A stretch of 64,000 nt of DNA from Methylorubrum populi (GTDB lineage: Bacteria; Pseudomonadota; Alphaproteobacteria; Rhizobiales; Beijerinckiaceae): the NCBI GenBank assembly GCA_020741775.1, contig DYYG01000025.1, positions 1 to 64,000 on the forward strand, written 5' to 3'. Below the pieces are notes generated by a model, which saw only the letters and a list, made by a program, of their open reading frames with translations, was not told where the DNA came from and ran no database searches. Positions 1 through 64,000 of the stretch are shown here, one piece after another. A program made the position numbers and the translations under genes. Position 1 is the stretch's first letter, and each line of letters opens with the position of its first letter.

Positions 1-173
1 GCCCAGGCGCGGACCTGATCCTTCGAGAGCTGGCCGTCATGCAGCAGGCGGTGGAACGGGTGGAGGTTGTGGTAGCGGCGCGCGCCGATGTCGCGCAGGG
101 CCGCTTCCAGCTCCTCGTGGCTCAGGAGGCGTTGCTCGGATTCCGGGGCAGCGTGGCGAAGGGCGGCGATCAT
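1..173 (-). CDS. pqqC: PqqC (or PqqC/D fusion), partial: only N-terminus in window
   Basis: Reading the minus strand from ATG at 173 gives about 57 residues containing RYHNLHPFHRLLHDGQLSKD and QVRAWA. This is the N-terminus of pyrroloquinoline-quinone synthase C, the cofactor-free oxidase that performs the last ring closure of PQQ in the cytoplasm. The gene runs off the left edge, so a fused PqqD domain, common in Methylobacterium, cannot be judged. PQQ is the cofactor of methanol dehydrogenase. The upstream neighbour is a divergent regulator rather than pqqA or pqqB, so this copy begins its own transcription unit. The start is supported by the onset of family-like sequence. Confidence 0.85.
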   Translation of the reverse strand, partial: MIAALRHAAPESEQRLLSHEELEAALRDIGARRYHNLHPFHRLLHDGQLSKDQVRAW

Positions 174-230
174 GGCGTTTCCCGTCTTCTCATGGGGTGC
201 TGCAGTGAGGCCGAACCAACTGCCGGGGCT

Positions 231-244
231 TTGATTCAGATCAA
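231..244. promoter_or_regulatory. FNR/FixK-type box 1 upstream of pqqC
   Basis: TTGATTCAGATCAA is a perfect match to the FNR/FixK dyad TTGAT-N4-ATCAA. Its centre lies about 64 bp upstream of the pqqC start codon. A FixK-like regulator is encoded at 856-1536. Binding is inferred from the motif alone. Confidence 0.7.
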
Positions 245-308
245 CGCCGGAGAGCGGGGACACCCTCCAGGAAAACCGCGCCAGGGGAGGGGCCTCGCCC
301 GGCCCCGG

Positions 309-322
309 TTGAGGCAGATCAA
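309..322. promoter_or_regulatory. FNR/FixK-type box 2 upstream of the response regulator
   Basis: TTGAGGCAGATCAA matches the FNR/FixK dyad with one half-site base changed. It is centred about 61 bp upstream of the ATG at 377. It shares the extended tail CAGATCAACGCCGG with box 1, 78 bp away, which suggests local duplication. Confidence 0.6.
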
Positions 323-376
323 CGCCGGGCCGCTGCGCTCGACCTAGTCCTCGCCGGCGAAGGATCGGGCGCCGCC

Positions 377-781
377 ATGCCGCAACACAGGGGACCGGTG
401 CTCGTCGTCGATGACGACGCGGCCGTCCGCCACTCCCTGAAATTCTCCCTCGAACTCGAAGGGCTCGCCGTGCGCCTCTACGAGGATGCGGCGCAGCTCT
501 TGCGGGACGCCGCCCTGCCCCGCGCGGGATGCCTCGTGGTGGATGCCCGGATGCCGGGAATGGACGGGGTTCAGCTGGTCGGGCTGCTGCGCGCGCGCAA
601 CATCGACCTGCCGGCGATCCTGATCACCGCCCGATGCTCGCCGGAGCTCAGACGCCGGGCGGCCGAGGCCGGGTTCCGCCGCGTGGTCGAGAAGCCGTTC
701 GAGGATGGTTCCCTCCTCGACGGCATCCACGACGCCCTCGCGGGTGCCGCGCCGGGATGGCCTCTCCGTAAAACCCCTTAA
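377..781 (+). CDS. Receiver-only response regulator (FixJ N-terminal type)
   Basis: A 134-residue stand-alone CheY-like receiver domain. The acidic cluster D12-D13-D14, the phosphoacceptor D56 in VDARMPGMDG and the conserved Lys in VEKPF (K106) are all present, so it should be phosphorylatable. There is no output domain. The sequence resembles FixJ/NodW-type receivers. It lies 74 bp upstream of a FixK-like regulator on the same strand and has its own FNR-type box. The pair may form a redox or oxygen-responsive circuit; no histidine kinase is adjacent. The partner kinase and output are unknown. Confidence 0.85.
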   Translation: MPQHRGPVLVVDDDAAVRHSLKFSLELEGLAVRLYEDAAQLLRDAALPRAGCLVVDARMPGMDGVQLVGLLRARNIDLPAILITARCSPELRRRAAEAGFRRVVEKPFEDGSLLDGIHDALAGAAPGWPLRKTP

Positions 782-855
782 GCGAAGTCCCGGAATTTTG
801 CCGGCCCCCGGCGCGGCGTAGCCATGGAGCCACGTTCCGCTCCCCGGAGGCTTCC

Positions 856-1536
856 ATGCAAACGGTCCTCGCCAAAGCCGGCCTCGCCCCCGCTCTCCTC
901 GGCGGGCTGCCGGGCACCACCCTGCCGGTCTGCAGGGCGGAGGCACGGACCGAACCGCGCCGCCGCTACGCGGCCGACGAGGAGATCTTCGCCGAGGGCG
1001 ACCGGACGGCTTTCTTCTACACCGTCGTCTCCGGCGCGGTGCGGACCTGCAAGCTCCTCTCCGACGGGCGACGGCAGATCGACGCCTTCCACCTGCCCGG
1101 CGACATCTTCGGCGTGGAGGCCGGCACGGAGCACCGCTTCAACGCGGAGGCGGTGACCGAGACCCGGCTCGTGATCCATCGGCGTGAGCCGCGTGTCCTG
1201 GCCGGTGACGACGGCGCCTTGGCCCGGGCGGTGGTGGCCGCGCTGATGCGCGACCTGGAGCGGGCCCAGGATCACATGATGCTGCTCGGCCGCAAATCCG
1301 CCCGGGAGCGAATCGCGAGCTTCATGCTCGCTTTGTCGGAGCGGATGGCGGTTCAGGGCGGCGCGATCGAGCTGCCGATGTCGCGCACCGACATGGCGGA
1401 CCATCTCGGGCTCACCGTCGAAACCGTTTCCCGGACCGTGACCCAACTGGAGCGCGACGGGCTGATCGAGCTGCCGCCGAACCGCCGCACCGTCATCCTG
1501 CGCCACCCGGCGGCGCTGCGCCATCTCGCCGGTTGA
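856..1536 (+). CDS. Crp/Fnr-family transcriptional regulator, FixK-like
   Basis: A 226-residue regulator with an N-terminal cyclic-nucleotide-binding-like beta barrel (about residues 30-140) and a C-terminal winged helix. The recognition helix LTVETVSRTVTQLE has the E-x2-S-R pattern that reads TTGAT half-sites. There is no cluster of N-terminal cysteines, so it is not an Fe-S FNR and is closer to FixK. GGAGG at 846-850 supports the ATG at 856. It probably belongs with the receiver gene upstream and may act at the two TTGAT boxes at 231 and 309. Confidence 0.88.
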   Translation: MQTVLAKAGLAPALLGGLPGTTLPVCRAEARTEPRRRYAADEEIFAEGDRTAFFYTVVSGAVRTCKLLSDGRRQIDAFHLPGDIFGVEAGTEHRFNAEAVTETRLVIHRREPRVLAGDDGALARAVVAALMRDLERAQDHMMLLGRKSARERIASFMLALSERMAVQGGAIELPMSRTDMADHLGLTVETVSRTVTQLERDGLIELPPNRRTVILRHPAALRHLAG

Positions 1537-1677
1537 GGCCGCGCGCCTCCTCACCCGCCGAGCCACCGTCCCGATGGTTCGCCCGGCGGCGGAGTCGCGG
1601 ATGCGCGGGCGGCGCACCGCTTCGCCGCAACCCGAGCCTTGGGGCAGCCTGATCGAGCGGCGCTCCTGGATATCCGT

Positions 1678-2658
1678 TCAGAGGGCGACCAACGCGGCCT
1701 TTCGCTTCACCTCCGCGATCGCTCCGAGATTGACATCGATGGCATAGACTTGGCGCCGCTTGAGCTCCTCCGGGTCGAGTCCCGGCTCCGGCTTGCGGAG
1801 CGTGATGAAGAACTCGAAATCGCCCGGAGCGGTGTTGTCGAACGCTGCGATTTCATAGCCGAACCTGCCCAGCAGGGCAGCGCCTCGGAGGAGCTTGAGG
1901 AAGCTCTCGGGCGTGTAAATCCAGCAATGGCTATCGTAGTAGCGGCCATTGGCCATGATCTCCTTCGCTTGGGCCTCGGCGAGCCACAAAGCGAAATCCC
2001 CATTATAGGGCGGTATGGTTGCCGGGTTGACCGGATTCTGCCAGATGGCACCCGGTTCGATTTTGGCAATATTAAGGGTGTGATCGAACATCTGCCGAAT
2101 GCTAGGAATATTGAAATTGCACAGATCGGCCTCGATCAACTGGCCCAATGTGCTGACTTGGCAGTTGAGATCGAACGTATACCGTTTATCCGGGAGGGCG
2201 AGATTGAAATGGGCTCCCGGCTTCAGAACTTCCAAGATGCCTCGGAACCATCCAAGGGTATTCGGGACGTGCTCAATCACGTGGCTCGCGATGGCGAAAT
2301 CGAAGCGATCCGTGGCACCGACCACTTCTGCGAGGGAGCCGCTTCCTGTCCAGATATGATGAACGTCCGTGATGCCGGCTACCCGATCCGGAAGATGTGC
2401 GTGCTACGCCTTCAGGCCGGCTGTGTTCGTGTAATCGACGAACTCAACGATGCCTCTTGCCGGATCGATGATCGGATTGTTCAGCGCCCCAATCTCGATC
2501 CCTCTCTGATCGCCACCGGTTACGCCTCGCGTGAGCTTCGCATTGCGGCTGATGGCTTCGTGTTCCAACGAAAACCCCCTGCAATTTTTATCGTCAGACC
2601 GGAAGCCACCCGCCACAGGCGCAGCTTGGGTCGCTCCAACGCGACGTGTTACCCTCAA
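1678..2658 (-). pseudogene. SAM-dependent methyltransferase gene interrupted by an in-frame amber codon
   Basis: The two reading segments 2404-2658 and 1678-2325 lie in the same minus-strand frame and are separated by one TAG at 2404-2406. Reading through gives a continuous class I methyltransferase. It has an N-terminal SAM-site region (RGIEIGALNNPII), then VHHIWTGSGSL, FDFAIASHVIEHVPN and a C-terminal region of the type found near glycan-modification genes. The first start could be ATG 2658 or a TTG near 2568, just before EHEAISRN. The downstream part could only start at an internal ATG (2325), which would lose the SAM-binding motif. It is therefore probably inactive, unless TAG is suppressed or is a sequence error. 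Base composition is lower in GC than the neighbours. Confidence 0.75.
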
Positions 2659-2932
2659 GAACGAATTCTTTGATATTGCTTATGTTAATCGGTAAAGAGT
2701 CCTGCGTCTTCATGCTTCCAATCGGACATGACGAGCCGCATGCCCACGGCTGCGATGAGAATGGTCCGGTAAACCACCCTGTAACGGGCTGACCGCAATC
2801 CTTATCCGACTTGCTTCTAATGTGATCTCTTGGCACCGGTTGGTGTGTGCTCGGTCTGGATTCAATCTTGTGGTCGATCGGATCAAGAGTCATAAGTGTG
2901 AAAACGACCGACAAAGCAAGAAGGCAGGAGCA

Positions 2933-4537
2933 ATGATGGGGCAGGCAGGGCGATCGATCATTGCGGTTGCCTCGCAGCAATTGCGAAAAGCTATCTTTCT
3001 GGCAGTGCCGAAGAAGAAATTAGATGAAGAGCCTGCTGTGTCCCGCCAGCAGATCGATGAGAGCTTCTCCTACAGGATCTGCGGGCCGATCGATCGATCC
3101 GGCGGCATCATCCAGCTCATTCGCTGTCCGAAGAATTGTCTCAGTGGAGTTTCAATCCAATTCGGTACACATTGTCGCGCCCAAGAAATACCCATCACTG
3201 TCGAGATCTTTGCCCTGGATCAAGCTCAAGGTAGTTCCGCAGAGTGGCCGATTTTGCCGCATGATGCTCTGGCGAGCAGTACGGTTTTCCCAGGTGAATT
3301 GGTCGACAATGAATATCACCATATCTATTTTCAAAATCTTGGAGACACGGAAGGAGGCCTGTTCGCGCTGAGGCTCACCTCCTCCGAACTCAGCTCCAGA
3401 GAAGCTCCCACGGCTTACGTATCACGCGGCTCCGATCGCATTGCAGGGCATTGCGGCCTTCACACCCGTGACGGTGTATTCGTATCTCACGGCCTGAAGG
3501 CAAATCTGATCTTCAGTTCGCCGGAGGTAAGTGCGAGTTCTCCTCCGGGAATTTTGTACAGTCCTCTGACGTCGTGCAATATGAATTGCACGCATTGCAT
3601 CTCGCGGCATTCGCGCAAGCGTGCCGTTCGCATGTCGTCTGCGATCAAGGAAGAAATCAAGGGGCTTGTCGCGGCCGGAAAAATCACTTGGATGTTCACC
3701 GATTACAGCGGTGATCTCCTGTTTGCGGATCATAAAAAGCCGGGTGAGCTCGACTATGTGACGGAACTCGGCATTGCGGTGCATATCGATACGAATGGTG
3801 CTTACCTCACCGACGCGCGTATCGCCAAAATCATGGCCTCGAAGGTCGATGCCGTCAGTCTCTCGATCGATGCTGCCACCAATGAGACCTACCAGACGAT
3901 CCGGATCGGGGCGCCCCATCTGGATACGATCTTCGAGGCAGCTGCAAGACTCGTCGAAGCGCGGGCGGCAAGCGGCCGGGAGCATAACCTCGTCTTGAGC
4001 GTGGGATTTACGCTCATGCGCTCGAACATTCACGAACTGCCGCTTTTCGTGGAACGAGCGGCGCGGGCGGGGGTGGATTCGATCGGCTGCCGCCACCTCG
4101 AAGTCTATCACGCGCCCATGCAAGAGGAATCTCTCGTTCACGAGCCGGAGCGGTTCAACGCCGTGCGCCGTGACGCGCTCGCCTTGGCAGGGGCGCTCGG
4201 CGTGCATCTGAACATTGGCGACGCGTTCCAAGAGCGGTTCGGAAGCGGAAGCCTGCAGCCATGTCTCTTGCCGTGGGAATCCGCCACGGTACTCGCGAAC
4301 GGAGATGTCATGGCATGCTGCGTCCCAGGGGCGAAGATCGGCAATCTGACGGAAGACACCCTGGAAGGAATCTGGACCGGAGAGCGCTATCGCCGCCTGA
4401 GGGAGCGCGTCAATTCAAGCAACCCGCCCAAGCTTTGTGGATCTTGCCAGTTCAGAAACGCGGCCAACCGCTATGGCGGTCACAACAGCCTTCATCGCGA
4501 GGGTGTCGTGACGCAGAGCTTCGACGACGATCTCTGA
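2933..4537 (+). CDS. Radical SAM protein with SPASM-type C-terminal cysteines and an N-terminal beta-rich domain
   Basis: About 534 residues. The radical-SAM cluster motif C-x3-C-x2-C (SCNMNCTHC) falls near residues 215-222. SPASM-like cysteines follow late in the protein (QPCLLPW, VMACCVPG, KLCGSCQF), predicting auxiliary Fe-S clusters. The first 190 residues lack Fe-S motifs and resemble a beta-sandwich found in surface-polysaccharide proteins. The frame is open from GTG 2822, but tandem ATGs at 2933 and 2936 follow AGGAG and are preferred. It is divergent from the broken methyltransferase in the same lower-GC patch. The substrate (peptide or sugar) is not known, and no precursor peptide is evident. 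Confidence 0.82.
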   Translation: MMGQAGRSIIAVASQQLRKAIFLAVPKKKLDEEPAVSRQQIDESFSYRICGPIDRSGGIIQLIRCPKNCLSGVSIQFGTHCRAQEIPITVEIFALDQAQGSSAEWPILPHDALASSTVFPGELVDNEYHHIYFQNLGDTEGGLFALRLTSSELSSREAPTAYVSRGSDRIAGHCGLHTRDGVFVSHGLKANLIFSSPEVSASSPPGILYSPLTSCNMNCTHCISRHSRKRAVRMSSAIKEEIKGLVAAGKITWMFTDYSGDLLFADHKKPGELDYVTELGIAVHIDTNGAYLTDARIAKIMASKVDAVSLSIDAATNETYQTIRIGAPHLDTIFEAAARLVEARAASGREHNLVLSVGFTLMRSNIHELPLFVERAARAGVDSIGCRHLEVYHAPMQEESLVHEPERFNAVRRDALALAGALGVHLNIGDAFQERFGSGSLQPCLLPWESATVLANGDVMACCVPGAKIGNLTEDTLEGIWTGERYRRLRERVNSSNPPKLCGSCQFRNAANRYGGHNSLHREGVVTQSFDDDL

Positions 4538-4617
4538 TCGGGCCTCCTGCGGCATCGCACCGGCGGAAAGAGCGATCGGCGCATGATTGCCGCATAAGCT
4601 GCAGAGGGCGGCGTCCG

Positions 4618-5574
4618 TCACGCTGCCGGCTCCGCGCTGCCCTCGATCAGGCGCAGGCTGCGGCGCAGGCTCTGCGGCGGGTGGCCATAGGCCCGTAGGA
4701 AGGCGCGGCGCATCCGGTCGCGATCGGCGAAGCCGGTGTCGCGGGCGACCATGTCGAGGGAGTGGCGGCCCTCTTCGAGCATCGCCTTGGCGGCCTCCAG
4801 CCGCAGCCGCTCGACCGCCTTCGCCGGGGATTGCCCGGTCTCCTCGCGGAACAGACGGCTGAACTGGCGCGGGCTCACGCTGGCCGCCTCCGCCAACGCC
4901 TCCACGGTCAGGGGGCGACGCAGGTTCTCCTTGGCATAGACGAGGGCGCGGCGGACCCGGTCGGAGCGCGGCTCCAGCTCGAGCAACGCCGAGAATTGCG
5001 ACTGGCCGCCGGGCCGGCGGTGATAGACCACGAGCTTGCGGGCGATGGCCCGCGACAAGTCCGTGCCGTGGTCGTCCTCGATCAGGGCGAGCGTCAGGTC
5101 GATTGCCGCGCTCATCCCGGCCGAGGTCCAGACCGGGCCGTCGGCGATGAAGATGCGGTCGTCATCGACGCGGACCAGGGGAAAACGCTCCTGCATGTCG
5201 CGGGCATGCGCCCAGTGCGTCGTCGCCGCCCGACCGTCGAGCAGCCCGGCTTCGGCCAGGGCGAAAGCCCCCGTGCACAGCCCCGCCACGCGCCGCGAGG
5301 TGCGGCCGGCTTGGGCGAGGTAGGCGTGCAGGCCCGGCGAGGGCGGGCGCGGCAGCAGCTCGCCCACGACCATCAGCGTGTCGGGCGGCTCAGCCAGCGG
5401 CACGGTCTCGATGCCGATGCCGAGCGAGGAGCGCACCCGGCCGCCCCGTTCCGACATCACGGTCAGCCGGTAGGCCTCGTGTTCGAGATGCACGTTCGCG
5501 AACTCGAAGGCCGAGAGGGCGGCGAGCCCCATCACCTGGAAGCCGTCTTCGAGGATGAATCCGACCTGCCGCAT
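4618..5574 (-). CDS. GlxA-type AraC-family regulator with DJ-1/PfpI domain
   Basis: A 318-residue protein. An N-terminal DJ-1/PfpI-like domain (about 1-180) has the nucleophile-elbow Cys in GLCTGAF (C100) and the family signature ATTHW. A C-terminal AraC double helix-turn-helix follows (about 210-310, with LAEAASVSPRQFSRLFREE). Such proteins are DNA-binding activators thought to sense small metabolites through the amidase-like fold. It is divergent from the SDR gene at 5704 with about 130 bp between them, so it probably controls that unit. A paralogue lies at 7207. Confidence 0.9.
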   Translation of the reverse strand: MRQVGFILEDGFQVMGLAALSAFEFANVHLEHEAYRLTVMSERGGRVRSSLGIGIETVPLAEPPDTLMVVGELLPRPPSPGLHAYLAQAGRTSRRVAGLCTGAFALAEAGLLDGRAATTHWAHARDMQERFPLVRVDDDRIFIADGPVWTSAGMSAAIDLTLALIEDDHGTDLSRAIARKLVVYHRRPGGQSQFSALLELEPRSDRVRRALVYAKENLRRPLTVEALAEAASVSPRQFSRLFREETGQSPAKAVERLRLEAAKAMLEEGRHSLDMVARDTGFADRDRMRRAFLRAYGHPPQSLRRSLRLIEGSAEPAA

Positions 5575-5703
5575 CCCGCCGCTCCATCGCCTGGCCCCAT
5601 GTCCTGATTTGACGTTTCTATGTCATTTCGGCCATGCGCGTCCAGATGTAGGGTTCTGACATCGCCGCTCCGGACAGGCCGGACGGCCCCATGACAGGAC
5701 TCG

Positions 5704-6498
5704 ATGACCATGGCTCAGGGAACCGTTCTCATCACCGGCGCCTCCTCCGGCATCGGCGCCGTCTATGCCGACCGCTTCGCCGCTCGCGGCCACGACCTCA
5801 TCCTCGTCGCCCGCAACAGGGCCCGGCTCGACGCGGTGGCCGAGGCTCTCACCCGCCGCCACGGCGTCGCGGTGCGCACCGTCGAGGCCGACCTGACGGA
5901 CCGGGCCGGGCTCGCTGCGGTCGAGGCGATCCTGAAGGACGACGCGTCGATCACGCATCTGATCAACAATGCCGGCTTCGGCTCGGCGGCGCCCCTCGCC
6001 GCCGCCCCGGTCGATGAGATGGAGCGGATGATCGCCATCAACGTCACGGCGCCGATGCGCCTGACCTACGCCGCGGTGCCGGCCTTCACGGCGCGCGGCA
6101 AGGGCACGATCGTCAACATCGCCTCGATCGTCGCGATCGGCCCGGAGGTGCTGAACGGAGTCTATGGCGGCTCGAAGTCATTCGTCCTCGGCTTCAGCCA
6201 CAGCTTGCGCAAGGAACTCGACGGCACCGGCGTGACGGTTCAGGTGGTGTTGCCGGGCGCCACCGGCACCGAATTCTGGGACGTGGCCGGCCTGCCCGCG
6301 AGCAACCTGCCGAAGGATTGGGTGATGTCGGCCGAGGATCTGGTCGACGCCGCCCTCGCCGGCCTCGACCGGGGCGAGTTCGCCACCGTGCCCTCGCTGC
6401 AGGACGCCGCCGAGTGGGAGGCCTGGGAGGCGGCGCGCGCGACGATGCTGCCGCACCTGTCGAGCGCCGTCCCGGCCGCGCGCTACCGCGCCGCCTGA
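5704..6498 (+). CDS. Short-chain dehydrogenase/reductase (classical SDR)
   Basis: A 264-residue NAD(P)-dependent oxidoreductase. The nucleotide-binding glycine motif TGASSGIG is at residues 11-18, NNAG follows in the middle, and the catalytic Tyr-x3-Lys is in VYGGSKSF. The length is typical of classical SDRs. It is divergently transcribed from a GlxA-type regulator and followed after 19 bp by a DUF302 gene, forming a two-gene unit. The substrate cannot be deduced. Confidence 0.9.
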   Translation: MTMAQGTVLITGASSGIGAVYADRFAARGHDLILVARNRARLDAVAEALTRRHGVAVRTVEADLTDRAGLAAVEAILKDDASITHLINNAGFGSAAPLAAAPVDEMERMIAINVTAPMRLTYAAVPAFTARGKGTIVNIASIVAIGPEVLNGVYGGSKSFVLGFSHSLRKELDGTGVTVQVVLPGATGTEFWDVAGLPASNLPKDWVMSAEDLVDAALAGLDRGEFATVPSLQDAAEWEAWEAARATMLPHLSSAVPAARYRAA

Positions 6499-6517
6499 GC
6501 GAAGGGAGGACTGTGCG

Positions 6518-7000
6518 ATGAGCGAGCCGTCCACCACATCCGTCACGGTCGAGCACGTCACGATCCGTTCGACCCGCGATTTCGACACCGTCCGGCGGGC
6601 CCTGGAGGGGGCGCTGCCGCCCCTCGACCACGGCTATGCCGCCCTCGTCCAGGCGGGCCGGGCGGAGGAGGCCCTCCGCCTGCTCGAGAGCGGCGCGCCG
6701 CTCTCGATCTTCGGGGCGCGGGATCACGGCGCCCTGCTGCGCATCGCCGGCCTGGAGCGACGGGCGATCCAGTACGACATCGGCAATCCGCTGACCGCCT
6801 CGCGGATGACGCGCCACGCGCTGTCGGCGGCGCTCTACGCGCCGATCCGCGTCCTGCTGCGGGACGGAGAGGACGGCGTCGCCTTCGAGTACGACCGCCC
6901 GGCCAGCACCTTCGGCCAGTTCGGGAGCGACGCCGTCGATGCGGTCGCGCGGGAGCTCGATGCCCGCCTGTTCGAAACCCTGACAGCGGCCGCCGGCTAG
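6518..7000 (+). CDS. DUF302 domain protein
   Basis: A 160-residue protein with the DUF302 pattern: IFGARDHGALLRIAGL, then IQYDIGNPLTASRMTRH and a YAPIRVLL strand. The biochemical role of DUF302 is not established; the fold resembles small ligand- or heme-binding modules. No signal peptide is visible, so it is probably cytoplasmic. It follows the SDR by 19 bp, and GAAGGGAGG before the ATG is a good ribosome-binding site. Its stop codon TAG merges with the first bases of an interspersed repeat. Confidence 0.8.
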   Translation: MSEPSTTSVTVEHVTIRSTRDFDTVRRALEGALPPLDHGYAALVQAGRAEEALRLLESGAPLSIFGARDHGALLRIAGLERRAIQYDIGNPLTASRMTRHALSAALYAPIRVLLRDGEDGVAFEYDRPASTFGQFGSDAVDAVARELDARLFETLTAAAG

Positions 7001-7131
7001 AGTGCTTTCCGCCGAAGTGGAGACCGGTCGGCGCAAGAAAGCGCGCCACAACAAGGGCCTAGTGCCGTGCCCGACCGTGTTGGGTCGGGTCACATCTGCC
7101 GGTTCTTGGTTTGAAGCGCTTTCGATCGTCA
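6999..7131 (+). repeat. Interspersed repeat, copy A
   Basis: Starts with the family core (CTTTCCGCCGAAGTGG, then an ACCGGT-containing stretch and AAGAAAGCGCG). It continues through GCCTAGTGCCGTGCCCGAC into a tail shared with copy D (GGGTCGG, then CCGGTTCTTG). It fills the gap between the DUF302 gene and the next regulator. Confidence 0.75.
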
Positions 7132-7206
7132 CGGATGAGACGCCGGCAAGCCTTGCGAAGCACAACCCGGATGCGGTTCGATCGTCGTGGGGAAAAGGAA
7201 ACGTCC

Positions 7207-8163
7207 ATGGCAGCCGCCCGACGCATCGGCCTTGTGATCTGTCCGGATTTCGACTTCATGGGTCTGGCCGTGACCTCGCCGTTTCAGGTCGCCAACCGCT
7301 ATGCGGGCGAACAGGTCTACGATGTGCAGCTGTTGTCGGAATTCGGCGGCCCGGTTCCTTCGGCCCTGGGCGCGGAGATCGCGACGCGGCCGCTGCCCGA
7401 GCCGGACGCCTTCGACACCCTCCTCGTCGCGGCCGGCATCAACATTCCGGCGCCGAGTCCCGGGCTCGTCGCCTATCTCCGCGCCGCCGCGCAATCCGCG
7501 CGCCGGCTGGCCGGCCTGTGCCTCGGCGCCTTCATCCTGGCGGAGGCCGGGCTCCTGAACGGGCGGCGCGCCACGACGCATTGGCACTTCGCGCCGCAGT
7601 TCCGCGAGCGCTACCCCGCCTGCCGGCTCGACATCGACAAGATCTACGTCGCCGACGGCACCATCTGGACCTCGGCGGGGATGTCGGCGGGGATCGACCT
7701 CGCGGTCGGCATGGTCGAGCGCGACCACGGCCGGGAGCTCGCGCAGCGCGTGGCGCGGGGGCTCGTGATGGAACATCGCCGTGCCGGAGGGCAGGCGCAG
7801 CACTCGGCCCTGCTGGCCGTCGATGCGCGCACCGACCGCATCCAGGGGGTGCTGGCCCATGCGCGGCAGAACCTGCGCCGACCGCTGACGACCGAGGATC
7901 TGGCGACCTTCGCCTGCCTCAGCCCGCGCCAGTTCACCCGGCTGTTTCGCGCCGAGACCGGCCTCTCGCCGGCCAAGGCCATCGAGACGCTCCGGGTGGA
8001 GGCGGCCAAGCTGATGCTGGAGCAGAGCCGGCTGCCGATCGAGGAGATCGCCGCCGAGGTCGGACTCGGCAATCGCGAGCGGATGCGCCGCTCGTTCCTG
8101 CGGGTCCACGGCGAGGTGCCGCGGGCCATCCGCCGGGCGGCCGGACCGCTCGCCGTCGTCTGA
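7207..8163 (+). CDS. GlxA-type AraC-family regulator with DJ-1/PfpI domain (second copy)
   Basis: A 318-residue paralogue of the regulator at 4618-5574, with a DJ-1/PfpI domain (GLCLGAF, C105; ATTHW) followed by an AraC helix-turn-helix (LATFACLSPRQFTRLFRAE). The frame is open from 7111, but ATG 7207 sits behind a purine-rich site (GGAAAAGGA) and aligns with the start of the paralogue. It precedes the molybdenum hydroxylase genes on the same strand and is their likely activator. The inducer is unknown. Confidence 0.9.
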   Translation: MAAARRIGLVICPDFDFMGLAVTSPFQVANRYAGEQVYDVQLLSEFGGPVPSALGAEIATRPLPEPDAFDTLLVAAGINIPAPSPGLVAYLRAAAQSARRLAGLCLGAFILAEAGLLNGRRATTHWHFAPQFRERYPACRLDIDKIYVADGTIWTSAGMSAGIDLAVGMVERDHGRELAQRVARGLVMEHRRAGGQAQHSALLAVDARTDRIQGVLAHARQNLRRPLTTEDLATFACLSPRQFTRLFRAETGLSPAKAIETLRVEAAKLMLEQSRLPIEEIAAEVGLGNRERMRRSFLRVHGEVPRAIRRAAGPLAVV

Positions 8164-8275
8164 GGCGGCATCTGAAGCCTCATGGCCGGAAACGTGGCTT
8201 TTATGGCGTGGCGTGCATTATGCGTCGCTTTTAATCATCAAATTCGTGTGTTCCGCTCCGCAAAGGATCACGGCG

Positions 8276-8722
8276 ATGGTGAACCTGACGATCAACGGCC
8301 AACAGCATACGATCGAAGCCGAGCCGGATACGCCACTTCTCTTCGTCTTGCGCGACACGATCGGCCTCACCGGCACGAAATACGGTTGCGGCATCGGCCA
8401 ATGCGGCGCCTGTACGGTGCTGATCGACGGGCAGGCGACCCGCTCCTGCCAGCTGCCGGTGGACAGCGTCGGCACGCAGGCGGTGACCACCATCGAGGCG
8501 ATCGAGGCCGATCCGGTCGGTGCCCGGGTCGTGGCGGCCTGGGTCGGGATCGAGGTGCCGCAATGCGGCTATTGCCAGTCGGGCCAGGTCATGGCTGCGA
8601 CCGGCCTCCTGAAGGAGACGCCGAAGCCCACCGACGACGACATCGCTGCGGCGATGACCAATCTCTGCCGCTGCGGCACCTACAACGCCATCGCCGCCGC
8701 CGTGCGGCAGGCCGCGGCCTGA
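8276..8722 (+). CDS. Molybdenum hydroxylase small subunit, two [2Fe-2S] clusters
   Basis: A 148-residue protein of the IorA/CoxS type. The plant-ferredoxin-like cluster uses Cys 38, 43, 46 and 58 (CGIGQCGACTVLIDG). The second cluster uses Cys 97, 100, 131 and 133 (CGYCQSGQ and CRCGTY). It passes electrons from the molybdopterin centre of the large subunit encoded immediately downstream. The frame is open from 8213, but ATG 8276 matches the usual family start (MVNLTINGQ). There is no export signal; co-export with a Tat-dependent partner would be expected. Confidence 0.93.
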   Translation: MVNLTINGQQHTIEAEPDTPLLFVLRDTIGLTGTKYGCGIGQCGACTVLIDGQATRSCQLPVDSVGTQAVTTIEAIEADPVGARVVAAWVGIEVPQCGYCQSGQVMAATGLLKETPKPTDDDIAAAMTNLCRCGTYNAIAAAVRQAAA

Positions 8723-8732
8723 GGAGGCGGGA

Positions 8733-10985
8733 ATGAACGACCTCACGCCCCTCCACCGCCTGCATCCTTCGGCCCGGCCCGAGCCGGTGCGCAACTTCTC
8801 GCGGCGCGGCTTCCTCGGCATTTCGGCAGGCGCGCTGTTGCTCGGCATCGACCTGTCGAAGGAAGCCGCCGCCCAGGCGCGCACGGAGGGCGCCGCGGCG
8901 ATCGCTCCGAAGCCGGGCACCCGCGTCGGCGCCTTCCTCGAACTCCGCCCGGATGGCGGCGTGCGCCTGCTCAGCCCCTTCGTCGAGGGCGGCCAGGGCA
9001 TCAATACCGGGCTCGCCCAGACCATCGGCGAGGAACTCGACCTCGACCCCGCTCGCTTTGCCGTCGAATGTGCCCCGCCCGGCCCCGACTACGCCGTGGT
9101 CAACGGATTGCGGATGACCGGCGGCAGTTTCTCGACGCGCTCCAGCTTCGAGGCGATGCGCCGCCTCGGTGCCACCGCCCGCGAGATGTTGCTGCGCGCC
9201 GCCGCCACCCGCCTCGCCGTGCCGCAGGACAGCCTGACCACCGACGATGGAACGGTGATCCACGCCGCCACCGGCCGCACGCTGGGCTACGGCGAACTGG
9301 CGGAGGCCGCCCTGGCGCTGCTGCCGCGCGACAGCGTCGCCCTGAAGGACCCGACACATTTCCGCTGGATCGGCAAGCCGGTCGCCCGGCTCGACATGCG
9401 CGACAAGGCGACGGGCCGGGCGACCTACGCCATCGACATCCGTCTGGACGGGATGCTGCACGCGGCCGTGCAGCACGCGCCGCATCTCGGCACCGAGCCG
9501 CAGGCCATCGCCAACGAGGCGGAGGTCCGCACGATGCCGGGCGTGCATTCGATCCACCGCCTGCCCGGCGCGGTGGCGGTCGTCGCCGATTCGTGGTGGC
9601 GGGCGCGCAAGGGCGCGGAGGCCCTGAAGGTGACCTGGACCGAGCCGGCGGCGGAGGGCATCGCCACGGTCTCGAAGACCTTCTCGTCGGCCACGATGCT
9701 GGCGGCGCTGAAGGGCGCGACCGAATCCGGCATCTCCGCCGAGCAGGAGGGCGACCCGGAGGCGGCTTTCAAGGGCGCGGCACAGGTGATCGAGGCGGAG
9801 TACGACGCGCCCTATCTCGCTCATGCCCAGCTCGAACCGCCCTCGGCGGTGGCCCGATTCACGTCGGATGGCAGCCTCGACCTGTGGCTGCCGAACCAGA
9901 TGCCGGAGCTGTTCCAGGGGATCGCGGCGAAGACCGCGGGCGTCAACCCGGAGCAGGTGCGCATCCATTCGCCGATGCTCGGCGGCTTCTTCGGACGCCA
10001 TTTCTATTACGGTCCGGCCAACCCGTTCCCGCAGGCGATTCTCCTCGCGAAGGCGACCGGACGTCCGGTGCGGGTGCTGTGGTCGCGCGAAGAGGAGTTC
10101 GGCATGGACGCGGTGCGTCCCTTGAGCTTCGCCCGGTTCTCGGCCGCGCTCGGGGCGGATGGGATGCCGGTGGCACTCCGGACCACGGCGGTCGGGGAGG
10201 GCCCGATCGGGCGGTGGTTCGGCGCCTTGTTCACGTCGCCGATCGACTCGTCCGTGGTCGAGGGGCTCGACAAGAAGCCCTACGCGATTCCCAACCGCCG
10301 CCTCGATTACGTGAAGGTGGCCCATCCGGTCACGATCGCCTTCTGGCGCTCGGTCGGTCACTCGATGAACGACTATTTCTACGAAAGCTTCCTGGACGAA
10401 GTCGCTGCGGCCGGGGCCAAGGATCCGTTCGCGTTGCGCATGGCGCTGCTCAAGGACAGCCCGCGCCATGCCACCCTGTTGCAGAGGGTGGCGGAACTCG
10501 CCGGTGGCTGGCGGCGCGGCCCGTTCACGGCGGAGGACGGCACGCGCCGGGCGCGGGGCGTCTCGATGGCCTCGCCCTTCGGCTCGGAGACCGCAACCAT
10601 CGCCGAGGTCTCGCTCAAGGACGGCGAGGCGCGGGTGCACGACCTGTGGATCGCCATCGATCCGGGCAGCGTGGTCAACCCGGCCATCGTCAAGCGGCAG
10701 GTCGAGAGCGCAGCGGCGCTCGGCCTCTCTTCCACGCTTCTCGAACAGGTGGTCTACGAGGACGGGCAGCGTCAGGCGAAGAACTTCGACGCCTACCCGA
10801 TCCTCGACCGCGAGCGGATGCCGCGAGTCCATGTCGCCATCGTCGAGAGTGGGGCGCCGATGGGCGGCATCGGCGAGCCGGGCCTGCCCGGCGTGCCGCC
10901 CGCGGTGGTCAACGCGGTGGCGGCGCTCACCGGGCAGCGGGTGCGCAGCCTGCCGCTGGCCAAGACGCATCTCTCGGGTGTCTGA
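8733..10985 (+). CDS. Molybdenum hydroxylase large subunit (IorB / aldehyde oxidase type) with Tat signal
   Basis: A 750-residue molybdopterin-binding subunit of the xanthine dehydrogenase family, isoquinoline 1-oxidoreductase-like branch. A twin-arginine motif (SRRGFLGIS, R24-R25) precedes a hydrophobic stretch, predicting periplasmic export. Molybdopterin-contact segments are visible (LGGFFGRH, RSVGHSMNDYF, PMGGIGEPGLPG), the last containing the catalytic Glu region. It lies 10 bp after the small subunit and 10 bp before a transporter gene. Substrates of this branch are aldehydes or N-heterocycles; the exact one is unknown. No cytochrome c subunit is encoded next to it. Confidence 0.92.
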   Translation: MNDLTPLHRLHPSARPEPVRNFSRRGFLGISAGALLLGIDLSKEAAAQARTEGAAAIAPKPGTRVGAFLELRPDGGVRLLSPFVEGGQGINTGLAQTIGEELDLDPARFAVECAPPGPDYAVVNGLRMTGGSFSTRSSFEAMRRLGATAREMLLRAAATRLAVPQDSLTTDDGTVIHAATGRTLGYGELAEAALALLPRDSVALKDPTHFRWIGKPVARLDMRDKATGRATYAIDIRLDGMLHAAVQHAPHLGTEPQAIANEAEVRTMPGVHSIHRLPGAVAVVADSWWRARKGAEALKVTWTEPAAEGIATVSKTFSSATMLAALKGATESGISAEQEGDPEAAFKGAAQVIEAEYDAPYLAHAQLEPPSAVARFTSDGSLDLWLPNQMPELFQGIAAKTAGVNPEQVRIHSPMLGGFFGRHFYYGPANPFPQAILLAKATGRPVRVLWSREEEFGMDAVRPLSFARFSAALGADGMPVALRTTAVGEGPIGRWFGALFTSPIDSSVVEGLDKKPYAIPNRRLDYVKVAHPVTIAFWRSVGHSMNDYFYESFLDEVAAAGAKDPFALRMALLKDSPRHATLLQRVAELAGGWRRGPFTAEDGTRRARGVSMASPFGSETATIAEVSLKDGEARVHDLWIAIDPGSVVNPAIVKRQVESAAALGLSSTLLEQVVYEDGQRQAKNFDAYPILDRERMPRVHVAIVESGAPMGGIGEPGLPGVPPAVVNAVAALTGQRVRSLPLAKTHLSGV

Positions 10986-10995
10986 CGGAGGTGGA

Positions 10996-12006
10996 ATGAC
11001 GGCTCCTTTGGCAGCTCCTCTGGCAACGACGGAGGCGCCGGCCGTCCCGGCGCCGCGCTTCGATTATCTGCCGGTCGCCCTGTTCGGCTCGGTGATGGGG
11101 CTGACGGGCCTGAGCGCCGCGTGGCGCCTGGCGGGCGCGCATTACGGCCTGCCGGCCCTGATCGCCGACGCCATCGGCTGGCTCGCGCTCCTCACCTTCC
11201 TGGCACTGGCGCTCGCCTATGGCGTGAAGGCGGTCACGGCCTGGGACGCGGTGGTGGCCGAGTTCCGGCATCCGATCGCCGGCAACCTGTTCGGCACGCC
11301 GCTCATCAGCCTGCTGCTCCTGCCCTTCGTGCTCCGCGACCTGAGCCCCGGACTCGCGGCCGTGGCCTGGGGCGTCGGCGCGGTCGGGATGGGGATCCTC
11401 GCCATCCTCATCGTCAGCCGCTGGATGGGCAGCCGCCAGCAGCTCGCCCACGCCACGCCGGCCTGGATCGTGCCGGTGGTAGGCCTCCTCGATATCCCGC
11501 TGGCCGTTCCCCTGCTCGGCCTGCCCCACACCCAGGCGCCGGCGATGGCCGCGCTCAGCGTCGGGCTGTTCTTCGCCGGCCCCCTCTTCACCCTGGTCTT
11601 TGCCCGCCTCGTCTTCGAGGAGCCGCTGCCCGCGGCCCAGCGGCCGACGCTGATGATCCTGGTGGCGCCCTTCGCGGTCGGCTTCTCCAGTTACAGCGCC
11701 GTGTTCGGGCGGATCGATGCCTTCGCGGAGGCGCTGTTCCTCGTCGGCCTGTTCGTCTTCGTGGTGCTCGTCGGGCGCCTGCGCGACCTGCCGCGCTGCT
11801 GCCCGTTCCGCGTCTCGTGGTGGGCGGTGAGCTTCCCCTGCGCCGCGATGGCGACGGCGGCCCTGCGCTATGCCGACCACGCCCGCGCGCTCCCCGCCGA
11901 CATCCTGGCGCTGACGCTGCTCGCCCTGGCGACGGGAATCATCGCCGCGCTGGCGGTCCGAACCCTCGTCGGAATCGCGCGCGGCGAGATGCGCCAGATC
12001 AGCTGA
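10996..12006 (+). CDS. TDT/TehA-SLAC1 family membrane transporter
   Basis: A 336-residue polytopic protein with about ten hydrophobic helices, resembling the tellurite-resistance/dicarboxylate transporter family (TehA, Mae1, SLAC1 anion channels). The longer open frame extends upstream inside the preceding gene; ATG 10996 is preferred because GGAGGTGG lies just before it and homologous sequence begins there. It is the third gene of the molybdenum hydroxylase unit, so it may move a substrate or an organic-acid product. Tellurite specificity should not be assumed. Confidence 0.8.
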   Translation: MTAPLAAPLATTEAPAVPAPRFDYLPVALFGSVMGLTGLSAAWRLAGAHYGLPALIADAIGWLALLTFLALALAYGVKAVTAWDAVVAEFRHPIAGNLFGTPLISLLLLPFVLRDLSPGLAAVAWGVGAVGMGILAILIVSRWMGSRQQLAHATPAWIVPVVGLLDIPLAVPLLGLPHTQAPAMAALSVGLFFAGPLFTLVFARLVFEEPLPAAQRPTLMILVAPFAVGFSSYSAVFGRIDAFAEALFLVGLFVFVVLVGRLRDLPRCCPFRVSWWAVSFPCAAMATAALRYADHARALPADILALTLLALATGIIAALAVRTLVGIARGEMRQIS

Positions 12007-12224
12007 CTCGTCCTTCGGCGCCTTGCATATCCCGATCCGGGCTGGCGCCGCATCCGAGCGGATCGTCGTTTGCGCGTATGCGCGTGTCTGCTCCTGGCGC
12101 GAATCCTGGCGCGAAGCCGACATTCAGAGGACGGAGGCTGAATTCCGGCCGGCGGGCCTTTCAAGGGATCTTACCGGAGGACCGCCTTTCGGCGGCCCTC
12201 CCTGACGGCACGGGGGCGACGATT
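12007..12224. other. Gap without a recognisable gene
   Basis: No convincing reading frame is seen on either strand. The right end continues directly into repeat copy B. Confidence 0.5.
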
Positions 12225-12330
12225 TAGAGCGCTTTCCGCCGAAGTGGACACCGGTTCGGCGCTAGAAAGCGCGTCACAACAGGGGCCTAGAGCCGTGCCC
12301 GATTGCAGCGCGGTCGGGCACGGCTCTAGG
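12225..12330 (+). repeat. Interspersed repeat, copy B, with perfect 17-bp hairpin
   Basis: The best preserved copy: core GCGCTTTCCGCCGAAGTGG, then GAAAGCGC forming one inverted pair. A second hairpin at 12286-12330 has a perfect 17-bp stem (CCTAGAGCCGTGCCCGA) and an 11-nt loop. The distal stem overlaps the TAG stop codon of the convergent DUF2171 gene, so it could end transcription from both sides, although no T tract follows. Confidence 0.8.
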
Positions 12331-12562
12331 CCGCCGTGCCCCACTCGTCCTTGGCTTGGGCCGCCGTGCGGTTCAGCCGGACCTCACCCCCCTCGACCGT
12401 ATCGATCGAGTCGATGTGGATGAAGTGGTGAATGCCCTGAGCGTCTGGGTCGGTCCGGGTCAGCTTGATCCTCTGTCCGTCGAGGTGATCGACGGTCCCG
12501 ACATGGCCGCCATCGGAGCCGACGACAGACATGTGCTCCTGAATTCGGCTGGTATCGACCAT
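12326..12562 (-). CDS. DUF2171 domain protein (PRC-barrel-like)
   Basis: A 78-residue protein with the DUF2171 pattern: IQEHMSVVGSDGGHVGTVDHLDG, then IKLTR and HFIHIDSIDTVEGGEVRLNR. The family is small, beta-rich and common in stress-related gene groups; its function is not known. It is the second gene of a unit with the YciF-like protein, 11 bp downstream of it. Confidence 0.85.
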   Translation of the reverse strand: MVDTSRIQEHMSVVGSDGGHVGTVDHLDGQRIKLTRTDPDAQGIHHFIHIDSIDTVEGGEVRLNRTAAQAKDEWGTAA

Positions 12563-12573
12563 GGTCGGACTCC

Positions 12574-13143
12574 TTACGCGGCCTTGGCCTTGCCCTTCCT
12601 CGGGGCGGCCTTCTCCGCCTGATCGTCGTCGGCCTCGGCCCCAGCCTCGGTCTCGGAGCCCTCGGTATTGATGCGCTCGGCAATCTCGGAGAGCAGCTGG
12701 TCGGTCTTCTTCTCCTCCTGCAGGGTCTCGTCGAGCAGCTTGGCGGCGTCGCCGTAGCCGAGCTGGGTCGCCCAGGTCTTGAGCGTGCCGTAGCGGGCGA
12801 TCTCGTAGTGCTCGACGGCCTGGGCGCAGGCGGCCAGGACGGCGTCGGCGGCCGGGCTGTCGCCGAAATCCTCCAGATCCTCTTCCATCTCGGAGGTCAG
12901 ACCCTGCATCGCCTCGCAGGTCTTGCCGCGCGCCGGCTTGCCGATGATCTCGAACACCTGCTGCAGTCGCTCGACCTGATTGGCGCTTTCCTCGGCATGG
13001 GTCTCGAACGCCTGACGCAGCTCGTCGTGCTCGGCGGCCTTGGCCGATTTCTTCAAGGCGCGCACCGACTGACGCTCGGCGTAGTAGACGTCCTTCAGCG
13101 TCTCGTAGAAGGCATCCTGCAAGGTCTTCTGCTTGGCGGCCAT
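12574..13143 (-). CDS. YciE/YciF-family (DUF892) ferritin-like protein
   Basis: A 189-residue protein. The first 160 residues are a four-helix ferritin-like bundle with Glu/His-rich helices (ETLKDVYYAERQSVRALKKS, EHDELRQAFETH, VEHYEIARYGTL), as in YciF. The tail is rich in Glu, Ala and Lys. Family members are induced by osmotic or general stress and are proposed to bind a di-iron centre. It leads a two-gene unit with a DUF2171 protein. Confidence 0.9.
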   Translation of the reverse strand: MAAKQKTLQDAFYETLKDVYYAERQSVRALKKSAKAAEHDELRQAFETHAEESANQVERLQQVFEIIGKPARGKTCEAMQGLTSEMEEDLEDFGDSPAADAVLAACAQAVEHYEIARYGTLKTWATQLGYGDAAKLLDETLQEEKKTDQLLSEIAERINTEGSETEAGAEADDDQAEKAAPRKGKAKAA

Positions 13144-13592
13144 CGTGTCCGTCTCCTACCCGTTGAACGATTGAGGCTGCGGGAGTGATCTCACCGGCAG
13201 CGAGCCTCGTAAGAACGTGGCCTTGGGCGGCGGGGTCCGAAAATTAATCTGGGAGTCCGACCCAAAATCTTGGGAACCACACTTCCAGGTCGGTGCCGCC
13301 GGCGCCCTCTTCCGCCTGCGTGTGACGGAGCCGTTCCGAGCCGGCGCTGCGGCGAGGGAGGCATGGAGGATTGCCGCTGGTCCGGGGCCGGGATGGGCCG
13401 CCTCGTGGGAGGCGATCTGCGGCGTCGAGGCGTCGGTCTCGAAACTTGCTCCGGCCCCACCGCCTTTATACGCCGACAGTCAGAGTGCCGCACAAAACTC
13501 CCGAAGACACACCGCTCCTCTCTGGCCGCGACAGCGCGACGGGCGATTCGTGAGAGACACTCAGTGCGGCCGCAGGCGGCGGAGGTTGATCC
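13144..13592. other. 449-bp intergenic region without a recognisable gene
   Basis: It separates the divergent YciF unit and the helicase gene and must hold both promoters. Short AT-rich patches occur at about 13236-13250 (AAAATTAAT) and 13475. No reading frame has a family-like sequence. Confidence 0.5.
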
Positions 13593-15737
13593 ATGGCGCG
13601 GAAGCGTCTCCATCCCACCAGCGAGAGCCTGATCGAGGCCGTCGCACGGCTCGGCCTTTCCCCGAAATCGGTCGACCTCGAAGCTCTGCGCGCCCATCTC
13701 GAACTGCCGGAATTCGGAGCGGCGGTGGAAGACGAGCGGGTTGCGCGCGCGCTGCGGGAGATGCGGGCGGCGCGGGGCTTCGTGGAGACCGGCATCCCGG
13801 CTCTCAGGCAGGCCATTCCTGCCCTCAAGGCCACGGTCACCAAAGTCCATGCCGTGACCTGGAGCATCCGGGTCGGCATTCCACTGCTCGAAGCCGGCCG
13901 CATGGACCTGCGCGTGGAGGTCGCCCCCGATGCGGTCACCACCGCGATCCTCGACGGAATGGCCGCGCGGAACGATCCGATGCGCCGCCTGGACGAGCTG
14001 CGCGCGGCGGTGGCGGAGACGGCGGCCGAGACCACCCGTGCGCTGCGCAAGCCGATCGATCGCCTGAGATCCCAGATTCTCGCCGACCTCCGCGAGGTCG
14101 GGGCCGATGCCGCGGCCTATCTCGAGCACATGGATCGCTCTTTGCGCTCCCGGCAGTTCCGCTTCGGTCCGAGGCTGGCCCGCTCTCTCTCCGATGCCCT
14201 GACGCCGGTTCGCCAACGGGCCAAGGCCGTGGCGCGGGAGGGCTCCCGTCTGCGGCGCCTGCGGGATCAGGTCGGGTTCGGGGCGTATATCGAGAAATTC
14301 TCGGTGGCCCGGCGCCTGAACCGGCGGATCCTCTTTCATATGGGGCCGACGAATTCGGGGAAGACCTACGCCGCCCTGCAGATCCTGACCGCCGCCTCCA
14401 CCGGCGCCTATCTGGCGCCGCTGCGGCTGCTGGCGCTGGAGAATTACGAGGCCTTGCGCGAGCGCGGCCTGCGCGCCGGCATGGTCACCGGCGAGGAGGT
14501 GCTGGGGGAGCCCGATCCGACCCATACGGCCCGGACGATCGAGACCGCCGACCTGACCCGTCCGATCGACGTCGCCGTGATCGACGAGATCCAGATGCTC
14601 TCGGATCCGGACCGGGGCTGGGCCTGGACCAATGCCCTGTTCGGCGTTCCGGCCAAGACGGTCATCGTCTGCGGCTCGGACGATGCCCTGTCCTCTGTCC
14701 GCCGCGCGGCCGAGGCGGCCAACGAGTCGCTGGAGGTGATCACCTTCGAGCGCAAGTCGCCTCTCGTGCTTCTGGATGAGGCGGTCCCCTTGGAGAAGGT
14801 CGAGCCGGGCGACGCGGTCGTCGCCTTCTCCCGTCGCGCGGTGCACGAGAACCGGGAAATCCTCGTGGCCCGGGGGCACCGGGTGGCGACCATCTACGGT
14901 GCCCTGTCGCCGGAGGTCCGCCGCGCCGAGGCGGCGCGGTTTCGATCCGGCGAGGCCAATGTCCTGGTGACGACGGATGCCATCGGCATGGGCCTCAACC
15001 TCGGCCCCCTGAAGCGGATCGTCTTCTCGGCCGTGCGCAAATGGGACGGAGTCGAGGAGCGCGCACTCACGAATTCCGAGATCCGGCAGATCGCCGGCCG
15101 GGCCGGGCGCTACGGACACCATGAGGTCGGCTACGTCGCGGCGACGGAGGAGACCGCCATCGAGCCCATCCGGGTCGCGCTGGCGGGCGCGCCCACGGCG
15201 CCGGCCGCCGATACGCGCTTCTACGTGCGCCCGGATCTGACGGCGATCCGCTCCGTGTCGGAGGAGATGCGGACGAACAGCCTGTTCGAGGTGATGACGC
15301 ATTTCGCGCGCGCCACCTTCTACGCGGGCTCGCCATTCCAGCCCTCGGCTCTGGAGGAGGTTCTGGACATCGCCCGGACCATCGACCGCGCCCGCTTGCC
15401 GATCGAGGAGAAGTTCGCCTTCTCGGTCTGCCCGATCAACCGGCGCGACGAGATCGCGATGGGAATGTTGGAGCGCTGGAGTCAGGCCCGGGCGATCGGA
15501 GCGACGATTCCCGCCCTGCGGGCCAGCCTTGCCGGCGAACTCGATTACCAGGAGCGCACGGTGAAGCTGGCCAGCGCCTATCTGTGGCTCTCACGGCGCT
15601 TCCCGGACACGTTCGACGATGTCGAGGCGATCCGGCACATGCGCCAACGCGCCAACGATGCCATCGAGCATCACCTGCGGGAGACGGCGACGCGCAAGGC
15701 CGAACGCCGGACCCGGCGCTCCGCCGGAACCCGATGA
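13593..15737 (+). CDS. Suv3-like DExH RNA helicase
   Basis: A 714-residue superfamily 2 helicase. Walker A is GPTNSGKT (residues 251-258), motif II is DEIQ (331-334) and motif VI is QIAGRAGRYG. GPTNSGKT and DEIQ are diagnostic of the Suv3 group, the mitochondrial degradosome helicase that also occurs in alphaproteobacteria. The first 240 residues are helical and unassigned. The C-terminus carries a Suv3-like segment and a basic tail (KAERRTRRS). A role in RNA turnover is inferred from the family. No RNase is adjacent, so its exoribonuclease partner is unknown. Confidence 0.88.
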   Translation: MARKRLHPTSESLIEAVARLGLSPKSVDLEALRAHLELPEFGAAVEDERVARALREMRAARGFVETGIPALRQAIPALKATVTKVHAVTWSIRVGIPLLEAGRMDLRVEVAPDAVTTAILDGMAARNDPMRRLDELRAAVAETAAETTRALRKPIDRLRSQILADLREVGADAAAYLEHMDRSLRSRQFRFGPRLARSLSDALTPVRQRAKAVAREGSRLRRLRDQVGFGAYIEKFSVARRLNRRILFHMGPTNSGKTYAALQILTAASTGAYLAPLRLLALENYEALRERGLRAGMVTGEEVLGEPDPTHTARTIETADLTRPIDVAVIDEIQMLSDPDRGWAWTNALFGVPAKTVIVCGSDDALSSVRRAAEAANESLEVITFERKSPLVLLDEAVPLEKVEPGDAVVAFSRRAVHENREILVARGHRVATIYGALSPEVRRAEAARFRSGEANVLVTTDAIGMGLNLGPLKRIVFSAVRKWDGVEERALTNSEIRQIAGRAGRYGHHEVGYVAATEETAIEPIRVALAGAPTAPAADTRFYVRPDLTAIRSVSEEMRTNSLFEVMTHFARATFYAGSPFQPSALEEVLDIARTIDRARLPIEEKFAFSVCPINRRDEIAMGMLERWSQARAIGATIPALRASLAGELDYQERTVKLASAYLWLSRRFPDTFDDVEAIRHMRQRANDAIEHHLRETATRKAERRTRRSAGTR

Positions 15738-15843
15738 GGCGTCCGGCGCCCTGCCGGAAGAGCCGACCTGCTCGCCGGCAAGACCGTCTCGGATCGGGCC
15801 GCGTTCGGCGGGCGGGCTGTTCTGAAAAGGGGTGCGCAACGCC

Positions 15844-16182
15844 TTACCGCTCCAAGCTCTCCAGATAGCCTATGACATCGTTCACCTGGCCGGGATCCAG
15901 TTGAAATTCCGGCATGCCCGGATGGCCGGTTCGGATGCCCTCCGCCAGCGATTCCGCGAGTTGCGCCACCGGATAGCGGTGGTGGAGATCGCGGAAGCGG
16001 GGCGCCTCCGCGAGCGGGCTTTCGCCGACGCGGCCTGTCGCATGACAGCGAGCGCAATGCGTCTGCACGAAGGCGCGACCGCGCTGGAGATGAGGGGGCT
16101 GCGCCGCTTGGGCTGCCGGCATGGACATGCCGAGGCCGACAAGGATTGCTGTGGCGATCAGGAACGAGGCAGGCTTCTGCAC
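15844..16182 (-). CDS. Small periplasmic c-type cytochrome
   Basis: 112 residues: a signal peptide cleaved after about AQA (residue 26), one heme site CARCH (43-47) and a probable distal Met in GHPGMPEF (M90). It is a class I monoheme cytochrome of cytochrome c5/cL-like size, located in the periplasm. A near-consensus FNR-type dyad lies about 95 bp upstream of the start. No oxidase or dehydrogenase gene is adjacent, so its redox partner is unknown. Confidence 0.9.
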   Translation of the reverse strand: MQKPASFLIATAILVGLGMSMPAAQAAQPPHLQRGRAFVQTHCARCHATGRVGESPLAEAPRFRDLHHRYPVAQLAESLAEGIRTGHPGMPEFQLDPGQVNDVIGYLESLER

Positions 16183-16270
16183 GAAGAATCTCTGGTCTCA
16201 CTGCGGAGGCACCTGCCTGAAGCCTCACGCAGGTGCAGAACTCAGAAAGCCCGGCTGCGCGGTGGTTTCA

Positions 16271-16284
16271 TTGATCTCGATCAG
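16271..16284. promoter_or_regulatory. Possible FNR/FixK-type box upstream of cytochrome c gene
   Basis: TTGATCTCGATCAG matches TTGAT-N4-ATCAA except for the final base. Its centre is about 95 bp upstream of the cytochrome start at 16182. One mismatch and a somewhat distant position make this tentative. Confidence 0.4.
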
Positions 16285-16331
16285 GCGCCCTCGGTGATGA
16301 CGCGGCCGGGCAAGCGAGGAGGCGCCGGGTC

Positions 16332-16700
16332 TCAGACCTGTCCAGGCTGACATCCATAGGGCGGCAACGCGCGCGGGAAGCGCTCCTTGATCCGCGCACA
16401 GCCCCATTCCCGCAGGGGCTGAGGCAGGTGACGATTCACCTCGATCCCGACCTCGTCGTAGGGTGAGGCCCCGGCCGTGACGTAGTGGTACCAGCGCCAG
16501 CCAACCGTACCGGCTGCGGCGAGAACGATGGCGAAGGCGACGGAGGCGACCAGGGCTGTCCGTGACTGCGGACGTGGCACTCTTTCAACCAAGAGAGAAT
16601 CTCCAGCGAAGGCGGCTCGAACGTCCCGTGCCGCCGAAAGGCCGCTCCAAAAATCGGTCGCGGACGATCGAACCTTAGACCCGAGGCGTGCCGCGCTCAT
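16332..16700 (-). CDS. Hypothetical single-pass membrane protein
   Basis: About 122 residues from ATG 16700 (ATG 16712 is an alternative). A transmembrane helix is at about residues 48-68 (ALVASVAFAIVLAAAGTVGW). A C-terminal domain with two cysteines follows (EWGCARIKERFP, PPYGCQPGQ), probably periplasmic. No family is recognised. It lies just upstream of the cytochrome c gene on the same strand. Confidence 0.6.
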   Translation of the reverse strand: MSAARLGSKVRSSATDFWSGLSAARDVRAAFAGDSLLVERVPRPQSRTALVASVAFAIVLAAAGTVGWRWYHYVTAGASPYDEVGIEVNRHLPQPLREWGCARIKERFPRALPPYGCQPGQV

Positions 16701-16756
16701 CCCCGTGCGCACAACTCGCTAAATCTCCCGCGACTTCAAGCGAGTGCTGACGGCAC

Positions 16757-16933
16757 CTATCTGAAATCCTTCGGAAAGTGAGCCGCGAACCAGGCAAATG
16801 CCTGCCAGCAGCCATAGAGGAGCAAGCAGGCCATCAAGCCAATGACGGCGATCCTGAGCCAGACCGCACCGTCCTGTCGATCAGGGCGCTCGGGCTGCAG
16901 CCCTTCCATCACTGCCTCCGCCGCAAGGTTCAT
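16757..16933 (-). CDS. Hypothetical small membrane protein
   Basis: 58 residues from ATG 16933, with a polar N-terminus and one transmembrane helix (LRIAVIGLMACLLLYGCWQAF) near the C-terminus. The frame stays open upstream to 17068, but that part reads as low-complexity noise. No strong ribosome-binding site is seen. It is supported mainly by the clean membrane segment. Confidence 0.45.
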   Translation of the reverse strand: MNLAAEAVMEGLQPERPDRQDGAVWLRIAVIGLMACLLLYGCWQAFAWFAAHFPKDFR

Positions 16934-17172
16934 CGGCCCGTAGACACGCCCGCGAACGCACGCATCCCCACCCGCCGGCCCACCATCGTGGACGTCGGCC
17001 AGCCGCCCCATCCAGACGGCCCGCGCAATCCGCCTCGGCGAGACGCTGTGCTGGGATCGGCCCGGCACCGGTCACCTGACAATCTTCACCCGGGGCAGAG
17101 AGCAGGCCGTTCGCTTGCCGCCAGCTTTGTAGCAAAGCCGGCGGCTGGTCTCCGAGGCGGCTCTGGCCGCTC

Positions 17173-17550
17173 TCACTGCTTCGTTGCCGCAGATCGCGCG
17201 GTCAGCTTGTTTCCGTCCGGATCGCGAAGATAAGCGACGAAGGATCCGTTCGGGCGCTCAGCCGGTGGACTTTCGATCGCGGTCCCGCCGTGCCGTGTGC
17301 CGGCCTCGTGCCACGCGCGAACATGGTCAGGGCTTGCGGCGGCGAGACCGATCGTCCCGCCATTGGCCGCGGTCGCCGGATTGCCATCGATCGGTTTCGT
17401 GATCATCAGCCGACTGCCCTCGTGGGCATAGATCAGCCTGCCCCTGGCATCCATTTCGCCGGGCGGGCCTCCTAACGCGGCAAAGGTGGCGTCGTAGAAG
17501 GTCCTGGCCCGCTCGAGATCGTTGCTGCCGATCATGACGTGAGTGAACAT
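17173..17550 (-). CDS. VOC-family (glyoxalase/bleomycin-resistance-like) protein
   Basis: A 125-residue single-module vicinal-oxygen-chelate protein. It starts with MFTHVMIGSNDLERARTFYDATFAALGG, has a central substrate-loop region and ends with the metal-ligand strand FVAYLRDPDGNKL. The His near the start and the Glu equivalents fit a metal-binding betaalphabetabetabeta pair. The substrate is unknown. It is a single gene, cytoplasmic. Confidence 0.88.
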   Translation of the reverse strand: MFTHVMIGSNDLERARTFYDATFAALGGPPGEMDARGRLIYAHEGSRLMITKPIDGNPATAANGGTIGLAAASPDHVRAWHEAGTRHGGTAIESPPAERPNGSFVAYLRDPDGNKLTARSAATKQ

Positions 17551-17674
17551 GTATCCTCGCGAGGAAGGGGCTGCGCGCTCATCGCAGGCGCCCGGTGAGC
17601 CAACCGGCTGATGGCATGGAACGGGCGATGGTCATCCGCGCACGTCCTTGCACAAGCGACCCTCGGCCGGTGTC

Positions 17675-18037
17675 TCAGGCCTCCGGCGCGCGTAAGCGCA
17701 TTCTGACAAAGCCGGCATGCGCTAGCATCACCATGACGACGACGAACGGAAGGGCGACGATCAGAGCCGCCAGCGGTTCATTGCCGATGAGCGCAGCGAG
17801 TGCATCCCGGAGGGCGATCAAGAACAGGACTAGCGAGGCGAGAACCAGCAGCAGCGCCCCGCCGAACAGCACCACGAGCAAGGTGAGCGCGCGCAGGTTG
17901 CCGCGGAATTCCGTTCGAGCCAGACGGAGCAGCTTGCCGAGATGGGCGCTGGCCTCACGGATCGCAGCGAGCATCAGGACGGCGGTGGTGCGGGGATCTC
18001 CGTCCGGTCGAGCTTTTGTGATGGTCCGTTCGCTCAC
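17675..18037 (-). CDS. Phage-holin-family / DUF1469-like membrane protein
   Basis: About 120 residues with an amphipathic N-terminal half and two transmembrane helices (LTLLVVLFGGALLLVLASLVLFL and the later LAALIVALPFVVVMVML). This matches the 'phage holin family / YqjE' group of bacterial membrane proteins, usually chromosomal and not lytic. GTG 18037 is chosen because AGGAAG precedes it at proper spacing; ATG 18076 is an in-frame alternative. Confidence 0.65.
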   Translation of the reverse strand: MSERTITKARPDGDPRTTAVLMLAAIREASAHLGKLLRLARTEFRGNLRALTLLVVLFGGALLLVLASLVLFLIALRDALAALIGNEPLAALIVALPFVVVMVMLAHAGFVRMRLRAPEA

Positions 18038-18120
18038 AGGTGCTTCCTCGATCGTCCCCACGTCCCTCGTAGGCATGAGGAGCACGTGCACGGCCATCAG
18101 GGTGGCCGCGGCCCTACAGC

Positions 18121-18227
18121 TAGAGCGCTCTCCGCCGAAGTGGATGCCGGTTCGGCGCAAGAGAGCGCGTCGATACAGAGGCTTAGAGCCGATCTCGATG
18201 GCACCGCGATCGGGATCGGCTCTCGCG
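18121..18227 (+). repeat. Interspersed repeat, copy C, with covarying hairpin
   Basis: Core GCGCTCTCCGCCGAAGTGG followed by GAGAGCGCG. A 14-bp hairpin is at 18186-18222 (GAGCCGATCTCGAT pairing with ATCGGGATCGGCTC, one G-T wobble). Compared with copy B, two stem pairs are swapped with pairing kept. Confidence 0.8.
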
Positions 18228-18446
18228 CGAGGCGTCCACGCGGCGACAGACGGGCCTGCCTCGTTCGCAGCGTGACGGTTCGCCAGCGGGGCGCCCCGCT
18301 GGCATTCATCAAGCCGCGCGCCCAACAGCGACCGCCATACTTGCCAGCGGAGCCGAGGAGTCGCAGTGTCAGCTTGGCCGTACACTGATCGGGTGTCTGC
18401 CGGGGTAGGGCCCCCTCGGGGTGCGGGATATGGGAAGTCCGGAAGC

Positions 18447-19157
18447 ATGGCGATGAATGGTGATCACGCCGATGCCGGCGGTTGGGCCGACACCGCTCTG
18501 TCCGGTCGTCGGGCACCGCTTCTGGGCCGCCGCTCGTTTCTGGCCGGCTCGGCCGCCAGCGTCGGCGCGCTCGCGCTCGGCGGCTGCGTGACGTCCGACA
18601 GCGCCATGCTGGCAGAGGCGGCGAAGGTCTACGGGCCTCTGCCGGACGAGAAATTCCCGATCCCAGCGGTCGATCTCAGCAAGGTCGATCCGAAATATTA
18701 CCGCCGGACGGTTCGGTACGAGACCAAGGAAGCGCCCGGAACGATCGTCGTCGATCCGCGCAACTACTACGTCTACCGCATCGAGGACGGCGGCTCCGCG
18801 ACCCGCTACGGTGCCAATGTCGGACGCGACGGGTTCCTATGGAGCGGCGACGCTTATGTCGGCCGCAAGTCCGAATGGGCAACCTGGACACCGCCCAAGG
18901 AGATGATCCGGCGTCAGCCCGAGGCCGCTAAATATGCCCGAGGCATGCCGGGCGGCCTCGACAACCCGCTCGGTGCCCGCACCCTGCATCTCTACCAGAA
19001 CGGCGCCTACACGCTCTATACGATCTATGCCAGCAGCGAGCCCGAATCGATCGGCAGCGGCATCACGAGCGGCTGTGTCGGCCTGCTCAGTCAGGATATG
19101 ATCCACCTCTACGCGCGAACCCCGGTCAAGACGAAGGTGGTGGTTTTGCCGGCTTGA
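18447..19157 (+). CDS. L,D-transpeptidase (YkuD family), Tat-type lipoprotein
   Basis: 236 residues from ATG 18447 (ATG 18453 is also possible). A twin-arginine motif (GRRSFLAGS) leads into a lipobox LALGGC with Cys47, predicting an exported lipoprotein. The YkuD catalytic segment is IGSGITSGCVGLLSQDMIHLY with nucleophile C210. Such enzymes make 3-3 peptidoglycan cross-links or attach proteins to the wall. The usual His is replaced in a YASSEPESIGSG context, as in many alphaproteobacterial members. It is a single gene between two repeat copies. Confidence 0.9.
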   Translation: MAMNGDHADAGGWADTALSGRRAPLLGRRSFLAGSAASVGALALGGCVTSDSAMLAEAAKVYGPLPDEKFPIPAVDLSKVDPKYYRRTVRYETKEAPGTIVVDPRNYYVYRIEDGGSATRYGANVGRDGFLWSGDAYVGRKSEWATWTPPKEMIRRQPEAAKYARGMPGGLDNPLGARTLHLYQNGAYTLYTIYASSEPESIGSGITSGCVGLLSQDMIHLYARTPVKTKVVVLPA

Positions 19158-19254
19158 AGCCGTGCCCGGCCACGCTGGGTCGGATCCCATCTCCAGTTCT
19201 TGTTGTGATGGGCTTTCGACGAACCGGTCTCCATGTCGTCGGAAAGCACTCGAG
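19158..19254 (-). repeat. Interspersed repeat, copy D (inverted)
   Basis: Reverse orientation. It begins GCCGTGCCCGGCC next to the stop of the transpeptidase gene and ends with a degenerate inverted core (GAACCGGTCTCC, then GTCGTCGGAAAGCACT). Its middle matches the tail of copy A. Confidence 0.65.
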
Positions 19255-19441
19255 CGGAAAGCGTCGGCCCTGCAGCACCCGTTTCCGGATGCCGCGCTGA
19301 GGGTGGTCGGACGCGCAGCCGAGCCCTCTTGCGTTCCCCCCGTCGGCTTTGCCACCGGCATCGGCGCGCGGTGGCGCCGAGGGCTGGCATCCGTCGGCCT
19401 GCCTCGTTCGATCTCATCCTGCACAGCGCTCTGATCGAGGC

Positions 19442-20101
19442 ATGACATCCCAGCCCACTCTCTTCGACGAGGCCTCGGCGCGCCTGCCGCTCTTCGACAC
19501 GCTGCCCGAGGATGTCATCGAACGGCTCGCCGCCGCCGGCTTTGGGCGCGGGCTCCTGACGGCCGCGATCCGGGCCCGGCTCCGTAAGGCCGGCTTCCTC
19601 GACATGGGAATGCTGGCGCGCGCGACGCCAACCGCTCTGATGGCGGTGCGCAAGATCGGCCCGGTGCGTGTCGACGCGATCCGGATTCACGTGCTCGGAG
19701 AGCTCGCGCGGCTTGTTCCCGGCGCGAGAGCGATGCACGACAAGGATACGACGGACCGGCGTCGCTTGGATCGGCTCCGCTCCATGCCGGCAGAATGGCT
19801 TCCCTTTGGCGCGGCCGTCCTCGAGCGGCTCGGCCCATCCGGGCCGACCTGGGCCGATTTCGCCCTGATGCGGCGCGTGGAGGCCGGGCGGATGCTCGGG
19901 ATCGTCGCTGCGGATCTCGACGAGATCGTCTCAGCCCTCGCGCGCGTCCTGATGCCGAGCCAGCCGCACATCCGATCCGCGTCTGCCTCGCAGGAGGACG
20001 ATGCCGCGCAGGATGCGAGAGCGAGGCAGGAGCGCGCCGAAGAACTGCGGGAGCGAGATCGTGAATGGGACGAGGCGGCCCCCGCGAGGGGTGGCCGGTA
20101 G
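19442..20101 (+). CDS. Hypothetical protein with helix-hairpin-helix-like motif
   Basis: A 219-residue soluble protein. A segment near residues 55-75 (LMAVRKIGPVRVDAIRIHVL) resembles the helix-hairpin-helix found in DNA-binding proteins and the RNA polymerase alpha C-terminus. The C-terminus is very charged (RARQERAEELRERDREWDE). ATG 19442 is the first start after a noisy upstream extension. No family is recognised with confidence; nucleic-acid binding is a guess from the motif. Confidence 0.6.
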   Translation: MTSQPTLFDEASARLPLFDTLPEDVIERLAAAGFGRGLLTAAIRARLRKAGFLDMGMLARATPTALMAVRKIGPVRVDAIRIHVLGELARLVPGARAMHDKDTTDRRRLDRLRSMPAEWLPFGAAVLERLGPSGPTWADFALMRRVEAGRMLGIVAADLDEIVSALARVLMPSQPHIRSASASQEDDAAQDARARQERAEELRERDREWDEAAPARGGR

Positions 20102-20203
20102 AAGCTGGCATCCTGTTGCAACCATGACGACCGACCGAGGGACGCGTTACCGCCTCAACGGTGTTCCAGACGCAGCTCGCCCGTGTCGGGCTGAGGGGGC
20201 AGC

Positions 20204-20305
20204 ATGTTTGGAGCAGAGGTTTTTGTGGCGCTCGCGGGCATCGTTGGGGCGATCGCGTTCATGCTGGCGGGGAGTCCGGCTTCGGACCGCTTCCTGCCCT
20301 GGTGA
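20204..20305 (+). CDS. Possible small membrane peptide (33 aa)
   Basis: ATG 20204 follows GAGGGGGCAGC, a good ribosome-binding site. The product MFGAEVFVALAGIVGAIAF plus MLAGSPASDRFLPW has one hydrophobic helix. Nothing else supports it. Confidence 0.4.
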   Translation: MFGAEVFVALAGIVGAIAFMLAGSPASDRFLPW

Positions 20306-20433
20306 GGCGGCGGCACGAGCCGGCAAATCAGCCTTAACGAAGGGCTAACCACATCCGAACAGGGCGCGGAAACCATCGCAGTCATGGGCGTTAGCCGGGC
20401 ACTGAGATTCAGGCCGGCACACGAGCACCCGCG

Positions 20434-20508
20434 ATGACCATCACCGTCTTCGATCCGATCAGCGGCCAGATGGTCACGATTCGCGTGCCGGCCCCACAGC
20501 CGCGCTGA
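20434..20508 (+). CDS. Possible small peptide (24 aa)
   Basis: MTITVFDPISGQMVTIRVPA plus PQPR from ATG 20434 to TGA 20508. It is a beta-strand-like, ordinary-composition sequence in a gap that otherwise lacks genes. Evidence is weak. Confidence 0.3.
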   Translation: MTITVFDPISGQMVTIRVPAPQPR

Positions 20509-20541
20509 TCCTGCCACTCTTGCCCCGCCCGAACCGCGACG

Positions 20542-20697
20542 ATGATTGGTCTTCCTCTCTATCGCCTGCTGATTGCGATCGGCCTCGTGCTGTCGAGCGC
20601 GGCGGCCACCACGCGCCTCGGCCACGCCGAACCGAAGACGGCCTGCGGAAGTGAGGCCAATGTGAGCGTCTGCCATGGCCCGAATGCCTCGCGCTGA
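20542..20697 (+). CDS. Small secreted protein (51 aa) with signal peptide and two cysteines
   Basis: From ATG 20542: an N-terminal signal peptide (LYRLLIAIGLVLSSAAA) with likely cleavage near GHAE, leaving about 22 residues with two cysteines (KTACGSEANVSVCHG) that could form a disulfide. The clean signal peptide and the stop at 20697 make it the best of the small ORFs in this gap. No homologue is recalled. Confidence 0.45.
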   Translation: MIGLPLYRLLIAIGLVLSSAAATTRLGHAEPKTACGSEANVSVCHGPNASR

Positions 20698-20963
20698 ACG
20701 CGGATGCCGAGCGACGTGCGGACGTTCTTCCGGCCGAGGGGGGATGAGCGTGTCCGCGGTCTCGTCGTCCACGGGGAAGGCGGGTCGCATTCCGACCGCG
20801 CGCCCCGCGATGTCAGCGGAGATGCGTTGGATGAGCTGATGGAATGGGGAGCCGGGACGCTTCAACGGACGAGGCATGTCGCACGTCGCTGTTGTACAGC
20901 GAGGCAATTCCATACCCGTTCAACACTGAAAGCTTATTGCGGATCAGCGCTTTAGGCCGCTGA

Positions 20964-21048
20964 TGGTGCCCAGGAAAGGACTCGAACCTTCACCTCTTGC
21001 GAGACTGGTACCTGAAACCAGCGCGTCTACCAATTCCGCCACCTGGGC
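20964..21048 (-). tRNA. tRNA-Leu (anticodon CAG)
   Basis: The minus strand folds into a class II tRNA: acceptor GCCCAGG pairing with CCTGGGC, anticodon loop TTCAGGT (CAG) on a CTGGT/ACCAG stem, a variable arm, T-loop GTTCGAGTC, discriminator A and an encoded CCA. It reads CUG codons. No integrase or repeated tRNA end is seen nearby. Confidence 0.97.
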
Positions 21049-21199
21049 GCCGGGTCGCTTGCGACCGGCGATGGGGTTCGTTTAGGGGGCGGCGGCGAAG
21101 GCGTCAATCGTTGTTTCGCCTGCCGCCCGCCAAAAATATCGAAGCCGGTGCTTGCGGCGCGGGAGCAACACTCTCCGCGCCGCCTCGGAGGCCGTGGCC

Positions 21200-22609
21200 T
21201 CAGTTGTGCCACTCGCGGATGTCGACGAAGCGGCCGGCCACCGCCGCCGCCGCTGCCATGGCGGGGGAGACGAGGTGCGTGCGCCCGCGCGGTCCCTGGC
21301 GGCCCTCGAAATTGCGGTTCGAGGTCGAGGCGCAGCGCTCGCCGGGCCGCAGCTTGTCCGGGTTCATGCCGAGGCACATCGAGCAGCCGGGCTCGCGCCA
21401 GTCGAAGCCCGCCGCCTTGAGGATGCGGTCGATCCCTTCGGCCTCGGCCTGCGCCTTCACCAGGCCGGAGCCCGGCACCACCATCGCCGAGACGCCGTCA
21501 TGCACCTTGCGGCCCTCGACCATCTTGGCGACGATGCGCAGATCCTCGATGCGGCCGTTGGTGCAGGAGCCGATGAACACCCGGTCCAGGGTGAGATCGG
21601 TCATCTTCGTGCCCGGCGTCAGGCCCATATAGGCCAGGGCCTTCTCCTTGGACTGGCGCTTGTTCTCGTCGGCGATCTGCGCCGGATCGGGCACCGTGCC
21701 GAGAATCGAGACGATGTCCTCCGGGCTCGTGCCCCAGGAGACGAGCGGGGGGAGGTTGCCCGCGTCGAGGCGGATCTCCCGGTCGAAATGCGCCCCCTCG
21801 TCCGTCGCCAGGCTCTCCCAGTAGCGGCGGGCGGCGTCGAACGCCGCGCCCTTGGGCGCCTTCGGACGGTCCTTGACGTAGGCGTAGGTGGTCTCGTCGG
21901 GGGCGACCATGCCGGCGCGGGCACCGCCCTCGATCGACATGTTGCAGATCGTCATCCGCCCCTCCATCGACAGGGAGCGGATCGCCTCGCCGGCATATTC
22001 GATGACGTGGCCGGTGCCGCCGGCGGTGCCGATCTCGCCGATGATCGCCAGGATGATGTCCTTGGCGGTCACGCCCGGCGCCAGGCTGCCATCGACGGTG
22101 ATGCGCATGTTCTTGGCCTTGCGCTGGATCAGCGTCTGGGTGGCGAGCACGTGCTCGACCTCCGAGGTGCCGATGCCGTGGGCCAGTGCCCCGAAGGCGC
22201 CATGCGTCGAGGTGTGGCTGTCGCCGCAGACGATGGTCTGGCCCGGCAGGGTGAAGCCCTGCTCCGGCCCGATGATGTGGACGATGCCCTGGCGCCGGTC
22301 GAGGGCATCGTAGAACTCGATGCCGAAATCGCGCACGTTCTCGGCGAGCGCCTCCAGCTGGGTGCGGCTCTCAGGATCCTCGATGCCCTTGCTGCGGTCC
22401 GAGGTCTGCACGTTGTGATCGACCACGGCGAGCGTCTTGCCCGGCGCGCGCACCTTGCGGCCGGCCACGCGAAGCCCCTCGAAGGCCTGGGGGCTCGTCA
22501 CCTCATGCACGAGGTGGCGGTCGATGTAGAGGAGGGCGGAGCCGTCCGGCTGAACATCGACGACGTGGTCGTCCCAGATCTTGTCGTAGAGAGTGCGCGG
22601 CGCGGTCAT
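21200..22609 (-). CDS. leuC: 3-isopropylmalate dehydratase large subunit
   Basis: A 469-residue aconitase-family enzyme that interconverts 2- and 3-isopropylmalate in leucine biosynthesis together with LeuD. Fe-S ligand cysteines appear in IGSCTNGR and [11 protein letters not shown]. Substrate and active-site segments are typical ([31 protein letters not shown]). ATG 22609 gives the usual length (E. coli LeuC has 466 residues); the longer upstream frame is noise. leuD is not adjacent. The downstream neighbour is tRNA-Leu. Confidence 0.96.
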
Positions 22610-22855
22610 GGTGCGGCTATTCTGACGAGTTGAGGGCTCCATCGCGGAAAACGCCCCCGCCGGGCCGCGAAAGCCTGCGGCCGGACCTTGGGGAATATCC
22701 GGAAGAGATCCTTGTGTAATGCTCCTCCGGCGATTTCGGAAGGGCGGCAACGCACATGACACTTTTGCCGCGTGCCCGCGCATCGGCTGGACCGGCGCCC
22801 GGCGCGGCCTTACTCCGGCTTCGTCGTTCGATCATCGCCGGGAGGGCGTGAGCCG

Positions 22856-23827
22856 GTGCCGCCAGACGAGACGCCCGAGATCCTGCTGATCCGGCAGACC
22901 CGCCCCGACGTGGCCGGGCGGCTGTCCGAGCGGTTCCGCCTCCACCGGTTGGAGGAGGCGCCCGACCGTGATGCTTTCCTCGACGCGGCGGGCCCGCGCA
23001 TCCGGGGGCTCGCGGTCGGGGCGATGTGCCCGATCGATGCTCGGCTGTTCGACCGGCTGACGCGGCTCGAGATCGTGGCGAGCTTCGGCGTCGGCTACGA
23101 CACCATCGACGTGGCGGAGGCCCATCGCCGCGGCATCGTCGTCACCAACACACCGGACGTGCTCTCCGACGAGGTCGCCGATCTCGCCCTGGGCCTCCTG
23201 CTCGCCACCATCCGTCGTATTCCGCAGGCAGACCGCTACCTGCGAGCCGGGCGCTGGCGGGAGGGCAGCTTCCCGCTCACCACCAGCCTGAGGGAGCGCC
23301 GGGTCGGCATCCTCGGCCTCGGGCGGATCGGGCGGGCCATCGCTCAGCGGCTCGAAGGGTTCGGCGTGTCGATCGCCTATCATGGCCGGACGCCGCAGGC
23401 GGACGTGGCCTACGCCTATCACGACAGCCTGCTCGGGCTGGCGAAGGCCGTTGACGTGCTGATCGTCGCCTCTCCCGGCGGGCCGGGCACGCGCGGCCTC
23501 GTCGATGCGGCGGTGCTGGCGGCGCTCGGGCCGGAAGGCATCGTCGTCAACATCGCCCGCGGCAGCGTGATCGACGAGGCCGCGCTGATCGCCGCCCTGA
23601 CGGCGGGAACGATCCACGGGGCCGGGCTCGACGTGTTCGAGAACGAGCCGCAGGTGCCGCAGGCGCTGGTCGATCTCGATCAGGTGGTGCTGCTGCCGCA
23701 TGTCGGCTCGGGCTCGCACCATACCCGGGCGGCGATGGGCCGGGTGCTGACCGACAACCTGTTTTCCTGGTTCGACGGCAAGGGCCCGGTGACGCCGGTG
23801 CCGGAGACGCCCTGGACGGGCCGATGA
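22856..23827 (+). CDS. D-isomer-specific 2-hydroxyacid dehydrogenase
   Basis: A 323-residue NAD(P)H-dependent 2-ketoacid reductase of the glyoxylate/hydroxypyruvate reductase type. Rossmann motif GLGRIGRAIAQRLEGFG, catalytic Arg in NIARGSVIDE, Glu in FENEP and His in LPHVGSGS are all present. GTG 22856 is preferred because GGAGGG lies just upstream and family sequence starts there. In a methylotroph such a reductase could serve hydroxypyruvate or glyoxylate metabolism, which is inferred. It overlaps the next gene by 4 bp (ATGA). Confidence 0.9.
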   Translation: MPPDETPEILLIRQTRPDVAGRLSERFRLHRLEEAPDRDAFLDAAGPRIRGLAVGAMCPIDARLFDRLTRLEIVASFGVGYDTIDVAEAHRRGIVVTNTPDVLSDEVADLALGLLLATIRRIPQADRYLRAGRWREGSFPLTTSLRERRVGILGLGRIGRAIAQRLEGFGVSIAYHGRTPQADVAYAYHDSLLGLAKAVDVLIVASPGGPGTRGLVDAAVLAALGPEGIVVNIARGSVIDEAALIAALTAGTIHGAGLDVFENEPQVPQALVDLDQVVLLPHVGSGSHHTRAAMGRVLTDNLFSWFDGKGPVTPVPETPWTGR

Positions 23828-24717
23828 CGAGGGGGCGGACGATGAGGATGCGGGTCGTGGCGGCGCTGGCCGTGCTGGCGCTGGCGGGCGGGGCCGCCAA
23901 GGCACAGGATCCGGTGCAAGACAAGGCACAGGACAAGGCACAGGACCAAGCGCCCGCCTCGGATCCGGCTCCGGTCCCGCCGGCGCCTTCCGCCCCGGCG
24001 GGTGGGCTCGCGACCCTGCCCGATACCCTGGCGGGCGCCGCCGGCACCTGGGATCTCTCCCTGGAGGGCGGGATGCGGCGCTGCGTGCTGACGCTGGCCC
24101 TGGATACCAGTCCGAACGGACGGGTGGTGCGCTTTCCCGCCGGCTGCCGCCGGGCGCTGCCGATCCTGGCCGGGATCGGCGGCTGGCTGTTCACCGGTGA
24201 CGAGGGCATCCGCCTCGTCGACCGGAACGCGCGGCCCCTGCTCGCCTTCGCCAAGAGCCCGGACGGGATGAGTCTCGGCGCCACCGCCGAGAACGGCGAG
24301 CGGTACAACCTCGTGCCCCTGCAGATCGCCGCGAGCCGGCCGCCCATCCCCGGCGCGGCCGCTGCCGCGCCGGTCGCGACGGCGGAGCCCGGCGCCCCGG
24401 CTCCGGCCGCTCCTGCGGAAGGCCCGGCCCTGGGCCTCTACGCCCTGGACCGTGCCACGCAGAAGGATGTCTGCCGCCTCGAATTCTCCGCTCCGACCGA
24501 GGCGGAGAAGGAGGGGGCCGCCGTGCGGGTGCTGCCGGATTGCCGCGACAGCGGGATCACCGTGTTCGATCCCGTGAGCTGGCGCTTCGCCAACGGCCAT
24601 CTCACCCTCAAATCCCGCCGTGGCCACGCGGTGAATCTCGTGGCGATCGGGGAGGGGCGCTGGCGGCGCGACCCCGAGATCGGCGTCACCCTGGTGCTGC
24701 GGAAGGTCGAGCCTTAG
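23824..24717 (+). CDS. AprI/Inh-type metalloprotease-inhibitor-domain protein, two domains
   Basis: A 297-residue secreted protein. A signal peptide ([20 protein letters not shown]) is followed by a Pro/Ala/Gln/Asp-rich linker, a first AprI/Inh-like beta-barrel (about 65-170, with the Cys pair RRCVLTL...AGCRRAL), a second linker and a second such domain (about 205-297, VCRLEF...DCRDSG). The Inh family inhibits secreted serralysin metalloproteases. No serralysin is adjacent and two domains are unusual, so an inhibitor role is only suggested. It overlaps the dehydrogenase gene by 4 bp. Confidence 0.75.
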
Positions 24718-24815
24718 CCGTGCCCGATCGCGGTGCAATCGAGCCCGGCTCTCCGCCCGTGTTGTGACGCGCTTTCTTGCGCCGGCCCGGTCTCCACGTC
24801 GGCGGGAAGCGCTCA
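24714..24815 (-). repeat. Interspersed repeat, copy E (inverted)
   Basis: Begins AGCCGTGCCCGAT at the stop codon of the preceding gene, with an imperfect hairpin partner ATCGAGCCCGGCT. It then has TTGTGACGCGCTTTC and an inverted core CCGGTCTCCACGTCGGCGGG ending AAGCGCT. It fills most of the gap before the convergent TSUP gene. Confidence 0.75.
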
Positions 24816-24840
24816 AGGGCCGGAGACCCGAGGGCGCGCT

Positions 24841-25593
24841 TCAGAACAGCGGCCGCAGGGCGAGGTGGAGCCCGAGAGCCAGCAGGCCGAGGAAGAAGCA
24901 GCGGCGGAACACCCGCTCGCTGACCCGGCCCCGGACCCAGCCGCCGAGCACCATGCCGATTCCGGCGGGGACGAGGGCGAGGAGGGAGATGCCGGCCATG
25001 TTCAGGGACAGGGCGCCGCCGCCCGCCAGGGCCACGGCCAGCGCCACGGTGGAGACGGTGAAGGACAGGCCGAGCGCCTGGATCAGGTCGTCCTTGGTCA
25101 GCCCCAGCGCGCTGAGATAGGGCGCGGAGGGAAAGGACGAGACGGCGGTGGCGGCCGTCACCAGCCCCGTCGCGGCGCCGATGACCGGCCCGAGCCAGCG
25201 TTCCATGGTGGGCGGGACGTGGAGCTTGAGGGCGGCGAGGCCGACCGCGGCATAGGCGATCAGGGCGAGCCCGAGGAAGACGGTGGCCTGGACGCCGTAA
25301 TGGCCGTGCAGGATGGCCGCCGCGACCAGGGTGCCGACCACGCTCGCCGCCAGCATCGGCCAGAGCCGGCGCAGCAGGATGCCGAAGCGCGGGCCGGCGA
25401 CGAGCTGCCAGACATTGGTGACGAAGGCCGGCACGACGAGCAGGGCCGCCGCCTGGACCGGCGCCATCACGAGGCTCAGGAGCCCCATGGCCACGGGCGG
25501 CAGGCCGAGCCCGACCATGCCCTTGACGAAGCCGGCGAGCAGGAAGGCGGAGGCCGCCACGGCGAGGGGCAGGGGTTCAAGGCTGAAGGTCAT
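24841..25593 (-). CDS. TSUP-family (TauE/SafE) sulfite/sulfonate-type permease
   Basis: A 250-residue membrane protein with about eight helices. The two-repeat TSUP signature is seen as GFVKGMVGLGLPPVAMGLLS near the N-terminus and a second glycine-rich half (AATGLVTAATAVSSFPSAPYL) mid-protein. The family exports or imports sulfite, sulfoacetate or small organosulfur anions. It is divergent, with a small gene between, from a LysR regulator at 25981 that may control it. The substrate is not determined by sequence. Confidence 0.88.
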   Translation of the reverse strand: MTFSLEPLPLAVAASAFLLAGFVKGMVGLGLPPVAMGLLSLVMAPVQAAALLVVPAFVTNVWQLVAGPRFGILLRRLWPMLAASVVGTLVAAAILHGHYGVQATVFLGLALIAYAAVGLAALKLHVPPTMERWLGPVIGAATGLVTAATAVSSFPSAPYLSALGLTKDDLIQALGLSFTVSTVALAVALAGGGALSLNMAGISLLALVPAGIGMVLGGWVRGRVSERVFRRCFFLGLLALGLHLALRPLF

Positions 25594-25620
25594 GCTCGGT
25601 CTGATGAATGGGGACGGGAA

Positions 25621-25857
25621 TCAGTCGTGGAGCAGCATGTCGCGGTAGAGGGCCTGCCGCTCGGCCTCAGCCTCGGCCGCTCCGGTGACCGCCGGGGCGA
25701 CGGCCGGCCGGGTCACGGCCGCCTGCGGTGCCGCCGCCGGATGGTCGGCCTCGTGCCGGAGGATCACGACCAGGGCGGTGAGCCCCGCCAGCAGCAGGGT
25801 CGCGGTGTCGAGCAGGGTATCGCTCGCGGCGGAGGTGGTGCGTGCGGGCTGGGCCAT
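25621..25857 (-). CDS. Hypothetical small membrane-anchored protein
   Basis: 78 residues from ATG 25857: an N-terminal transmembrane helix (LLDTATLLLAGLTALVVIL) and an Ala-rich soluble tail ending QALYRDMLLHD. It lies 27 bp upstream of the TSUP gene on the same strand, so the two are probably co-transcribed. No family is recognised. Confidence 0.6.
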   Translation of the reverse strand: MAQPARTTSAASDTLLDTATLLLAGLTALVVILRHEADHPAAAPQAAVTRPAVAPAVTGAAEAEAERQALYRDMLLHD

Positions 25858-25980
25858 GGACGAAGAGTGGCACGCTCCGGGCCTGCGACAATGCGGAAGT
25901 GAGGAAGCCACCCTTCGGCTGAGCCGAAGGATCGCATGAGAAAGCTTGCCGGGCGGCGCGTCTGCGCCGACGATCCGGCC

Positions 25981-26883
25981 ATGCGTTTCGACCTGACCGA
26001 CCTGCGCCTGTTCCTCCACGTCGCGGAAGCCGAGAGCATCACCCGCGGCGCCGAGCGGGCCGGATTGGCCCTGGCCTCGGCGAGCGAGCGCATCCGCGGC
26101 ATGGAATTGGCGGGCGGCGTGCCGCTTCTGGAGCGCCACCCGCGCGGGGTGCGGCCGACACCGGCCGGGCTGGCCGTGGTCCACCATGCCCGGCTGATGC
26201 TGGGGCAGCTCGAACAGATGCGCGGCGAACTCGGCCAATATGCCCGCGGCCTGCGCGGCCATGTCCGGCTCCTGTCGATCACCGCGGCGGCGGCGGCCTC
26301 GCTGCCGGAGGCCCTGTCAGGCTTCCTCGCCGCGTATCCCACCATCGACATCGACTTGGAGGAGCGCACCAGCCGCGAGGCCGTCGATGCCCTGGCCGGA
26401 GGGCTCGCCGATCTCGGCATCGTCGCCGACACGACCGATCTCGGCGCCCTCGAAACCCTGCCGCTCTATCTCGACCGGATCGTCCTGGTCGTACCGCAGG
26501 AGCATGCATTGACCGAGCGGAGCGCGGTCGCCTTCCGAGAAGTGTTGGACGAGCCCCTGGTCGGCCTCAGTCATAGCCGATCGCTGCAGGCCTATCTCGC
26601 CACCCATGCCGCCCGGGCCGGCCGGCCGTTCAAGCTCCGGGTGCGCCTGAACGGGCTCGATTCGGTCTGCCGCATGGTGGAGCGTGGGGTCGGCGTGGCG
26701 ATCGTGCCCGAGGCGGTGGCGCGGCGCGCCGCCGAGACCCTGGCGATTCGGGCGATCCCCATCGACGAGCCCTGGGCCCTGCGCCGCCTGAGGCTCTGCA
26801 CCCGCAGCTTCGCGGCGCTGACACCCCATGCGCGGCATCTGGCGCAGCATCTGGCCGAGCATCTCGGCGCCGAGCCGTCGTGA
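25981..26883 (+). CDS. LysR-family transcriptional regulator
   Basis: 300 residues with an N-terminal winged helix-turn-helix (residues 1-60, LRLFLHVAEAESITRGAERAGLALASAS) and a C-terminal periplasmic-binding-like effector domain (about 90-295). ATG 25981 begins the canonical RFDLTDLRLFL start; the in-frame ATG at 25936 adds 15 atypical residues. It is divergent from the small membrane protein and TSUP permease, the usual arrangement for a regulator and its target. Confidence 0.92.
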   Translation: MRFDLTDLRLFLHVAEAESITRGAERAGLALASASERIRGMELAGGVPLLERHPRGVRPTPAGLAVVHHARLMLGQLEQMRGELGQYARGLRGHVRLLSITAAAAASLPEALSGFLAAYPTIDIDLEERTSREAVDALAGGLADLGIVADTTDLGALETLPLYLDRIVLVVPQEHALTERSAVAFREVLDEPLVGLSHSRSLQAYLATHAARAGRPFKLRVRLNGLDSVCRMVERGVGVAIVPEAVARRAAETLAIRAIPIDEPWALRRLRLCTRSFAALTPHARHLAQHLAEHLGAEPS

Positions 26884-26895
26884 CAGCTTTCCATC

Positions 26896-26965
26896 CCAGG
26901 GCTTCACCCTGGATCCGCGAAAGGGCTTGCCCTTTCGAAACCCGCTCCCGGCACCGCCGGGAGCG
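26896..26965. repeat. Cluster of three short palindromes (REP-like)
   Basis: Three adjacent inverted repeats: CCAGGG/CCCTGG (26896-26912), CGAAAGGGC/GCCCTTTCG with a 2-nt gap (26918-26937) and CGCTCCCGGC/GCCGGGAGCG (26943-26965). They start just after the LysR stop codon, between convergent genes, as REP elements often do. They may also act as a bidirectional terminator. Confidence 0.65.
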
Positions 26966-27021
26966 TCACACCGTTCGGTTACGCGAAAGCCCCGCCACCG
27001 CCTGCGACGGGGCCTTCCGGC

Positions 27022-27276
27022 TCAATGCTGCAGCGTCGTGGTGAAGCCGCCGCCGCGGATGCGCTCGGGCAGGGTCTCGGCATAGCGGGCGGTGGCATCC
27101 TCGCCGTAGGTCGCGACCAGTTCCTGGAAGGCGGCGAAGAGCGCGGCTTGGGCCATGCAGTCGCCGTCGATTCCGTCGAGGCACCCTTCGGCGAAGGCCT
27201 CTGTCACGAGGCCGAGCGCGAGGCGTTTGCTCTCGGCGTCGGATTCGAAGGCGGCGGGGACGGTATCTGGAATCAT
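27022..27276 (-). CDS. Hypothetical small soluble protein (84 aa)
   Basis: Begins MIPDTVPAAFESDAESKRLA and continues as a mostly helical protein with two cysteines (EGCLDGIDGDC). Codon usage fits the genome and the frame is fully open on the minus strand. No family is recognised. It is convergent with the LysR gene across the palindrome cluster. Confidence 0.65.
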   Translation of the reverse strand: MIPDTVPAAFESDAESKRLALGLVTEAFAEGCLDGIDGDCMAQAALFAAFQELVATYGEDATARYAETLPERIRGGGFTTTLQH

Positions 27277-27447
27277 GGCGGGCGGCTTCGCTTCTCAGCC
27301 GGAACCATGCCGGCAAGACATCGCCACGATACGGTGTCCTTAACGGGCCGGGAAGCAGGGAATTGCGAAGAGGTTAATGCGAAGGCGCGATTGCGAAAGA
27401 TTTTCGCAAGGGCCCAGCAATGTGGCGCCCATGCCACAGAGACCGCA

Positions 27448-27918
27448 TCAGCCTCCGAATCGACCGGCGATGGCGTGCGACAGGCGCTCGCCCTCGGCGA
27501 TGAAGCGGCGGGCGGCCTCGTCCGCGGCGGGGGTGCAGACCCGGTAGGTCAGGCTGTAGCCGCGGAAGCCGCGGTTATAGGCCCCGGCCAGCCGGTCGCG
27601 GCGGCCCTGGGTCACCCCTTCGCTGTCGAGGATCGCCTTCATCCGCGCCGGCCATTCGGCGGCATCCGGTGCGGTGCAGAGGTTGCGCAGGAAGGCCAGC
27701 GCCCCGACGATCTCCGACAGGCGCATCAGGTCGCGGTCGTAGGGCGCGGGCGGCGGCTCGGCCGGGGCCGCAGGTTCCTTGTCCTTCTCCTGCGGCTTCG
27801 GCGCGGATTTGGCCGGCGCCGCCCGCTGCTGGGCGTTACCCTCGGCCCAGGGGAAGACGACCAGGGGTGCGGCGGCCAGCAGGGTGCCGAGAATCAGGCT
27901 CGCGACGCGGGCGCTCAT
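27448..27918 (-). CDS. TIGR02301-family periplasmic protein
   Basis: 156 residues: a signal peptide ([23 protein letters not shown]), a Pro/Lys/Ala-rich linker and a conserved helical domain ([15 protein letters not shown]...[22 protein letters not shown]) characteristic of this alphaproteobacterial family of unknown function. Its ATG overlaps the stop of the Nudix gene (ATGA), so the two are translationally coupled as the last genes of a four-gene unit. Confidence 0.85.
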
Positions 27919-28418
27919 GCCGAACCGTCCGCCGCGCTCACGCGGGAGAACGCCTCGCGCAGGGTGTCGATCAGTCCCGGCGTGGTCTGCAACGCGGCAA
28001 CCTCTTCGAGCCTCGCCCAGCGCACGGCGAGGGCCTCCGGACCCGGCGCCGGTTCGATGTCGCGCCAGCGGGCGGCATGGGGGTGGATGACGTAGTGGTG
28101 GCGGATGCGGCCGCCCGTGTCCCGCAGGATGATCTCGGTCGGCGTCAGGCTCGGCCCGACGACCTCCGCCACGGAGCCGACCTCCTCGCGCAGCTCGCGC
28201 AGGGCAGCCTCGGCGAGGGCTTCGCCCGCCTCCACGAGGCCGCCCGGCAGGGTCCAGACGCCCCGCATCGGCTCGTTGGCCCGGGCGGCGAGCAGCACGC
28301 GGCCGTCCCGGATCACGGCAACCGAGACGCCGATCAGCGGGCGGCTCGGGAACAGCCGCCCCTCCGCCTGCCCGTCCGCCCGATCCTCTGGCCCGTTCCC
28401 CTGCGGCGGCTCGGTCAC
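27915..28418 (-). CDS. Nudix hydrolase
   Basis: 167 residues. The Nudix box is intact ([20 protein letters not shown] then EVG), matching G-x5-E-x7-R-E-U-x-E-E-x-G, so it should bind metal and cleave a nucleoside-diphosphate-linked substrate. It resembles ADP-ribose/NADH-type pyrophosphatases, but specificity cannot be read. GTG 28418 overlaps the preceding stop codon by 4 bp (GTGA), which decides the start. Confidence 0.9.
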
Positions 28419-29641
28419 GGAGCGCCCGCCGGAAGCGCGACGACCCGGCCATCGGCGAGGCCGACGAGGATCGTCCTGGCGGTTCCGCCGGCTTCGAGCG
28501 CGGCGACGCCGAAGGCGGCCGGGGCGGGGAGGGCGACCCGCAGCCGCTCGCGGGGCTGGCCGCCCTTCAGGGACAGCAGGACGAGGGCGCCGCGGCCCGA
28601 GACGGGCAGGGCGAGATCGGGGGGCTCGCCCCCGCCCCGGAGGACGGGGGTGGCGAGATCGGCCTCCTCGCCGGCCACCGGGCCAGCATAGCCCGGCCAT
28701 TCACCCGACAGGCTCAGGGTTCCCTCGGCATAGCGCCAGAGCTGGAGCAGGCCCTTGCCCTCAGGCGCGCGGATCGCGGCGATCTGCGGCCGGCCGGTTC
28801 CGGCGAAATCGGCAATGCCGGCGAGGGCGAGGGGGGCTCCCTCCGGCCCCTCGCCCGCCTGCGGCGGCGTCTGCGCCGAAAGGGTCCAGGAAGCGGGCTG
28901 CCCGGCGGGTTGCTCCGAAGGGGATTTGACCGCGACGGCGAGGCCGGAGCCGGCCGGGCCCTGCGCCGTCACCGCGACGACCGCCGGGCGGCCGTCGAAC
29001 GATGCGATCCGGGGCGGGCGGCCGGCGAAGACCCGGTCCGGCCCCGGCGCCAGGGTCTGGGTCGCCACCGGCACCGCCTTCGGCTCGGCGGTGACACCGA
29101 GCGGCTGGCGCTCGCGCAGGGTGAGAACCGTCCCCTGGCCCGGCGCGCCGCCCAAAGCCCGGGTCGGCCCGGTGAGATAGGCGCTCAAGGGCCCCTCCAG
29201 GGCGCGCCGGGAGCCCGGCACGGCCCCGCGCGGCGTCTCGGCGGTGGCGAAGCCCTCGATCGCCTCGGCGCCGACCAGGGTGGTGCGCAGGCTGTCTCCG
29301 TCGAGGCTCAGCACGGCTCCGCCGCCCTCGCCCCAGACCACCACGACGGGCGGCTGGGTGGGGCCGGCGCCGGCCTTCGGGTCGGCGCTCGCGCCGGAGC
29401 GGGCATGGGCGACCGGCAGCAGCCCCGAGGTTGCCACCGCCAGCGCGACGTCGCTGCCGGGGCCGCGCATCGCCTTGATCCGGAACGGCAGCGCGACCGG
29501 CTCCGGCGGGGGCGGTTCCGCCGCGCGAACGGGTAGGGCGGCGAGCGAAAGCAGGGCGGCCACCGCCCGGCCCGCCCGCTTGCGCCGGGCGAGGGACCTG
29601 TGCCGCGGCGGACGCTCCGGCGCCGCCCGGCCGTCAGACAT
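28415..29641 (-). CDS. Hypothetical exported protein, probably beta-propeller/FG-GAP-like
   Basis: 408 residues with a positively charged N-terminus and a hydrophobic stretch ([19 protein letters not shown]) acting as signal or anchor. Repeated blade-like segments follow ([76 protein letters not shown]). The pattern resembles VCBS/FG-GAP propellers. The 5' end overlaps the SDR stop by 8 bp and the 3' end overlaps the Nudix start, so it is inside an operon. Function unknown. Confidence 0.7.
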
Positions 29642-30386
29642 GCTGGCCGCCGTTGATGTGGAGTTCGGCGCCGTTCACGTAGGAGGAGGCTTCGGTGCAG
29701 AGGAAATAGATCGCCTTGGCCACCTCGTCGGGGGTGCCGAGCCGGCGCTGCGGAATCTGCTGCACGAGCTTGTCGGTGCCGGGCGAGAGGATCGAGGTGT
29801 CGATCTCCCCGGGCGAGATCGCGTTGACCCGCACCCCGAGCGGCCCGAAATCGGCGGCCATCTCCCGGGTGAGGCCGGCCAGGGCCGATTTCGAGGTGCC
29901 GTAGGCCGCCCCCGCGAAGGGATGGACCCGCGAGCCGGCGATCGAGGTGACGTTGACGATCGAGCCGCGCGCCCGGGTCAACTCGTCGCACAGGCCCCGC
30001 GCCAGCAGGATCGGTGCGAAGAAGTTCACTTGGAAGACGCGGGTCCAGTCCGCGTATTCGGTGGTGAGCGCACCGAGCCGTTCGCCTTCCGGGCCCTTGG
30101 GCGAGATGCCGGCATTGTTGACCAGGGCGTGCAACAGGCCGCCCTCGGCGGCGAGCCGCTCGGCCACCTCCTTCACGCCGCGAATCGTGTCCTGCGCGTC
30201 GGCGAGATCGACCTGGAGGTGGTCCTCCGGTCCCATTTCCCAGGGGCAGTTCTCGGGGAACGGGTGGCGCGAGCAGGTGATGACCCGCCAGCCGGCGGCG
30301 GAAAAGCGTTTGACGGTGGCGTGCCCGATGCCCCGGCTTGCGCCGGTGAGCAGCATCACCCGTCGACGGTCGTTGGATGAGGCCAA
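29634..30386 (-). CDS. Short-chain dehydrogenase/reductase
   Basis: About 250 residues. TGASRGIG near the N-terminus, NNAGIS, and the catalytic Tyr-x3-Lys in AYGTSKSAL mark a classical SDR; the C-terminus ends in the usual [13 protein letters not shown]. The start is probably TTG 30386 (product beginning ASSNDRRRVMLLTG, with GAGGA upstream); ATG 30356 would begin inside the first beta strand. It is the first gene of the unit with the propeller-like protein, Nudix hydrolase and TIGR02301 protein. Substrate unknown. Confidence 0.9.
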   Translation of the reverse strand: MASSNDRRRVMLLTGASRGIGHATVKRFSAAGWRVITCSRHPFPENCPWEMGPEDHLQVDLADAQDTIRGVKEVAERLAAEGGLLHALVNNAGISPKGPEGERLGALTTEYADWTRVFQVNFFAPILLARGLCDELTRARGSIVNVTSIAGSRVHPFAGAAYGTSKSALAGLTREMAADFGPLGVRVNAISPGEIDTSILSPGTDKLVQQIPQRRLGTPDEVAKAIYFLCTEASSYVNGAELHINGGQHV

Positions 30387-30620
30387 GGCCGGGATTCCTC
30401 GCTGCCCGCAAAGAGCGTCGCAGTGAGCGCGCGGGGCGGGCCTTCGCGCTAGGGATAAGCCGCGCCTTGCCGGAAATCCAGGGTCCGCGCTGCATTGCGA
30501 AAGTTGCCGCGCCCCGTCCTCGGCGGCGCGGCGGGATCGCTCCCGTTCGCGCTTGCTCCTGGGGCGGGCTTCGTGCGAGCGGAGGAGGAGGCGACCGGCG
30601 GGCGGGGGGATGGAACGCAG

Positions 30621-30992
30621 GTGAGCGAAGCGGACGCGAGGCCGATGGTGCTCGTCGTGGAGGACGACGCCGTGACCCGCCGCGCCGCGGTCGAGCTGAT
30701 CGCGGAGCTGGGCTACGCCGTGCGCGAGGCCGCGAACGGCAATGTCGCGATCCGCCTCCTCGACGAGGAGGAGGGGGTGCGCGTGGTCGTGACCGATATC
30801 GACATGCCGCTCGGCATCGATGGCATCCGGCTCGCGGCCTGCATCACCCGGCGCTGGCCCCGGATCGGTATCGTCATCACCTCCGGCAAAGTGCATCCGA
30901 TTCCCGGCGACGTGCCGCCGGATGCCCTCTTCCTCCGCAAGCCCTATACCGAGGAGAGCCTCATCGCGGCGATCCGTTCGCGGATGGGCTGA
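30621..30992 (+). CDS. Receiver-only response regulator
   Basis: 123 residues, a single CheY-like domain. Acidic residues are in VVEDDAVTRR, the phosphoacceptor is D59 (VVVTDIDMPLGIDG) and the conserved Lys is K107 (LRKPYT). GTG 30621 is chosen over the upstream ATG 30495, whose extra 42 residues are low-complexity. There is no output domain and no adjacent kinase. It resembles the stand-alone receivers common in Methylobacterium. Confidence 0.85.
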   Translation: MSEADARPMVLVVEDDAVTRRAAVELIAELGYAVREAANGNVAIRLLDEEEGVRVVVTDIDMPLGIDGIRLAACITRRWPRIGIVITSGKVHPIPGDVPPDALFLRKPYTEESLIAAIRSRMG

Positions 30993-31011
30993 TCCCGCCC
31001 GCGGCCCCCGG

Positions 31012-31656
31012 CTACGGATAGAGCCGGGAGCGGGCCCAGCCCTCGCCCTCGCGGGTGAAGCGCACCCGGTCGTGCAGGCGGTAGGCGCCGTTCTGCCAGA
31101 ATTCCAGCTGCAGCGGCTCGATGCGGAAGCCGCGCCAATGCTCGGGGCGCGGCACCGGGCCGTCCTCGTATTGGGCGGAGAGGGCGGCGACCTCGGCCAT
31201 CAGGGTCGGGCGGTCGGTGAGCGGGCGCGATTGCCGGCTCGCGACGGCGCCGATGCGGCTGTCCCGGTGGCGGCTCGCGAAATAGGCGTCCGATTCCTCC
31301 GGGGTGACGGGACTCACCGGGCCGCGGGCGCGGATCTGCCGGCCCAGGGACTTCCAGTGCAGCACCGCCGCGGCCTGGGGGTTGGCGCGGAGCTGCTCGC
31401 CCTTGGCCGATTCGGCGTTGGTGTAGAAGACGAGCCCCCGAGGATCGAGGCCCTTCAGCAGCACCACCCGCACGTCGGGCAGGCCGTCCGCGTCGGCGGT
31501 GGCCAGAGCCATGGCATTGGCGTCCGAGGGCTCCGAGGCCTCGGCCTCCGCCATCCAGGCGGCGAACAGGGCCCAGGGATCCGACGACAATGTGAAGTCC
31601 TCGGGGTGGACCGCCGGTCCGCCGGGATCACCCTCTCTTAACCGATCGATGGCCAT
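31012..31656 (-). CDS. pdxH: Pyridoxamine 5'-phosphate oxidase
   Basis: 214-residue FMN-dependent enzyme that oxidises pyridoxine or pyridoxamine phosphate to pyridoxal phosphate. Family blocks are clear: AMALATADADGLPDVRVVLLKG, FYTNAESAKGEQL, VSPVTPEESDAYFASRHRDSR and the C-terminal FWQNGAYRLHDRVRFTRE ending RLYP. ATG 31656 gives the standard length. It is divergent from a lipoprotein gene, with 87 bp between them. Confidence 0.95.
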   Translation of the reverse strand: MAIDRLREGDPGGPAVHPEDFTLSSDPWALFAAWMAEAEASEPSDANAMALATADADGLPDVRVVLLKGLDPRGLVFYTNAESAKGEQLRANPQAAAVLHWKSLGRQIRARGPVSPVTPEESDAYFASRHRDSRIGAVASRQSRPLTDRPTLMAEVAALSAQYEDGPVPRPEHWRGFRIEPLQLEFWQNGAYRLHDRVRFTREGEGWARSRLYP

Positions 31657-31743
31657 TTTCTTCCCTGTGGCAGCCGGGTCGGGGGGCACCGACGTCGGGC
31701 GGCACACCCTGTCGGACCCCCGTCTGCCTCGAGTTCAGGTGTA

Positions 31744-32220
31744 ATGCGTCTGCGTCTGTGTAAAGCCCTCGCGGGCCTCCCCGCATCCCGGATCGCGCGT
31801 CTCCTGACCCTCGGCCTCGCGGCGGCCTCCTGTGCGGGCTGCAGCGGGCCGATCCTGTCCTTCCGCTCGGAAGAGGCGCCGGCCGTGCCGGAGCCCCTGG
31901 TCACCGGCAGCATCCCGAAGCGTCCGGCGAGCTTCGGGCGCGACCTCGACGCGGAGGATTGGCGCCGTGCCCATGCGGCGCTCTCCGTCGCCCTCGACCC
32001 GCAGGGCAACGGGCGCCCGGTGAAATGGGAGAACCCGGAGACCGCGATGCGCGGCGCGATCAACCCGACCGGCCTGCCCTACGTGGCCGGCGACGAGATC
32101 TGCCGCGATTTCCTGGCCACGGTGGTGGGCAACGCGAACAACCGCTTCGTGCGCGGTACCGGCTGCAAGCCCTCCGGTGGCGAGTGGGAGCTGAAGCGGC
32201 TGCGCTCGGCGAAGTCCTGA
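31744..32220 (+). CDS. RT0821/Lpp0805-type surface lipoprotein
   Basis: 158 residues with an N-terminal signal and a lipobox near residues 29-33 (AAASCAGC). The conserved C-terminal pattern W-ENPETAMRGAINPTG...CRDFLATV belongs to the alphaproteobacterial RT0821/Lpp0805 (17-kDa-antigen-like) surface protein group. It is probably an outer-membrane lipoprotein. Function unknown. Confidence 0.8.
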   Translation: MRLRLCKALAGLPASRIARLLTLGLAAASCAGCSGPILSFRSEEAPAVPEPLVTGSIPKRPASFGRDLDAEDWRRAHAALSVALDPQGNGRPVKWENPETAMRGAINPTGLPYVAGDEICRDFLATVVGNANNRFVRGTGCKPSGGEWELKRLRSAKS

Positions 32221-32311
32221 TTTCGGCGAGCGGCGGCCGGCGCGGCGCTCCTCGCGCATTCGTGAGCAGAACGATGGGAGAGGTGTTGCAGAACCGCAAC
32301 GTCTTTCCCAC

Positions 32312-32338
32312 GTTGAAGCGACGCGGCGAAGGCCGTAT
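32312..32338 (+). promoter_or_regulatory. Possible heat-shock (RpoH) promoter upstream of the DnaJ-like gene
   Basis: GTTG followed after 17 nt by CCGTAT resembles the alphaproteobacterial sigma-32 pattern CTTG-N16-18-CCNTAT. It lies 35-60 bp upstream of the DnaJ-like start at 32374. The match is imperfect. Confidence 0.35.
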
Positions 32339-32373
32339 CCCTCAACGGTTGCGACCCCCTCAAAAGATTCCCG

Positions 32374-33312
32374 ATGCGAAACCCCTACGACGTTCTGGGT
32401 GTGCCCAAGGGCGCGGACGAGGCCGAGATCAAGAAGGCCTTCCGTAAGCTCGCCAAGGCCTACCACCCCGACAGCAACAAGGACCCCAAGGCCAAGGAGC
32501 GGTTCGCCGAGGCGAACACCGCCTACGAGATCCTGGGCGACAAGGAGAAGCGGGCGCAGTTCGACCGCGGCGAGATCGATGCCGAGGGCAAGCCGCGCGC
32601 GACCGGCTTCGAGGGCTTCTCCGGCTTCGGCGGCGGGCGCGGCGGCGGCTTCGACTTCGACGGCTTCGCCCGCGCCCGTGGCGCTGGCGGCGGAGCGGGT
32701 CCGGGCGGTGTCGGCGAGGATTTCATCAGCCACATCTTCGGCGAGGCGTTCCGCGCCGGCGGAGCCGGGCCCGGCTTCAGCCGCGGCGGTCCGGCGCGCG
32801 GCGAGGACGTGGCGGCCGAACTCAGCGTCTCGCTGGAACAGGTCGCGGGTGAGGAGAAGATGCGCATCGGCCTGCCCGGTGGGCGCGATGTCGACGTGAT
32901 GATCCCCAAGGGCGTGGTCGATGGCCAGACCATCCGCCTGCGCGGCCTCGGGGGCTCCGCCGGTCCCCGGGGCGAGCCGGGCGACGCGCTGCTCACCATC
33001 CGCATCCAGCCCCATCCCCTGTTCAAGGTCGAGGGGGCGGACCTGCGCACCACCGTGGACCTGCCGCTGGAGGATGCCGTGCTGGGCGGCACCCTGCGCG
33101 TGCCGACCCTGACCGGCGCGGTCGAGATGAAGGTGCCGGCGATGACCGGATCCGGCCGCACCTTCCGCCTGCGCGGCAAGGGCCTGCCTAAGAAGGACGG
33201 CAGCCGGGGCGACCTCTTCGCCACGACGGCGGTGGCCCTGCCGGCCGGCGACGATCCGGCCCTGACCGAATATGCCCGCCGCCGCCGCGAGGCGAAGGCC
33301 GGGACGGCGTGA
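32374..33312 (+). CDS. DnaJ-class (CbpA-like) co-chaperone
   Basis: 312 residues. An N-terminal J domain with HPD at 31-33 is followed by a Gly/Phe-rich linker (about 78-130) and a C-terminal substrate-binding domain (about 140-295). The CxxCxGxG zinc finger of DnaJ is absent, so it is a type II J protein like CbpA. It should stimulate DnaK ATPase in the cytoplasm. A possible heat-shock promoter lies upstream. Confidence 0.93.
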
Positions 33313-33465
33313 GCCGATCGTCCGTGACGGCGCCTCGGCCCGGCAGGGCCTCGGGTGCCCGTCTTCGCCTTCAGGCTTCCCCCCCTGGCGGGCCTCCGCT
33401 AAGGAAGCCCCCAGTCTAGGGGCGCCCCTCGAGAGGCGCCGACGCGGCCGAAGCGAAGGTGACGC

Positions 33466-34293
33466 ATGTCGGATCAGAAGCCGGGCGGGCTGCTCGCGGG
33501 CAAGCGCGGGCTGGTGCTGGGAGTGGCCAATAACCGCTCGATCGCCTGGGGCATCGCCCGAAGTGCCGCCGCCCACGGGGCGGAACTTGCCTTTACCTAT
33601 CAGGGCGAGGCCCTGAAGAAGCGCGTCGAGCCGCTGGCCAAGGAACTCGGCGCCAGGGTCGTCGGCCATTGCGACGTGACAGATCCGGCCTCGATCGATG
33701 CCGTCTTCGCCGCCACCGCCGAGGCCTTTCCCGAGGGCATCGACTTCGTCGTCCACTGCGTCGCCTTTTCCGACAAGGACGAGCTGACGGGCCGCTACCT
33801 CGAGACCTCGGAGGCGAACTTCACGAAGTCGCTGCTGATCTCGTGCTACTCCTTCACCGCGATCGCGCAGCGGGCGGAAAAGATCATGCGCGAGGGCGGC
33901 TCGCTGCTGACCCTGACTTATTACGGCGCCGAGAAGTGGATGCCCCACTACAATGTGATGGGCGTCGCCAAGGCCGCGCTGGAGGCCTCCGTCCGCTACC
34001 TCGCCGCCGATCTCGGGCCGAAGCAGATCCGCGTCAACGCGATCTCGGCCGGGCCGATCAAGACGCTGGCCGCCTCCGGCATCGGCGACTTCCGCTACAT
34101 CCTCAAATGGAACGAGTACAACGCGCCGATGCGCCGGACCGTCACCATCGAGGAGGTCGGGGAGACGGCGGCCTACCTGTTCTCCGACATGTCCCGCGGC
34201 ATGACCGGCGAGATCCTGCACGTGGACGCCGGCTACCACGTCGTCGGCATGAAGAACCCCGACGCGCCGGACATCACCCGCGAGCGGGATTAG
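33466..34293 (+). CDS. fabI: Enoyl-[acyl-carrier-protein] reductase (NADH)
   Basis: 275-residue FabI, which reduces trans-2-enoyl-ACP in the last step of each fatty-acid elongation cycle. The divergent SDR cofactor motif (GVANNRSIAWGIA) and the FabI-specific Tyr-x6-Lys (HYNVMGVAKAALE) are present, with the C-terminal MTGEILHVDAGYHVVGM. It overlaps the convergent MOSC gene by 20 bp at the 3' end. Confidence 0.95.
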   Translation: MSDQKPGGLLAGKRGLVLGVANNRSIAWGIARSAAAHGAELAFTYQGEALKKRVEPLAKELGARVVGHCDVTDPASIDAVFAATAEAFPEGIDFVVHCVAFSDKDELTGRYLETSEANFTKSLLISCYSFTAIAQRAEKIMREGGSLLTLTYYGAEKWMPHYNVMGVAKAALEASVRYLAADLGPKQIRVNAISAGPIKTLAASGIGDFRYILKWNEYNAPMRRTVTIEEVGETAAYLFSDMSRGMTGEILHVDAGYHVVGMKNPDAPDITRERD

Positions 34294-34987
34294 GGCGAAC
34301 CACCCCGTCTCCGAGCCGTCGGCTCCAATCCTCGACCGCGCCGCTCGCGAGCCTGCGGGCGGCGAGCGCCCGCCAGGATTCCGAGAGCGGTGACAGGGCG
34401 GCGATGGCCCGAAGGGCCGCCGCGTCGAGGCGGTCGACATAGATGTGGTGCAGGAGCCGCGACAACGGCCAGTCCGGGTGCGGGCGCTCCACCAGCTCCA
34501 GGGCATCCCCCGCCGCCACGTTTCCCGGTTCGATCACCCGGTAGTACCAGCCCGTCCGCCCGCTCCCCTGGACGCGCCGGGCCATGTCCGGCACGCCGAA
34601 GCGCAGGTTCAGCTTGAAGCAGGGCTGGCGCGCCTGGGACACCTGAAGGAGGGCGCTGCCGGCCCGCCAGAGGTCGCCGATGCAGACCTCGCGCTCCGTC
34701 AGGCCGAGGCTCGACAGATTCTCGCCGAAGGCGCCGGGTCGCTCCACGAGATCCAGCAATCCGGGCAGCTCCGCCCGCCACGCGGCGGCATGGTCGAGGG
34801 CGTAGTGGTGCACCGCCTTCTCCGGGCCGCCATGGAAGCGTGGATCGGCCTGCTCATCGCCCGCGAATCCGAGCCGGCCGAGCGCGACCGGGCCCTCCCT
34901 CGCCTCCTTGTCGATGGCGCTGGTCGTGCCCCCGTCTCCGAGCGGGGCGATACGGCCGGTCAGCACCGCCTGAAGCGCGATCCGCAT
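34274..34987 (-). CDS. MOSC-domain protein, YiiM-like
   Basis: About 237 residues (ATG 34987; ATG 34999 directly after AGGAGG is an alternative). A MOSC beta-barrel covers the N-terminal two thirds, with GFAGDEQADPRFHGGPEKAVHHYALDH and the conserved Cys in RQPCFKLNLRFG; a 3-alpha domain is at the C-terminus. YiiM in E. coli reduces N-hydroxylated bases with a molybdenum cofactor. Convergent with fabI, overlapping by 20 bp. Confidence 0.85.
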   Translation of the reverse strand: MRIALQAVLTGRIAPLGDGGTTSAIDKEAREGPVALGRLGFAGDEQADPRFHGGPEKAVHHYALDHAAAWRAELPGLLDLVERPGAFGENLSSLGLTEREVCIGDLWRAGSALLQVSQARQPCFKLNLRFGVPDMARRVQGSGRTGWYYRVIEPGNVAAGDALELVERPHPDWPLSRLLHHIYVDRLDAAALRAIAALSPLSESWRALAARRLASGAVEDWSRRLGDGVVRPNPARG

Positions 34988-35135
34988 GGCCTGCATCATC
35001 CTCCTGCGAAAGATCCCCGGCCAGCCGCAGCCGCTTGATCGGGGCGTGCATCCGCGTGAAGCGGACCAGCGAACATTACCCGAAGCGAGGCTCTCGGCGT
35101 CTCTCCCGCGTCCGCGTTCCCGAAATCCGAAAAGA

Positions 35136-36125
35136 TCAATCCGGGACCTTGATCCCCTCCAGCCCGGCCCGCGGCTCGGGGAAGTGCGGGTCCATCGCTT
35201 CGAGCGTGTCGGCGATGGTGCGGGCGACCATCAGGTTGCGGGCCCATTTGCGGTTGGCCGGCACCACGTGCCAGGGGGCGTAGGGAGTCGAGCAGCGGCA
35301 GAGCGCATCGTCGAAGGCGGTCTGGTAGGCGTTCCAGCTCTCGCGCTCCACGAGGTCGGCGGGGTCGAACTTCCAATGCTTGGTCGGGTCGGCGAGGCGG
35401 GCCTCCAGGCGCTCCTTCTGCTCGTCCTTGGAGATGTGCAGGAAGAACTTGAGGATCACCGTGCCCGAGAGCGTCAGCAGCCGCTCGAAGTCGTTGATGA
35501 GCCCGTAACGCTCCCGCCATGTCTCTTCCGGCACGAGGCCCTTCACCCGCACCACCAGCACGTCCTCGTAATGGCTGCGGTTGAACACGCCGATCAGGCC
35601 GCGGCCCGGAGCGCGGGCGTGGTAGCGCCACAGGAAATCCTGATCGAGTTCTTCTGCGCTCGGCACCTTGAACGACCAGACCCGGCAGCCCTGCGGGTTC
35701 ACCCCCTCCAGCACGTTGCGGATGGTGCCGTCCTTGCCGCCGGTATCGATCGCCTGAAACACCACCAGCAGGCTGCGGCGGCGCTCGGCGTAGAGCTTTT
35801 CCTGCAGGGCCTTGATACGCTCCCGCTGTGCTTCGAGCGCGGCCTTGGCCTCGGCCTTGTCGAGGCCGCCGGTCGCGTCCGGATCGACCGAGGCGAGGCT
35901 GAAGCGTTGGTCCGGCGCGACGGTGACGATGCCCGGGGCCGCCGGCGGCAGAACCGGGTGGAGATGCGGCGACAGGCTCGGCGCGGTGCCCGCCCCGGCA
36001 TCGGCCGCGCGGGCCCAGCCGGCGGAGGAGGGTGGATGGTCGGCACCCGGCGCCGCCTGCGACTTTGTTTCCCGTGCTTTCTCCGCCTTAGACCCCTTGC
36101 CGTCCTTGCCGTTCTTGCGCGCCAT
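35136..36125 (-). CDS. ppk2: Polyphosphate kinase 2 (PPK2 family)
   Basis: 329 residues. After a low-complexity N-terminus (about 1-60) comes the PPK2 core with Walker A-like AIDTGGKDGT, Walker B-like NRSHYEDVLVVRV and the lid arginine region KDEQKERLEARL. PPK2 enzymes phosphorylate nucleoside mono- or diphosphates using polyphosphate. The single-domain form is seen here; class cannot be fixed by eye. It is divergent from a histidine phosphatase gene. ATG 36125 is chosen since the frame further upstream overlaps that gene. Confidence 0.9.
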   Translation of the reverse strand: MARKNGKDGKGSKAEKARETKSQAAPGADHPPSSAGWARAADAGAGTAPSLSPHLHPVLPPAAPGIVTVAPDQRFSLASVDPDATGGLDKAEAKAALEAQRERIKALQEKLYAERRRSLLVVFQAIDTGGKDGTIRNVLEGVNPQGCRVWSFKVPSAEELDQDFLWRYHARAPGRGLIGVFNRSHYEDVLVVRVKGLVPEETWRERYGLINDFERLLTLSGTVILKFFLHISKDEQKERLEARLADPTKHWKFDPADLVERESWNAYQTAFDDALCRCSTPYAPWHVVPANRKWARNLMVARTIADTLEAMDPHFPEPRAGLEGIKVPD

Positions 36126-36278
36126 GCCGAAAGTTACCCGCTCACGAGCCGATCGCGGGGCCGCCGCCGGGCCCGCAGGAAGGGAAAAGCTTGAGCTCCC
36201 AACAGATGCGCCGCCTCTGCCGTTCCCGATCCGGCGCAGTGGGATGCCGGGGCTGCGCCGCCGCAGCGGGGCGGCCGC

Positions 36279-36875
36279 GTGAGTGAGGGGCCGACGATCT
36301 GGTTCGTGCGTCACGGCCAGACCGATTGGAACGCGGAGGGCCGCCTTCAGGGCCACCGCGACACCGATCTCAACGCCTATGGCCTGGTTCAGGCCGGGGA
36401 GGCGGCCAAGCGCCTGCGCCGCGTGGCGGGAGCGGCCCTGCCCACCGCCGATTACGTGGCGAGCCCGCTGACCCGGACCCGCCGGACCATGGAGGCGATT
36501 CGCGCCGATATCGGCTTGCCGCCCACCGGCTACCGCACCGATCCGCGCCTGAGGGAGATCGGCTTCGGCAGCTGGGAGGGTCGGACCTGGGCCGAGATCC
36601 GGCGGCGCGATCCCGCTGGGGCCGCCGCCCGCGACCGCGACCGCTGGGGCTACCGGCCCCAGGGCGAGAATGCCGAGAGCTATGCCATGGTCGAGGCGCG
36701 GGTGGAGGAGGTGGTGGCGGAGTTGCGCCGCCCGACGGTGATGGTCGCCCATGGCGGCGTCGCCCGGGCGCTGCTGGTCGTCTACGGCCATCTCGACATC
36801 TACGCCGCCCCGCGCATCGGCATCCGCCAGGGCAGCATCCTCGTCATCGATCCCGGCGGCTGGCGCTGGGCCTGA
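36279..36875 (+). CDS. Histidine phosphatase family protein (phosphoglycerate-mutase-like)
   Basis: 198 residues. The RHG motif is in IWFVRHGQTDWN (H12), the second Arg is in SPLTRTRRTMEAI, the Glu is in REIGFGSWEG, and the second catalytic His is in VMVAHGGVAR. These support a phosphatase or mutase acting through phosphohistidine. It starts at GTG 36279. Substrate unknown; the small size favours a phosphatase. Confidence 0.9.
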   Translation: MSEGPTIWFVRHGQTDWNAEGRLQGHRDTDLNAYGLVQAGEAAKRLRRVAGAALPTADYVASPLTRTRRTMEAIRADIGLPPTGYRTDPRLREIGFGSWEGRTWAEIRRRDPAGAAARDRDRWGYRPQGENAESYAMVEARVEEVVAELRRPTVMVAHGGVARALLVVYGHLDIYAAPRIGIRQGSILVIDPGGWRWA

Positions 36876-36942
36876 GGTCGCCTCCGTCAGCGTCGGTTGC
36901 GCCGGGGCCGGAACCGGACGGCCAACATCGCTAAGGGCTGCG

Positions 36943-36989
36943 TTGACATATATCCATTTAGCTCATAACTAAGACGCAAGTTGGATATA
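36943..36989 (+). promoter_or_regulatory. Promoter and palindromic operator of the nrtR-SPFH-NAD-kinase-like operon
   Basis: A sigma-70-like promoter TTGACA (36943-36948), 17-nt spacer and TAACTA (36966-36971) is embedded in two inverted repeats. They are TATATCCA (36949-36956) with TGGATATA (36982-36989), and TTAG (36958-36961) with CTAA (36969-36972). It ends 18 bp before the start codon of an NrtR-like regulator, so autoregulation is likely by inference. Confidence 0.6.
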
Positions 36990-37007
36990 AGAGGGCGAGG
37001 TGGCGTC

Positions 37008-37745
37008 ATGAGCCAAGCCGAATCGGAGGCCGCCTTCCTGGCGCGCTACGATCCCGCCGATTACGCCCGGCCGGCTTTGGCCGTGGATCTGGTGCTGTTC
37101 GGCCTGCGGGACGGGCACCCGGCCGTCCTGCTCGTGAAGCGAACCGAGCATCCCCATGCGGGGCGCCATGCCCTGCCCGGCGGCTTCGTCGGGATCGGCG
37201 AGGCGCTGGACGATGCGGCCGGGCGTGTCCTGCGCGAGAAGGCGGGGGCGCCGCCGGCCCATCTGGAGCAGCTCTACACCTTCGGCGCGGTGAACCGCGA
37301 TCCGCGCATGCGCATCGTCACGGTCGCCTATCTCGCTCTGCTGACCGAGGCGGCCTTCGCCGAGGTTCTGGCGCGGACACCGGCCCTGCAGCCGGGCCGC
37401 GTCGCGGTGCCCTGGGCCGGGGAGGCGGGCGGCCCGGTCACGGTCCTGTCGGCCGGAGGCGAAGTCCTCACGCTCGCCTTCGACCATGCCGAGATCGTCG
37501 CCCTCGCCCTGCTGCGGCTGCGGGGCAAGCTCGACTATTCGGAGGTCGGCTTCGCCCTGCTGCCCGAGCTGTTCACCCTGCGCCAGCTGCAGGACGTGCA
37601 CGAGGCGATCCTCGGCACGCCCCTCAACAAGCCTGCCTTCCGCCGCCGGATGCTCGACCGCGGCTGGCTCGAACCGACCGGCCGGCTCGAGACGGGCACC
37701 TCCTACCGCCCCGCCGAGCTGTTCCGCTTCCGGAAAGGAGACTGA
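37008..37745 (+). CDS. NrtR-like Nudix-domain transcriptional regulator
   Basis: 245 residues. An N-terminal Nudix fold (about 20-150) has a degenerate box: GGFVGIGEALDDAAG is followed by RVLREKAGA instead of REUxEExG, so hydrolysis is unlikely. A C-terminal winged helix follows (about 165-240, SEVGFALLPELFTLRQLQDVHEAIL...FRRRML). This is the layout of NrtR, which binds ADP-ribose and represses NAD metabolism genes. ATG 37008 is preferred over TTG 36981. It leads an operon with an SPFH protein and a NAD-kinase-like protein. Confidence 0.85.
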   Translation: MSQAESEAAFLARYDPADYARPALAVDLVLFGLRDGHPAVLLVKRTEHPHAGRHALPGGFVGIGEALDDAAGRVLREKAGAPPAHLEQLYTFGAVNRDPRMRIVTVAYLALLTEAAFAEVLARTPALQPGRVAVPWAGEAGGPVTVLSAGGEVLTLAFDHAEIVALALLRLRGKLDYSEVGFALLPELFTLRQLQDVHEAILGTPLNKPAFRRRMLDRGWLEPTGRLETGTSYRPAELFRFRKGD

Positions 37746-37746
37746 C

Positions 37747-38727
37747 ATGGCCACGATCCGTCGCTTCGGCGTCCTCTCCCAGCTGAGGAGCGAGGCCAGC
37801 CACTACGTGATCCGGTTTCGCAACGGCCGGGCGCGGCAGAGCGGGCGCGGCCTCGTCTTCTGGTTCCGCCCGGAGACGGCCAGCATCAGCGAGGTGCCGA
37901 TGGACGATCGCGAGATGACTTTGTTCGTCCGCGGCCGCAGCCAGGACTTCCAGACGGTGGCGGTGCAGGGCAGCGTCGGCTGGCACGTCGCCGATCCCGC
38001 CCGCCTCGCCGCCCGGGTCGATTTCTCCCTCGATCTGCGCACCGGCCGGCTCCAGGGCGAGCCGGTCGAGAAGATCGAGGCGCGCATCGCCGGCCTCGCC
38101 AACCAGACGGTGCTGCAATTCCTGGGGCAGGCGCCGGTGCGGGCCCTGCTCGATGCCGGGCCGGAGGCTCTGCGCGGGCAGTTGCAGGCGGCCCTCGGGA
38201 CCGATCCGTCGCTGGCCGAGATCGGCGTCGCGGTGGTGTCGGTGCGGCTCACCAACCTCGCGCCGTCGAGCGAATTGGAGCGCGCCCTGCAGACGCCGAC
38301 CTACGAGGCGCTGCAGCAGAAGGCGGACGAGGCGACCTTCGCCCGCCGGGCCCTGGCGGTGGAGAAGGAGCGCGCCATCGCCGAGAACGAACTCGCCACG
38401 AAGACCGAACTGGCGCGGCGGGAGGCGCTGCTGATCGCGGAGGAGGCGCAGAACGCCCGCAACCGGGCGGAGGCGCGGGCCGAGGCGGAGGGCATCGCCG
38501 CCGGGGCGGAGGCCGAGCGCATCCGCGTGGTCGAGGGCGCGCGGGCGGAGGCCGAGCGGGCGCGCATCGCGGTCTATCGCGACGTGGCGCCGGGCACCCT
38601 GCTCGGCCTCGCCGCCCAGGCCTTGGCGGGCAAGCTCGACACCATCGAGCACGTCACCGTGACGCCGGACCTGCTCGCCACCGTGCTCGGCGAGTTCCGC
38701 CGGCCGCCGACCCTCACGCCGCGCTGA
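37747..38727 (+). CDS. SPFH/band-7 domain protein
   Basis: 326 residues. An SPFH/PHB domain spans about 10-190 (VPMDDREMTLFVRGRSQDFQTVAVQG, ISEV, IGVAVVSVRLTNLAP). A long Ala/Glu/Arg-rich coiled coil follows (about 200-285) and a short C-terminal cap. Unlike stomatin or prohibitin it has no obvious N-terminal transmembrane helix; the first residues (RRFGVLSQL) could be a peripheral anchor. Strong ribosome-binding site GGAAAGGAG overlaps the end of the regulator gene. SPFH proteins build membrane-associated rings; its client is unknown. Confidence 0.87.
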   Translation: MATIRRFGVLSQLRSEASHYVIRFRNGRARQSGRGLVFWFRPETASISEVPMDDREMTLFVRGRSQDFQTVAVQGSVGWHVADPARLAARVDFSLDLRTGRLQGEPVEKIEARIAGLANQTVLQFLGQAPVRALLDAGPEALRGQLQAALGTDPSLAEIGVAVVSVRLTNLAPSSELERALQTPTYEALQQKADEATFARRALAVEKERAIAENELATKTELARREALLIAEEAQNARNRAEARAEAEGIAAGAEAERIRVVEGARAEAERARIAVYRDVAPGTLLGLAAQALAGKLDTIEHVTVTPDLLATVLGEFRRPPTLTPR

Positions 38728-38744
38728 GGCGGAAGGACAACGCC

Positions 38745-39662
38745 ATGGCCGCACTTGCGCCGCGGGCGGTCTTCGTCACCCGCGAGACCGACTACGAGCT
38801 GCTGATCGCCCGGCACGCCACCAGGGGCCAGGCCCGCTTCTTCCTGGAGAGCCGGGGCCAGGGACTGGCCGAGGTGGAGGCGCGCCATGACCGCTTCCAC
38901 GCCGTGCTGGCGCGGGCCAGGGCCACCGTGCCGGGGGAGTGGCGCCAGGCCTCGGTGCGGCGGGCGGATCTCGACCGCTTCCTGTTCGGCCCCGACGACG
39001 TGGTCGTCGCCGTCGGTCAGGACGGGCTGATCGCCAATGTCGCGAAGTATCTCGACGACCAGCCGGTGATCGGGATCAACCCGGCCCCCGATCTCTATGA
39101 CGGGGTGCTGGTGCGCAACCGCGTCGAGGGCCTGGGCCGGCTGCTGCCGGCGAGCGTCGCCGGGGCGGTGGCGATCGAGCGGCGCACCATGGTCCAGGCG
39201 GTGCTCGACGGGGGCGAGCGCCTGTTCGCCCTCAACGAGATCTTCGTGGGCCATCGCGGCCACCAATCCGCCCGCTACCGGATCGAGGCGCCGGGCGAGG
39301 GGGGCGTCGCGGCGGAGGAGCAGTCCTCCAGCGGGCTGATCGTTGCCTCCGGCACCGGAGCCACCGGCTGGGCGCGCTCGATCGCCGAGGCGACCGCGCT
39401 CGGCCTGCCGCTCGCGCCCGAGGAGCGGGCGGTCGGCTATTGGGTGCGCGAGCCGTTCCCGAGCGTCGCCACCGCCACCCGGCTGCGCGCCGGCAAGCTC
39501 ACCGATGCGGATCTCGTGGTGACCTCGCGGATGAACGAGGGCGGGGTGGTGTTCGCCGACGGGATCGAGCACGACTTCCTCGGCTTCGGCTGGGGTCGGC
39601 AGGTCCGGCTCTCGCCCGCCGCCCGCACGCTTCACCTGGTGGCCGGGCAAGGGGTCGGATGA
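38745..39662 (+). CDS. Divergent ATP-NAD kinase-like protein
   Basis: 305 residues with NAD-kinase/diacylglycerol-kinase-like blocks. The GGDGT loop appears as VVAVGQDGLIANVAKYL (GQDG at 91-94), followed by QPVIGINPAP, the LNEIFVGH segment equivalent to the NDxxI region, and SSGLIVASGTGATGW for the STPTGS loop. The altered GQDG and the extra N-terminal region separate it from housekeeping NadK. It is 17 bp behind the SPFH gene under an NrtR-like regulator, which supports a role in NAD(H) metabolism. Activity is not proven by sequence. Confidence 0.8.
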   Translation: MAALAPRAVFVTRETDYELLIARHATRGQARFFLESRGQGLAEVEARHDRFHAVLARARATVPGEWRQASVRRADLDRFLFGPDDVVVAVGQDGLIANVAKYLDDQPVIGINPAPDLYDGVLVRNRVEGLGRLLPASVAGAVAIERRTMVQAVLDGGERLFALNEIFVGHRGHQSARYRIEAPGEGGVAAEEQSSSGLIVASGTGATGWARSIAEATALGLPLAPEERAVGYWVREPFPSVATATRLRAGKLTDADLVVTSRMNEGGVVFADGIEHDFLGFGWGRQVRLSPAARTLHLVAGQGVG

Positions 39663-39910
39663 GGGTCGCGTCAGGCGCGGTGGCGGGCGCGGCGTTTGTG
39701 AACGCACGTTTCTTCGCCGCCGGCTCCGTGTAAGGAACGACCCTCGGGGTCTCGCGGAAGGCGGCTCCCCGGCCGAAAACTCCGTGACGGCGCAATCATG
39801 TCGCAAAACCGCCAAGGGCGCCGCCCATTGGGCCTCAGGAGTGGGGCCCGGCTATCGGTCGCGCGCAGCGAGATGATCGGCCGGACACGACAAGCGGCAG
39901 CGGAGCATCG

Positions 39911-42900
39911 ATGAGCGGTCTCGCCGAGAAAAGCCGGAACCGGCAGGACGGCGGATGGGGGGAGGGCCCCGACGGCCGCGCCGTCCTGCGCGGCGCCGCG
40001 CGCCCCGACCTGATCCGCCGGGAAACCCTGGCCGCTTTGTTCCGGGCGAGTGCGGCGGAGCGCGCGGACGCGCCCTGCCTGATCGACGCCGCCGAGCCCG
40101 GCGTGGAGGGTCGCCGCCCGGTCCTGACCTATGCGCAGGTCGATGCCCGTTCCGACGCCATCGCGGCGGGGCTTGCCAGCCGCGGCATCGGCCCCGGCGA
40201 CGTGGTCGGCCTGTGGATGGCCCGCGGCACCGAGCTGCTGATCGCGCAGATCGGCATCACCAAATCCGGTGCCGCCTGGCTCCCCTTCGATGCCGAGGCC
40301 CCTGCCGACCGGGTCGCGGTCTGCCTGGGGGATGCGGCGGCCAAGGCGCTCCTGGTCTCGGAGGCCCTGCGGCCCCAGGCGCCGGAGGGCACGCCGCCCG
40401 TCACCAGCACGGAGCTTCTGGCGGCGGGGCAGGGGAGGCCCGCGCCCGATCTCGACACCGCCGGCCTGACCCCGGAGCATCCGGCCTACCTGATCTACAC
40501 TTCGGGCTCGACCGGCGTGCCGAAGGGCATCGTCATCAGCCACGCCAATATCTGCCACTTCCTGCGCTCGGGGAACGCCGTCTACGGCATGCGCGCCGAC
40601 GACGTGGTGTTCCAGGGCGCCTCGGTCGCCTTCGATCTCTCGATGGAGGAGATCTGGGTGCCCTATCTGGTGGGCGCCTGCCTGTTCGTGGCGAGCCCGG
40701 CCATGATGGGCGATGTGGAAGCCCTTCCCGCGATCATCGCGGAGGCCCGCGTCACCGTGCTCGACACGGTGCCGACCCTGCTCGCCATGATCCCCGGCGA
40801 CCTGCCCACCGTCCGCCTCGTCCTGCTCGGCGGCGAAGCCCTGCCCGAGCCGCTGGTGGCGCGCTGGGCCACGGACCGGCGGCGCCTGTTCAACACCTAC
40901 GGGCCGACCGAGGCCACCGTGGTGGCGACCGCCGCCGAGATGAAGCCGGGCCAGCCCGTCACCATCGGCGGCCCGATTCCGAATTACTCGGTCTATGTCG
41001 CCGACGAGGCGCTGACGCTGTTGAAGCCCGGCGAGCAGGGCGAATTGCTGATCGGCGGCCCCGGCGTCGCCAAGGGTTATCTCAAGCGGCCGGAGCTGAC
41101 GGCGGAAAAGTTCGTCGCCAACCCCTACCCGTCCGACGGGACCGATCCGGTCCTCTACCGTTCGGGCGATGCCGTCTCGATGACGGCCGACGGCGACATC
41201 GTCTTCCACGGCCGCATCGACGATCAGGTCAAGATTCGCGGCTTCCGGGTCGAACTCGGCGAGATCGAGTCCCGCATCCGGGGGGAGGCCGGCGTCAATC
41301 AAGCGGCAGTGGTGCTGCGCCGGGACGACGAGGTCGACCGGCTGGTGGCCTTCCTCGTCCCCGAGCGCGGGGCCGATCTCGACCGCGCGGCGCTCCGGAA
41401 GAACCTCGCGGCGCAGATGCCGCCCTACATGGTGCCCAGCCATTTCGAGACCGTGGAGACCCTGCCGCGGCTCACCTCCGGCAAGGTCGACCGCAAGGCG
41501 CTGCGGATCGCTCCGCTGACCGTCGCGGTGGCCGAGGGCGAGCAGGAAGCGCCCGACAACGAAACCGAGGCCGCGCTGCTGGCCGCCGCCAAGAAGGTGT
41601 TCGGCGACCAGCCGATCGGGTTCGAGGCGGATTTCTTCTCCGAACTCGGCGGCCATTCCCTGCTCGCCGCCCGCTTCGTCGGCGCGGTGCGTGAGATCCC
41701 GGCGCTCGCCGGCATCACCCTGCAGGACGTCTATGCCGGCCGGACGCTGCGGGCGATGGCGTCACACCTGATCGAGCGGACCGGCGGCGTCGGCGCCCAG
41801 ACGGCCGTGCGGGATCTGAGCTTCGCCCCGCCTCCGCTGTTGCGGCGGGCGCTGTGCGGCCTCGCCCAGGCCGTGGCTTTGCCCTTCGTGATCGCGCTGG
41901 CCACGGCGCAGTGGCTCGGCATCTTCGTCACCTACCTGCTGCTCACCGGCGGAGGGCTCGGCTTCTGGGGCGAACTCGGCGTCCTGCTGCTCGTCTATAT
42001 CGGCATCAACGCGGTGACGGCGGCGGTCGCCATCGCCGCCAAGTGGCTGATCCTCGGGCGGACCAAGCCGGGGCGCTACCCGCTCTGGGGTGTCTATTAT
42101 TACCGCTGGTGGCTGGCGCAGCGTTTGACGCCGCTGGTGCATATCAAGTGGCTCCAGGGCTCGCCGGCCATCGTCGCCTATCTGCGCCTGCTCGGCGCGA
42201 AGATCGGCGAGGACGTGCTGATCTCCGATCTCGATGTCGGCGCGGCCGACCTCCTGAGCATCGGCCGGGGCTCCTCCCTCGGGGGACGGCTGGTGATCGC
42301 CAATGCCGAGGTCGTCGGCGACGAGCTGGTCATCGGCCCCGTCGAGATCGGCGAGGACGTCGCCATCGGCGCCTCCTGCGTCATCGGTCCCCGCACCGTG
42401 ATCGGCGACCATGCCGAGATCGCCGACCTCACCACCGTGCCGGCCGGCACCGAGATCGGCACGGCCGAGGCCTGGGACGGATCGCCGGGCCGCCGGGTCG
42501 GCACCGTCGACTTCGCCGATCTTCCCGAGCCCGCCACCGCCTCGCCGGCGCGCCGGGCGGCCTTCGGCGCAGTCTACGCCTTCCTCTTGGCGGCGGTGCC
42601 GGCGGTCGGCCTGCTTCCGATCTTCCCGGCCTTCTACATCTTCGACCAGATCTCGGATAACCTCTCGGAGATCACCGACGTCGATTACCACACCTACCTG
42701 CCGCTGCTGACCTGGCCGACCGCCATGCTGATGACGGCGGGCACGGTGCTGCTCATCGCCGCCATCCGCTGGGCGGTGCTGCCGCGGGCGACCCACGGCA
42801 CCTACTCGATCTGGTCGGGCTTCTACCTGCGCAAATGGCTCGTGGCGCTCGCCTCCGAGGTGACTCTGGAGACGCTCTCCTCGCTGTTCGCCACCGTCTA

Positions 42901-43996
42901 CATGCGGGCCTGGTACCGGCTGATGGGCGCGCGGATGGGCCGGGGCGCCGAGATCTCGACCAATCTCGGCTCCCGTCACGACCTCGTTTCGGTCGGCGCG
43001 AACAACTTCATCGCCGACGAGGTGGTGGTGGGCGAGGAGGAGATCCGCCGCGGCTGGATGCATCTCCATCCGGTCGAGACCGGCGCCCGCGTCTTCGTCG
43101 GCAATGACGGCGTGCTGCCGCCGGGCGCGCGGATCCCCGACGACGTGCTGATCGGCATCAAGTCGAAGCCGCCGGCCAACGAGGCCATGGGGCCGGGCGA
43201 GACGTGGTTCGGCTCGCCGCCGATCCGCCTGCCGGTGCGTCAGAAGGTCGATCTCGGCTCGGCCGCCCAGACCTTCGAGCCGAGCAAGGCAGCCAAGCTG
43301 CGGCGCGGCCTGTTCGAGGCCTTCGCCACCTCGTTCTCGCCGATGCTCTACATCTCGCTCGCCATCTGCACGATCGACTTCGTGTTCTACCCGGCCATCC
43401 TCGCCGAGGATTGGGCCGGGCTGGCCTTCGCCTTCGTGGCCGCCAGCGTCATCATCGCGCTGATCCAGACCACGAGCGTCATCGCCCTCAAATGGCTGCT
43501 GATGGGCGCCTACCGTCCCGGCATGCAGCCGATGTGGTCGTGGTGGGCAATGCGGACCGAGGCCATCGCGGTGGCCTATTGGGGCTTGGCCGGCAAGGTG
43601 CTGCTGGAGCACCTGATGGGCACGCCCTTCCTGCCCTGGGTGCTGCGCCTGTTCGGCGTGAAGGTCGGCAAGGGCACCTGCCTCCTGATGACCGACATCA
43701 CCGAATTCGATTGCGTCACCATCGGCGACTACGCCGCCGTGAACCGCTCGGCGGCGCTGCAGACCCATCTCTACGAGGACCGGATCATGAAGGTCGGCCG
43801 GGTCGAGATCGGGCGCGGCGTTTCGGTGGGGGCCTTCTCCACCGTCCTCTACGACACCAAGGTCGGCGATTTCGCCCGGCTCCGCCCGCTCACCATCGTC
43901 ATGAAGGGTGAGTCGATCCCCGCCCATTCGGAATGGGAGGGCGCGCCCGCCGTGCCGGTGGTGCACGCGGCCGCCGAGCCGGCGAAGGCGGCCTGA
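39911..43996 (+). CDS. Pls-like non-ribosomal peptide synthetase: A domain, PCP, membrane-embedded C-terminal region
   Basis: 1361 residues. An adenylation domain (about 25-540) has YTSGSTGVPKG (from Y196), FDLSMEEIW, NTYGPTEAT, YRSGD, GRIDDQVKIRGFRVE and GKVDRK. A carrier domain has LGGHSLLAARF with S583. The rest (about 630-1345) has roughly six transmembrane helices alternating with three soluble segments containing left-handed beta-helix repeats (LVIGPVEIGEDVAIGASCVIG; VSVGANNFIADEVVVGEE; VEIGRGVSVGAFSTV). There is no classical C or TE domain. This is the TIGR02353/epsilon-poly-lysine synthetase layout (about 1320 residues). The product is probably a poly-amino-acid isopeptide; substrate unproven. 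Confidence 0.88.
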   Translation: MSGLAEKSRNRQDGGWGEGPDGRAVLRGAARPDLIRRETLAALFRASAAERADAPCLIDAAEPGVEGRRPVLTYAQVDARSDAIAAGLASRGIGPGDVVGLWMARGTELLIAQIGITKSGAAWLPFDAEAPADRVAVCLGDAAAKALLVSEALRPQAPEGTPPVTSTELLAAGQGRPAPDLDTAGLTPEHPAYLIYTSGSTGVPKGIVISHANICHFLRSGNAVYGMRADDVVFQGASVAFDLSMEEIWVPYLVGACLFVASPAMMGDVEALPAIIAEARVTVLDTVPTLLAMIPGDLPTVRLVLLGGEALPEPLVARWATDRRRLFNTYGPTEATVVATAAEMKPGQPVTIGGPIPNYSVYVADEALTLLKPGEQGELLIGGPGVAKGYLKRPELTAEKFVANPYPSDGTDPVLYRSGDAVSMTADGDIVFHGRIDDQVKIRGFRVELGEIESRIRGEAGVNQAAVVLRRDDEVDRLVAFLVPERGADLDRAALRKNLAAQMPPYMVPSHFETVETLPRLTSGKVDRKALRIAPLTVAVAEGEQEAPDNETEAALLAAAKKVFGDQPIGFEADFFSELGGHSLLAARFVGAVREIPALAGITLQDVYAGRTLRAMASHLIERTGGVGAQTAVRDLSFAPPPLLRRALCGLAQAVALPFVIALATAQWLGIFVTYLLLTGGGLGFWGELGVLLLVYIGINAVTAAVAIAAKWLILGRTKPGRYPLWGVYYYRWWLAQRLTPLVHIKWLQGSPAIVAYLRLLGAKIGEDVLISDLDVGAADLLSIGRGSSLGGRLVIANAEVVGDELVIGPVEIGEDVAIGASCVIGPRTVIGDHAEIADLTTVPAGTEIGTAEAWDGSPGRRVGTVDFADLPEPATASPARRAAFGAVYAFLLAAVPAVGLLPIFPAFYIFDQISDNLSEITDVDYHTYLPLLTWPTAMLMTAGTVLLIAAIRWAVLPRATHGTYSIWSGFYLRKWLVALASEVTLETLSSLFATVYMRAWYRLMGARMGRGAEISTNLGSRHDLVSVGANNFIADEVVVGEEEIRRGWMHLHPVETGARVFVGNDGVLPPGARIPDDVLIGIKSKPPANEAMGPGETWFGSPPIRLPVRQKVDLGSAAQTFEPSKAAKLRRGLFEAFATSFSPMLYISLAICTIDFVFYPAILAEDWAGLAFAFVAASVIIALIQTTSVIALKWLLMGAYRPGMQPMWSWWAMRTEAIAVAYWGLAGKVLLEHLMGTPFLPWVLRLFGVKVGKGTCLLMTDITEFDCVTIGDYAAVNRSAALQTHLYEDRIMKVGRVEIGRGVSVGAFSTVLYDTKVGDFARLRPLTIVMKGESIPAHSEWEGAPAVPVVHAAAEPAKAA

Positions 43997-44110
43997 GTGA
44001 TGCACCTGTCCCGCGGCATCTCGGTGCCGCGGCGTTCCGGGGCGATGCAGGTCGGCTGTGCGATGTCACGGGCGACCGTCAAAGGCTGACGGCCGCCGAA
44101 GGCTTCGGCC

Positions 44111-44767
44111 TTACGCCGCCTCGGTCTTCGCCCCGAGGCGCTTGTCGAGATAGGTGTCCACGGTCTGGGTCAGCTCGTCGACCTTTCCGTCGAAGAAGTG
44201 GTTGGCGCCTTCGACCATCTGGTGCTCGATGATGACGCCCTTCTGCGTCTTCACCTTCTCGATCACGGGGATCACCTCGCGGGCCGGGGCCACCCGGTCT
44301 TCCGAGCCGTGCACGAACAGGCCGGAGGAGGGGCAGGGGGCGAGGAAGGTGAAATCGTAGCGGTTGGCCATGGCGGCGATCGAGATGAAGCCCTCGATCT
44401 CCGGGCGGCGCATCAGCAGCTGCATGCCGATCCACGAGCCGAACGACACGCCGGCGATCCAGCAGGATTTCGCCTCCGGGTTGACCGACTGCACCCAATC
44501 GAGGGCGGCCGCCGCGTCCGAGAGTTCGCCCGAGCCGTGATCGAACGCGCCCTGGCTGCGCCCGACCCCGCGGAAATTGAAGCGCAGGGCTGCGAATCCG
44601 CGATTGGCGAAGGTGTAGAAGAGATTGTACACAATTTGATTGTTCATCGTGCCCCCGAACTGGGGGTGGGGATGGAGCACGATCGCGATCGGCGCACCCT
44701 TCTTCTTGGGCGCCTGATAGCGGCCTTCCAGTCGGCCGGCCGGGCCGGAAAAGATGACTTCGGGCAT
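44111..44767 (-). CDS. Alpha/beta hydrolase (dienelactone-hydrolase-like)
   Basis: 218 residues. The nucleophile elbow is GVSFGSW, the family-specific HPHPQFGGTMNNQIVY segment lies near residue 32, and the late Asp/His are in GSEDRVAP and EGANHFFDG. It resembles the small cytoplasmic alphaproteobacterial alpha/beta hydrolases of unknown substrate. ATG 44767 matches the family start MPEVIFSGPAGRLEGRY. It is divergent from the suf operon. Confidence 0.88.
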   Translation of the reverse strand: MPEVIFSGPAGRLEGRYQAPKKKGAPIAIVLHPHPQFGGTMNNQIVYNLFYTFANRGFAALRFNFRGVGRSQGAFDHGSGELSDAAAALDWVQSVNPEAKSCWIAGVSFGSWIGMQLLMRRPEIEGFISIAAMANRYDFTFLAPCPSSGLFVHGSEDRVAPAREVIPVIEKVKTQKGVIIEHQMVEGANHFFDGKVDELTQTVDTYLDKRLGAKTEAA

Positions 44768-44895
44768 GGTGTCCTCAAGATGATCCGCACCCCGCCGCGC
44801 GATTCCGCAAAGGAACGGCTCGAGGGCACAGGCAATAGGGCCGGCACGATGCCGGCCACGGCTTGACTCGTTGCGCACGCCACTTACAAGCGCTC

Positions 44896-44910
44896 TTAGA
44901 ATAATTCTAG
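44896..44910. promoter_or_regulatory. Irr/ICE-type iron box 1 upstream of the suf operon
   Basis: TTAGAATAATTCTAG is a near-perfect palindrome of the iron-control-element type (TTAGAA-N-TTCTAA) recognised by Irr in Rhizobiales. It is in the only AT-rich stretch of the 280-bp gap between the divergent hydrolase and the suf operon. Confidence 0.65.
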
Positions 44911-44914
44911 ACGA

Positions 44915-44930
44915 TTAGAGTTATTCTAAA
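44915..44930. promoter_or_regulatory. Irr/ICE-type iron box 2 upstream of the suf operon
   Basis: TTAGAGTTATTCTAAA, a second imperfect copy of the same palindrome about 20 bp further on, hence roughly two helix turns apart and on the same DNA face. It lies 120 bp before the first suf gene. Confidence 0.65.
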
Positions 44931-45049
44931 CTGAGCGTCGCGACCCGACATGGTGCGGAGGCGCGCGATTCGCGCGGCTTAGCACGGGGGAGGGGGGCGA
45001 AATCAAGAAAATCAGGATTCGGTAGGATGATGCGGAGCGGAATGGCGGG

Positions 45050-46222
45050 ATGACTTCAGCAGTGCGCAGCTATCTCGATCACAACGCGACTTCCCCGGTG
45101 CGTCCGGAAGTCGCGCTGGCGGTCGCGCGCGCGCTCGACTTGCCTGGCAATCCCTCCTCGATTCATGCCGAGGGCCGCGCGGCGCGTCAGGCCCTGCAAC
45201 GGGCCCGGGGCCAGCTCGCCGCCCTGCTCGGCGGGGCCTCCGACGCCGTCACCTTCACGAGCGGCGGCACCGAGGCCGCCAATGCCGTGCTCTCCGGCGC
45301 CCTGCGCAAGCAGGGTTTCCCGGCCCCGACCCGGCTGATGATCTCCGCCACCGAGCATCCCTGCATCTCCGCCGGCCACCGCTTCGCCCCCGGTGCGGTC
45401 GATGTCTTGCCGGTGGACGCGGCCGGGCTCCTGCGGTGCGACGCGCTGGCAGAGCGGCTCGACGCCTGCCGCGACGAGGCGGTGCTGATTTCCGTCCAGG
45501 CGGCCAACAACGAGACCGGGGTGGTGCAGCCGCTCGCCGAGGTCCTGCGGCTCGCCCGCGCCCATGGCCGCGCTCTGGTCCACAGCGACGCGGTGCAGGC
45601 GGTGGGCAAGATCCCGCTCGACTTTGCCGCCCTCGGGCTCGATGCCCTGACCCTGTCGGGTCACAAATTCGCGGCGCCCAAGGGGGTCGGCGCGATGGTG
45701 CTCGGCTCCGGCGTCAGCCTGGAAGCGGCGTTCCTGCGCGGGGGCGGCCAGGAGGCGCGCCTACGCTGCGGCACCGAGAACCTGCCCGGCATCGTCGGCC
45801 TGGGGGAGGCGGCGGAGATCGCCCGGCATGCCCTCGCCGCCGAAGGCATCCGGCTCGCGGGCCTGCGCGACGCCCTCGAGGCGCGCCTGCGGGAGATGGT
45901 CCCGGACCTCGTCGTGTTCGGGGAAGGCGCCCCGCGCCTGCCCAACACCCTGAGCGTCGCCGTGCCGGGCCTCGAGGCCGCCACGGCGCTGATCGCCCTC
46001 GATCTCGCCGGCCTGTCCGTCTCGTCGGGCTCGGCCTGTTCCTCGGGCAAGGTGGCCCGTTCCCCGGTCCTCGCGGCGATGGGTGTGAGCCCTGCACTCG
46101 CCGCAGGGGCGCTGCGCGTCAGCTTCGGCTGGAATTCGCGGGATGTGGACCTCGAACGCTTCGTTGCGGGGTTCGAACGGCTCGCCGCATCCCTATATCA
46201 GCGGCGAGGGCAGGCAGCCTGA
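45050..46222 (+). CDS. Cysteine desulfurase (IscS/NifS-type), first gene of the suf operon
   Basis: 390-residue PLP enzyme that takes sulfur from cysteine for Fe-S cluster assembly. The PLP lysine is in LTLSGHKFAAPKG, and the persulfide loop is SVSSGSACSSGKVARSP with the catalytic Cys. HxT-type PLP contacts (TSGGTEAAN, NNETGV) are present. It belongs to group I (NifS/IscS), unlike the second desulfurase SufS at 50724. It starts the operon 70 bp ahead of sufB, directly under Irr-type boxes. Confidence 0.93.
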   Translation: MTSAVRSYLDHNATSPVRPEVALAVARALDLPGNPSSIHAEGRAARQALQRARGQLAALLGGASDAVTFTSGGTEAANAVLSGALRKQGFPAPTRLMISATEHPCISAGHRFAPGAVDVLPVDAAGLLRCDALAERLDACRDEAVLISVQAANNETGVVQPLAEVLRLARAHGRALVHSDAVQAVGKIPLDFAALGLDALTLSGHKFAAPKGVGAMVLGSGVSLEAAFLRGGGQEARLRCGTENLPGIVGLGEAAEIARHALAAEGIRLAGLRDALEARLREMVPDLVVFGEGAPRLPNTLSVAVPGLEAATALIALDLAGLSVSSGSACSSGKVARSPVLAAMGVSPALAAGALRVSFGWNSRDVDLERFVAGFERLAASLYQRRGQAA

Positions 46223-46293
46223 GCGCCGCCCGCCCAAGCCATTTTCGTTGGAAACCCCCGGTCCTTGACGCCGGAGTCGGTAGGAGACGTTGA

Positions 46294-47763
<1,470 letters not shown>

Positions 47764-47780
47764 CGACCTTCGATTCGGAC

Positions 47781-48019
47781 GTGCCGCGCGCAGCCCATCG
47801 GCACAGCGCGCGGCACGCCGCCGAGGCGAGAAGCAGTGCCGCGTGCGGCTGCTTCTATGGCCTGGACACGTTCGCACCGGACGAGATCGGAGCGTGGTTG
47901 CCGATGACGGCACCACACTCTGTCCCCGGTGCGGTGTCGACGCAGTGATCGGTGACCTGCCCGGAGATCCGGTTCAGAGCGCCGCCTTCCTGCGGGCGAT
48001 GCATCAGGAATGGTTTTGA
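47781..48019 (+). pseudogene. Frameshifted small cysteine-motif protein gene between sufB and sufC
   Basis: The first frame from GTG 47781 gives HRHSARHAAEARSSAACGCFYG then FAPDEIGAWL. The continuation lies one frame away: ADDGTTLCPRCGVDAVIGDL, then FLRAMHQEWF and TGA at 48017-48019. Together they match a known small cytoplasmic family with the pattern CGCFYC...F-P-EI--W...LCP-CGIDSVIG...FL--MH--WF. A one-base loss near 47897-47903 would explain the switch. The second Cys of the first pair is Gly here. It is probably a decayed gene; sequencing error is the main alternative. Confidence 0.65.
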
Positions 48020-48034
48020 AGGACTTGGACGGAC

Positions 48035-48786
<752 letters not shown>

Positions 48787-48787
<1 letters not shown>

Positions 48788-50109
48788 TGGCCGACGTCAC
48801 CAATCTCCGCTCCCCCGCCGAGGCCGGGCTCTCCAAGCTCTTCGAATCCGCGCGGAAGAGCTTCGCCAGCGAGCAGGCCATCAGCCGCGAGGAGGCGTTC
48901 CGCTTCTTCGAGGCGACCGGCCTGCCGAGCCGCCGGGTCGAGGCGTTCAAATACACGGATCTGCGCGCCGCCATCACCGAGGCCGCCCCGCCCGCCGAGG
49001 CGCCGTCCGAGGAGGCCGCGCGGTCCGCTGCCGCCGGGGCCAAGGGGTTTGCCGAGGTCGAGGCCGTGCGCCTCACCTTCGTCAACGGCCATCTCGTTGC
49101 CGCCCTGTCGGATCTCGACCGGATCCCCGAAGGCGTGACGGTGGCTCCGCTCAACGCGGCACTGGCGCAGGGCGATGCCCGCCTGAAGCTGCTGGCCCCG
49201 GTCGAGCAGGTGCGCGAGAACCCGATCTATCAGCTCAACACCGCCTTCCTGGCCGATGGCGCGCTGATCTCGGTGGCCGCCGGCGCCAAGCCCGCGACGC
49301 CGCTGCACCTGCGCTTCATCGGCACCGGCGACACCGCCTTCTCGACCGCGACCCGCGTGCTGGTCGAGGTCGGCGCCGGCGCGGAGTTCTTCCTGCTGGA
49401 GAGCCACGAGGGGCCGGCCGGGCTGACCTATCAGCCCAACGATGCCCTCGACGTGCATATCGGCGAGGAGGCTGCCTTCCGCCACACCCGGCTCAACCGG
49501 GAAGGGGACGCGGCCATCGCCCTCTCGACGATCTCGGTGCGGCTCGACGCCCGGGCGCAGCTCGAGACCGTCAACCTCGTCACCGGCGCCAAGCTCTCGC
49601 GTCACCAGATCTACCTGCATGTCGCGGGTGAGGACGCCAATGCCGTGGTCAACGGCGCGACGCTCCTCGGCCATGGCCAGCTCGCGGATTCGACTCTGCT
49701 CGCCGACCATGCGGCGACGGGCGGCGTCGGTCGCGAGATGTTCAAGACGGTGATCGACGGCGATTCGACCGGCGTGTTCCAGGGCAAGATCATCGTCCGC
49801 CAGGTCGCGCAGCAGACCGACGGCAAGATGAAGTCCGACTGCCTGCTTCTGACCGACGACGGTCAGATGATGAACAAGCCGGAGCTGGAGATCTTCGCCG
49901 ACGACGTCGCCTGCGGCCACGGCGCCACCTGCGGCGCGCCGGACGAGGATCTGCTGTTCTATCTCATGGCCCGCGGCCTGCCGCGCGCGACCGCCGAGAG
50001 CCTGCTGGTGCAGGCCTTCGTCGGCGAGGCGGTGGAGACGGTCACGCACGAGGGCGCCCGCGACGCGCTGATCGGCGGGATCGAGGCGTGGCTGGCGGCG
50101 CGGGGGTAG
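48787..50109 (+). CDS. sufD: Fe-S cluster assembly protein SufD
   Basis: 440-residue paralogue of SufB and third member of the scaffold complex. The N-terminus is helical (EAFRFFEATGLPSRRVEAFKYTDLR) and the C-terminal beta-helix contains DDVACGHGATCGAPDEDLLFYLMARGL, the SufD signature with the conserved His. It begins at the ATG overlapping sufC. A palindrome-rich gap and a DUF559 gene separate it from sufS. Confidence 0.95.
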
Positions 50110-50123
50110 GGCACTGCCCAAAA

Positions 50124-50257
50124 ACCCTCCCCCCTCTGCGGGGGAGGGTGCCCGCGGAGCGGGCGGGAGAGGGGCCGGCTCAGGTCAATCCGGAAAGGTG
50201 GTTCCCCTCACCCGCCCCCCTTTGGGGGCCACCCTCTCCCGCGGAGGGGAGAGGGCA
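50124..50257. repeat. Paired palindromic repeats between sufD and the DUF559 gene
   Basis: Two inverted-repeat units (CCCTCCCCCCTCTGCGGGGG then AGGG; and CCCCTTTGGGGG flanked by CCCTCTCCCGCGGAGGGGAG) joined by GGGAGAGGGG and CCCCTCACCCGC. The G-rich and C-rich arms can also pair with each other over 100 bp. Such palindromes commonly accompany DUF559 genes in Proteobacteria. Confidence 0.7.
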
Positions 50258-50280
50258 ATGCGCGCGATGGGGGATTGGCG

Positions 50281-50727
50281 ATGGACAAACGTCCGAGGCT
50301 GAATGAGGTCTCCCCCCGCCTGCGCGGCTTCGCCCGCACACAGCGCAAGGACATGCCGCGCGCCGAGGCTTTGTTCTGGGAGCAGGTGCGCGGCGGCCGC
50401 TTTCATGGCGTCAAGTTCAAGCGCCAGGTGCCGATCGCGCCCTTCATCGCCGACTTCTACTGCGCAGCGGCCCGTCTAGTGATCGAGATCGATGGACCGG
50501 TGCATGAAGCGGAGGCGTGTCGCCGACGCGACGAGGCCCGCGATGCGTGGCTGGCAGCCCAGGGCTTCCTCGTCCTGCGCTTCTCCGCCGATCTCGTTCT
50601 GAGCAATCTCGGTGCGGTGATGGACGCCATCGGTGCGGTCATCGCAGATCGGGGTTATCCCTCTCCTGCCTCGCTGCGCGAGGCACCTTCCCTCGCCGGA
50701 AGGGAATTCGCGAGCGCCCTTTCATGA
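50281..50727 (+). CDS. DUF559-domain protein (Vsr-like endonuclease fold)
   Basis: 148 residues. The DUF559 core (RTQRKDMPRAEALFWEQVRG, FKRQVPIAPFIADFYC, LVIEIDGPVHEAE, RRDEARDAWLAAQGFLVLRFSA) has the E...D-x-E spacing of PD-(D/E)xK nucleases related to very-short-patch repair enzymes. It is inserted in the suf operon between sufD and sufS, with palindromic repeats before it and in its last 25 codons. Its stop codon overlaps the sufS ATG (ATGA). It has no known role in Fe-S assembly. ATG 50281 is preferred over TTG 50275. Confidence 0.85.
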   Translation: MDKRPRLNEVSPRLRGFARTQRKDMPRAEALFWEQVRGGRFHGVKFKRQVPIAPFIADFYCAAARLVIEIDGPVHEAEACRRRDEARDAWLAAQGFLVLRFSADLVLSNLGAVMDAIGAVIADRGYPSPASLREAPSLAGREFASALS

Positions 50728-51968
50728 ACGCACCCGTCCCCGCCACCCCCTACGACGTCGAGGCAATCCGGGCCGAATTCCCGATCCTCTCGGAAAAGGT
50801 CTACGGCAAGCCGCTGGTCTATCTCGACAATGCCGCCTCGGCGCAGAAGCCGAAGGCGGTGATCGACGCCATGGTCTCCTGCATGGAGACCGGCTACGCC
50901 AACGTCCATCGCGGTCTGCACTACATGGCCAATGCCGCGACCGAGGGGTTCGAGGGCGCGCGCGAGACCACGCGCCAGTTCCTCAATGCCCGCTCGACCG
51001 ACGAGATCATCTTCACCCGCAACGCGACCGAGGCCTACAACCTCGTCGCCTCCTCCATGGGATGGGCCGGGCTGATCGGGGAGGGGGACGAGATCATCCT
51101 CTCGATCATGGAGCACCACTCCAACATCGTGCCCTGGCACTTCCTGCGCGAGCGGCGCGGGGCCGTCATCAAGTGGGCGCCGGTGGATGACGACGGCAAC
51201 TTCCTGGTCGAGGAATACGAGAAGCTGTTCAGCCCGCGCACCAAGATGGTGGCGCTCACCCATATGTCGAACGTGCTCGGCACGGTGACGCCGGGTGAGG
51301 AGATCGTGCGCATCGCCCACGCCCACGGCGTGCCGGTGCTGCTCGATGGGGCGCAGAGCGCGGTCCATCGTCCTATCGACGTGCAGGCGCTCGATTGCGA
51401 CTTCTTCGTCTTCACCGGCCACAAGGTCTACGGGCCGACCGGGATCGGCGTGCTCTACGGCAAGAAGGAATGGCTGGAGCGGCTGCCCCCCTATCAGGGC
51501 GGCGGCGAGATGATCCGCACGGTGACCCAGGATGCGATCACCTACAACGACCCGCCTCACCGCTTCGAGGCGGGCACGCCGGCGATCATCGAGGCGGTCG
51601 GCCTCGGCGCCGCGCTGGAATTCATGATGAAGCTCGGCCGCGAGAACATCGCCGCGCACGAGGCGATGCTGACGGGCTATGCCCAGGAGCGGCTCGGGGC
51701 GATGAACTCCGTGCGCCAGATCGGCAATTCCCGGAACAAGGGCGGTGTCATCGCCTTCGAGGTCAAGGGCGCTCATGCCCATGACGTCGCCACCGTGATC
51801 GACCGTCAGGGCGTGGCCGTGCGCGCCGGCACCCATTGCGCGATGCCTCTGCTCACGCGCTTCGGTGTCACCTCCACCTGTCGCGCCTCGTTCGGCCTGT
51901 ATAATACCACTCAGGAAATCGACGCGCTCGCCGAGGCCCTGGCCAAGGCCGAGATGCTGTTCGCGTGA
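50724..51968 (+). CDS. sufS: Cysteine desulfurase SufS (group II)
   Basis: 414-residue PLP enzyme. The PLP lysine is in FFVFTGHKVYGPTG, and the catalytic Cys is in the short loop RAGTHCAMPLLTRFG typical of SufS. It supplies sulfur to the SufBCD scaffold. ATG 50724 overlaps the stop of the DUF559 gene, so its translation is coupled to that inserted gene. The downstream gene begins 56 bp later. Confidence 0.96.
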   Translation: MNAPVPATPYDVEAIRAEFPILSEKVYGKPLVYLDNAASAQKPKAVIDAMVSCMETGYANVHRGLHYMANAATEGFEGARETTRQFLNARSTDEIIFTRNATEAYNLVASSMGWAGLIGEGDEIILSIMEHHSNIVPWHFLRERRGAVIKWAPVDDDGNFLVEEYEKLFSPRTKMVALTHMSNVLGTVTPGEEIVRIAHAHGVPVLLDGAQSAVHRPIDVQALDCDFFVFTGHKVYGPTGIGVLYGKKEWLERLPPYQGGGEMIRTVTQDAITYNDPPHRFEAGTPAIIEAVGLGAALEFMMKLGRENIAAHEAMLTGYAQERLGAMNSVRQIGNSRNKGGVIAFEVKGAHAHDVATVIDRQGVAVRAGTHCAMPLLTRFGVTSTCRASFGLYNTTQEIDALAEALAKAEMLFA

Positions 51969-52024
51969 GTTTCTGGAAAAAGTTTCGGCCGTCGTCGGAC
52001 GCGAAGGCCGGAAGGAGTGATCCG

Positions 52025-52408
52025 ATGAGCACCGACGCCACCATCACCGGCGGCACCAACGCCCCCGCCCTCGCGGCGACCTCGGCGATCCCGGCCGAGG
52101 AAATCGATCGCCTCACCGACGAGATCGTCACCGCGCTGAAGAGCGTCTACGATCCCGAGATCCCGGCCGACATCTACGAGCTCGGCCTGATCTACCGGGT
52201 GCAGATCGAGGACGACCGGCGGGTGCTGATCGACATGACCCTGACCGCCCCGGGCTGCCCCGTCGCCGGGGAGATGCCCGGCTGGGTCGAGAACGCGGTC
52301 TCGGCGGTGCCGGGCGTGCAATCCTGCCAAGTGACGATGGTGTTCGACCCGCCGTGGGACCAGAGCCGGATGTCGGACGAGGCCCGCGTCGCCCTGGACA
52401 TGTGGTAG
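52025..52408 (+). CDS. sufT: SufT-type (DUF59) Fe-S assembly protein
   Basis: 127 residues from ATG 52025, which follows GGAAGGAG; a GTG at 51965 overlapping the sufS stop is in frame but adds 20 atypical residues. MIP18/DUF59 core: VTALKSVYDPEIPADIYELGLIYRV, LTAPGCPVAGEMPGWV with the conserved Cys, and MVFDPPWDQSRMSDEAR. SufT proteins help maturation of Fe-S proteins. Confidence 0.93.
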   Translation: MSTDATITGGTNAPALAATSAIPAEEIDRLTDEIVTALKSVYDPEIPADIYELGLIYRVQIEDDRRVLIDMTLTAPGCPVAGEMPGWVENAVSAVPGVQSCQVTMVFDPPWDQSRMSDEARVALDMW

Positions 52409-52581
52409 CCGGTCAGGCGAGCGCCGAGAACGGAGAGCGCGATCCCCGCATCGAGCGCTTCTCCGTCTCACCCTTGCCAAGTCTTACGGTGGACCGCCGC
52501 CTGGGGAGTGCTTATCTCTTCGGGTGTTCAAAACCCCTCACCCGCCCGGGCCTTGAACCCGGCCGCAGGAGAGCGACCACG

Positions 52582-52962
52582 ATGTCAGGTTTCAAGGTGA
52601 TCACGCTGACCGACCGCGCGGCGGAGCGGATCAAGGCGATCATGGCCGATGCCGACCGCCCGATCGCGGGGCTCCGCGTCGGCGTGAAGAACGGCGGATG
52701 CGCCGGCATGTCCTACACGATGGAATATGCCGAGGCGCGCAATCCCGGCGAGGACGTGATCGAGGACCGGGGTGTGACCGTGTTCATCGATCCCAAGGCG
52801 GTGCTGTTCCTGCTCGGCACCGAGATGGACTTCCAGACGACCAAGCTGTCGTCCCAGTTCGTGTTCAACAATCCGAACCAGACCTCGGCCTGCGGCTGCG
52901 GCGAGTCCGTGGCGATTACGCCCGTGAGCCCGGACCGGCTGGCGGCCGGCGCCCCGGCCTGA
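52582..52962 (+). CDS. sufA: A-type Fe-S carrier SufA/IscA
   Basis: 126 residues of the HesB/IscA family. The three conserved cysteines are in NGGCAGMSY and in ACGCGESV near the C-terminus. It receives clusters from SufBCD and delivers them to target enzymes. Last gene of the suf operon, 173 bp after sufT. Confidence 0.95.
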   Translation: MSGFKVITLTDRAAERIKAIMADADRPIAGLRVGVKNGGCAGMSYTMEYAEARNPGEDVIEDRGVTVFIDPKAVLFLLGTEMDFQTTKLSSQFVFNNPNQTSACGCGESVAITPVSPDRLAAGAPA

Positions 52963-53026
52963 CCGGCGGCCGGCGCGGCTCCCGCGCGCCGGCGGTGTCG
53001 TTCCGTGAGGCCGGAATCTGCCGGCT

Positions 53027-54100
53027 TCAGGCCACGTCGCGCATCGTCACAACCTCGGTCTCGTCGAGGCTGCGGTCACGGCCGGCGCGTTTGGCGGCGA
53101 ACAGGCAGGCATCCGCCCGTTCCAGCAGAGAGACGGCATTGTCGTCCCCGTGCTGGGTCGCGATGCCGAGCGAGACGGTGACCTTGCCGAGCGATTCGCC
53201 GGTCGAGCGCTTCACCAATTCGCGGCTGGTCACGCTGGTGCGCACCCGCTCGGCGACGGCGCGGGCCTCTTCCAGATCGGTCTCCGGCAGGACGATGCCG
53301 AATTCCTCGCCGCCGAAGCGGGCGAGGGTCGCACCGGCCTGGGCCACGTGCTCGCGCATCACGATGGCGACGAGACGCAGCACCTGATCCCCCGTCAGGT
53401 GCCCGTAGAGATCGTTGAAGCGCTTGAAATAGTCGATGTCGAGCACGATCAGGCTCGTCGGCTTCCCGGTGCTGCCGGGGGCCGGCGGGATGTTCACGGT
53501 CCGGTGCAAGGCCTCCTCGAAGCTCTTGCGGTTGCCGAGGCCGGTCAGGACATCGGTCAGGCTCTCGAGCCGGGCCGCTTCCAGGGTCTCGCGCAACTGC
53601 TCGATCTCGCTGCGGCTCTCGCGCATGCGGGCTTCGAGGGTGCGGTTGTTGGCCGTCACGTCGCGGGTATTGGCGATGATCGTGGTGACGATCTCGCGCA
53701 GGCGCGTCCGGCTCGTGGCCGTGTTGGCGATGTCGTGGGAGAAGGCCTGGAGGGACTCGCCATACTGCGCCGTCGAGCGGATGGAGACCTCGATGATCTC
53801 CATGATGCCCTCGACCTCGGCGATCAGACTGGAATTCATCCGGTCGACCTCGGTCGCGATCCGGCGCCCGTCGATATAGGTATCGTGCAGCTGATCGATT
53901 TCGGCGCTGGTCAGCACGCCGTTCTGGGTGGTGAGCCGCTTGATCGCGTCGTTCATCAGCGGCTGCGTGCCGGCGACGTAGAGATACCACACGGCATAGG
54001 CCCGCGGGTTGGCGCAAGTGCAGTAGTCGCGCATCAGCTCGAAGCTGCGCTGCGCCAGGACAAGACTGCGTTCACGGTCGAGATCGGGGCCCTGTCTCAT
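53027..54100 (-). CDS. Diguanylate cyclase (GGDEF domain)
   Basis: 357 residues. The N-terminal half (about 1-180) is helical with a coiled-coil just before the catalytic domain (TLEARMRESRSEIEQLRETLEAARL). The GGDEF domain (about 190-350) has the active-site GGEEF in ARFGGEEFGIVLPETD and ALHRTVN/DIDYFKRFND metal and substrate residues. It makes cyclic di-GMP. No transmembrane segment or clear sensor is seen. The I-site RxxD does not stand out just before GGEEF. Confidence 0.92.
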   Translation of the reverse strand: MRQGPDLDRERSLVLAQRSFELMRDYCTCANPRAYAVWYLYVAGTQPLMNDAIKRLTTQNGVLTSAEIDQLHDTYIDGRRIATEVDRMNSSLIAEVEGIMEIIEVSIRSTAQYGESLQAFSHDIANTATSRTRLREIVTTIIANTRDVTANNRTLEARMRESRSEIEQLRETLEAARLESLTDVLTGLGNRKSFEEALHRTVNIPPAPGSTGKPTSLIVLDIDYFKRFNDLYGHLTGDQVLRLVAIVMREHVAQAGATLARFGGEEFGIVLPETDLEEARAVAERVRTSVTSRELVKRSTGESLGKVTVSLGIATQHGDDNAVSLLERADACLFAAKRAGRDRSLDETEVVTMRDVA

Positions 54101-54256
54101 CCGGTCACGTACTCTCCCCCGGACGGGGCAAGACGCCCGATCGATGTCCGGTGCCCGGAGTGTCGCCGCAGAACCTCGCCAAGACGTTAAGGCGCTCGTC
54201 GGAAACGGTTGCTACCGCCGCCGAGTCCGATCCGGCTCGCCCGTGTTCTTGCGTCT

Positions 54257-54301
54257 TCCCTCATGCTTCCGGTCCGCCGCGCGAGTCGGAGGCATGAGGG
54301 A
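54257..54301. terminator. Hairpin downstream of the DEAD-box helicase gene
   Basis: TCCCTCATGCTTCC pairs with GGAGGCATGAGGGA: a 14-bp stem with one wobble pair and a 17-nt loop. It begins 8 bp after the helicase stop codon on the minus strand. There is no T tract, so it may be an mRNA-stabilising hairpin rather than an intrinsic terminator. Confidence 0.5.
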
Positions 54302-54308
54302 GGATTGC

Positions 54309-55790
54309 CTACTTGCTCTTCCGAATTCCCGTCGGCTTCAGCAGGAAGGCCGGCACATGCGAGCCGAGGCCGACCGGCGTCTCGTCGTCCTCGTCGCGGC
54401 GAGGGGGACGCCGCTCGCCGCGGGACCGGTCGGGCCCGCTCCGCGAGGTGTCGCGGACGGGCGCAACCGGCTCGGCCTCGCGCCGGACGTCGTCGGTGCG
54501 GCCGCGCTCGGGCGCCGGGCGGCGATTGCCGCGGGAGCGGGATTCGCTCGGCCGCTCGGCCGATTTCTGGACGGGCTTATCGCCCCCCTTCGCGTCTTCC
54601 TTGATCCGGCGACCGCCGCGGCGGCGGCGCGGCTCGTCGCCCTCCGCATCGGCGGGCAGGCTGGACAGGTCGCCTTCGAGCCACTCGATCGGCTGGCCGA
54701 TCAGGCTCTCGATCGCCGCGAGCGAGCGCTCGTCGGCCCGGCTCGCCAGGGTGAAGGCGTGACCGGCACGGCCGGCGCGGCCGGTGCGACCGATGCGGTG
54801 GACGTAATCCTCCGGGTGATGCGGAACGTCGAAATTGAAGACGTGACTCACCGCCGGGATATCGAGGCCGCGGGCGGCCACGTCCGAGGCCACCAGCAGC
54901 GGCGTCTCCCCGGTGCGGAACCCGTCGAGGGCGGCCATCCGGGCGCGCTGGTCCATATCGCCGTGCAGGGCCGCCGCGTTGAAGCCGTGGCTGGTCAGCG
55001 AGCGCTGGAGCTGGGCGACGTCGCGCTTGCGGTTGCAGAAGATGATGCCGTTCTGCAACTCGCCCGCCGAACGGATGAGGTGGCGCAGCACCTTGCGCTT
55101 CTCGTGCCCCTCGGCGCCGGTGGCCACGAGGCGCTGCTCGATGGTCGTCGCGGTGGAGGCGGGACGGGCGACCTCGACCCGTTGCGGGTTGTGCAGGAAC
55201 ATATCCGCCAGGCGCTCGATCTCCGGCGGCATGGTGGCGGAGAAGAACAGCGTCTGGCGCGTGAAGGGCACCATCTTCACGATGCGCTCGATATCGGGGA
55301 TGAAGCCCATGTCGAGCATCCGGTCGGCCTCGTCGATGACGAGGAGCTCGACGCCGGTGAGGAGCAGCTTGCCGCGCTCGAAATGGTCGAGCAGCCGTCC
55401 GGGGGTGGCGATCAGCACATCGGTGCCGCGGGTGAGCTTGGCATCCTGGTCGGCAAAGGAGACGCCGCCGATGATCAGCGCCACGTTGAGCTTGTGGTTG
55501 GTGCCGTAGCGCTCGAAATTCTCCTCCACCTGCGCCGCGAGCTCGCGGGTCGGCTCGAGGATCAGCGTGCGCGGCATGCGGGCCCGGGCACGGCCGGTTT
55601 CCAGCATGGTCAGCATCGGCAGGGTGAAGGCGGCGGTCTTGCCGGTTCCGGTCTGGGCGATGCCGAGTACGTCGCGCCGGGCGAGCACGTGCGGGATCGC
55701 CTGGGCCTGGATCGGCGTCGGCTCGGTGTAGCCGGCCGCGGTCACGGCCTGGAGAACCTTGTCGCTCAGTCCAAGATCGGCGAAAGACAT
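54309..55790 (-). CDS. DEAD-box RNA helicase, RhlE-like
   Basis: 493 residues. Q motif (FADLGLSDKVLQAVTAAGYTEPTPIQ), motif I AQTGTGKT (45-52), Ib TPGR, motif II DEAD (LVIDEADRML), SAT in FFSATMP and motif VI HRIGRTGRAGR. The C-terminal 130 residues are basic and Arg-rich (RRRRGGRR, RSRGNRRPAPERGR), typical of RhlE, which acts in ribosome assembly and RNA decay. ATG 55790 starts the Q motif region; upstream frame is noise. Confidence 0.94.
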   Translation of the reverse strand: MSFADLGLSDKVLQAVTAAGYTEPTPIQAQAIPHVLARRDVLGIAQTGTGKTAAFTLPMLTMLETGRARARMPRTLILEPTRELAAQVEENFERYGTNHKLNVALIIGGVSFADQDAKLTRGTDVLIATPGRLLDHFERGKLLLTGVELLVIDEADRMLDMGFIPDIERIVKMVPFTRQTLFFSATMPPEIERLADMFLHNPQRVEVARPASTATTIEQRLVATGAEGHEKRKVLRHLIRSAGELQNGIIFCNRKRDVAQLQRSLTSHGFNAAALHGDMDQRARMAALDGFRTGETPLLVASDVAARGLDIPAVSHVFNFDVPHHPEDYVHRIGRTGRAGRAGHAFTLASRADERSLAAIESLIGQPIEWLEGDLSSLPADAEGDEPRRRRGGRRIKEDAKGGDKPVQKSAERPSESRSRGNRRPAPERGRTDDVRREAEPVAPVRDTSRSGPDRSRGERRPPRRDEDDETPVGLGSHVPAFLLKPTGIRKSK

Positions 55791-56043
55791 CGGGTGCGGG
55801 AAACCATTGCGCGCGTGGGATGGGCCGATCAGGGCTCTAAGGCTCGCGCCGGCGGCGGATCGCGGGAGCCGTGCGCGGTACGCCGTCACGCGTCCGACCG
55901 CGCGCGACACTTAGAGCCTTGTGCCTGCTTGTCAATCGACTGTGCCCGCGCGAGCCCTGCCCGGAGGGGCCGGGCACGGTTGCATCCTCGGTATTCTTAA
56001 CCGATCCGCGGCGCTGTTTTCACCGCCCGGCCGGAACGCGGCC

Positions 56044-56292
56044 TCAATCATCCCGTGCGCCCGGGCGAAGGCAGGGGTCGAGCCGCGTCTCCCTGGCACG
56101 GGGGCCGATCGAGCCGGTGACCTCGGGGTCGCCGGGCAGACGGGCCGTCTGCTGGGGCGAGGACAGCGGTTTCTCCGGCGGTTTGGCGACGTGGTGAGCG
56201 AGCGCCGTCGCGGCGAGGCCGAGGATCAGTGTCACCTTGATCGACCAGGAGAGGGGGCCGCGCGCTGTCTGCGGGCCGGAATCCAACGACAT
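56044..56292 (-). CDS. Hypothetical single-pass membrane protein (82 aa)
   Basis: Begins MSLDSGPQTARGPLSWSIKV followed by a transmembrane helix (TLILGLAATALAHHVA) and a polar tail with PEVTGSIGPRARETR, a motif pattern seen in other Methylobacterium hypothetical proteins. It is probably anchored in the inner membrane. No function known. Confidence 0.6.
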   Translation of the reverse strand: MSLDSGPQTARGPLSWSIKVTLILGLAATALAHHVAKPPEKPLSSPQQTARLPGDPEVTGSIGPRARETRLDPCLRPGARDD

Positions 56293-56644
56293 GGGGTGCC
56301 ATCCATCCGGTCGGCGGATTCGGATACGGGGCCGCCGGCCGAAGCGTAGGATGGGCGGGCAAGGTTAATGCATTCTCCCGTCCCGCATTTAGCAGAATAT
56401 TTACCGTGTTCCGGGCATGATTCGCGTCGGGATTTGACTGTTGCAAGCTTTCGACAGCCGCGCCTCTCGATGTGTGCAAGAGCACATCGAACGGTTGCGG
56501 ATGTTCGAGGTCGCGTAGGCTTCACGTTTCGTTGACGGGTTCGGGTGCATTTGTCCGTCCATCGCAGGACAGCGATGAACACCGGGTCTGTCCCCCGGCC
56601 ATGACCAACCCAGCACCGGCTCCCGCCATACAGGGTACGAGACG
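56293..56644. other. 352-bp region upstream of the porin gene
   Basis: No gene is seen. It contains a perfect inverted repeat at 56467-56490 (TCGATGTG, 8-nt spacer, CACATCGA) and should hold the porin promoter and a long leader; the porin start lies 154 bp after the repeat. Confidence 0.5.
56467..56490. promoter_or_regulatory. Inverted repeat upstream of the porin gene
   Basis: TCGATGTG and CACATCGA form a perfect 8-bp dyad separated by TGCAAGAG. It could be an operator or a hairpin in the 5' leader of the porin mRNA. No protein is assigned to it. Confidence 0.4.
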
Positions 56645-57541
56645 ATGAAAAGCCTGCTTCTCGCTTCGAGCGCGCTTGTTGCCGCGACCGTTGCCGCCTC
56701 CGCCGCCGACCTTCCGCGTCGCGCCGCGCCGCCGCCGGTGTTCCAGCCGGTGCCGGTCTTCACCTGGACGGGCTTCTATGCCGGTATCAACGCCGGCTAC
56801 GGCTTCAACACCCGTGACAACAACAGCCCGACCGTGATCGGCGTCCCCGCCTCGGCCGGCGTCTTCGCCTCCTCGGCTCCCGCCCTGACCAGCGGCGTCA
56901 TCGCCTTCAGCAACCGCAACAACAACGAAGGCTTCGTTGGCGGCGGTCAGATCGGCTACAACTACCAGTTCACCCCGGGCTCCGGCTTCGTGGTCGGCGT
57001 CGAGGCCGACGCCCAGTACGCCGATTTCGGCCGTAACCGGAACCGCTACGCCTTCGCCACCACCACCGGCACCGGCGGCATCATCCCGGGCACCCTGGTC
57101 TACAACCCGAGCGGCCTGTCGGGCCTCGACTACTTCGGCACCGTCCGCGGTCGCCTCGGCTACGCCTTCGACCGCACCCTCGTCTACGGCACCGGCGGCT
57201 TCGCCTACGGTTCGGGCGGCGGCCGGCAGTTCGGCACCGGCGTGTCCTCCAACGACTTCCAGACCGGCTGGGCCGCCGGCGGCGGTATCGAATACGCCCT
57301 GCCGACCGACTCCTTCCTGAACTTCTTCCGCTCGTCCGCCGTGACGCTGAAGGTGGAAGGTCTCTACGTGAACCTCGATCGCGGCTCCGGCCAGCGTGGC
57401 GCCTTCGCCACCAACGCCACCGGCGCCACCATCACCACCAGCACCCCGGGCGTGGTGGTCGTCTCCGGCGCGCCCCGCCGCAATGACACCGAGTTCGCCG
57501 TCGTCCGCGCCGGCCTGAACTACAAGTTCGGTTCGTACTAA
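56645..57541 (+). CDS. Omp25/Omp31-like outer-membrane beta-barrel protein
   Basis: 298 residues. A signal peptide (MKSLLLASSALVAATVAASA) is followed by ADLPRRAAPPP, the usual mature start of this Rhizobiales porin-like family. Alternating amphipathic strands follow (WTGFYAGINAGYGFNTRD, QIGYNYQFTPGSGFVVGVEADAQYADF, GRLGYAFDRTLVYGTGGFAYG) and a terminal strand AGLNYKFGSY. It is an eight-stranded barrel in the outer membrane. It has a strong codon bias and two downstream hairpins, consistent with high expression. Confidence 0.92.
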   Translation: MKSLLLASSALVAATVAASAADLPRRAAPPPVFQPVPVFTWTGFYAGINAGYGFNTRDNNSPTVIGVPASAGVFASSAPALTSGVIAFSNRNNNEGFVGGGQIGYNYQFTPGSGFVVGVEADAQYADFGRNRNRYAFATTTGTGGIIPGTLVYNPSGLSGLDYFGTVRGRLGYAFDRTLVYGTGGFAYGSGGGRQFGTGVSSNDFQTGWAAGGGIEYALPTDSFLNFFRSSAVTLKVEGLYVNLDRGSGQRGAFATNATGATITTSTPGVVVVSGAPRRNDTEFAVVRAGLNYKFGSY

Positions 57542-57554
57542 GATCGGCACCAGC

Positions 57555-57617
57555 CGGCGGTCCGTCCCGGACCGCCGCGACTGCCTCGGAAGAGCCCGGC
57601 TCCAGGCCGGGCTTTTT
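57555..57617 (+). terminator. Tandem hairpins ending the porin transcript
   Basis: First hairpin CGGCGGTCC/GGACCGCCG with a 5-nt loop (57555-57577). Second hairpin AGCCCGGC/GCCGGGCT with loop TCCAG (57593-57613) followed by TTTTT, a classic Rho-independent terminator. Confidence 0.9.
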
Positions 57618-57767
57618 CGCGTCTATGCCTCGCCGAGGGCGGGAGCATGCGGTTAAGGTCCCGTTTACCATCCCGGCCGATCCTGCGCGGCTCGGGACAG
57701 CCGCGATGCGGGCCCCGGCGCCCGCAACCGCCACGGTGAGATCCGGCATCCGCATGACATCCGGCGC

Positions 57768-58184
57768 ATGACATCGGGCCTCCCGACATCCGGTTCGATC
57801 CGGAGCAGGGCGGGCGCGCGGCCGGCGGTCACGGCCCGCGCCGCCCTGGCCGTGCTGCTCTGCGCCGTCCCATGCCTGTCCGTCCCGGTTGCCCGGGCCG
57901 AGGAGCCGCTCTACCTGCGCATCCGCTCCCATCCGGCGGCCCGGCTCGACGGTGCCGCCGGGACTGGTTTGGCGGCCGGACCGGCGGCCGAGGGACCGCC
58001 GCGCGAGACCGTGTGGGAGCGCAGCGACCGGCGGGCCCGGATCGCCATCGCGTCGGTCTGCACCGGTTGCCTCCCTGCCCCCTCTTCCCCGCGTGTCTCG
58101 AAGCCCGCATCCGTGGCAGAAGCCCCGGCCTCCGACCCACCTTCTTCCGTTCTCTCCTCTCCTCCGACAGCAGGTGCCCCATGA
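57768..58184 (+). CDS. Hypothetical exported protein
   Basis: 138 residues with a signal peptide (ARAALAVLLCAVPCLSVPVARAE) followed by a short region RIRSHPAARLD and a Ser/Pro/Ala-rich tail with a Cys pair (SVCTGCLPAP). Its stop overlaps the start of the next gene (ATGA), supporting that it is translated. No family is recognised. Confidence 0.6.
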   Translation: MTSGLPTSGSIRSRAGARPAVTARAALAVLLCAVPCLSVPVARAEEPLYLRIRSHPAARLDGAAGTGLAAGPAAEGPPRETVWERSDRRARIAIASVCTGCLPAPSSPRVSKPASVAEAPASDPPSSVLSSPPTAGAP

Positions 58185-58585
58185 GCCAGGCCCACCCGAC
58201 CACCGGCGCGACCGTCGATCCGGAATGCCCGGTTTCCCTCGAGCTGCTCGGTGAGGTCTACCGTGCCGACGAGTACGACCTGCCCTACATCCTGGAGACG
58301 ATTCCGGCGCTCACCCGCGCCAAGCTCGCGGCCTATCTCTACGGCAAGAGCCACATGCACCAGCTCGGCCTGAAGGTCGCCCGCGCCTGCGAGCGTGACG
58401 ACCTGATCCGGGCGGTGGGCGAGATCGGCTCGGTGATTCACGGTCAGTCCCGGCTCAAGCCGACTGAGGCGGCGCCGGAACCCGATGCGCCGGCGGCGCG
58501 GGGCAGGGGCGCGCAACCGGCTCAGCCGAAGAAGGTCAAGATCAGCCTCGGCGGCTCCGCCGCCAAGGGGCGCAGCTTCGATTGA
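58181..58585 (+). CDS. Hypothetical cytoplasmic protein (134 aa)
   Basis: The first 95 residues are compact and helical (CPVSLELLGEVYRADEYDLPYILETIPALTRAKLAAYLYG, LKVARACERDDLIRAVGEIG); the tail is Lys/Ala-rich and basic (PKKVKISLGGSAAKG). ATG 58181 overlaps the previous stop. No family is recalled; it may bind nucleic acid through the tail, which is a guess. Confidence 0.65.
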   Translation: MSQAHPTTGATVDPECPVSLELLGEVYRADEYDLPYILETIPALTRAKLAAYLYGKSHMHQLGLKVARACERDDLIRAVGEIGSVIHGQSRLKPTEAAPEPDAPAARGRGAQPAQPKKVKISLGGSAAKGRSFD

Positions 58586-58706
58586 GCCTGGGGCCGCTCC
58601 CGAACGAGGAGCGGCTCTTGATCTTTGTTTTGCAGTGCAGCATCGGTTTCGAGGCCGGCCGACATCTGCCGGGACGACGCGCCGGGATGTGAAAGGAACA
58701 GGCTCG

Positions 58707-58979
58707 ATGTTCGCATCGTGGTGGAAGCTCGGGCTCGACACGACGTTGCTCGCCTTCGAGGCGCAATCCGTGATCGCCCTGCGGATGGCCAAGCTCTCGG
58801 CCGGCGGCAGCGCCGCCCAGCTCGAAGCGCAGCGTATGGTCAGCGAGAAGGTGTTCGCGGCGGGGGAGGCGGCGATGCAGCTCGCCACCGGCGCGTCCCA
58901 TGGGGCCGTGGTGGCCGGCTATCGCCGCAAGGTCCGGGCGAACCACCGTCGTCTCACCCGCGGTGCCAACCACGATTAA
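58707..58979 (+). CDS. Short phasin-like protein (90 aa)
   Basis: MFASWWKLGLDTTLLAFEAQ begins an amphipathic helical protein with an Ala/Gln-rich middle (LSAGGSAAQLEAQRMVSEKV) and a basic end (RRKVRANHRRL). It resembles the small phasin-like proteins common in Methylobacterium and other PHB-storing alphaproteobacteria, which coat granules or act in stress. GAAAGGAACAGG before ATG 58707 supports the start. Confidence 0.65.
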   Translation: MFASWWKLGLDTTLLAFEAQSVIALRMAKLSAGGSAAQLEAQRMVSEKVFAAGEAAMQLATGASHGAVVAGYRRKVRANHRRLTRGANHD

Positions 58980-59041
58980 CCGCCCCTTAACCATGGGCTC
59001 CCATCGTTCGGGCTCGCGTCGGACGACCTCAGGAGAGCTTC

Positions 59042-59440
59042 ATGGTGCTGTGCGAGACGAGCGTGCGCGAGCGCGCCTATTTCATCTGGGAAGGTGAAGG
59101 CCGGGTCTTCGGCCGGGCCGAGGCCCATTGGCTGCAGGCCGAGGCCGAGCTGCTGCGGGCCGCCGTGACGGCCGATGCCGTCGCGCCCGTCGAGGTCGCC
59201 CCGGCTGCGAAGGCTGCGAAGCCCCGCGCTTCCCGCGCCAAAGCCGCCGAGGCCGCCGCCGCCGTGCCGGCGAGCGCCGCGAAGGCGCCGGCGAAGGTGG
59301 CGGCCAAGGTTGCCACCCAGATCGCCGCGAAATCCGCGAAGACCCCTGCCGCCAAGGCCGTGAAGGCCGCGCCGAAGGCCAAGCCGGCGGCGAGCCGTTC
59401 GAAGTCCCGCACCGGGGCCGAGTCCGCCGTCCTCCACTGA
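59042..59440 (+). CDS. DUF2934 protein with histone-H1-like Ala/Lys-rich tail
   Basis: 132 residues. The N-terminal 45 residues match DUF2934 (RERAYFIWEGEGRVFGRAEAHWLQAEAEL). The remaining 85 are Ala/Lys/Pro repeats (AAKVATQIAAKSAKTPAAKA and similar), like the C-terminal tails of bacterial histone-H1-like and DNA-condensing proteins. Nucleoid association is an inference from composition. AGGAGAG precedes ATG 59042, and a strong terminator follows. Confidence 0.75.
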   Translation: MVLCETSVRERAYFIWEGEGRVFGRAEAHWLQAEAELLRAAVTADAVAPVEVAPAAKAAKPRASRAKAAEAAAAVPASAAKAPAKVAAKVATQIAAKSAKTPAAKAVKAAPKAKPAASRSKSRTGAESAVLH

Positions 59441-59466
59441 TCCGCACCAGAGCGTCGCGGTTCGAG

Positions 59467-59505
59467 AGCCCGCCGCCCGCACAGGGCGGCGGGCTTCGCT
59501 GTTTT
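59467..59505 (+). terminator. Intrinsic terminator after the DUF2934 gene
   Basis: AGCCCGCCGCCC and GGGCGGCGGGCT form a perfect 12-bp stem with loop GCACA, followed by TCGCTGTTTTC. It lies 27 bp after the stop codon. Confidence 0.85.
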
Positions 59506-59594
59506 CAGGAACCTGTGCCGGCCGGGGAACGCGGGGCAGGCTCGGCCGTTGCCCATCGCATCGGCCGGAACGGGCGATGGCAGGCGGGAAAGGC

Positions 59595-59894
59595 ATGGGG
59601 ATGCGCGGACTGGTTGGATCGAGCCTCGTCGGAGCCGTTTTCGCCGCCGTGACCCTGACGGCGGGCGGTGCCGTGGCCGGACCGTGGCGCGGAGGCGAGG
59701 CGGTCCTCGCCGGGCCCGCCGTGCCGGCGGTCAGCGGCCGGGCTCCGTGGAACGCGCCCTGGGAATACGATTCGGGCAGCGGCAACGACCGGCGTCCCGA
59801 ATTGCCGTATTACCAGCAGGGCCGGGGCCAGCAGACCGGTGGACCGGCCCGCAACCTCCTGCCGGATGACGGCCTCCAGCTCTTCCCCCGCTGA
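59595..59894 (+). CDS. Hypothetical exported protein
   Basis: 99 residues from ATG 59595 behind GGGAAAGG (ATG 59577 is in frame). It has a signal peptide (LVGSSLVGAVFAAVTLTAGGAVAG) and a mature region rich in Gly, Pro, Gln and Asp, ending NLLPDDGLQLFPR. No cysteines or known motif. It is 15 bp upstream of the HAD phosphatase gene. Confidence 0.6.
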   Translation: MGMRGLVGSSLVGAVFAAVTLTAGGAVAGPWRGGEAVLAGPAVPAVSGRAPWNAPWEYDSGSGNDRRPELPYYQQGRGQQTGGPARNLLPDDGLQLFPR

Positions 59895-59909
59895 CAAGCG
59901 GCCGACCGG

Positions 59910-60581
59910 ATGAGCGCTCGCATCAAGGCCGTCGTGTTCGACATCGACGGCACGCTTCTGGACAGCGTCGACCTGCACGCCCGAGCCTGGGTCGAGGCTT
60001 TCGCGCATTTCGGGATCCGGACCGAGGAAGCGGCGGTGCGCCGCCAGATCGGCAAGGGCGGCGATCAACTTCTGCCGGTCTTCGTGGACGAGGCGCGTCT
60101 CGCCCGGGAAGGGGAGGCGATCGAGGCCTACCGCTCGGATCTGTTCAAACGCCGGTACCTGGCGCAGACCAAGCCGTTCCCAGGGGTTCAATCCCTGCTC
60201 AGCCATGTGCGTGATGCAGGCCAGACCGTCGCCCTCGCCTCCTCGGGCAAGGCTTCGGAGGTGGAAAATTATCAAAAGATCCTCGGCATCACCGACCTCG
60301 TCGATGTGGTGACGACCTCGGACGACGCCGACCGCTCCAAGCCCCATCCCGACATTTTCGAAGCGGTCCTGAGCAAGCTGCCTGGGCTCCCGAAAGAGGC
60401 GGTCATGGTCGTGGGCGACACGCCTTACGATGCGCAAGCCGCTGGCAAGGCAGGGCTTTCCAGCATCGGTGTGTTGTGCGGAGGCTTTCCCGAGGCGGAG
60501 CTCTCGGCCGCTGGCTGCGTGGCGATCTACGGGGATCCGCAGGATCTGCTCGATGGCTACGCCCGCTCACCTCTGGCCTGA
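59910..60581 (+). CDS. HAD-superfamily phosphatase (PGP/beta-PGM-like)
   Basis: 223 residues. Motif I VFDIDGTLLDS with nucleophile D11 and acid/base D13; helical cap domain (about 20-85); motif II Ser in ALASSGKASE; motif III Lys in SKPHPDIFE; motif IV GDTPYDAQAAGKAG. It hydrolyses a small phosphorylated metabolite such as phosphoglycolate or a sugar phosphate; which one cannot be read. Confidence 0.92.
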   Translation: MSARIKAVVFDIDGTLLDSVDLHARAWVEAFAHFGIRTEEAAVRRQIGKGGDQLLPVFVDEARLAREGEAIEAYRSDLFKRRYLAQTKPFPGVQSLLSHVRDAGQTVALASSGKASEVENYQKILGITDLVDVVTTSDDADRSKPHPDIFEAVLSKLPGLPKEAVMVVGDTPYDAQAAGKAGLSSIGVLCGGFPEAELSAAGCVAIYGDPQDLLDGYARSPLA

Positions 60582-60727
60582 AGCGGCCGTCGTCAAAAAT
60601 CCGTGAGGCGGCGGCGGATTTCTGAACAGGCGGGTAACCGCGAGCCGGCAAACCTATGGCGTCGTGATTTGGAACCGTTTAAGAGCCCGCCCCGCGGGTG
60701 GGACGAGTCCCCTTTCGGATGCGATCG

Positions 60728-60925
60728 ATGCAGAGCACGGCCAAAACGTTCGTAACGACCTCCAAATCCCTTCAGCAGCAGGTCGCCGAGGCCGTCGAGG
60801 ATCGGGCGCTGCCGATCAGCCGGCTGCTGCGCCTGATGTGGGCGCTCGATGCCGACCGGAGCGCCGCCAACCAGAACCTGCGGGCGCAGCTCCGGGCTCG
60901 GATCGGCGCGCCGCTGAGCGCCTGA
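60728..60925 (+). CDS. Hypothetical small helical protein (65 aa)
   Basis: MQSTAKTFVTTSKSLQQQVA begins a short protein predicted all-helical (LPISRLLRLMWALDADRSAANQNLRAQL). Codon usage fits the genome. The upstream in-frame ATGs at 60698 and 60719 are less likely. No family is recognised. Confidence 0.5.
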   Translation: MQSTAKTFVTTSKSLQQQVAEAVEDRALPISRLLRLMWALDADRSAANQNLRAQLRARIGAPLSA

Positions 60926-61039
60926 TCCTCCGGCGTACGGATGAGACCGTGCGCGAGGAAACCACGGTAAATTCAAGAGATCGTTTGTCTTTCGGGGCGG
61001 GGTGCCTCCCCGGAAGGTCGCTCGGCCCGGCCGCGATCC

Positions 61040-61723
61040 TCAGGCCGTGGCAGGGATCTCGATCCGGCCCGCGCGCAGGCGGACCGTGCGGTCGCAGAGC
61101 CGCGCCAGACCGGGATCGTGGGTCACCAGCACGAGCGTCGCGCCACGGTCGCGCTTGAGACCGAACAGCAAATCCACGATCTGCCGCCCCGTCGCCTCGT
61201 CGAGGTTTCCGGTCGGCTCGTCGGCGACCAGAATCGCCGGATTGGGCGCGATCGCCCGTGCGATGGCCACGCGCTGCTGCTCGCCGCCGGAGAGCTGCGC
61301 CGGGTAATGCCGCAGCCTGTGCCCGAGACCGACTGCCTCCAGCTCCGCCGCCGCGCGCCCATGCGGATCGGGCGCGCCCGCGAGTTCGAGCGGCAAGGCC
61401 ACGTTCTCCAGCGCGGTCATGGTCGGCACGAGGTGGAACGCCTGGAACACGATGCCGATGTTCCGGCCGCGAAAGCGGGCGAGCCCGTCTTCGTCGAGGC
61501 GCCCGAGATCGGTGTCGGCGATGACGACCCGGCCGGTATCGGGCCGTTCCAGCCCCGCCATCACCGTCAGCAGGGTGGACTTGCCCGAGCCTGAGGGGCC
61601 GACGAGCCCCACCGCCTCACCCCGCTCGACATCGAGCGAGATGCCGCGCAGGACATGCACCCGCGCTGCGCCGCGGCCGAGACTGAGCTCGATCTGCGAC
61701 AGGGAGACGGCCTTGTTCGACAT
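61040..61723 (-). CDS. ABC transporter ATP-binding protein (YbbA/LolD-MacB type)
   Basis: 227 residues. Walker A GPSGSGKST (42-50), Q-loop IVFQAFHLVPTMTALENV, signature LSGGEQQR, Walker B ILVADEPTGNLD and H-loop VTHD. The LVPTMTALENV stretch is typical of the LolD/MacB/YbbA group. It is divergent from an arylesterase gene, as ybbA and tesA are in many bacteria. The permease partner (YbbP-like) is not next to it. Confidence 0.9.
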   Translation of the reverse strand: MSNKAVSLSQIELSLGRGAARVHVLRGISLDVERGEAVGLVGPSGSGKSTLLTVMAGLERPDTGRVVIADTDLGRLDEDGLARFRGRNIGIVFQAFHLVPTMTALENVALPLELAGAPDPHGRAAAELEAVGLGHRLRHYPAQLSGGEQQRVAIARAIAPNPAILVADEPTGNLDEATGRQIVDLLFGLKRDRGATLVLVTHDPGLARLCDRTVRLRAGRIEIPATA

Positions 61724-61825
61724 CAGGCACCGACCGATCTTGGTGGGGACACGGGCAGGTTCGAGCGGGAGGAAACGGCTTTGCACCACGGGAACGCGGC
61801 GGAGGCCGGATCCGGCCGGGAGAGA

Positions 61826-62557
61826 ATGCCCCGGCTTGTGTCACGCTTGGAGGCCCGGCGCGAGGCGCGCCTCGGGGATGTGGGGTCGGCCCGTCCCCGG
61901 CGCAGGGCCGCGCTGATGCTCCTCTTCGCCGCAGTCACGCTCGCGGGCATCGCGAGCCTCGCCCCCGGCATCGCCCGCGCCGAGGAGATTCCCCTGAAGC
62001 TCGTGGCGCTCGGCGACAGCCTCACCGCGGGCTATCGCCTGCCGGCCGACGCCGCCTTTCCCGCGGTGCTGGAAAAGGCGCTCAAGGCGCGCGGGCACAC
62101 GGTCGAGATCGCCAATGCCGGCGTCTCCGGCGATACCAGCACCGGCGGGCTCGACCGGCTCGATTGGTCGGTGCCCGATGGGACCGACGGGGTAATTCTC
62201 GAACTCGGCGCCAACGACATGCTGCGGGGCACCGACCCGGCGGTGACCCGCAAGGCCCTGGAGACGATCATCGTGCGGCTGAAGGAGCGCGGCATCCCGG
62301 TCCTGCTCGCCGGCATGCTGGCCGCGCCGAATCTCGGCACGGAGTACCGCGCCCGCTTCGACGCGATCTATCCCGACCTCGCCAAGGCGCACGACCTCGT
62401 GCTCTACCCGTTCTTCCTCGACGGCGTGGCGGGCCAGCGGGCCAACACCCTGGATGACGGGCTGCATCCCACCGCCAAGGGGATCGAGCGGGTGGTCGAG
62501 GGCATCCTGCCGAGCGTCGAGACCTTCCTGACCCGGCTGGAGCGGAAGAAGGGGTAG
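61826..62557 (+). CDS. Arylesterase / lysophospholipase (SGNH hydrolase, TesA-like)
   Basis: 243 residues. An N-terminal hydrophobic signal (LMLLFAAVTLAGIASLAPGIARAE) suggests periplasmic location. GDS motif ALGDSLTAGY with Ser65, Gly in VSGDTSTGG, Asn in ELGANDMLRG and the terminal DxxH in DDGLHPT form the SGNH set. ATG 61826 follows GGGAGAG; the open frame upstream overlaps the ABC gene's control region. Divergent from the ABC ATPase. Confidence 0.92.
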   Translation: MPRLVSRLEARREARLGDVGSARPRRRAALMLLFAAVTLAGIASLAPGIARAEEIPLKLVALGDSLTAGYRLPADAAFPAVLEKALKARGHTVEIANAGVSGDTSTGGLDRLDWSVPDGTDGVILELGANDMLRGTDPAVTRKALETIIVRLKERGIPVLLAGMLAAPNLGTEYRARFDAIYPDLAKAHDLVLYPFFLDGVAGQRANTLDDGLHPTAKGIERVVEGILPSVETFLTRLERKKG

Positions 62558-62562
62558 GGGCC

Positions 62563-63138
62563 ATGCCGCGCCTGTTCACCGGGCTCGAAATCCCGGCGGA
62601 GATCGCCGAGAGGCTGTCCTTCTTCCGCGGCGGTTTGCCGGGTGCGCGCTGGATCGAGCCGGGCGACTACCATGTCACCCTGCGCTTCCTCGGCGAGGTC
62701 GACGACGTCCTCGCCGCCGATCTCGACGCCGGCCTCGCGGAGGCGCGCCCGCGCCCGCCTCTCACCGTGACCCTCGACGGGCTCGCGGCCTTCGGCGGCG
62801 ACAAGCCGCGGGCACTCTATGCTTCGGTGGTGGCCACGCCCGAATTGATCGCGTTGCAGGAGGAGCACGAGCGCATCGCCCGCCGGGCCGGTGCCGAGCC
62901 GGAGCGGCGCAAGTTCACGCCACACGTCACCCTGGCCCGCCTCAACCGCGAGGCGACGCCGGAGGCGGTGGCGCACATCCTCGCGCAGACGGGCGTGTTT
63001 CCCCGCCTTAGCTTCACGGCGCGGCGGGCTGCCCTCTACTCGGCCCGCACCTCGCGGGGCGGCGGCCCCTATCTCGTCGAGGCAGCCTATCCCTTTGTGG
63101 GCGGGGAATTCGGGGCTGACGAGGACGCGGACGGCTAG
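62563..63138 (+). CDS. thpR: RNA 2',3'-cyclic phosphodiesterase (ThpR/LigT)
   Basis: 191 residues of the 2H phosphoesterase family. Two HxTx motifs are present: YHVTLRFLGEV (H37) and TPHVTLARL, forming the catalytic pair for 2',3'-cyclic phosphate opening and reversible RNA 2'-5' ligation. It begins 5 bp after the arylesterase stop, so the two genes are probably co-transcribed. Confidence 0.93.
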   Translation: MPRLFTGLEIPAEIAERLSFFRGGLPGARWIEPGDYHVTLRFLGEVDDVLAADLDAGLAEARPRPPLTVTLDGLAAFGGDKPRALYASVVATPELIALQEEHERIARRAGAEPERRKFTPHVTLARLNREATPEAVAHILAQTGVFPRLSFTARRAALYSARTSRGGGPYLVEAAYPFVGGEFGADEDADG

Positions 63139-63146
63139 GTCCCTGG

Positions 63147-63201
63147 TTTCGATGCGCTCTCTTTTGCCGAACTGGTGTCCACTTCGGCGGAGAGCGCCCC
63201 A
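63147..63201 (-). repeat. Interspersed repeat, copy F (truncated, inverted)
   Basis: TTGCCGAACTGGTGTCCACT followed by TCGGCGGAGAGCGC is the inverted family core, preceded by GCGCTCTC. The hairpin part of the element is missing here. Confidence 0.7.
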
Positions 63202-63280
63202 GGATTCACCGTGTCGTGCGTTCCGCCCTTGCTTTGGGCTGCGGGTTGCGGCATGACGCGAGCCGCGCCGCGCGCGCCGT

Positions 63281-63357
63281 AGGAGTGTAGCTCAACTGGT
63301 CAGAGCACCGGTCTCCAAAACCGGGGGTTGGGGGTTCGAGTCCCTCCACTCCTGCCA
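63281..63357 (+). tRNA. tRNA-Trp (anticodon CCA)
   Basis: Acceptor stem AGGAGTG/CACTCCT, D arm GCTC...GAGC, anticodon arm CCGGT-CTCCAAA-ACCGG with anticodon CCA, T arm with GGTTCGAGTCCC, discriminator G and encoded CCA. tRNA-Trp upstream of secE and nusG is the standard bacterial arrangement. Confidence 0.98.
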
Positions 63358-63584
63358 CGGCGTCTGTCACCGCGCATCGCAAGCTTCTCTCAAAACGCAA
63401 AGTCTCCTCCGTTGAGGGACTGCCGATTCGGCGCCAGCCTGTGCGGCATGAGTCCAGTCGACAAGCCGGATCACTTGCGCTAGAGCGGGCAAATTCCGAG
63501 ATCCTCAGATGCTGTCGGTGTGGGACGAATGGCCCCGCACCGCGATCGGCGGTTCCCGGAGCCCTGTCCGGTTTCAGTTGCGCC

Positions 63585-63887
63585 ATGGCATCCAACGAAG
63601 CGACCAAGAAAGCCGATGCGGCGCGCGGCCCCAATCGCAGCGCCTCCCCTGCGGCGCCGCAGCGGGCGACCCCGCCCGCGCGTCCCGCGCCCAAGCGGGT
63701 TGGCCCGGTGGAATTCCTGGGCGAGGTGCGCGACGAGGCCCGCAAGGTCACGTGGCCGACCCGCAAGGAGACCACCGTCACCACCATCATGGTGTTCGTC
63801 ATGGTGGTGGTCGCGAGCCTGTTCTTCGTCGCCGTCGATCAGGTGCTGCGCTTCGCCGTCGGCCTGATCCTGGGGATCGGCGCCTGA
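63585..63887 (+). CDS. secE: Preprotein translocase subunit SecE
   Basis: 100 residues. A 40-residue Ala/Pro-rich N-terminal extension precedes the conserved amphipathic helix FLGEVRDEARKVTWPTRKET and a single transmembrane helix (TIMVFVMVVVASLFFVAVDQV). SecE clamps SecY in the translocon. ATG 63585 is the first start in frame after a noisy extension. It is followed by nusG. Confidence 0.96.
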   Translation: MASNEATKKADAARGPNRSASPAAPQRATPPARPAPKRVGPVEFLGEVRDEARKVTWPTRKETTVTTIMVFVMVVVASLFFVAVDQVLRFAVGLILGIGA

Positions 63888-63934
63888 TTCATTGCTGGCG
63901 TTTCGCGAGAGACGCCGAGGAGTTGAGAAGACCC

Positions 63935-64000
63935 GTGTCGAAGCGCTGGTACATCGTCCACGCCTACTCGAACTTCGAGAACAAGGTCGCCCAGTCCATC
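63935..64000 (+). CDS. nusG: Transcription antitermination protein NusG, partial
   Basis: GTG 63935 begins SKRWYIVHAYSNFENKVAQ, the canonical NusG N-terminus; GAGGAG lies about 17 nt upstream. The gene runs off the right edge. NusG binds RNA polymerase and couples transcription to Rho and to ribosomes. Confidence 0.95.
   Translation, partial: MSKRWYIVHAYSNFENKVAQSI

Follow-up and report, generated by a model that had tools for sequence, protein, structure and literature searches.

A Pls/PosA-family synthetase gene in the window

The stretch of DNA that we analysed (64,000 nucleotides from Methylorubrum populi, hereafter the window) carries a whole synthetase gene of the Pls/PosA family, the CHPA synthetases (39911..43996, on the plus strand, as are all window features given below; ATG start, 1361 aa). 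Our favoured reading, which we hold with roughly even confidence, is that it encodes a membrane-bound synthetase of a cationic homo-poly(amino acid), a close cousin of PosA that uses a basic monomer from primary metabolism. The gene is a single open frame, its membrane polymerisation domain (residues 652-1347, 41864..43951) matches the curated TIGR02353 model of the Pls/PosA terminal domain (573.4 bits versus the curated cut-off of 423.1), and its dN/dS against the three closest fetched relatives is 0.13-0.17 (simple Nei-Gojobori), which together place it far beyond chance; by this sequence measure, it is under purifying selection. Large antisense frames across the gene were rejected, being forced by the high G+C.

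Pfam matches outlined an adenylation (A) domain (residues 44-525, 40040..41485; AMP-binding, PF00501, 44-391, and AMP-binding_C, PF13193, 451-525) and a peptidyl carrier domain (PP-binding, PF00550, residues 555-620, 41573..41770), with no condensation or thioesterase domain among them. Pls/PosA-family synthetases likewise combine a single A domain with a single serine-bearing carrier domain and lack the other two. The carrier residue singled out in an earlier note on this DNA, the phosphopantetheine site S583 (41657-41659), is a serine in 98 of 98 aligned members, and the Pls-like A-PCP-membrane layout described in that note is confirmed by the Pfam domains, the TIGR02353 match and six predicted helices.

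The specificity pocket points to a basic amino acid

The pocket of the A domain reads exactly DLEDLGTVVK (residues 242, 243, 246, 285, 305, 307, 329, 337, 338 and 525), letter for letter as a previous hand alignment had it. We placed the first nine letters via the crystal-structure sequences of PosA and Pls, and all ten via the alignment of relatives. D242, L243 and E246 (40634..40648) correspond to code positions 235, 236 and 239, D285 (40763..40765) to 278, and L305, G307, T329, V337 and V338 (40823..40924, by alignment) to 299, 301, 322, 330 and 331, while K525 (41483..41485) is the A10 lysine at 517, kept in 98/98 members.

Conservation was counted over 98 aligned members, the window protein included, of which 70 fall in the DLE group and 28 outside it. 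Asp235 and Glu239 are invariant (98/98); Asp278 is private to the DLE group (70/70 within, 0/28 outside). Since Glu239 is common to all members, including two with an adjoining diaminobutyrate aminotransferase gene, it marks the family and not which amino acid is used. In PosA, the equivalent Glu221 binds the side-chain amine, and the activity of the D217A and E221A forms is undetectable (Patel and Gulick). The acidic residues at 239 and 278 had been put forward as a clue to the substrate, and the clue holds in part: a basic (diamino) substrate is likely, and as a prediction from sequence a basic amino acid is well supported, but Glu239 is family-wide and Asp278 alone is group-specific.

As for which basic amino acid, Patel and Gulick proposed the second code residue as a gauge of chain length, with Phe for Dap or Dab, Met for Orn and Ala for Lys. 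The synthetase has Leu at this position (236), near Met in size. They also found PosA Ser313 to be worth 183-fold in catalysis; its counterpart in the synthetase is Val, as in Pls.

PosA is the nearest characterised relative

Pls had been taken as the nearest relative, an assignment that did not hold. The characterised enzyme closest to the synthetase, by A domain and in the C-domain tree alike, is PosA of Acinetobacter baumannii (A-domain structures 8G95-8G98), a delta-poly-L-ornithine synthetase with the same layout of A, PCP and C-terminal membrane domains and about 41% identity (40.8% over 97% of the synthetase for the Acinetobacter records); its description as a single-gene operon is a further likeness. 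The best single solved A domain was PosA 8G95 (369 bits versus 219 for Pls), and over the pocket stretch PosA scored 122 versus 87. The A domain of Pls, the epsilon-poly-L-lysine synthetase of Streptomyces albulus (7WEW), which has the same architecture, ranked second to PosA over the pocket stretch and was outranked over the long stretch by several ordinary NRPS A domains.

A full-length tree built from 88 chosen rows brought all 60 DLE rows into a single group (support 100) that was sister to PosA, which the tree tool flagged for its long branch and unlike composition; next to DLE and PosA came further rows carrying the PosA-type DME code. The C-domain tree (44 rows) likewise supported the DLE group (100) and its union with PosA (99). 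When the A domain alone was used, the DLE rows did not stay together and PosA fell inside them, with innermost joins of 27 and 28, a join of PosA with three DLE rows at 84 and a wider enclosing group at 99. Of the four DME rows, L210 stood beside this set and the other three elsewhere. The A-domain tree and the code letters thus do not single out the monomer. Considering that PosA provides the best solved A domain and is the sister in the full-length and C-domain trees, and that Leu approaches Met in size, we favour L-ornithine, with confidence a little short of even.

It is possible, if on the whole unlikely, that the same machine uses L-lysine and is an epsilon-poly-L-lysine synthetase. By code letters alone, and taking the last letter as K, the synthetase is nearer Pls (7/10, including T322, V330 and V331) than PosA (6/10: Asp235, Glu239, Gly301, Thr322, Val330 and Lys517), and antiSMASH-based papers label such clusters 'like epsilon-polylysine'. 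From the Pls code, DAESIGTVVK, it departs by Leu for Ala at 236, Asp for Ser at 278 and Leu for Ile at 299; from that of PosA, DMEHNGTVSK, by Leu for Met at 236, Asp for His at 278, Leu for Asn at 299 and Val for Ser at 331, so that it carries neither code. What weighs against lysine is that the proposed gauge position is Leu and not the Ala of the Pls code, that PosA became nearly 10-fold more efficient with lysine when this residue was shrunk (M218A; Patel and Gulick), that both A and C domains are nearer PosA, and that four rows with the DAE code stand apart from the DLE rows in the full-length and domain trees.

The private Asp278 could instead pair with a second positive group on a monomer new to the family (L-arginine, for instance, or a modified diamino acid), which would make the polymer an undescribed one. 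To Patel and Gulick, a near-identical Methylobacterium code stood out as a unique signature; a relative that they found to activate arginine has a different code. We consider this quite unlikely, as Asp278 may merely replace the amine-binding role of PosA Ser313. Where arginine is concerned, the guanidinium group is moreover a poor nucleophile for chain growth.

The C-terminal domain is predicted to pair membrane helices with beta-helices

A hydrophobicity scan of the C-terminal part revealed six segments arranged as three pairs, predicted to be transmembrane helices (pair 1, residues 643-717, 41837..42061; pair 2, residues 882-961, 42554..42793; pair 3, residues 1137-1201, 43319..43513). The scan also picked up two weaker segments within the A domain, which were taken as buried core. 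An AlphaFold2 model of the C-terminal part only, built on an alignment of six sequences (pLDDT 82.6, pTM 0.85), shows a helix pair followed by runs of short strands, three times over. The three soluble beta-helix segments expected from the earlier reading thus reappear in the predicted structure, one after each helix pair (about residues 763-865, 42197..42505; 1006-1107, 42926..43231; and 1250-1347, 43658..43951), and the resulting layout, six predicted helices grouped as three pairs plus three soluble segments, is that of the Pls/PosA family.

The 50 PDB matches listed by Foldseek, each covering part of the model (TM-score 0.08-0.16 by query length), were to hexapeptide-type acyltransferases, gamma-carbonic anhydrases and related complex I and dynactin subunits. 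This resemblance of the beta-helix part to acyltransferases that act on small acceptors, along with the lack of a known product, leaves some room for a different outcome, in which the aminoacyl group is passed to another acceptor (lipid, glycan or polyamine) and a conjugate is formed rather than a polymer. We regard this as improbable, seeing that PosA and Pls, of the same C-domain family, polymerise, and that the third segment bears a motif, Q1284-x-H1286-x-x-E1289 (43760..43777), a putative catalytic site of polymerisation, that is common to the aligned members (Q 98/98, H 97/98, E 97/98, the exception being a gap), including the Acinetobacter PosA row.

Genomic neighbourhood and precursor genes

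The neighbours of the synthetase that we examined are housekeeping genes. Among them, a gene of the histidine-phosphatase family (36279..36875), apart from the synthetase in the window, is present at 13 of the 16 primary-copy loci of the genus and at 21 of the 40 family loci examined. The gene at 33466..34293 is presumably a FabI-like enoyl-ACP reductase, with homologues at 9/16 and 24/40 of these loci, respectively. A downstream alpha/beta hydrolase was considered as a polymer-degrading enzyme and dropped, as it lies near the gene in only 8/16 primary-copy genus loci.

The genome also has a second synthetase copy, beside which lies an arginine/ornithine-antiporter-like gene (L005, 8169-9719) that scores below the arginine-ornithine equivalog cut-off and above the broader basic amino acid/polyamine cut-off. 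This gene was rejected as a substrate clue because it occurs at only 1/5 second-copy loci; an OprB-type porin occurs at all five.

No diamino-acid precursor gene was found among the window neighbours examined, a comparison whose control was mixed: of three annotated DFE-type loci, those of Streptomyces and Skermanella have an adjoining diaminobutyrate aminotransferase gene, and that of Rhodococcus has none in the stretch shown. The best genome match to the one enzyme model searched, the diaminobutyrate aminotransferase model TIGR00709, reached 139 bits versus a cut-off of 402. Together with the housekeeping neighbours, this suggests a substrate from primary metabolism. Lysine, ornithine and diaminobutyrate had all been named as candidates; a basic substrate stands, with diaminobutyrate the least likely of the three given the gene context and Leu 236. 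A poly-diaminobutyrate or poly-diaminopropionate synthetase is thus very improbable, even though both polymers are known products of the family and the Rhodococcus locus manages without an adjoining precursor gene, for those types have Phe at 236 and the synthetase Leu; the precursor-gene argument itself is not watertight, given the mixed control and a search that used TIGR00709 as its one model.

Distribution of the gene

The TIGR02353 cut-off was exceeded in 98 of 99 genomes of the same genus, the sole miss being a genome that is 70% complete, and in 205 of 298 genomes of the family sample. The statement that such polymers are scarcely known in alphaproteobacteria is therefore tenable for the product only, and not for the genes. 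A search for named relatives added little, since its patterns fell on general A-domain motifs: 5/80 loci (L067-L071) reached the C-terminal domain, and the remaining 75, whose matches ended by residue 676, were left out. Given the genus-wide count and the purifying selection, the best reading is that the synthetase is a core gene, vertically kept.

NAPAA clusters have already been published, from antiSMASH, for almost all Methylobacterium genomes and for two M. extorquens genomes, and a Bosea announcement (PMC10508160) prints the identical code and reports the cluster in all eight complete Bosea genomes. In the accessible text of these Bosea, Methylobacterium and Methylorubrum papers, the clusters are of the same gene kind, with no difference from the synthetase found, and a product name is absent. 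Among the literature matches listed, which covered a minority of subscription papers, there was no product or mutant of the synthetase in Methylobacterium and no product of any DLED-type enzyme.

Discussion

Taken together, these results are consistent with the following mechanism for a cationic homopolymer synthetase. The A domain, whose domain matches and motifs are clear, would activate a basic amino acid as its AMP ester, and the acyl group would move to the phosphopantetheine arm on S583, presumably fitted by the genome's phosphopantetheinyl transferase; the genome has two PF01648 matches, and one Rhizobium, one Sphingomonas and two same-family genomes have such a gene adjoining the synthetase. 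By analogy with PosA and Pls, the three-fold membrane domain, with its beta-helices packed on six membrane helices, would couple each unit through its carboxylate to the side-chain amine of the following unit, and the QxHxxE motif in beta-helix segment 3 might supply the general base. This would yield, at the membrane, a short polycation held together by isopeptide bonds.

Because much of the family retains the gene among housekeeping neighbours, we infer that a standing envelope role is more likely than an occasional antibiotic one. One could go further and regard the DLED group as a separate class of homopolymer synthetases, marked by the second acid of the pocket, Asp278, whose undescribed polycation is a permanent envelope component in Methylobacterium and much of its family and whose genes have come down with the core genome instead of being exchanged like an antibiotic cluster, a view that we consider rather unlikely. 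One source (PMC9606270) calls it an open question what biological role bacterial polycationic homopolymers play. In a tractable genus where nearly all genomes keep a vertically inherited copy, gene deletion could test the role of such a polycation, and Asp278, being specific to the group, offers a single residue with which to test amino-acid choice by these A domains.

A PosA-type synthetase with a basic pocket

The observation is sound and the chemistry plausible: window positions 39911-43996 (+) carry a genuine, intact gene for a PosA-type synthetase that has a basic pocket and is near-universal in the genus. The gene is a single open frame of 1361 codons, and its product carries Pfam AMP-binding (residues 44-391 and 451-525) and carrier (residues 555-620) domains, with no condensation or thioesterase domain among its Pfam matches, followed by the NCBIfam Pls/PosA terminal domain (residues 652-1347; score 573 bits, curated cut-off 423). 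The C-terminal part contains six hydrophobic segments, arranged as three pairs (residues 643-681/683-717, 882-915/932-961 and 1137-1168/1169-1201). When residues 631-1361 were modeled by AlphaFold2, using an alignment that took in five relatives, the prediction (pLDDT 82.6, pTM 0.85) placed a run of short strands after each helix pair. The 50 Foldseek matches listed, which cover part of the model only (TM-score by query length 0.08-0.16), were hexapeptide-type acyltransferases, gamma-carbonic anhydrases and related subunits of larger complexes. The layout that Patel and Gulick give for the PosA C-terminal domain, likewise a prediction, agrees with this one. Given the strands, the Foldseek matches and this PosA layout, the three beta-helix segments proposed in the earlier note are real as far as prediction goes.

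That note had modeled the layout on Pls, yet PosA proved the closest model. PosA was the best single A-domain match among solved structures (369 bits); the linear gramicidin synthetase total exceeds it only by summing two domains (about 206 + 203), and over a stretch of this length Pls (219 bits) was outscored by several ordinary NRPS A domains. Within the pocket stretch, the order was PosA (122 bits), Pls (87) and the next match (63). At the whole-protein level, four Acinetobacter baumannii records showed 40.8% identity over 97%; the one fetched has PosA's code, under an annotation that lacks the name PosA.

A midpoint-rooted FastTree tree built from 88 chosen full-length rows put the 60 rows with DLE codes in one group (support 100), with PosA, which was flagged for its long branch and deviating composition, as sister and the other DME-code rows adjoining. 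A C-domain tree of 44 chosen rows likewise gave one DLE group at 100, which PosA joins at 99. When the A domains of the same 44 rows were compared without the pocket columns, the DLE rows split and PosA nested among them (support 27 and 28 at the innermost joins, 84 where three DLE rows join, 99 for the surrounding larger group), with the DME row L210 beside the PosA set and three other DME rows elsewhere. Judging by these comparisons, closeness to PosA is firm; the A-domain branching, and hence the ancestry of the pocket, is not.

The pocket and its likely substrate

Alignment to the solved sequences of PosA (8G95, 8G97) and Pls (7WEW) placed the pocket at D242, L243, E246, D285, L305, G307, T329, V337, V338 and K525, i.e., DLEDLGTVVK. 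These are the ten letters of the earlier note, which had suggested aligning with Pls as a check; the alignment to PosA and Pls returned its exact list. PosA reads DMEHNGTVSK in the alignment, as printed by Patel and Gulick, and Pls reads DAESIGTVV, its tenth letter, beyond the aligned stretch, being taken as K.

Asp235, Glu239 and Lys517 (GrsA numbering) were invariant among the 98 members aligned, which include the window protein and its paralogue. Asp278 was present in 70/70 rows that have Leu at 236 and in 0/28 other rows. L067 and L230, both among these rows, seem to be one and the same protein, given their zero branch lengths in the full-length tree. The count left out 60 short loci (L007-L066, partly repeats of the same genomes), L214 (genome already counted), L215 and L218 (both DLEDLGTVVK), L211 (misaligned), L224 (pocket missing) and L229 (pocket masked). 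Glu239 is thus a mark of the family, and Asp278 of a group inside it. DLEDLGTVVK itself was found in each of the 30 best-scoring genus loci and in 16/16 primary copies fetched again with their flanks, and DLedLgTVvK is printed for the NAPAA cluster of all eight complete Bosea genomes (PMC10508160).

According to Patel and Gulick, PosA binds the two amines through Asp217 (235) and Glu221 (239); neither the D217A nor the E221A form showed detectable activity. In their proposal, the position following the first Asp senses chain length, with Phe for Dap/Dab, Met for ornithine and Ala for lysine; the M218A change made PosA nearly 10-fold more efficient with lysine. Since Leu at 236 resembles Met, the pocket points to ornithine as the monomer. 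Against this, the code shares 7/10 letters with Pls and 6/10 with PosA, and the window protein has Val in place of PosA Ser313, a residue important for ornithine (Patel and Gulick). The basic substrate suggested in the earlier note is kept under both the ornithine-like and the Pls-like readings.

As to substrate supply, a diaminobutyrate aminotransferase gene adjoins the synthetase in two of three annotated loci with DFE-type codes, those of Streptomyces and Skermanella, and was not seen in the stretch shown of the third, from Rhodococcus. The window neighbours examined include no such gene, and the best match of the one model used, TIGR00709, in this genome scored 139 bits (cut-off 402), making a common amino acid the more likely monomer. 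PosA itself is described as a single-gene operon.

The genome holds a second full-length synthetase on contig 8 (L005, 9671-13684), about 58% identical to the window protein, with the code DLEDIGSVVK. Its 3' end is overlapped by an arginine/ornithine-antiporter-like frame (8169-9719), which scores below the arginine/ornithine equivalog cut-off (509 vs 591 bits) and above that for basic amino acid/polyamine antiporters (449 vs 409 bits). We give this substrate clue little weight, because at the limit used the gene is absent from the other four of five second-copy loci; an OprB-type porin lies near the synthetase in all five. Full-length second copies occur in 5/99 genus genomes, and partial ones in two more.

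Elsewhere in alphaproteobacteria, four relatives (L192, L209, L210 and L236, a Sphingomonas plasmid gene among them) carry the PosA-type code DMEHNGTV(S/T)K, making them possible delta-poly-ornithine makers. A Novosphingobium locus (L069) has DSECYGGVTK, the code of a Bdellovibrionales relative that activates arginine (Patel and Gulick).

Carrier activation and candidate catalytic residues

Two PF01648 phosphopantetheinyl transferase matches were found in the genome. Such a gene adjoins the synthetase in a Rhizobium and a Sphingomonas relative and lies beside it in the same-family loci L181 and L194 (10 neighbours scanned); the annotated stretches of two Azospirillum and the Acinetobacter loci contain none.

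Most of the C-terminal residues conserved in 95% or more of the 98 rows are Gly or Pro. Among the polar ones are Q653, K711, R732, D780, D1036, N1065, E1217, E1265 and D1273, together with Q1284, H1286, E1289, K1294, K1332 and E1334 in the third beta-helix. H1286 is the sole His among them and, as related beta-helix acyltransferases use histidine as base, could serve as the base for amide formation.

Distribution and genomic setting

The scarcity in alphaproteobacteria once supposed does not hold for the genes. Matches above the cut-off occurred in 98/99 same-genus genomes (the missing one is 70% complete), 205/298 genomes of a family sample (25 of the 298, counting the window's genome, belong to the own genus), 23/150 of an order sample (5 of the 23 from the own genus or family) and 8/240 of a class sample (3 of the 8 from the own genome or family). 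The genus is very probably Methylobacterium: in the plasmid collection, Methylobacterium bullatum gave the best DNA match to the first 25 kb of the window (80% over 2.7 kb), and three matches in the genome exceed the cut-off of the PQQ alcohol dehydrogenase model. A Methylobacterium comparison reports NAPAA clusters in almost all genomes (PMC8561711), and each of two M. extorquens genomes carries one (PMC10353431). Among the matches listed in literature searches, no paper gave the product of a DLED-type enzyme or the phenotype of a mutant.

Within the family, the genes around the synthetase often form a housekeeping block. Of the primary-copy genus loci and the family loci, 13/16 and 21/40, respectively, have a histidine-phosphatase-family gene nearby, and 9/16 and 24/40 a FabI-like one; by automatic clustering with one representative identified per cluster, 24/40 family loci contain chorismate synthase and 16/40 a RibBA-like gene. 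In the window, PPK2, NUDIX/NrtR, SPFH and weakly NAD-kinase-like genes stand between phosphatase and synthetase, which is followed by an alpha/beta hydrolase, a class-V aminotransferase and genes that we take from their sequence to be suf. Immediately upstream of the synthetase (36981-39662), the genes for the NUDIX/NrtR-type regulator, the SPFH/Band 7 protein and the weakly NAD-kinase-like protein are consecutive, a trio recurring in 3/16 other primary-copy genus loci, those of the three closest relatives. The frame at 35136-36791 (-) falls in a cluster with a PPK2-type polyphosphate kinase representative, with members in 16/61 other loci (automatic clustering).

Comparison with the three closest fetched relatives gave dN/dS values of 0.13, 0.17 and 0.15, indicating purifying selection, and one more distant relative gave 0.32. 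With this selection and the housekeeping neighbourhood in the family, the window gene looks like a core gene. The value of the finding lies in a pocket common to the whole group and open to testing, and in a core-genome copy whose role is open to deletion testing.
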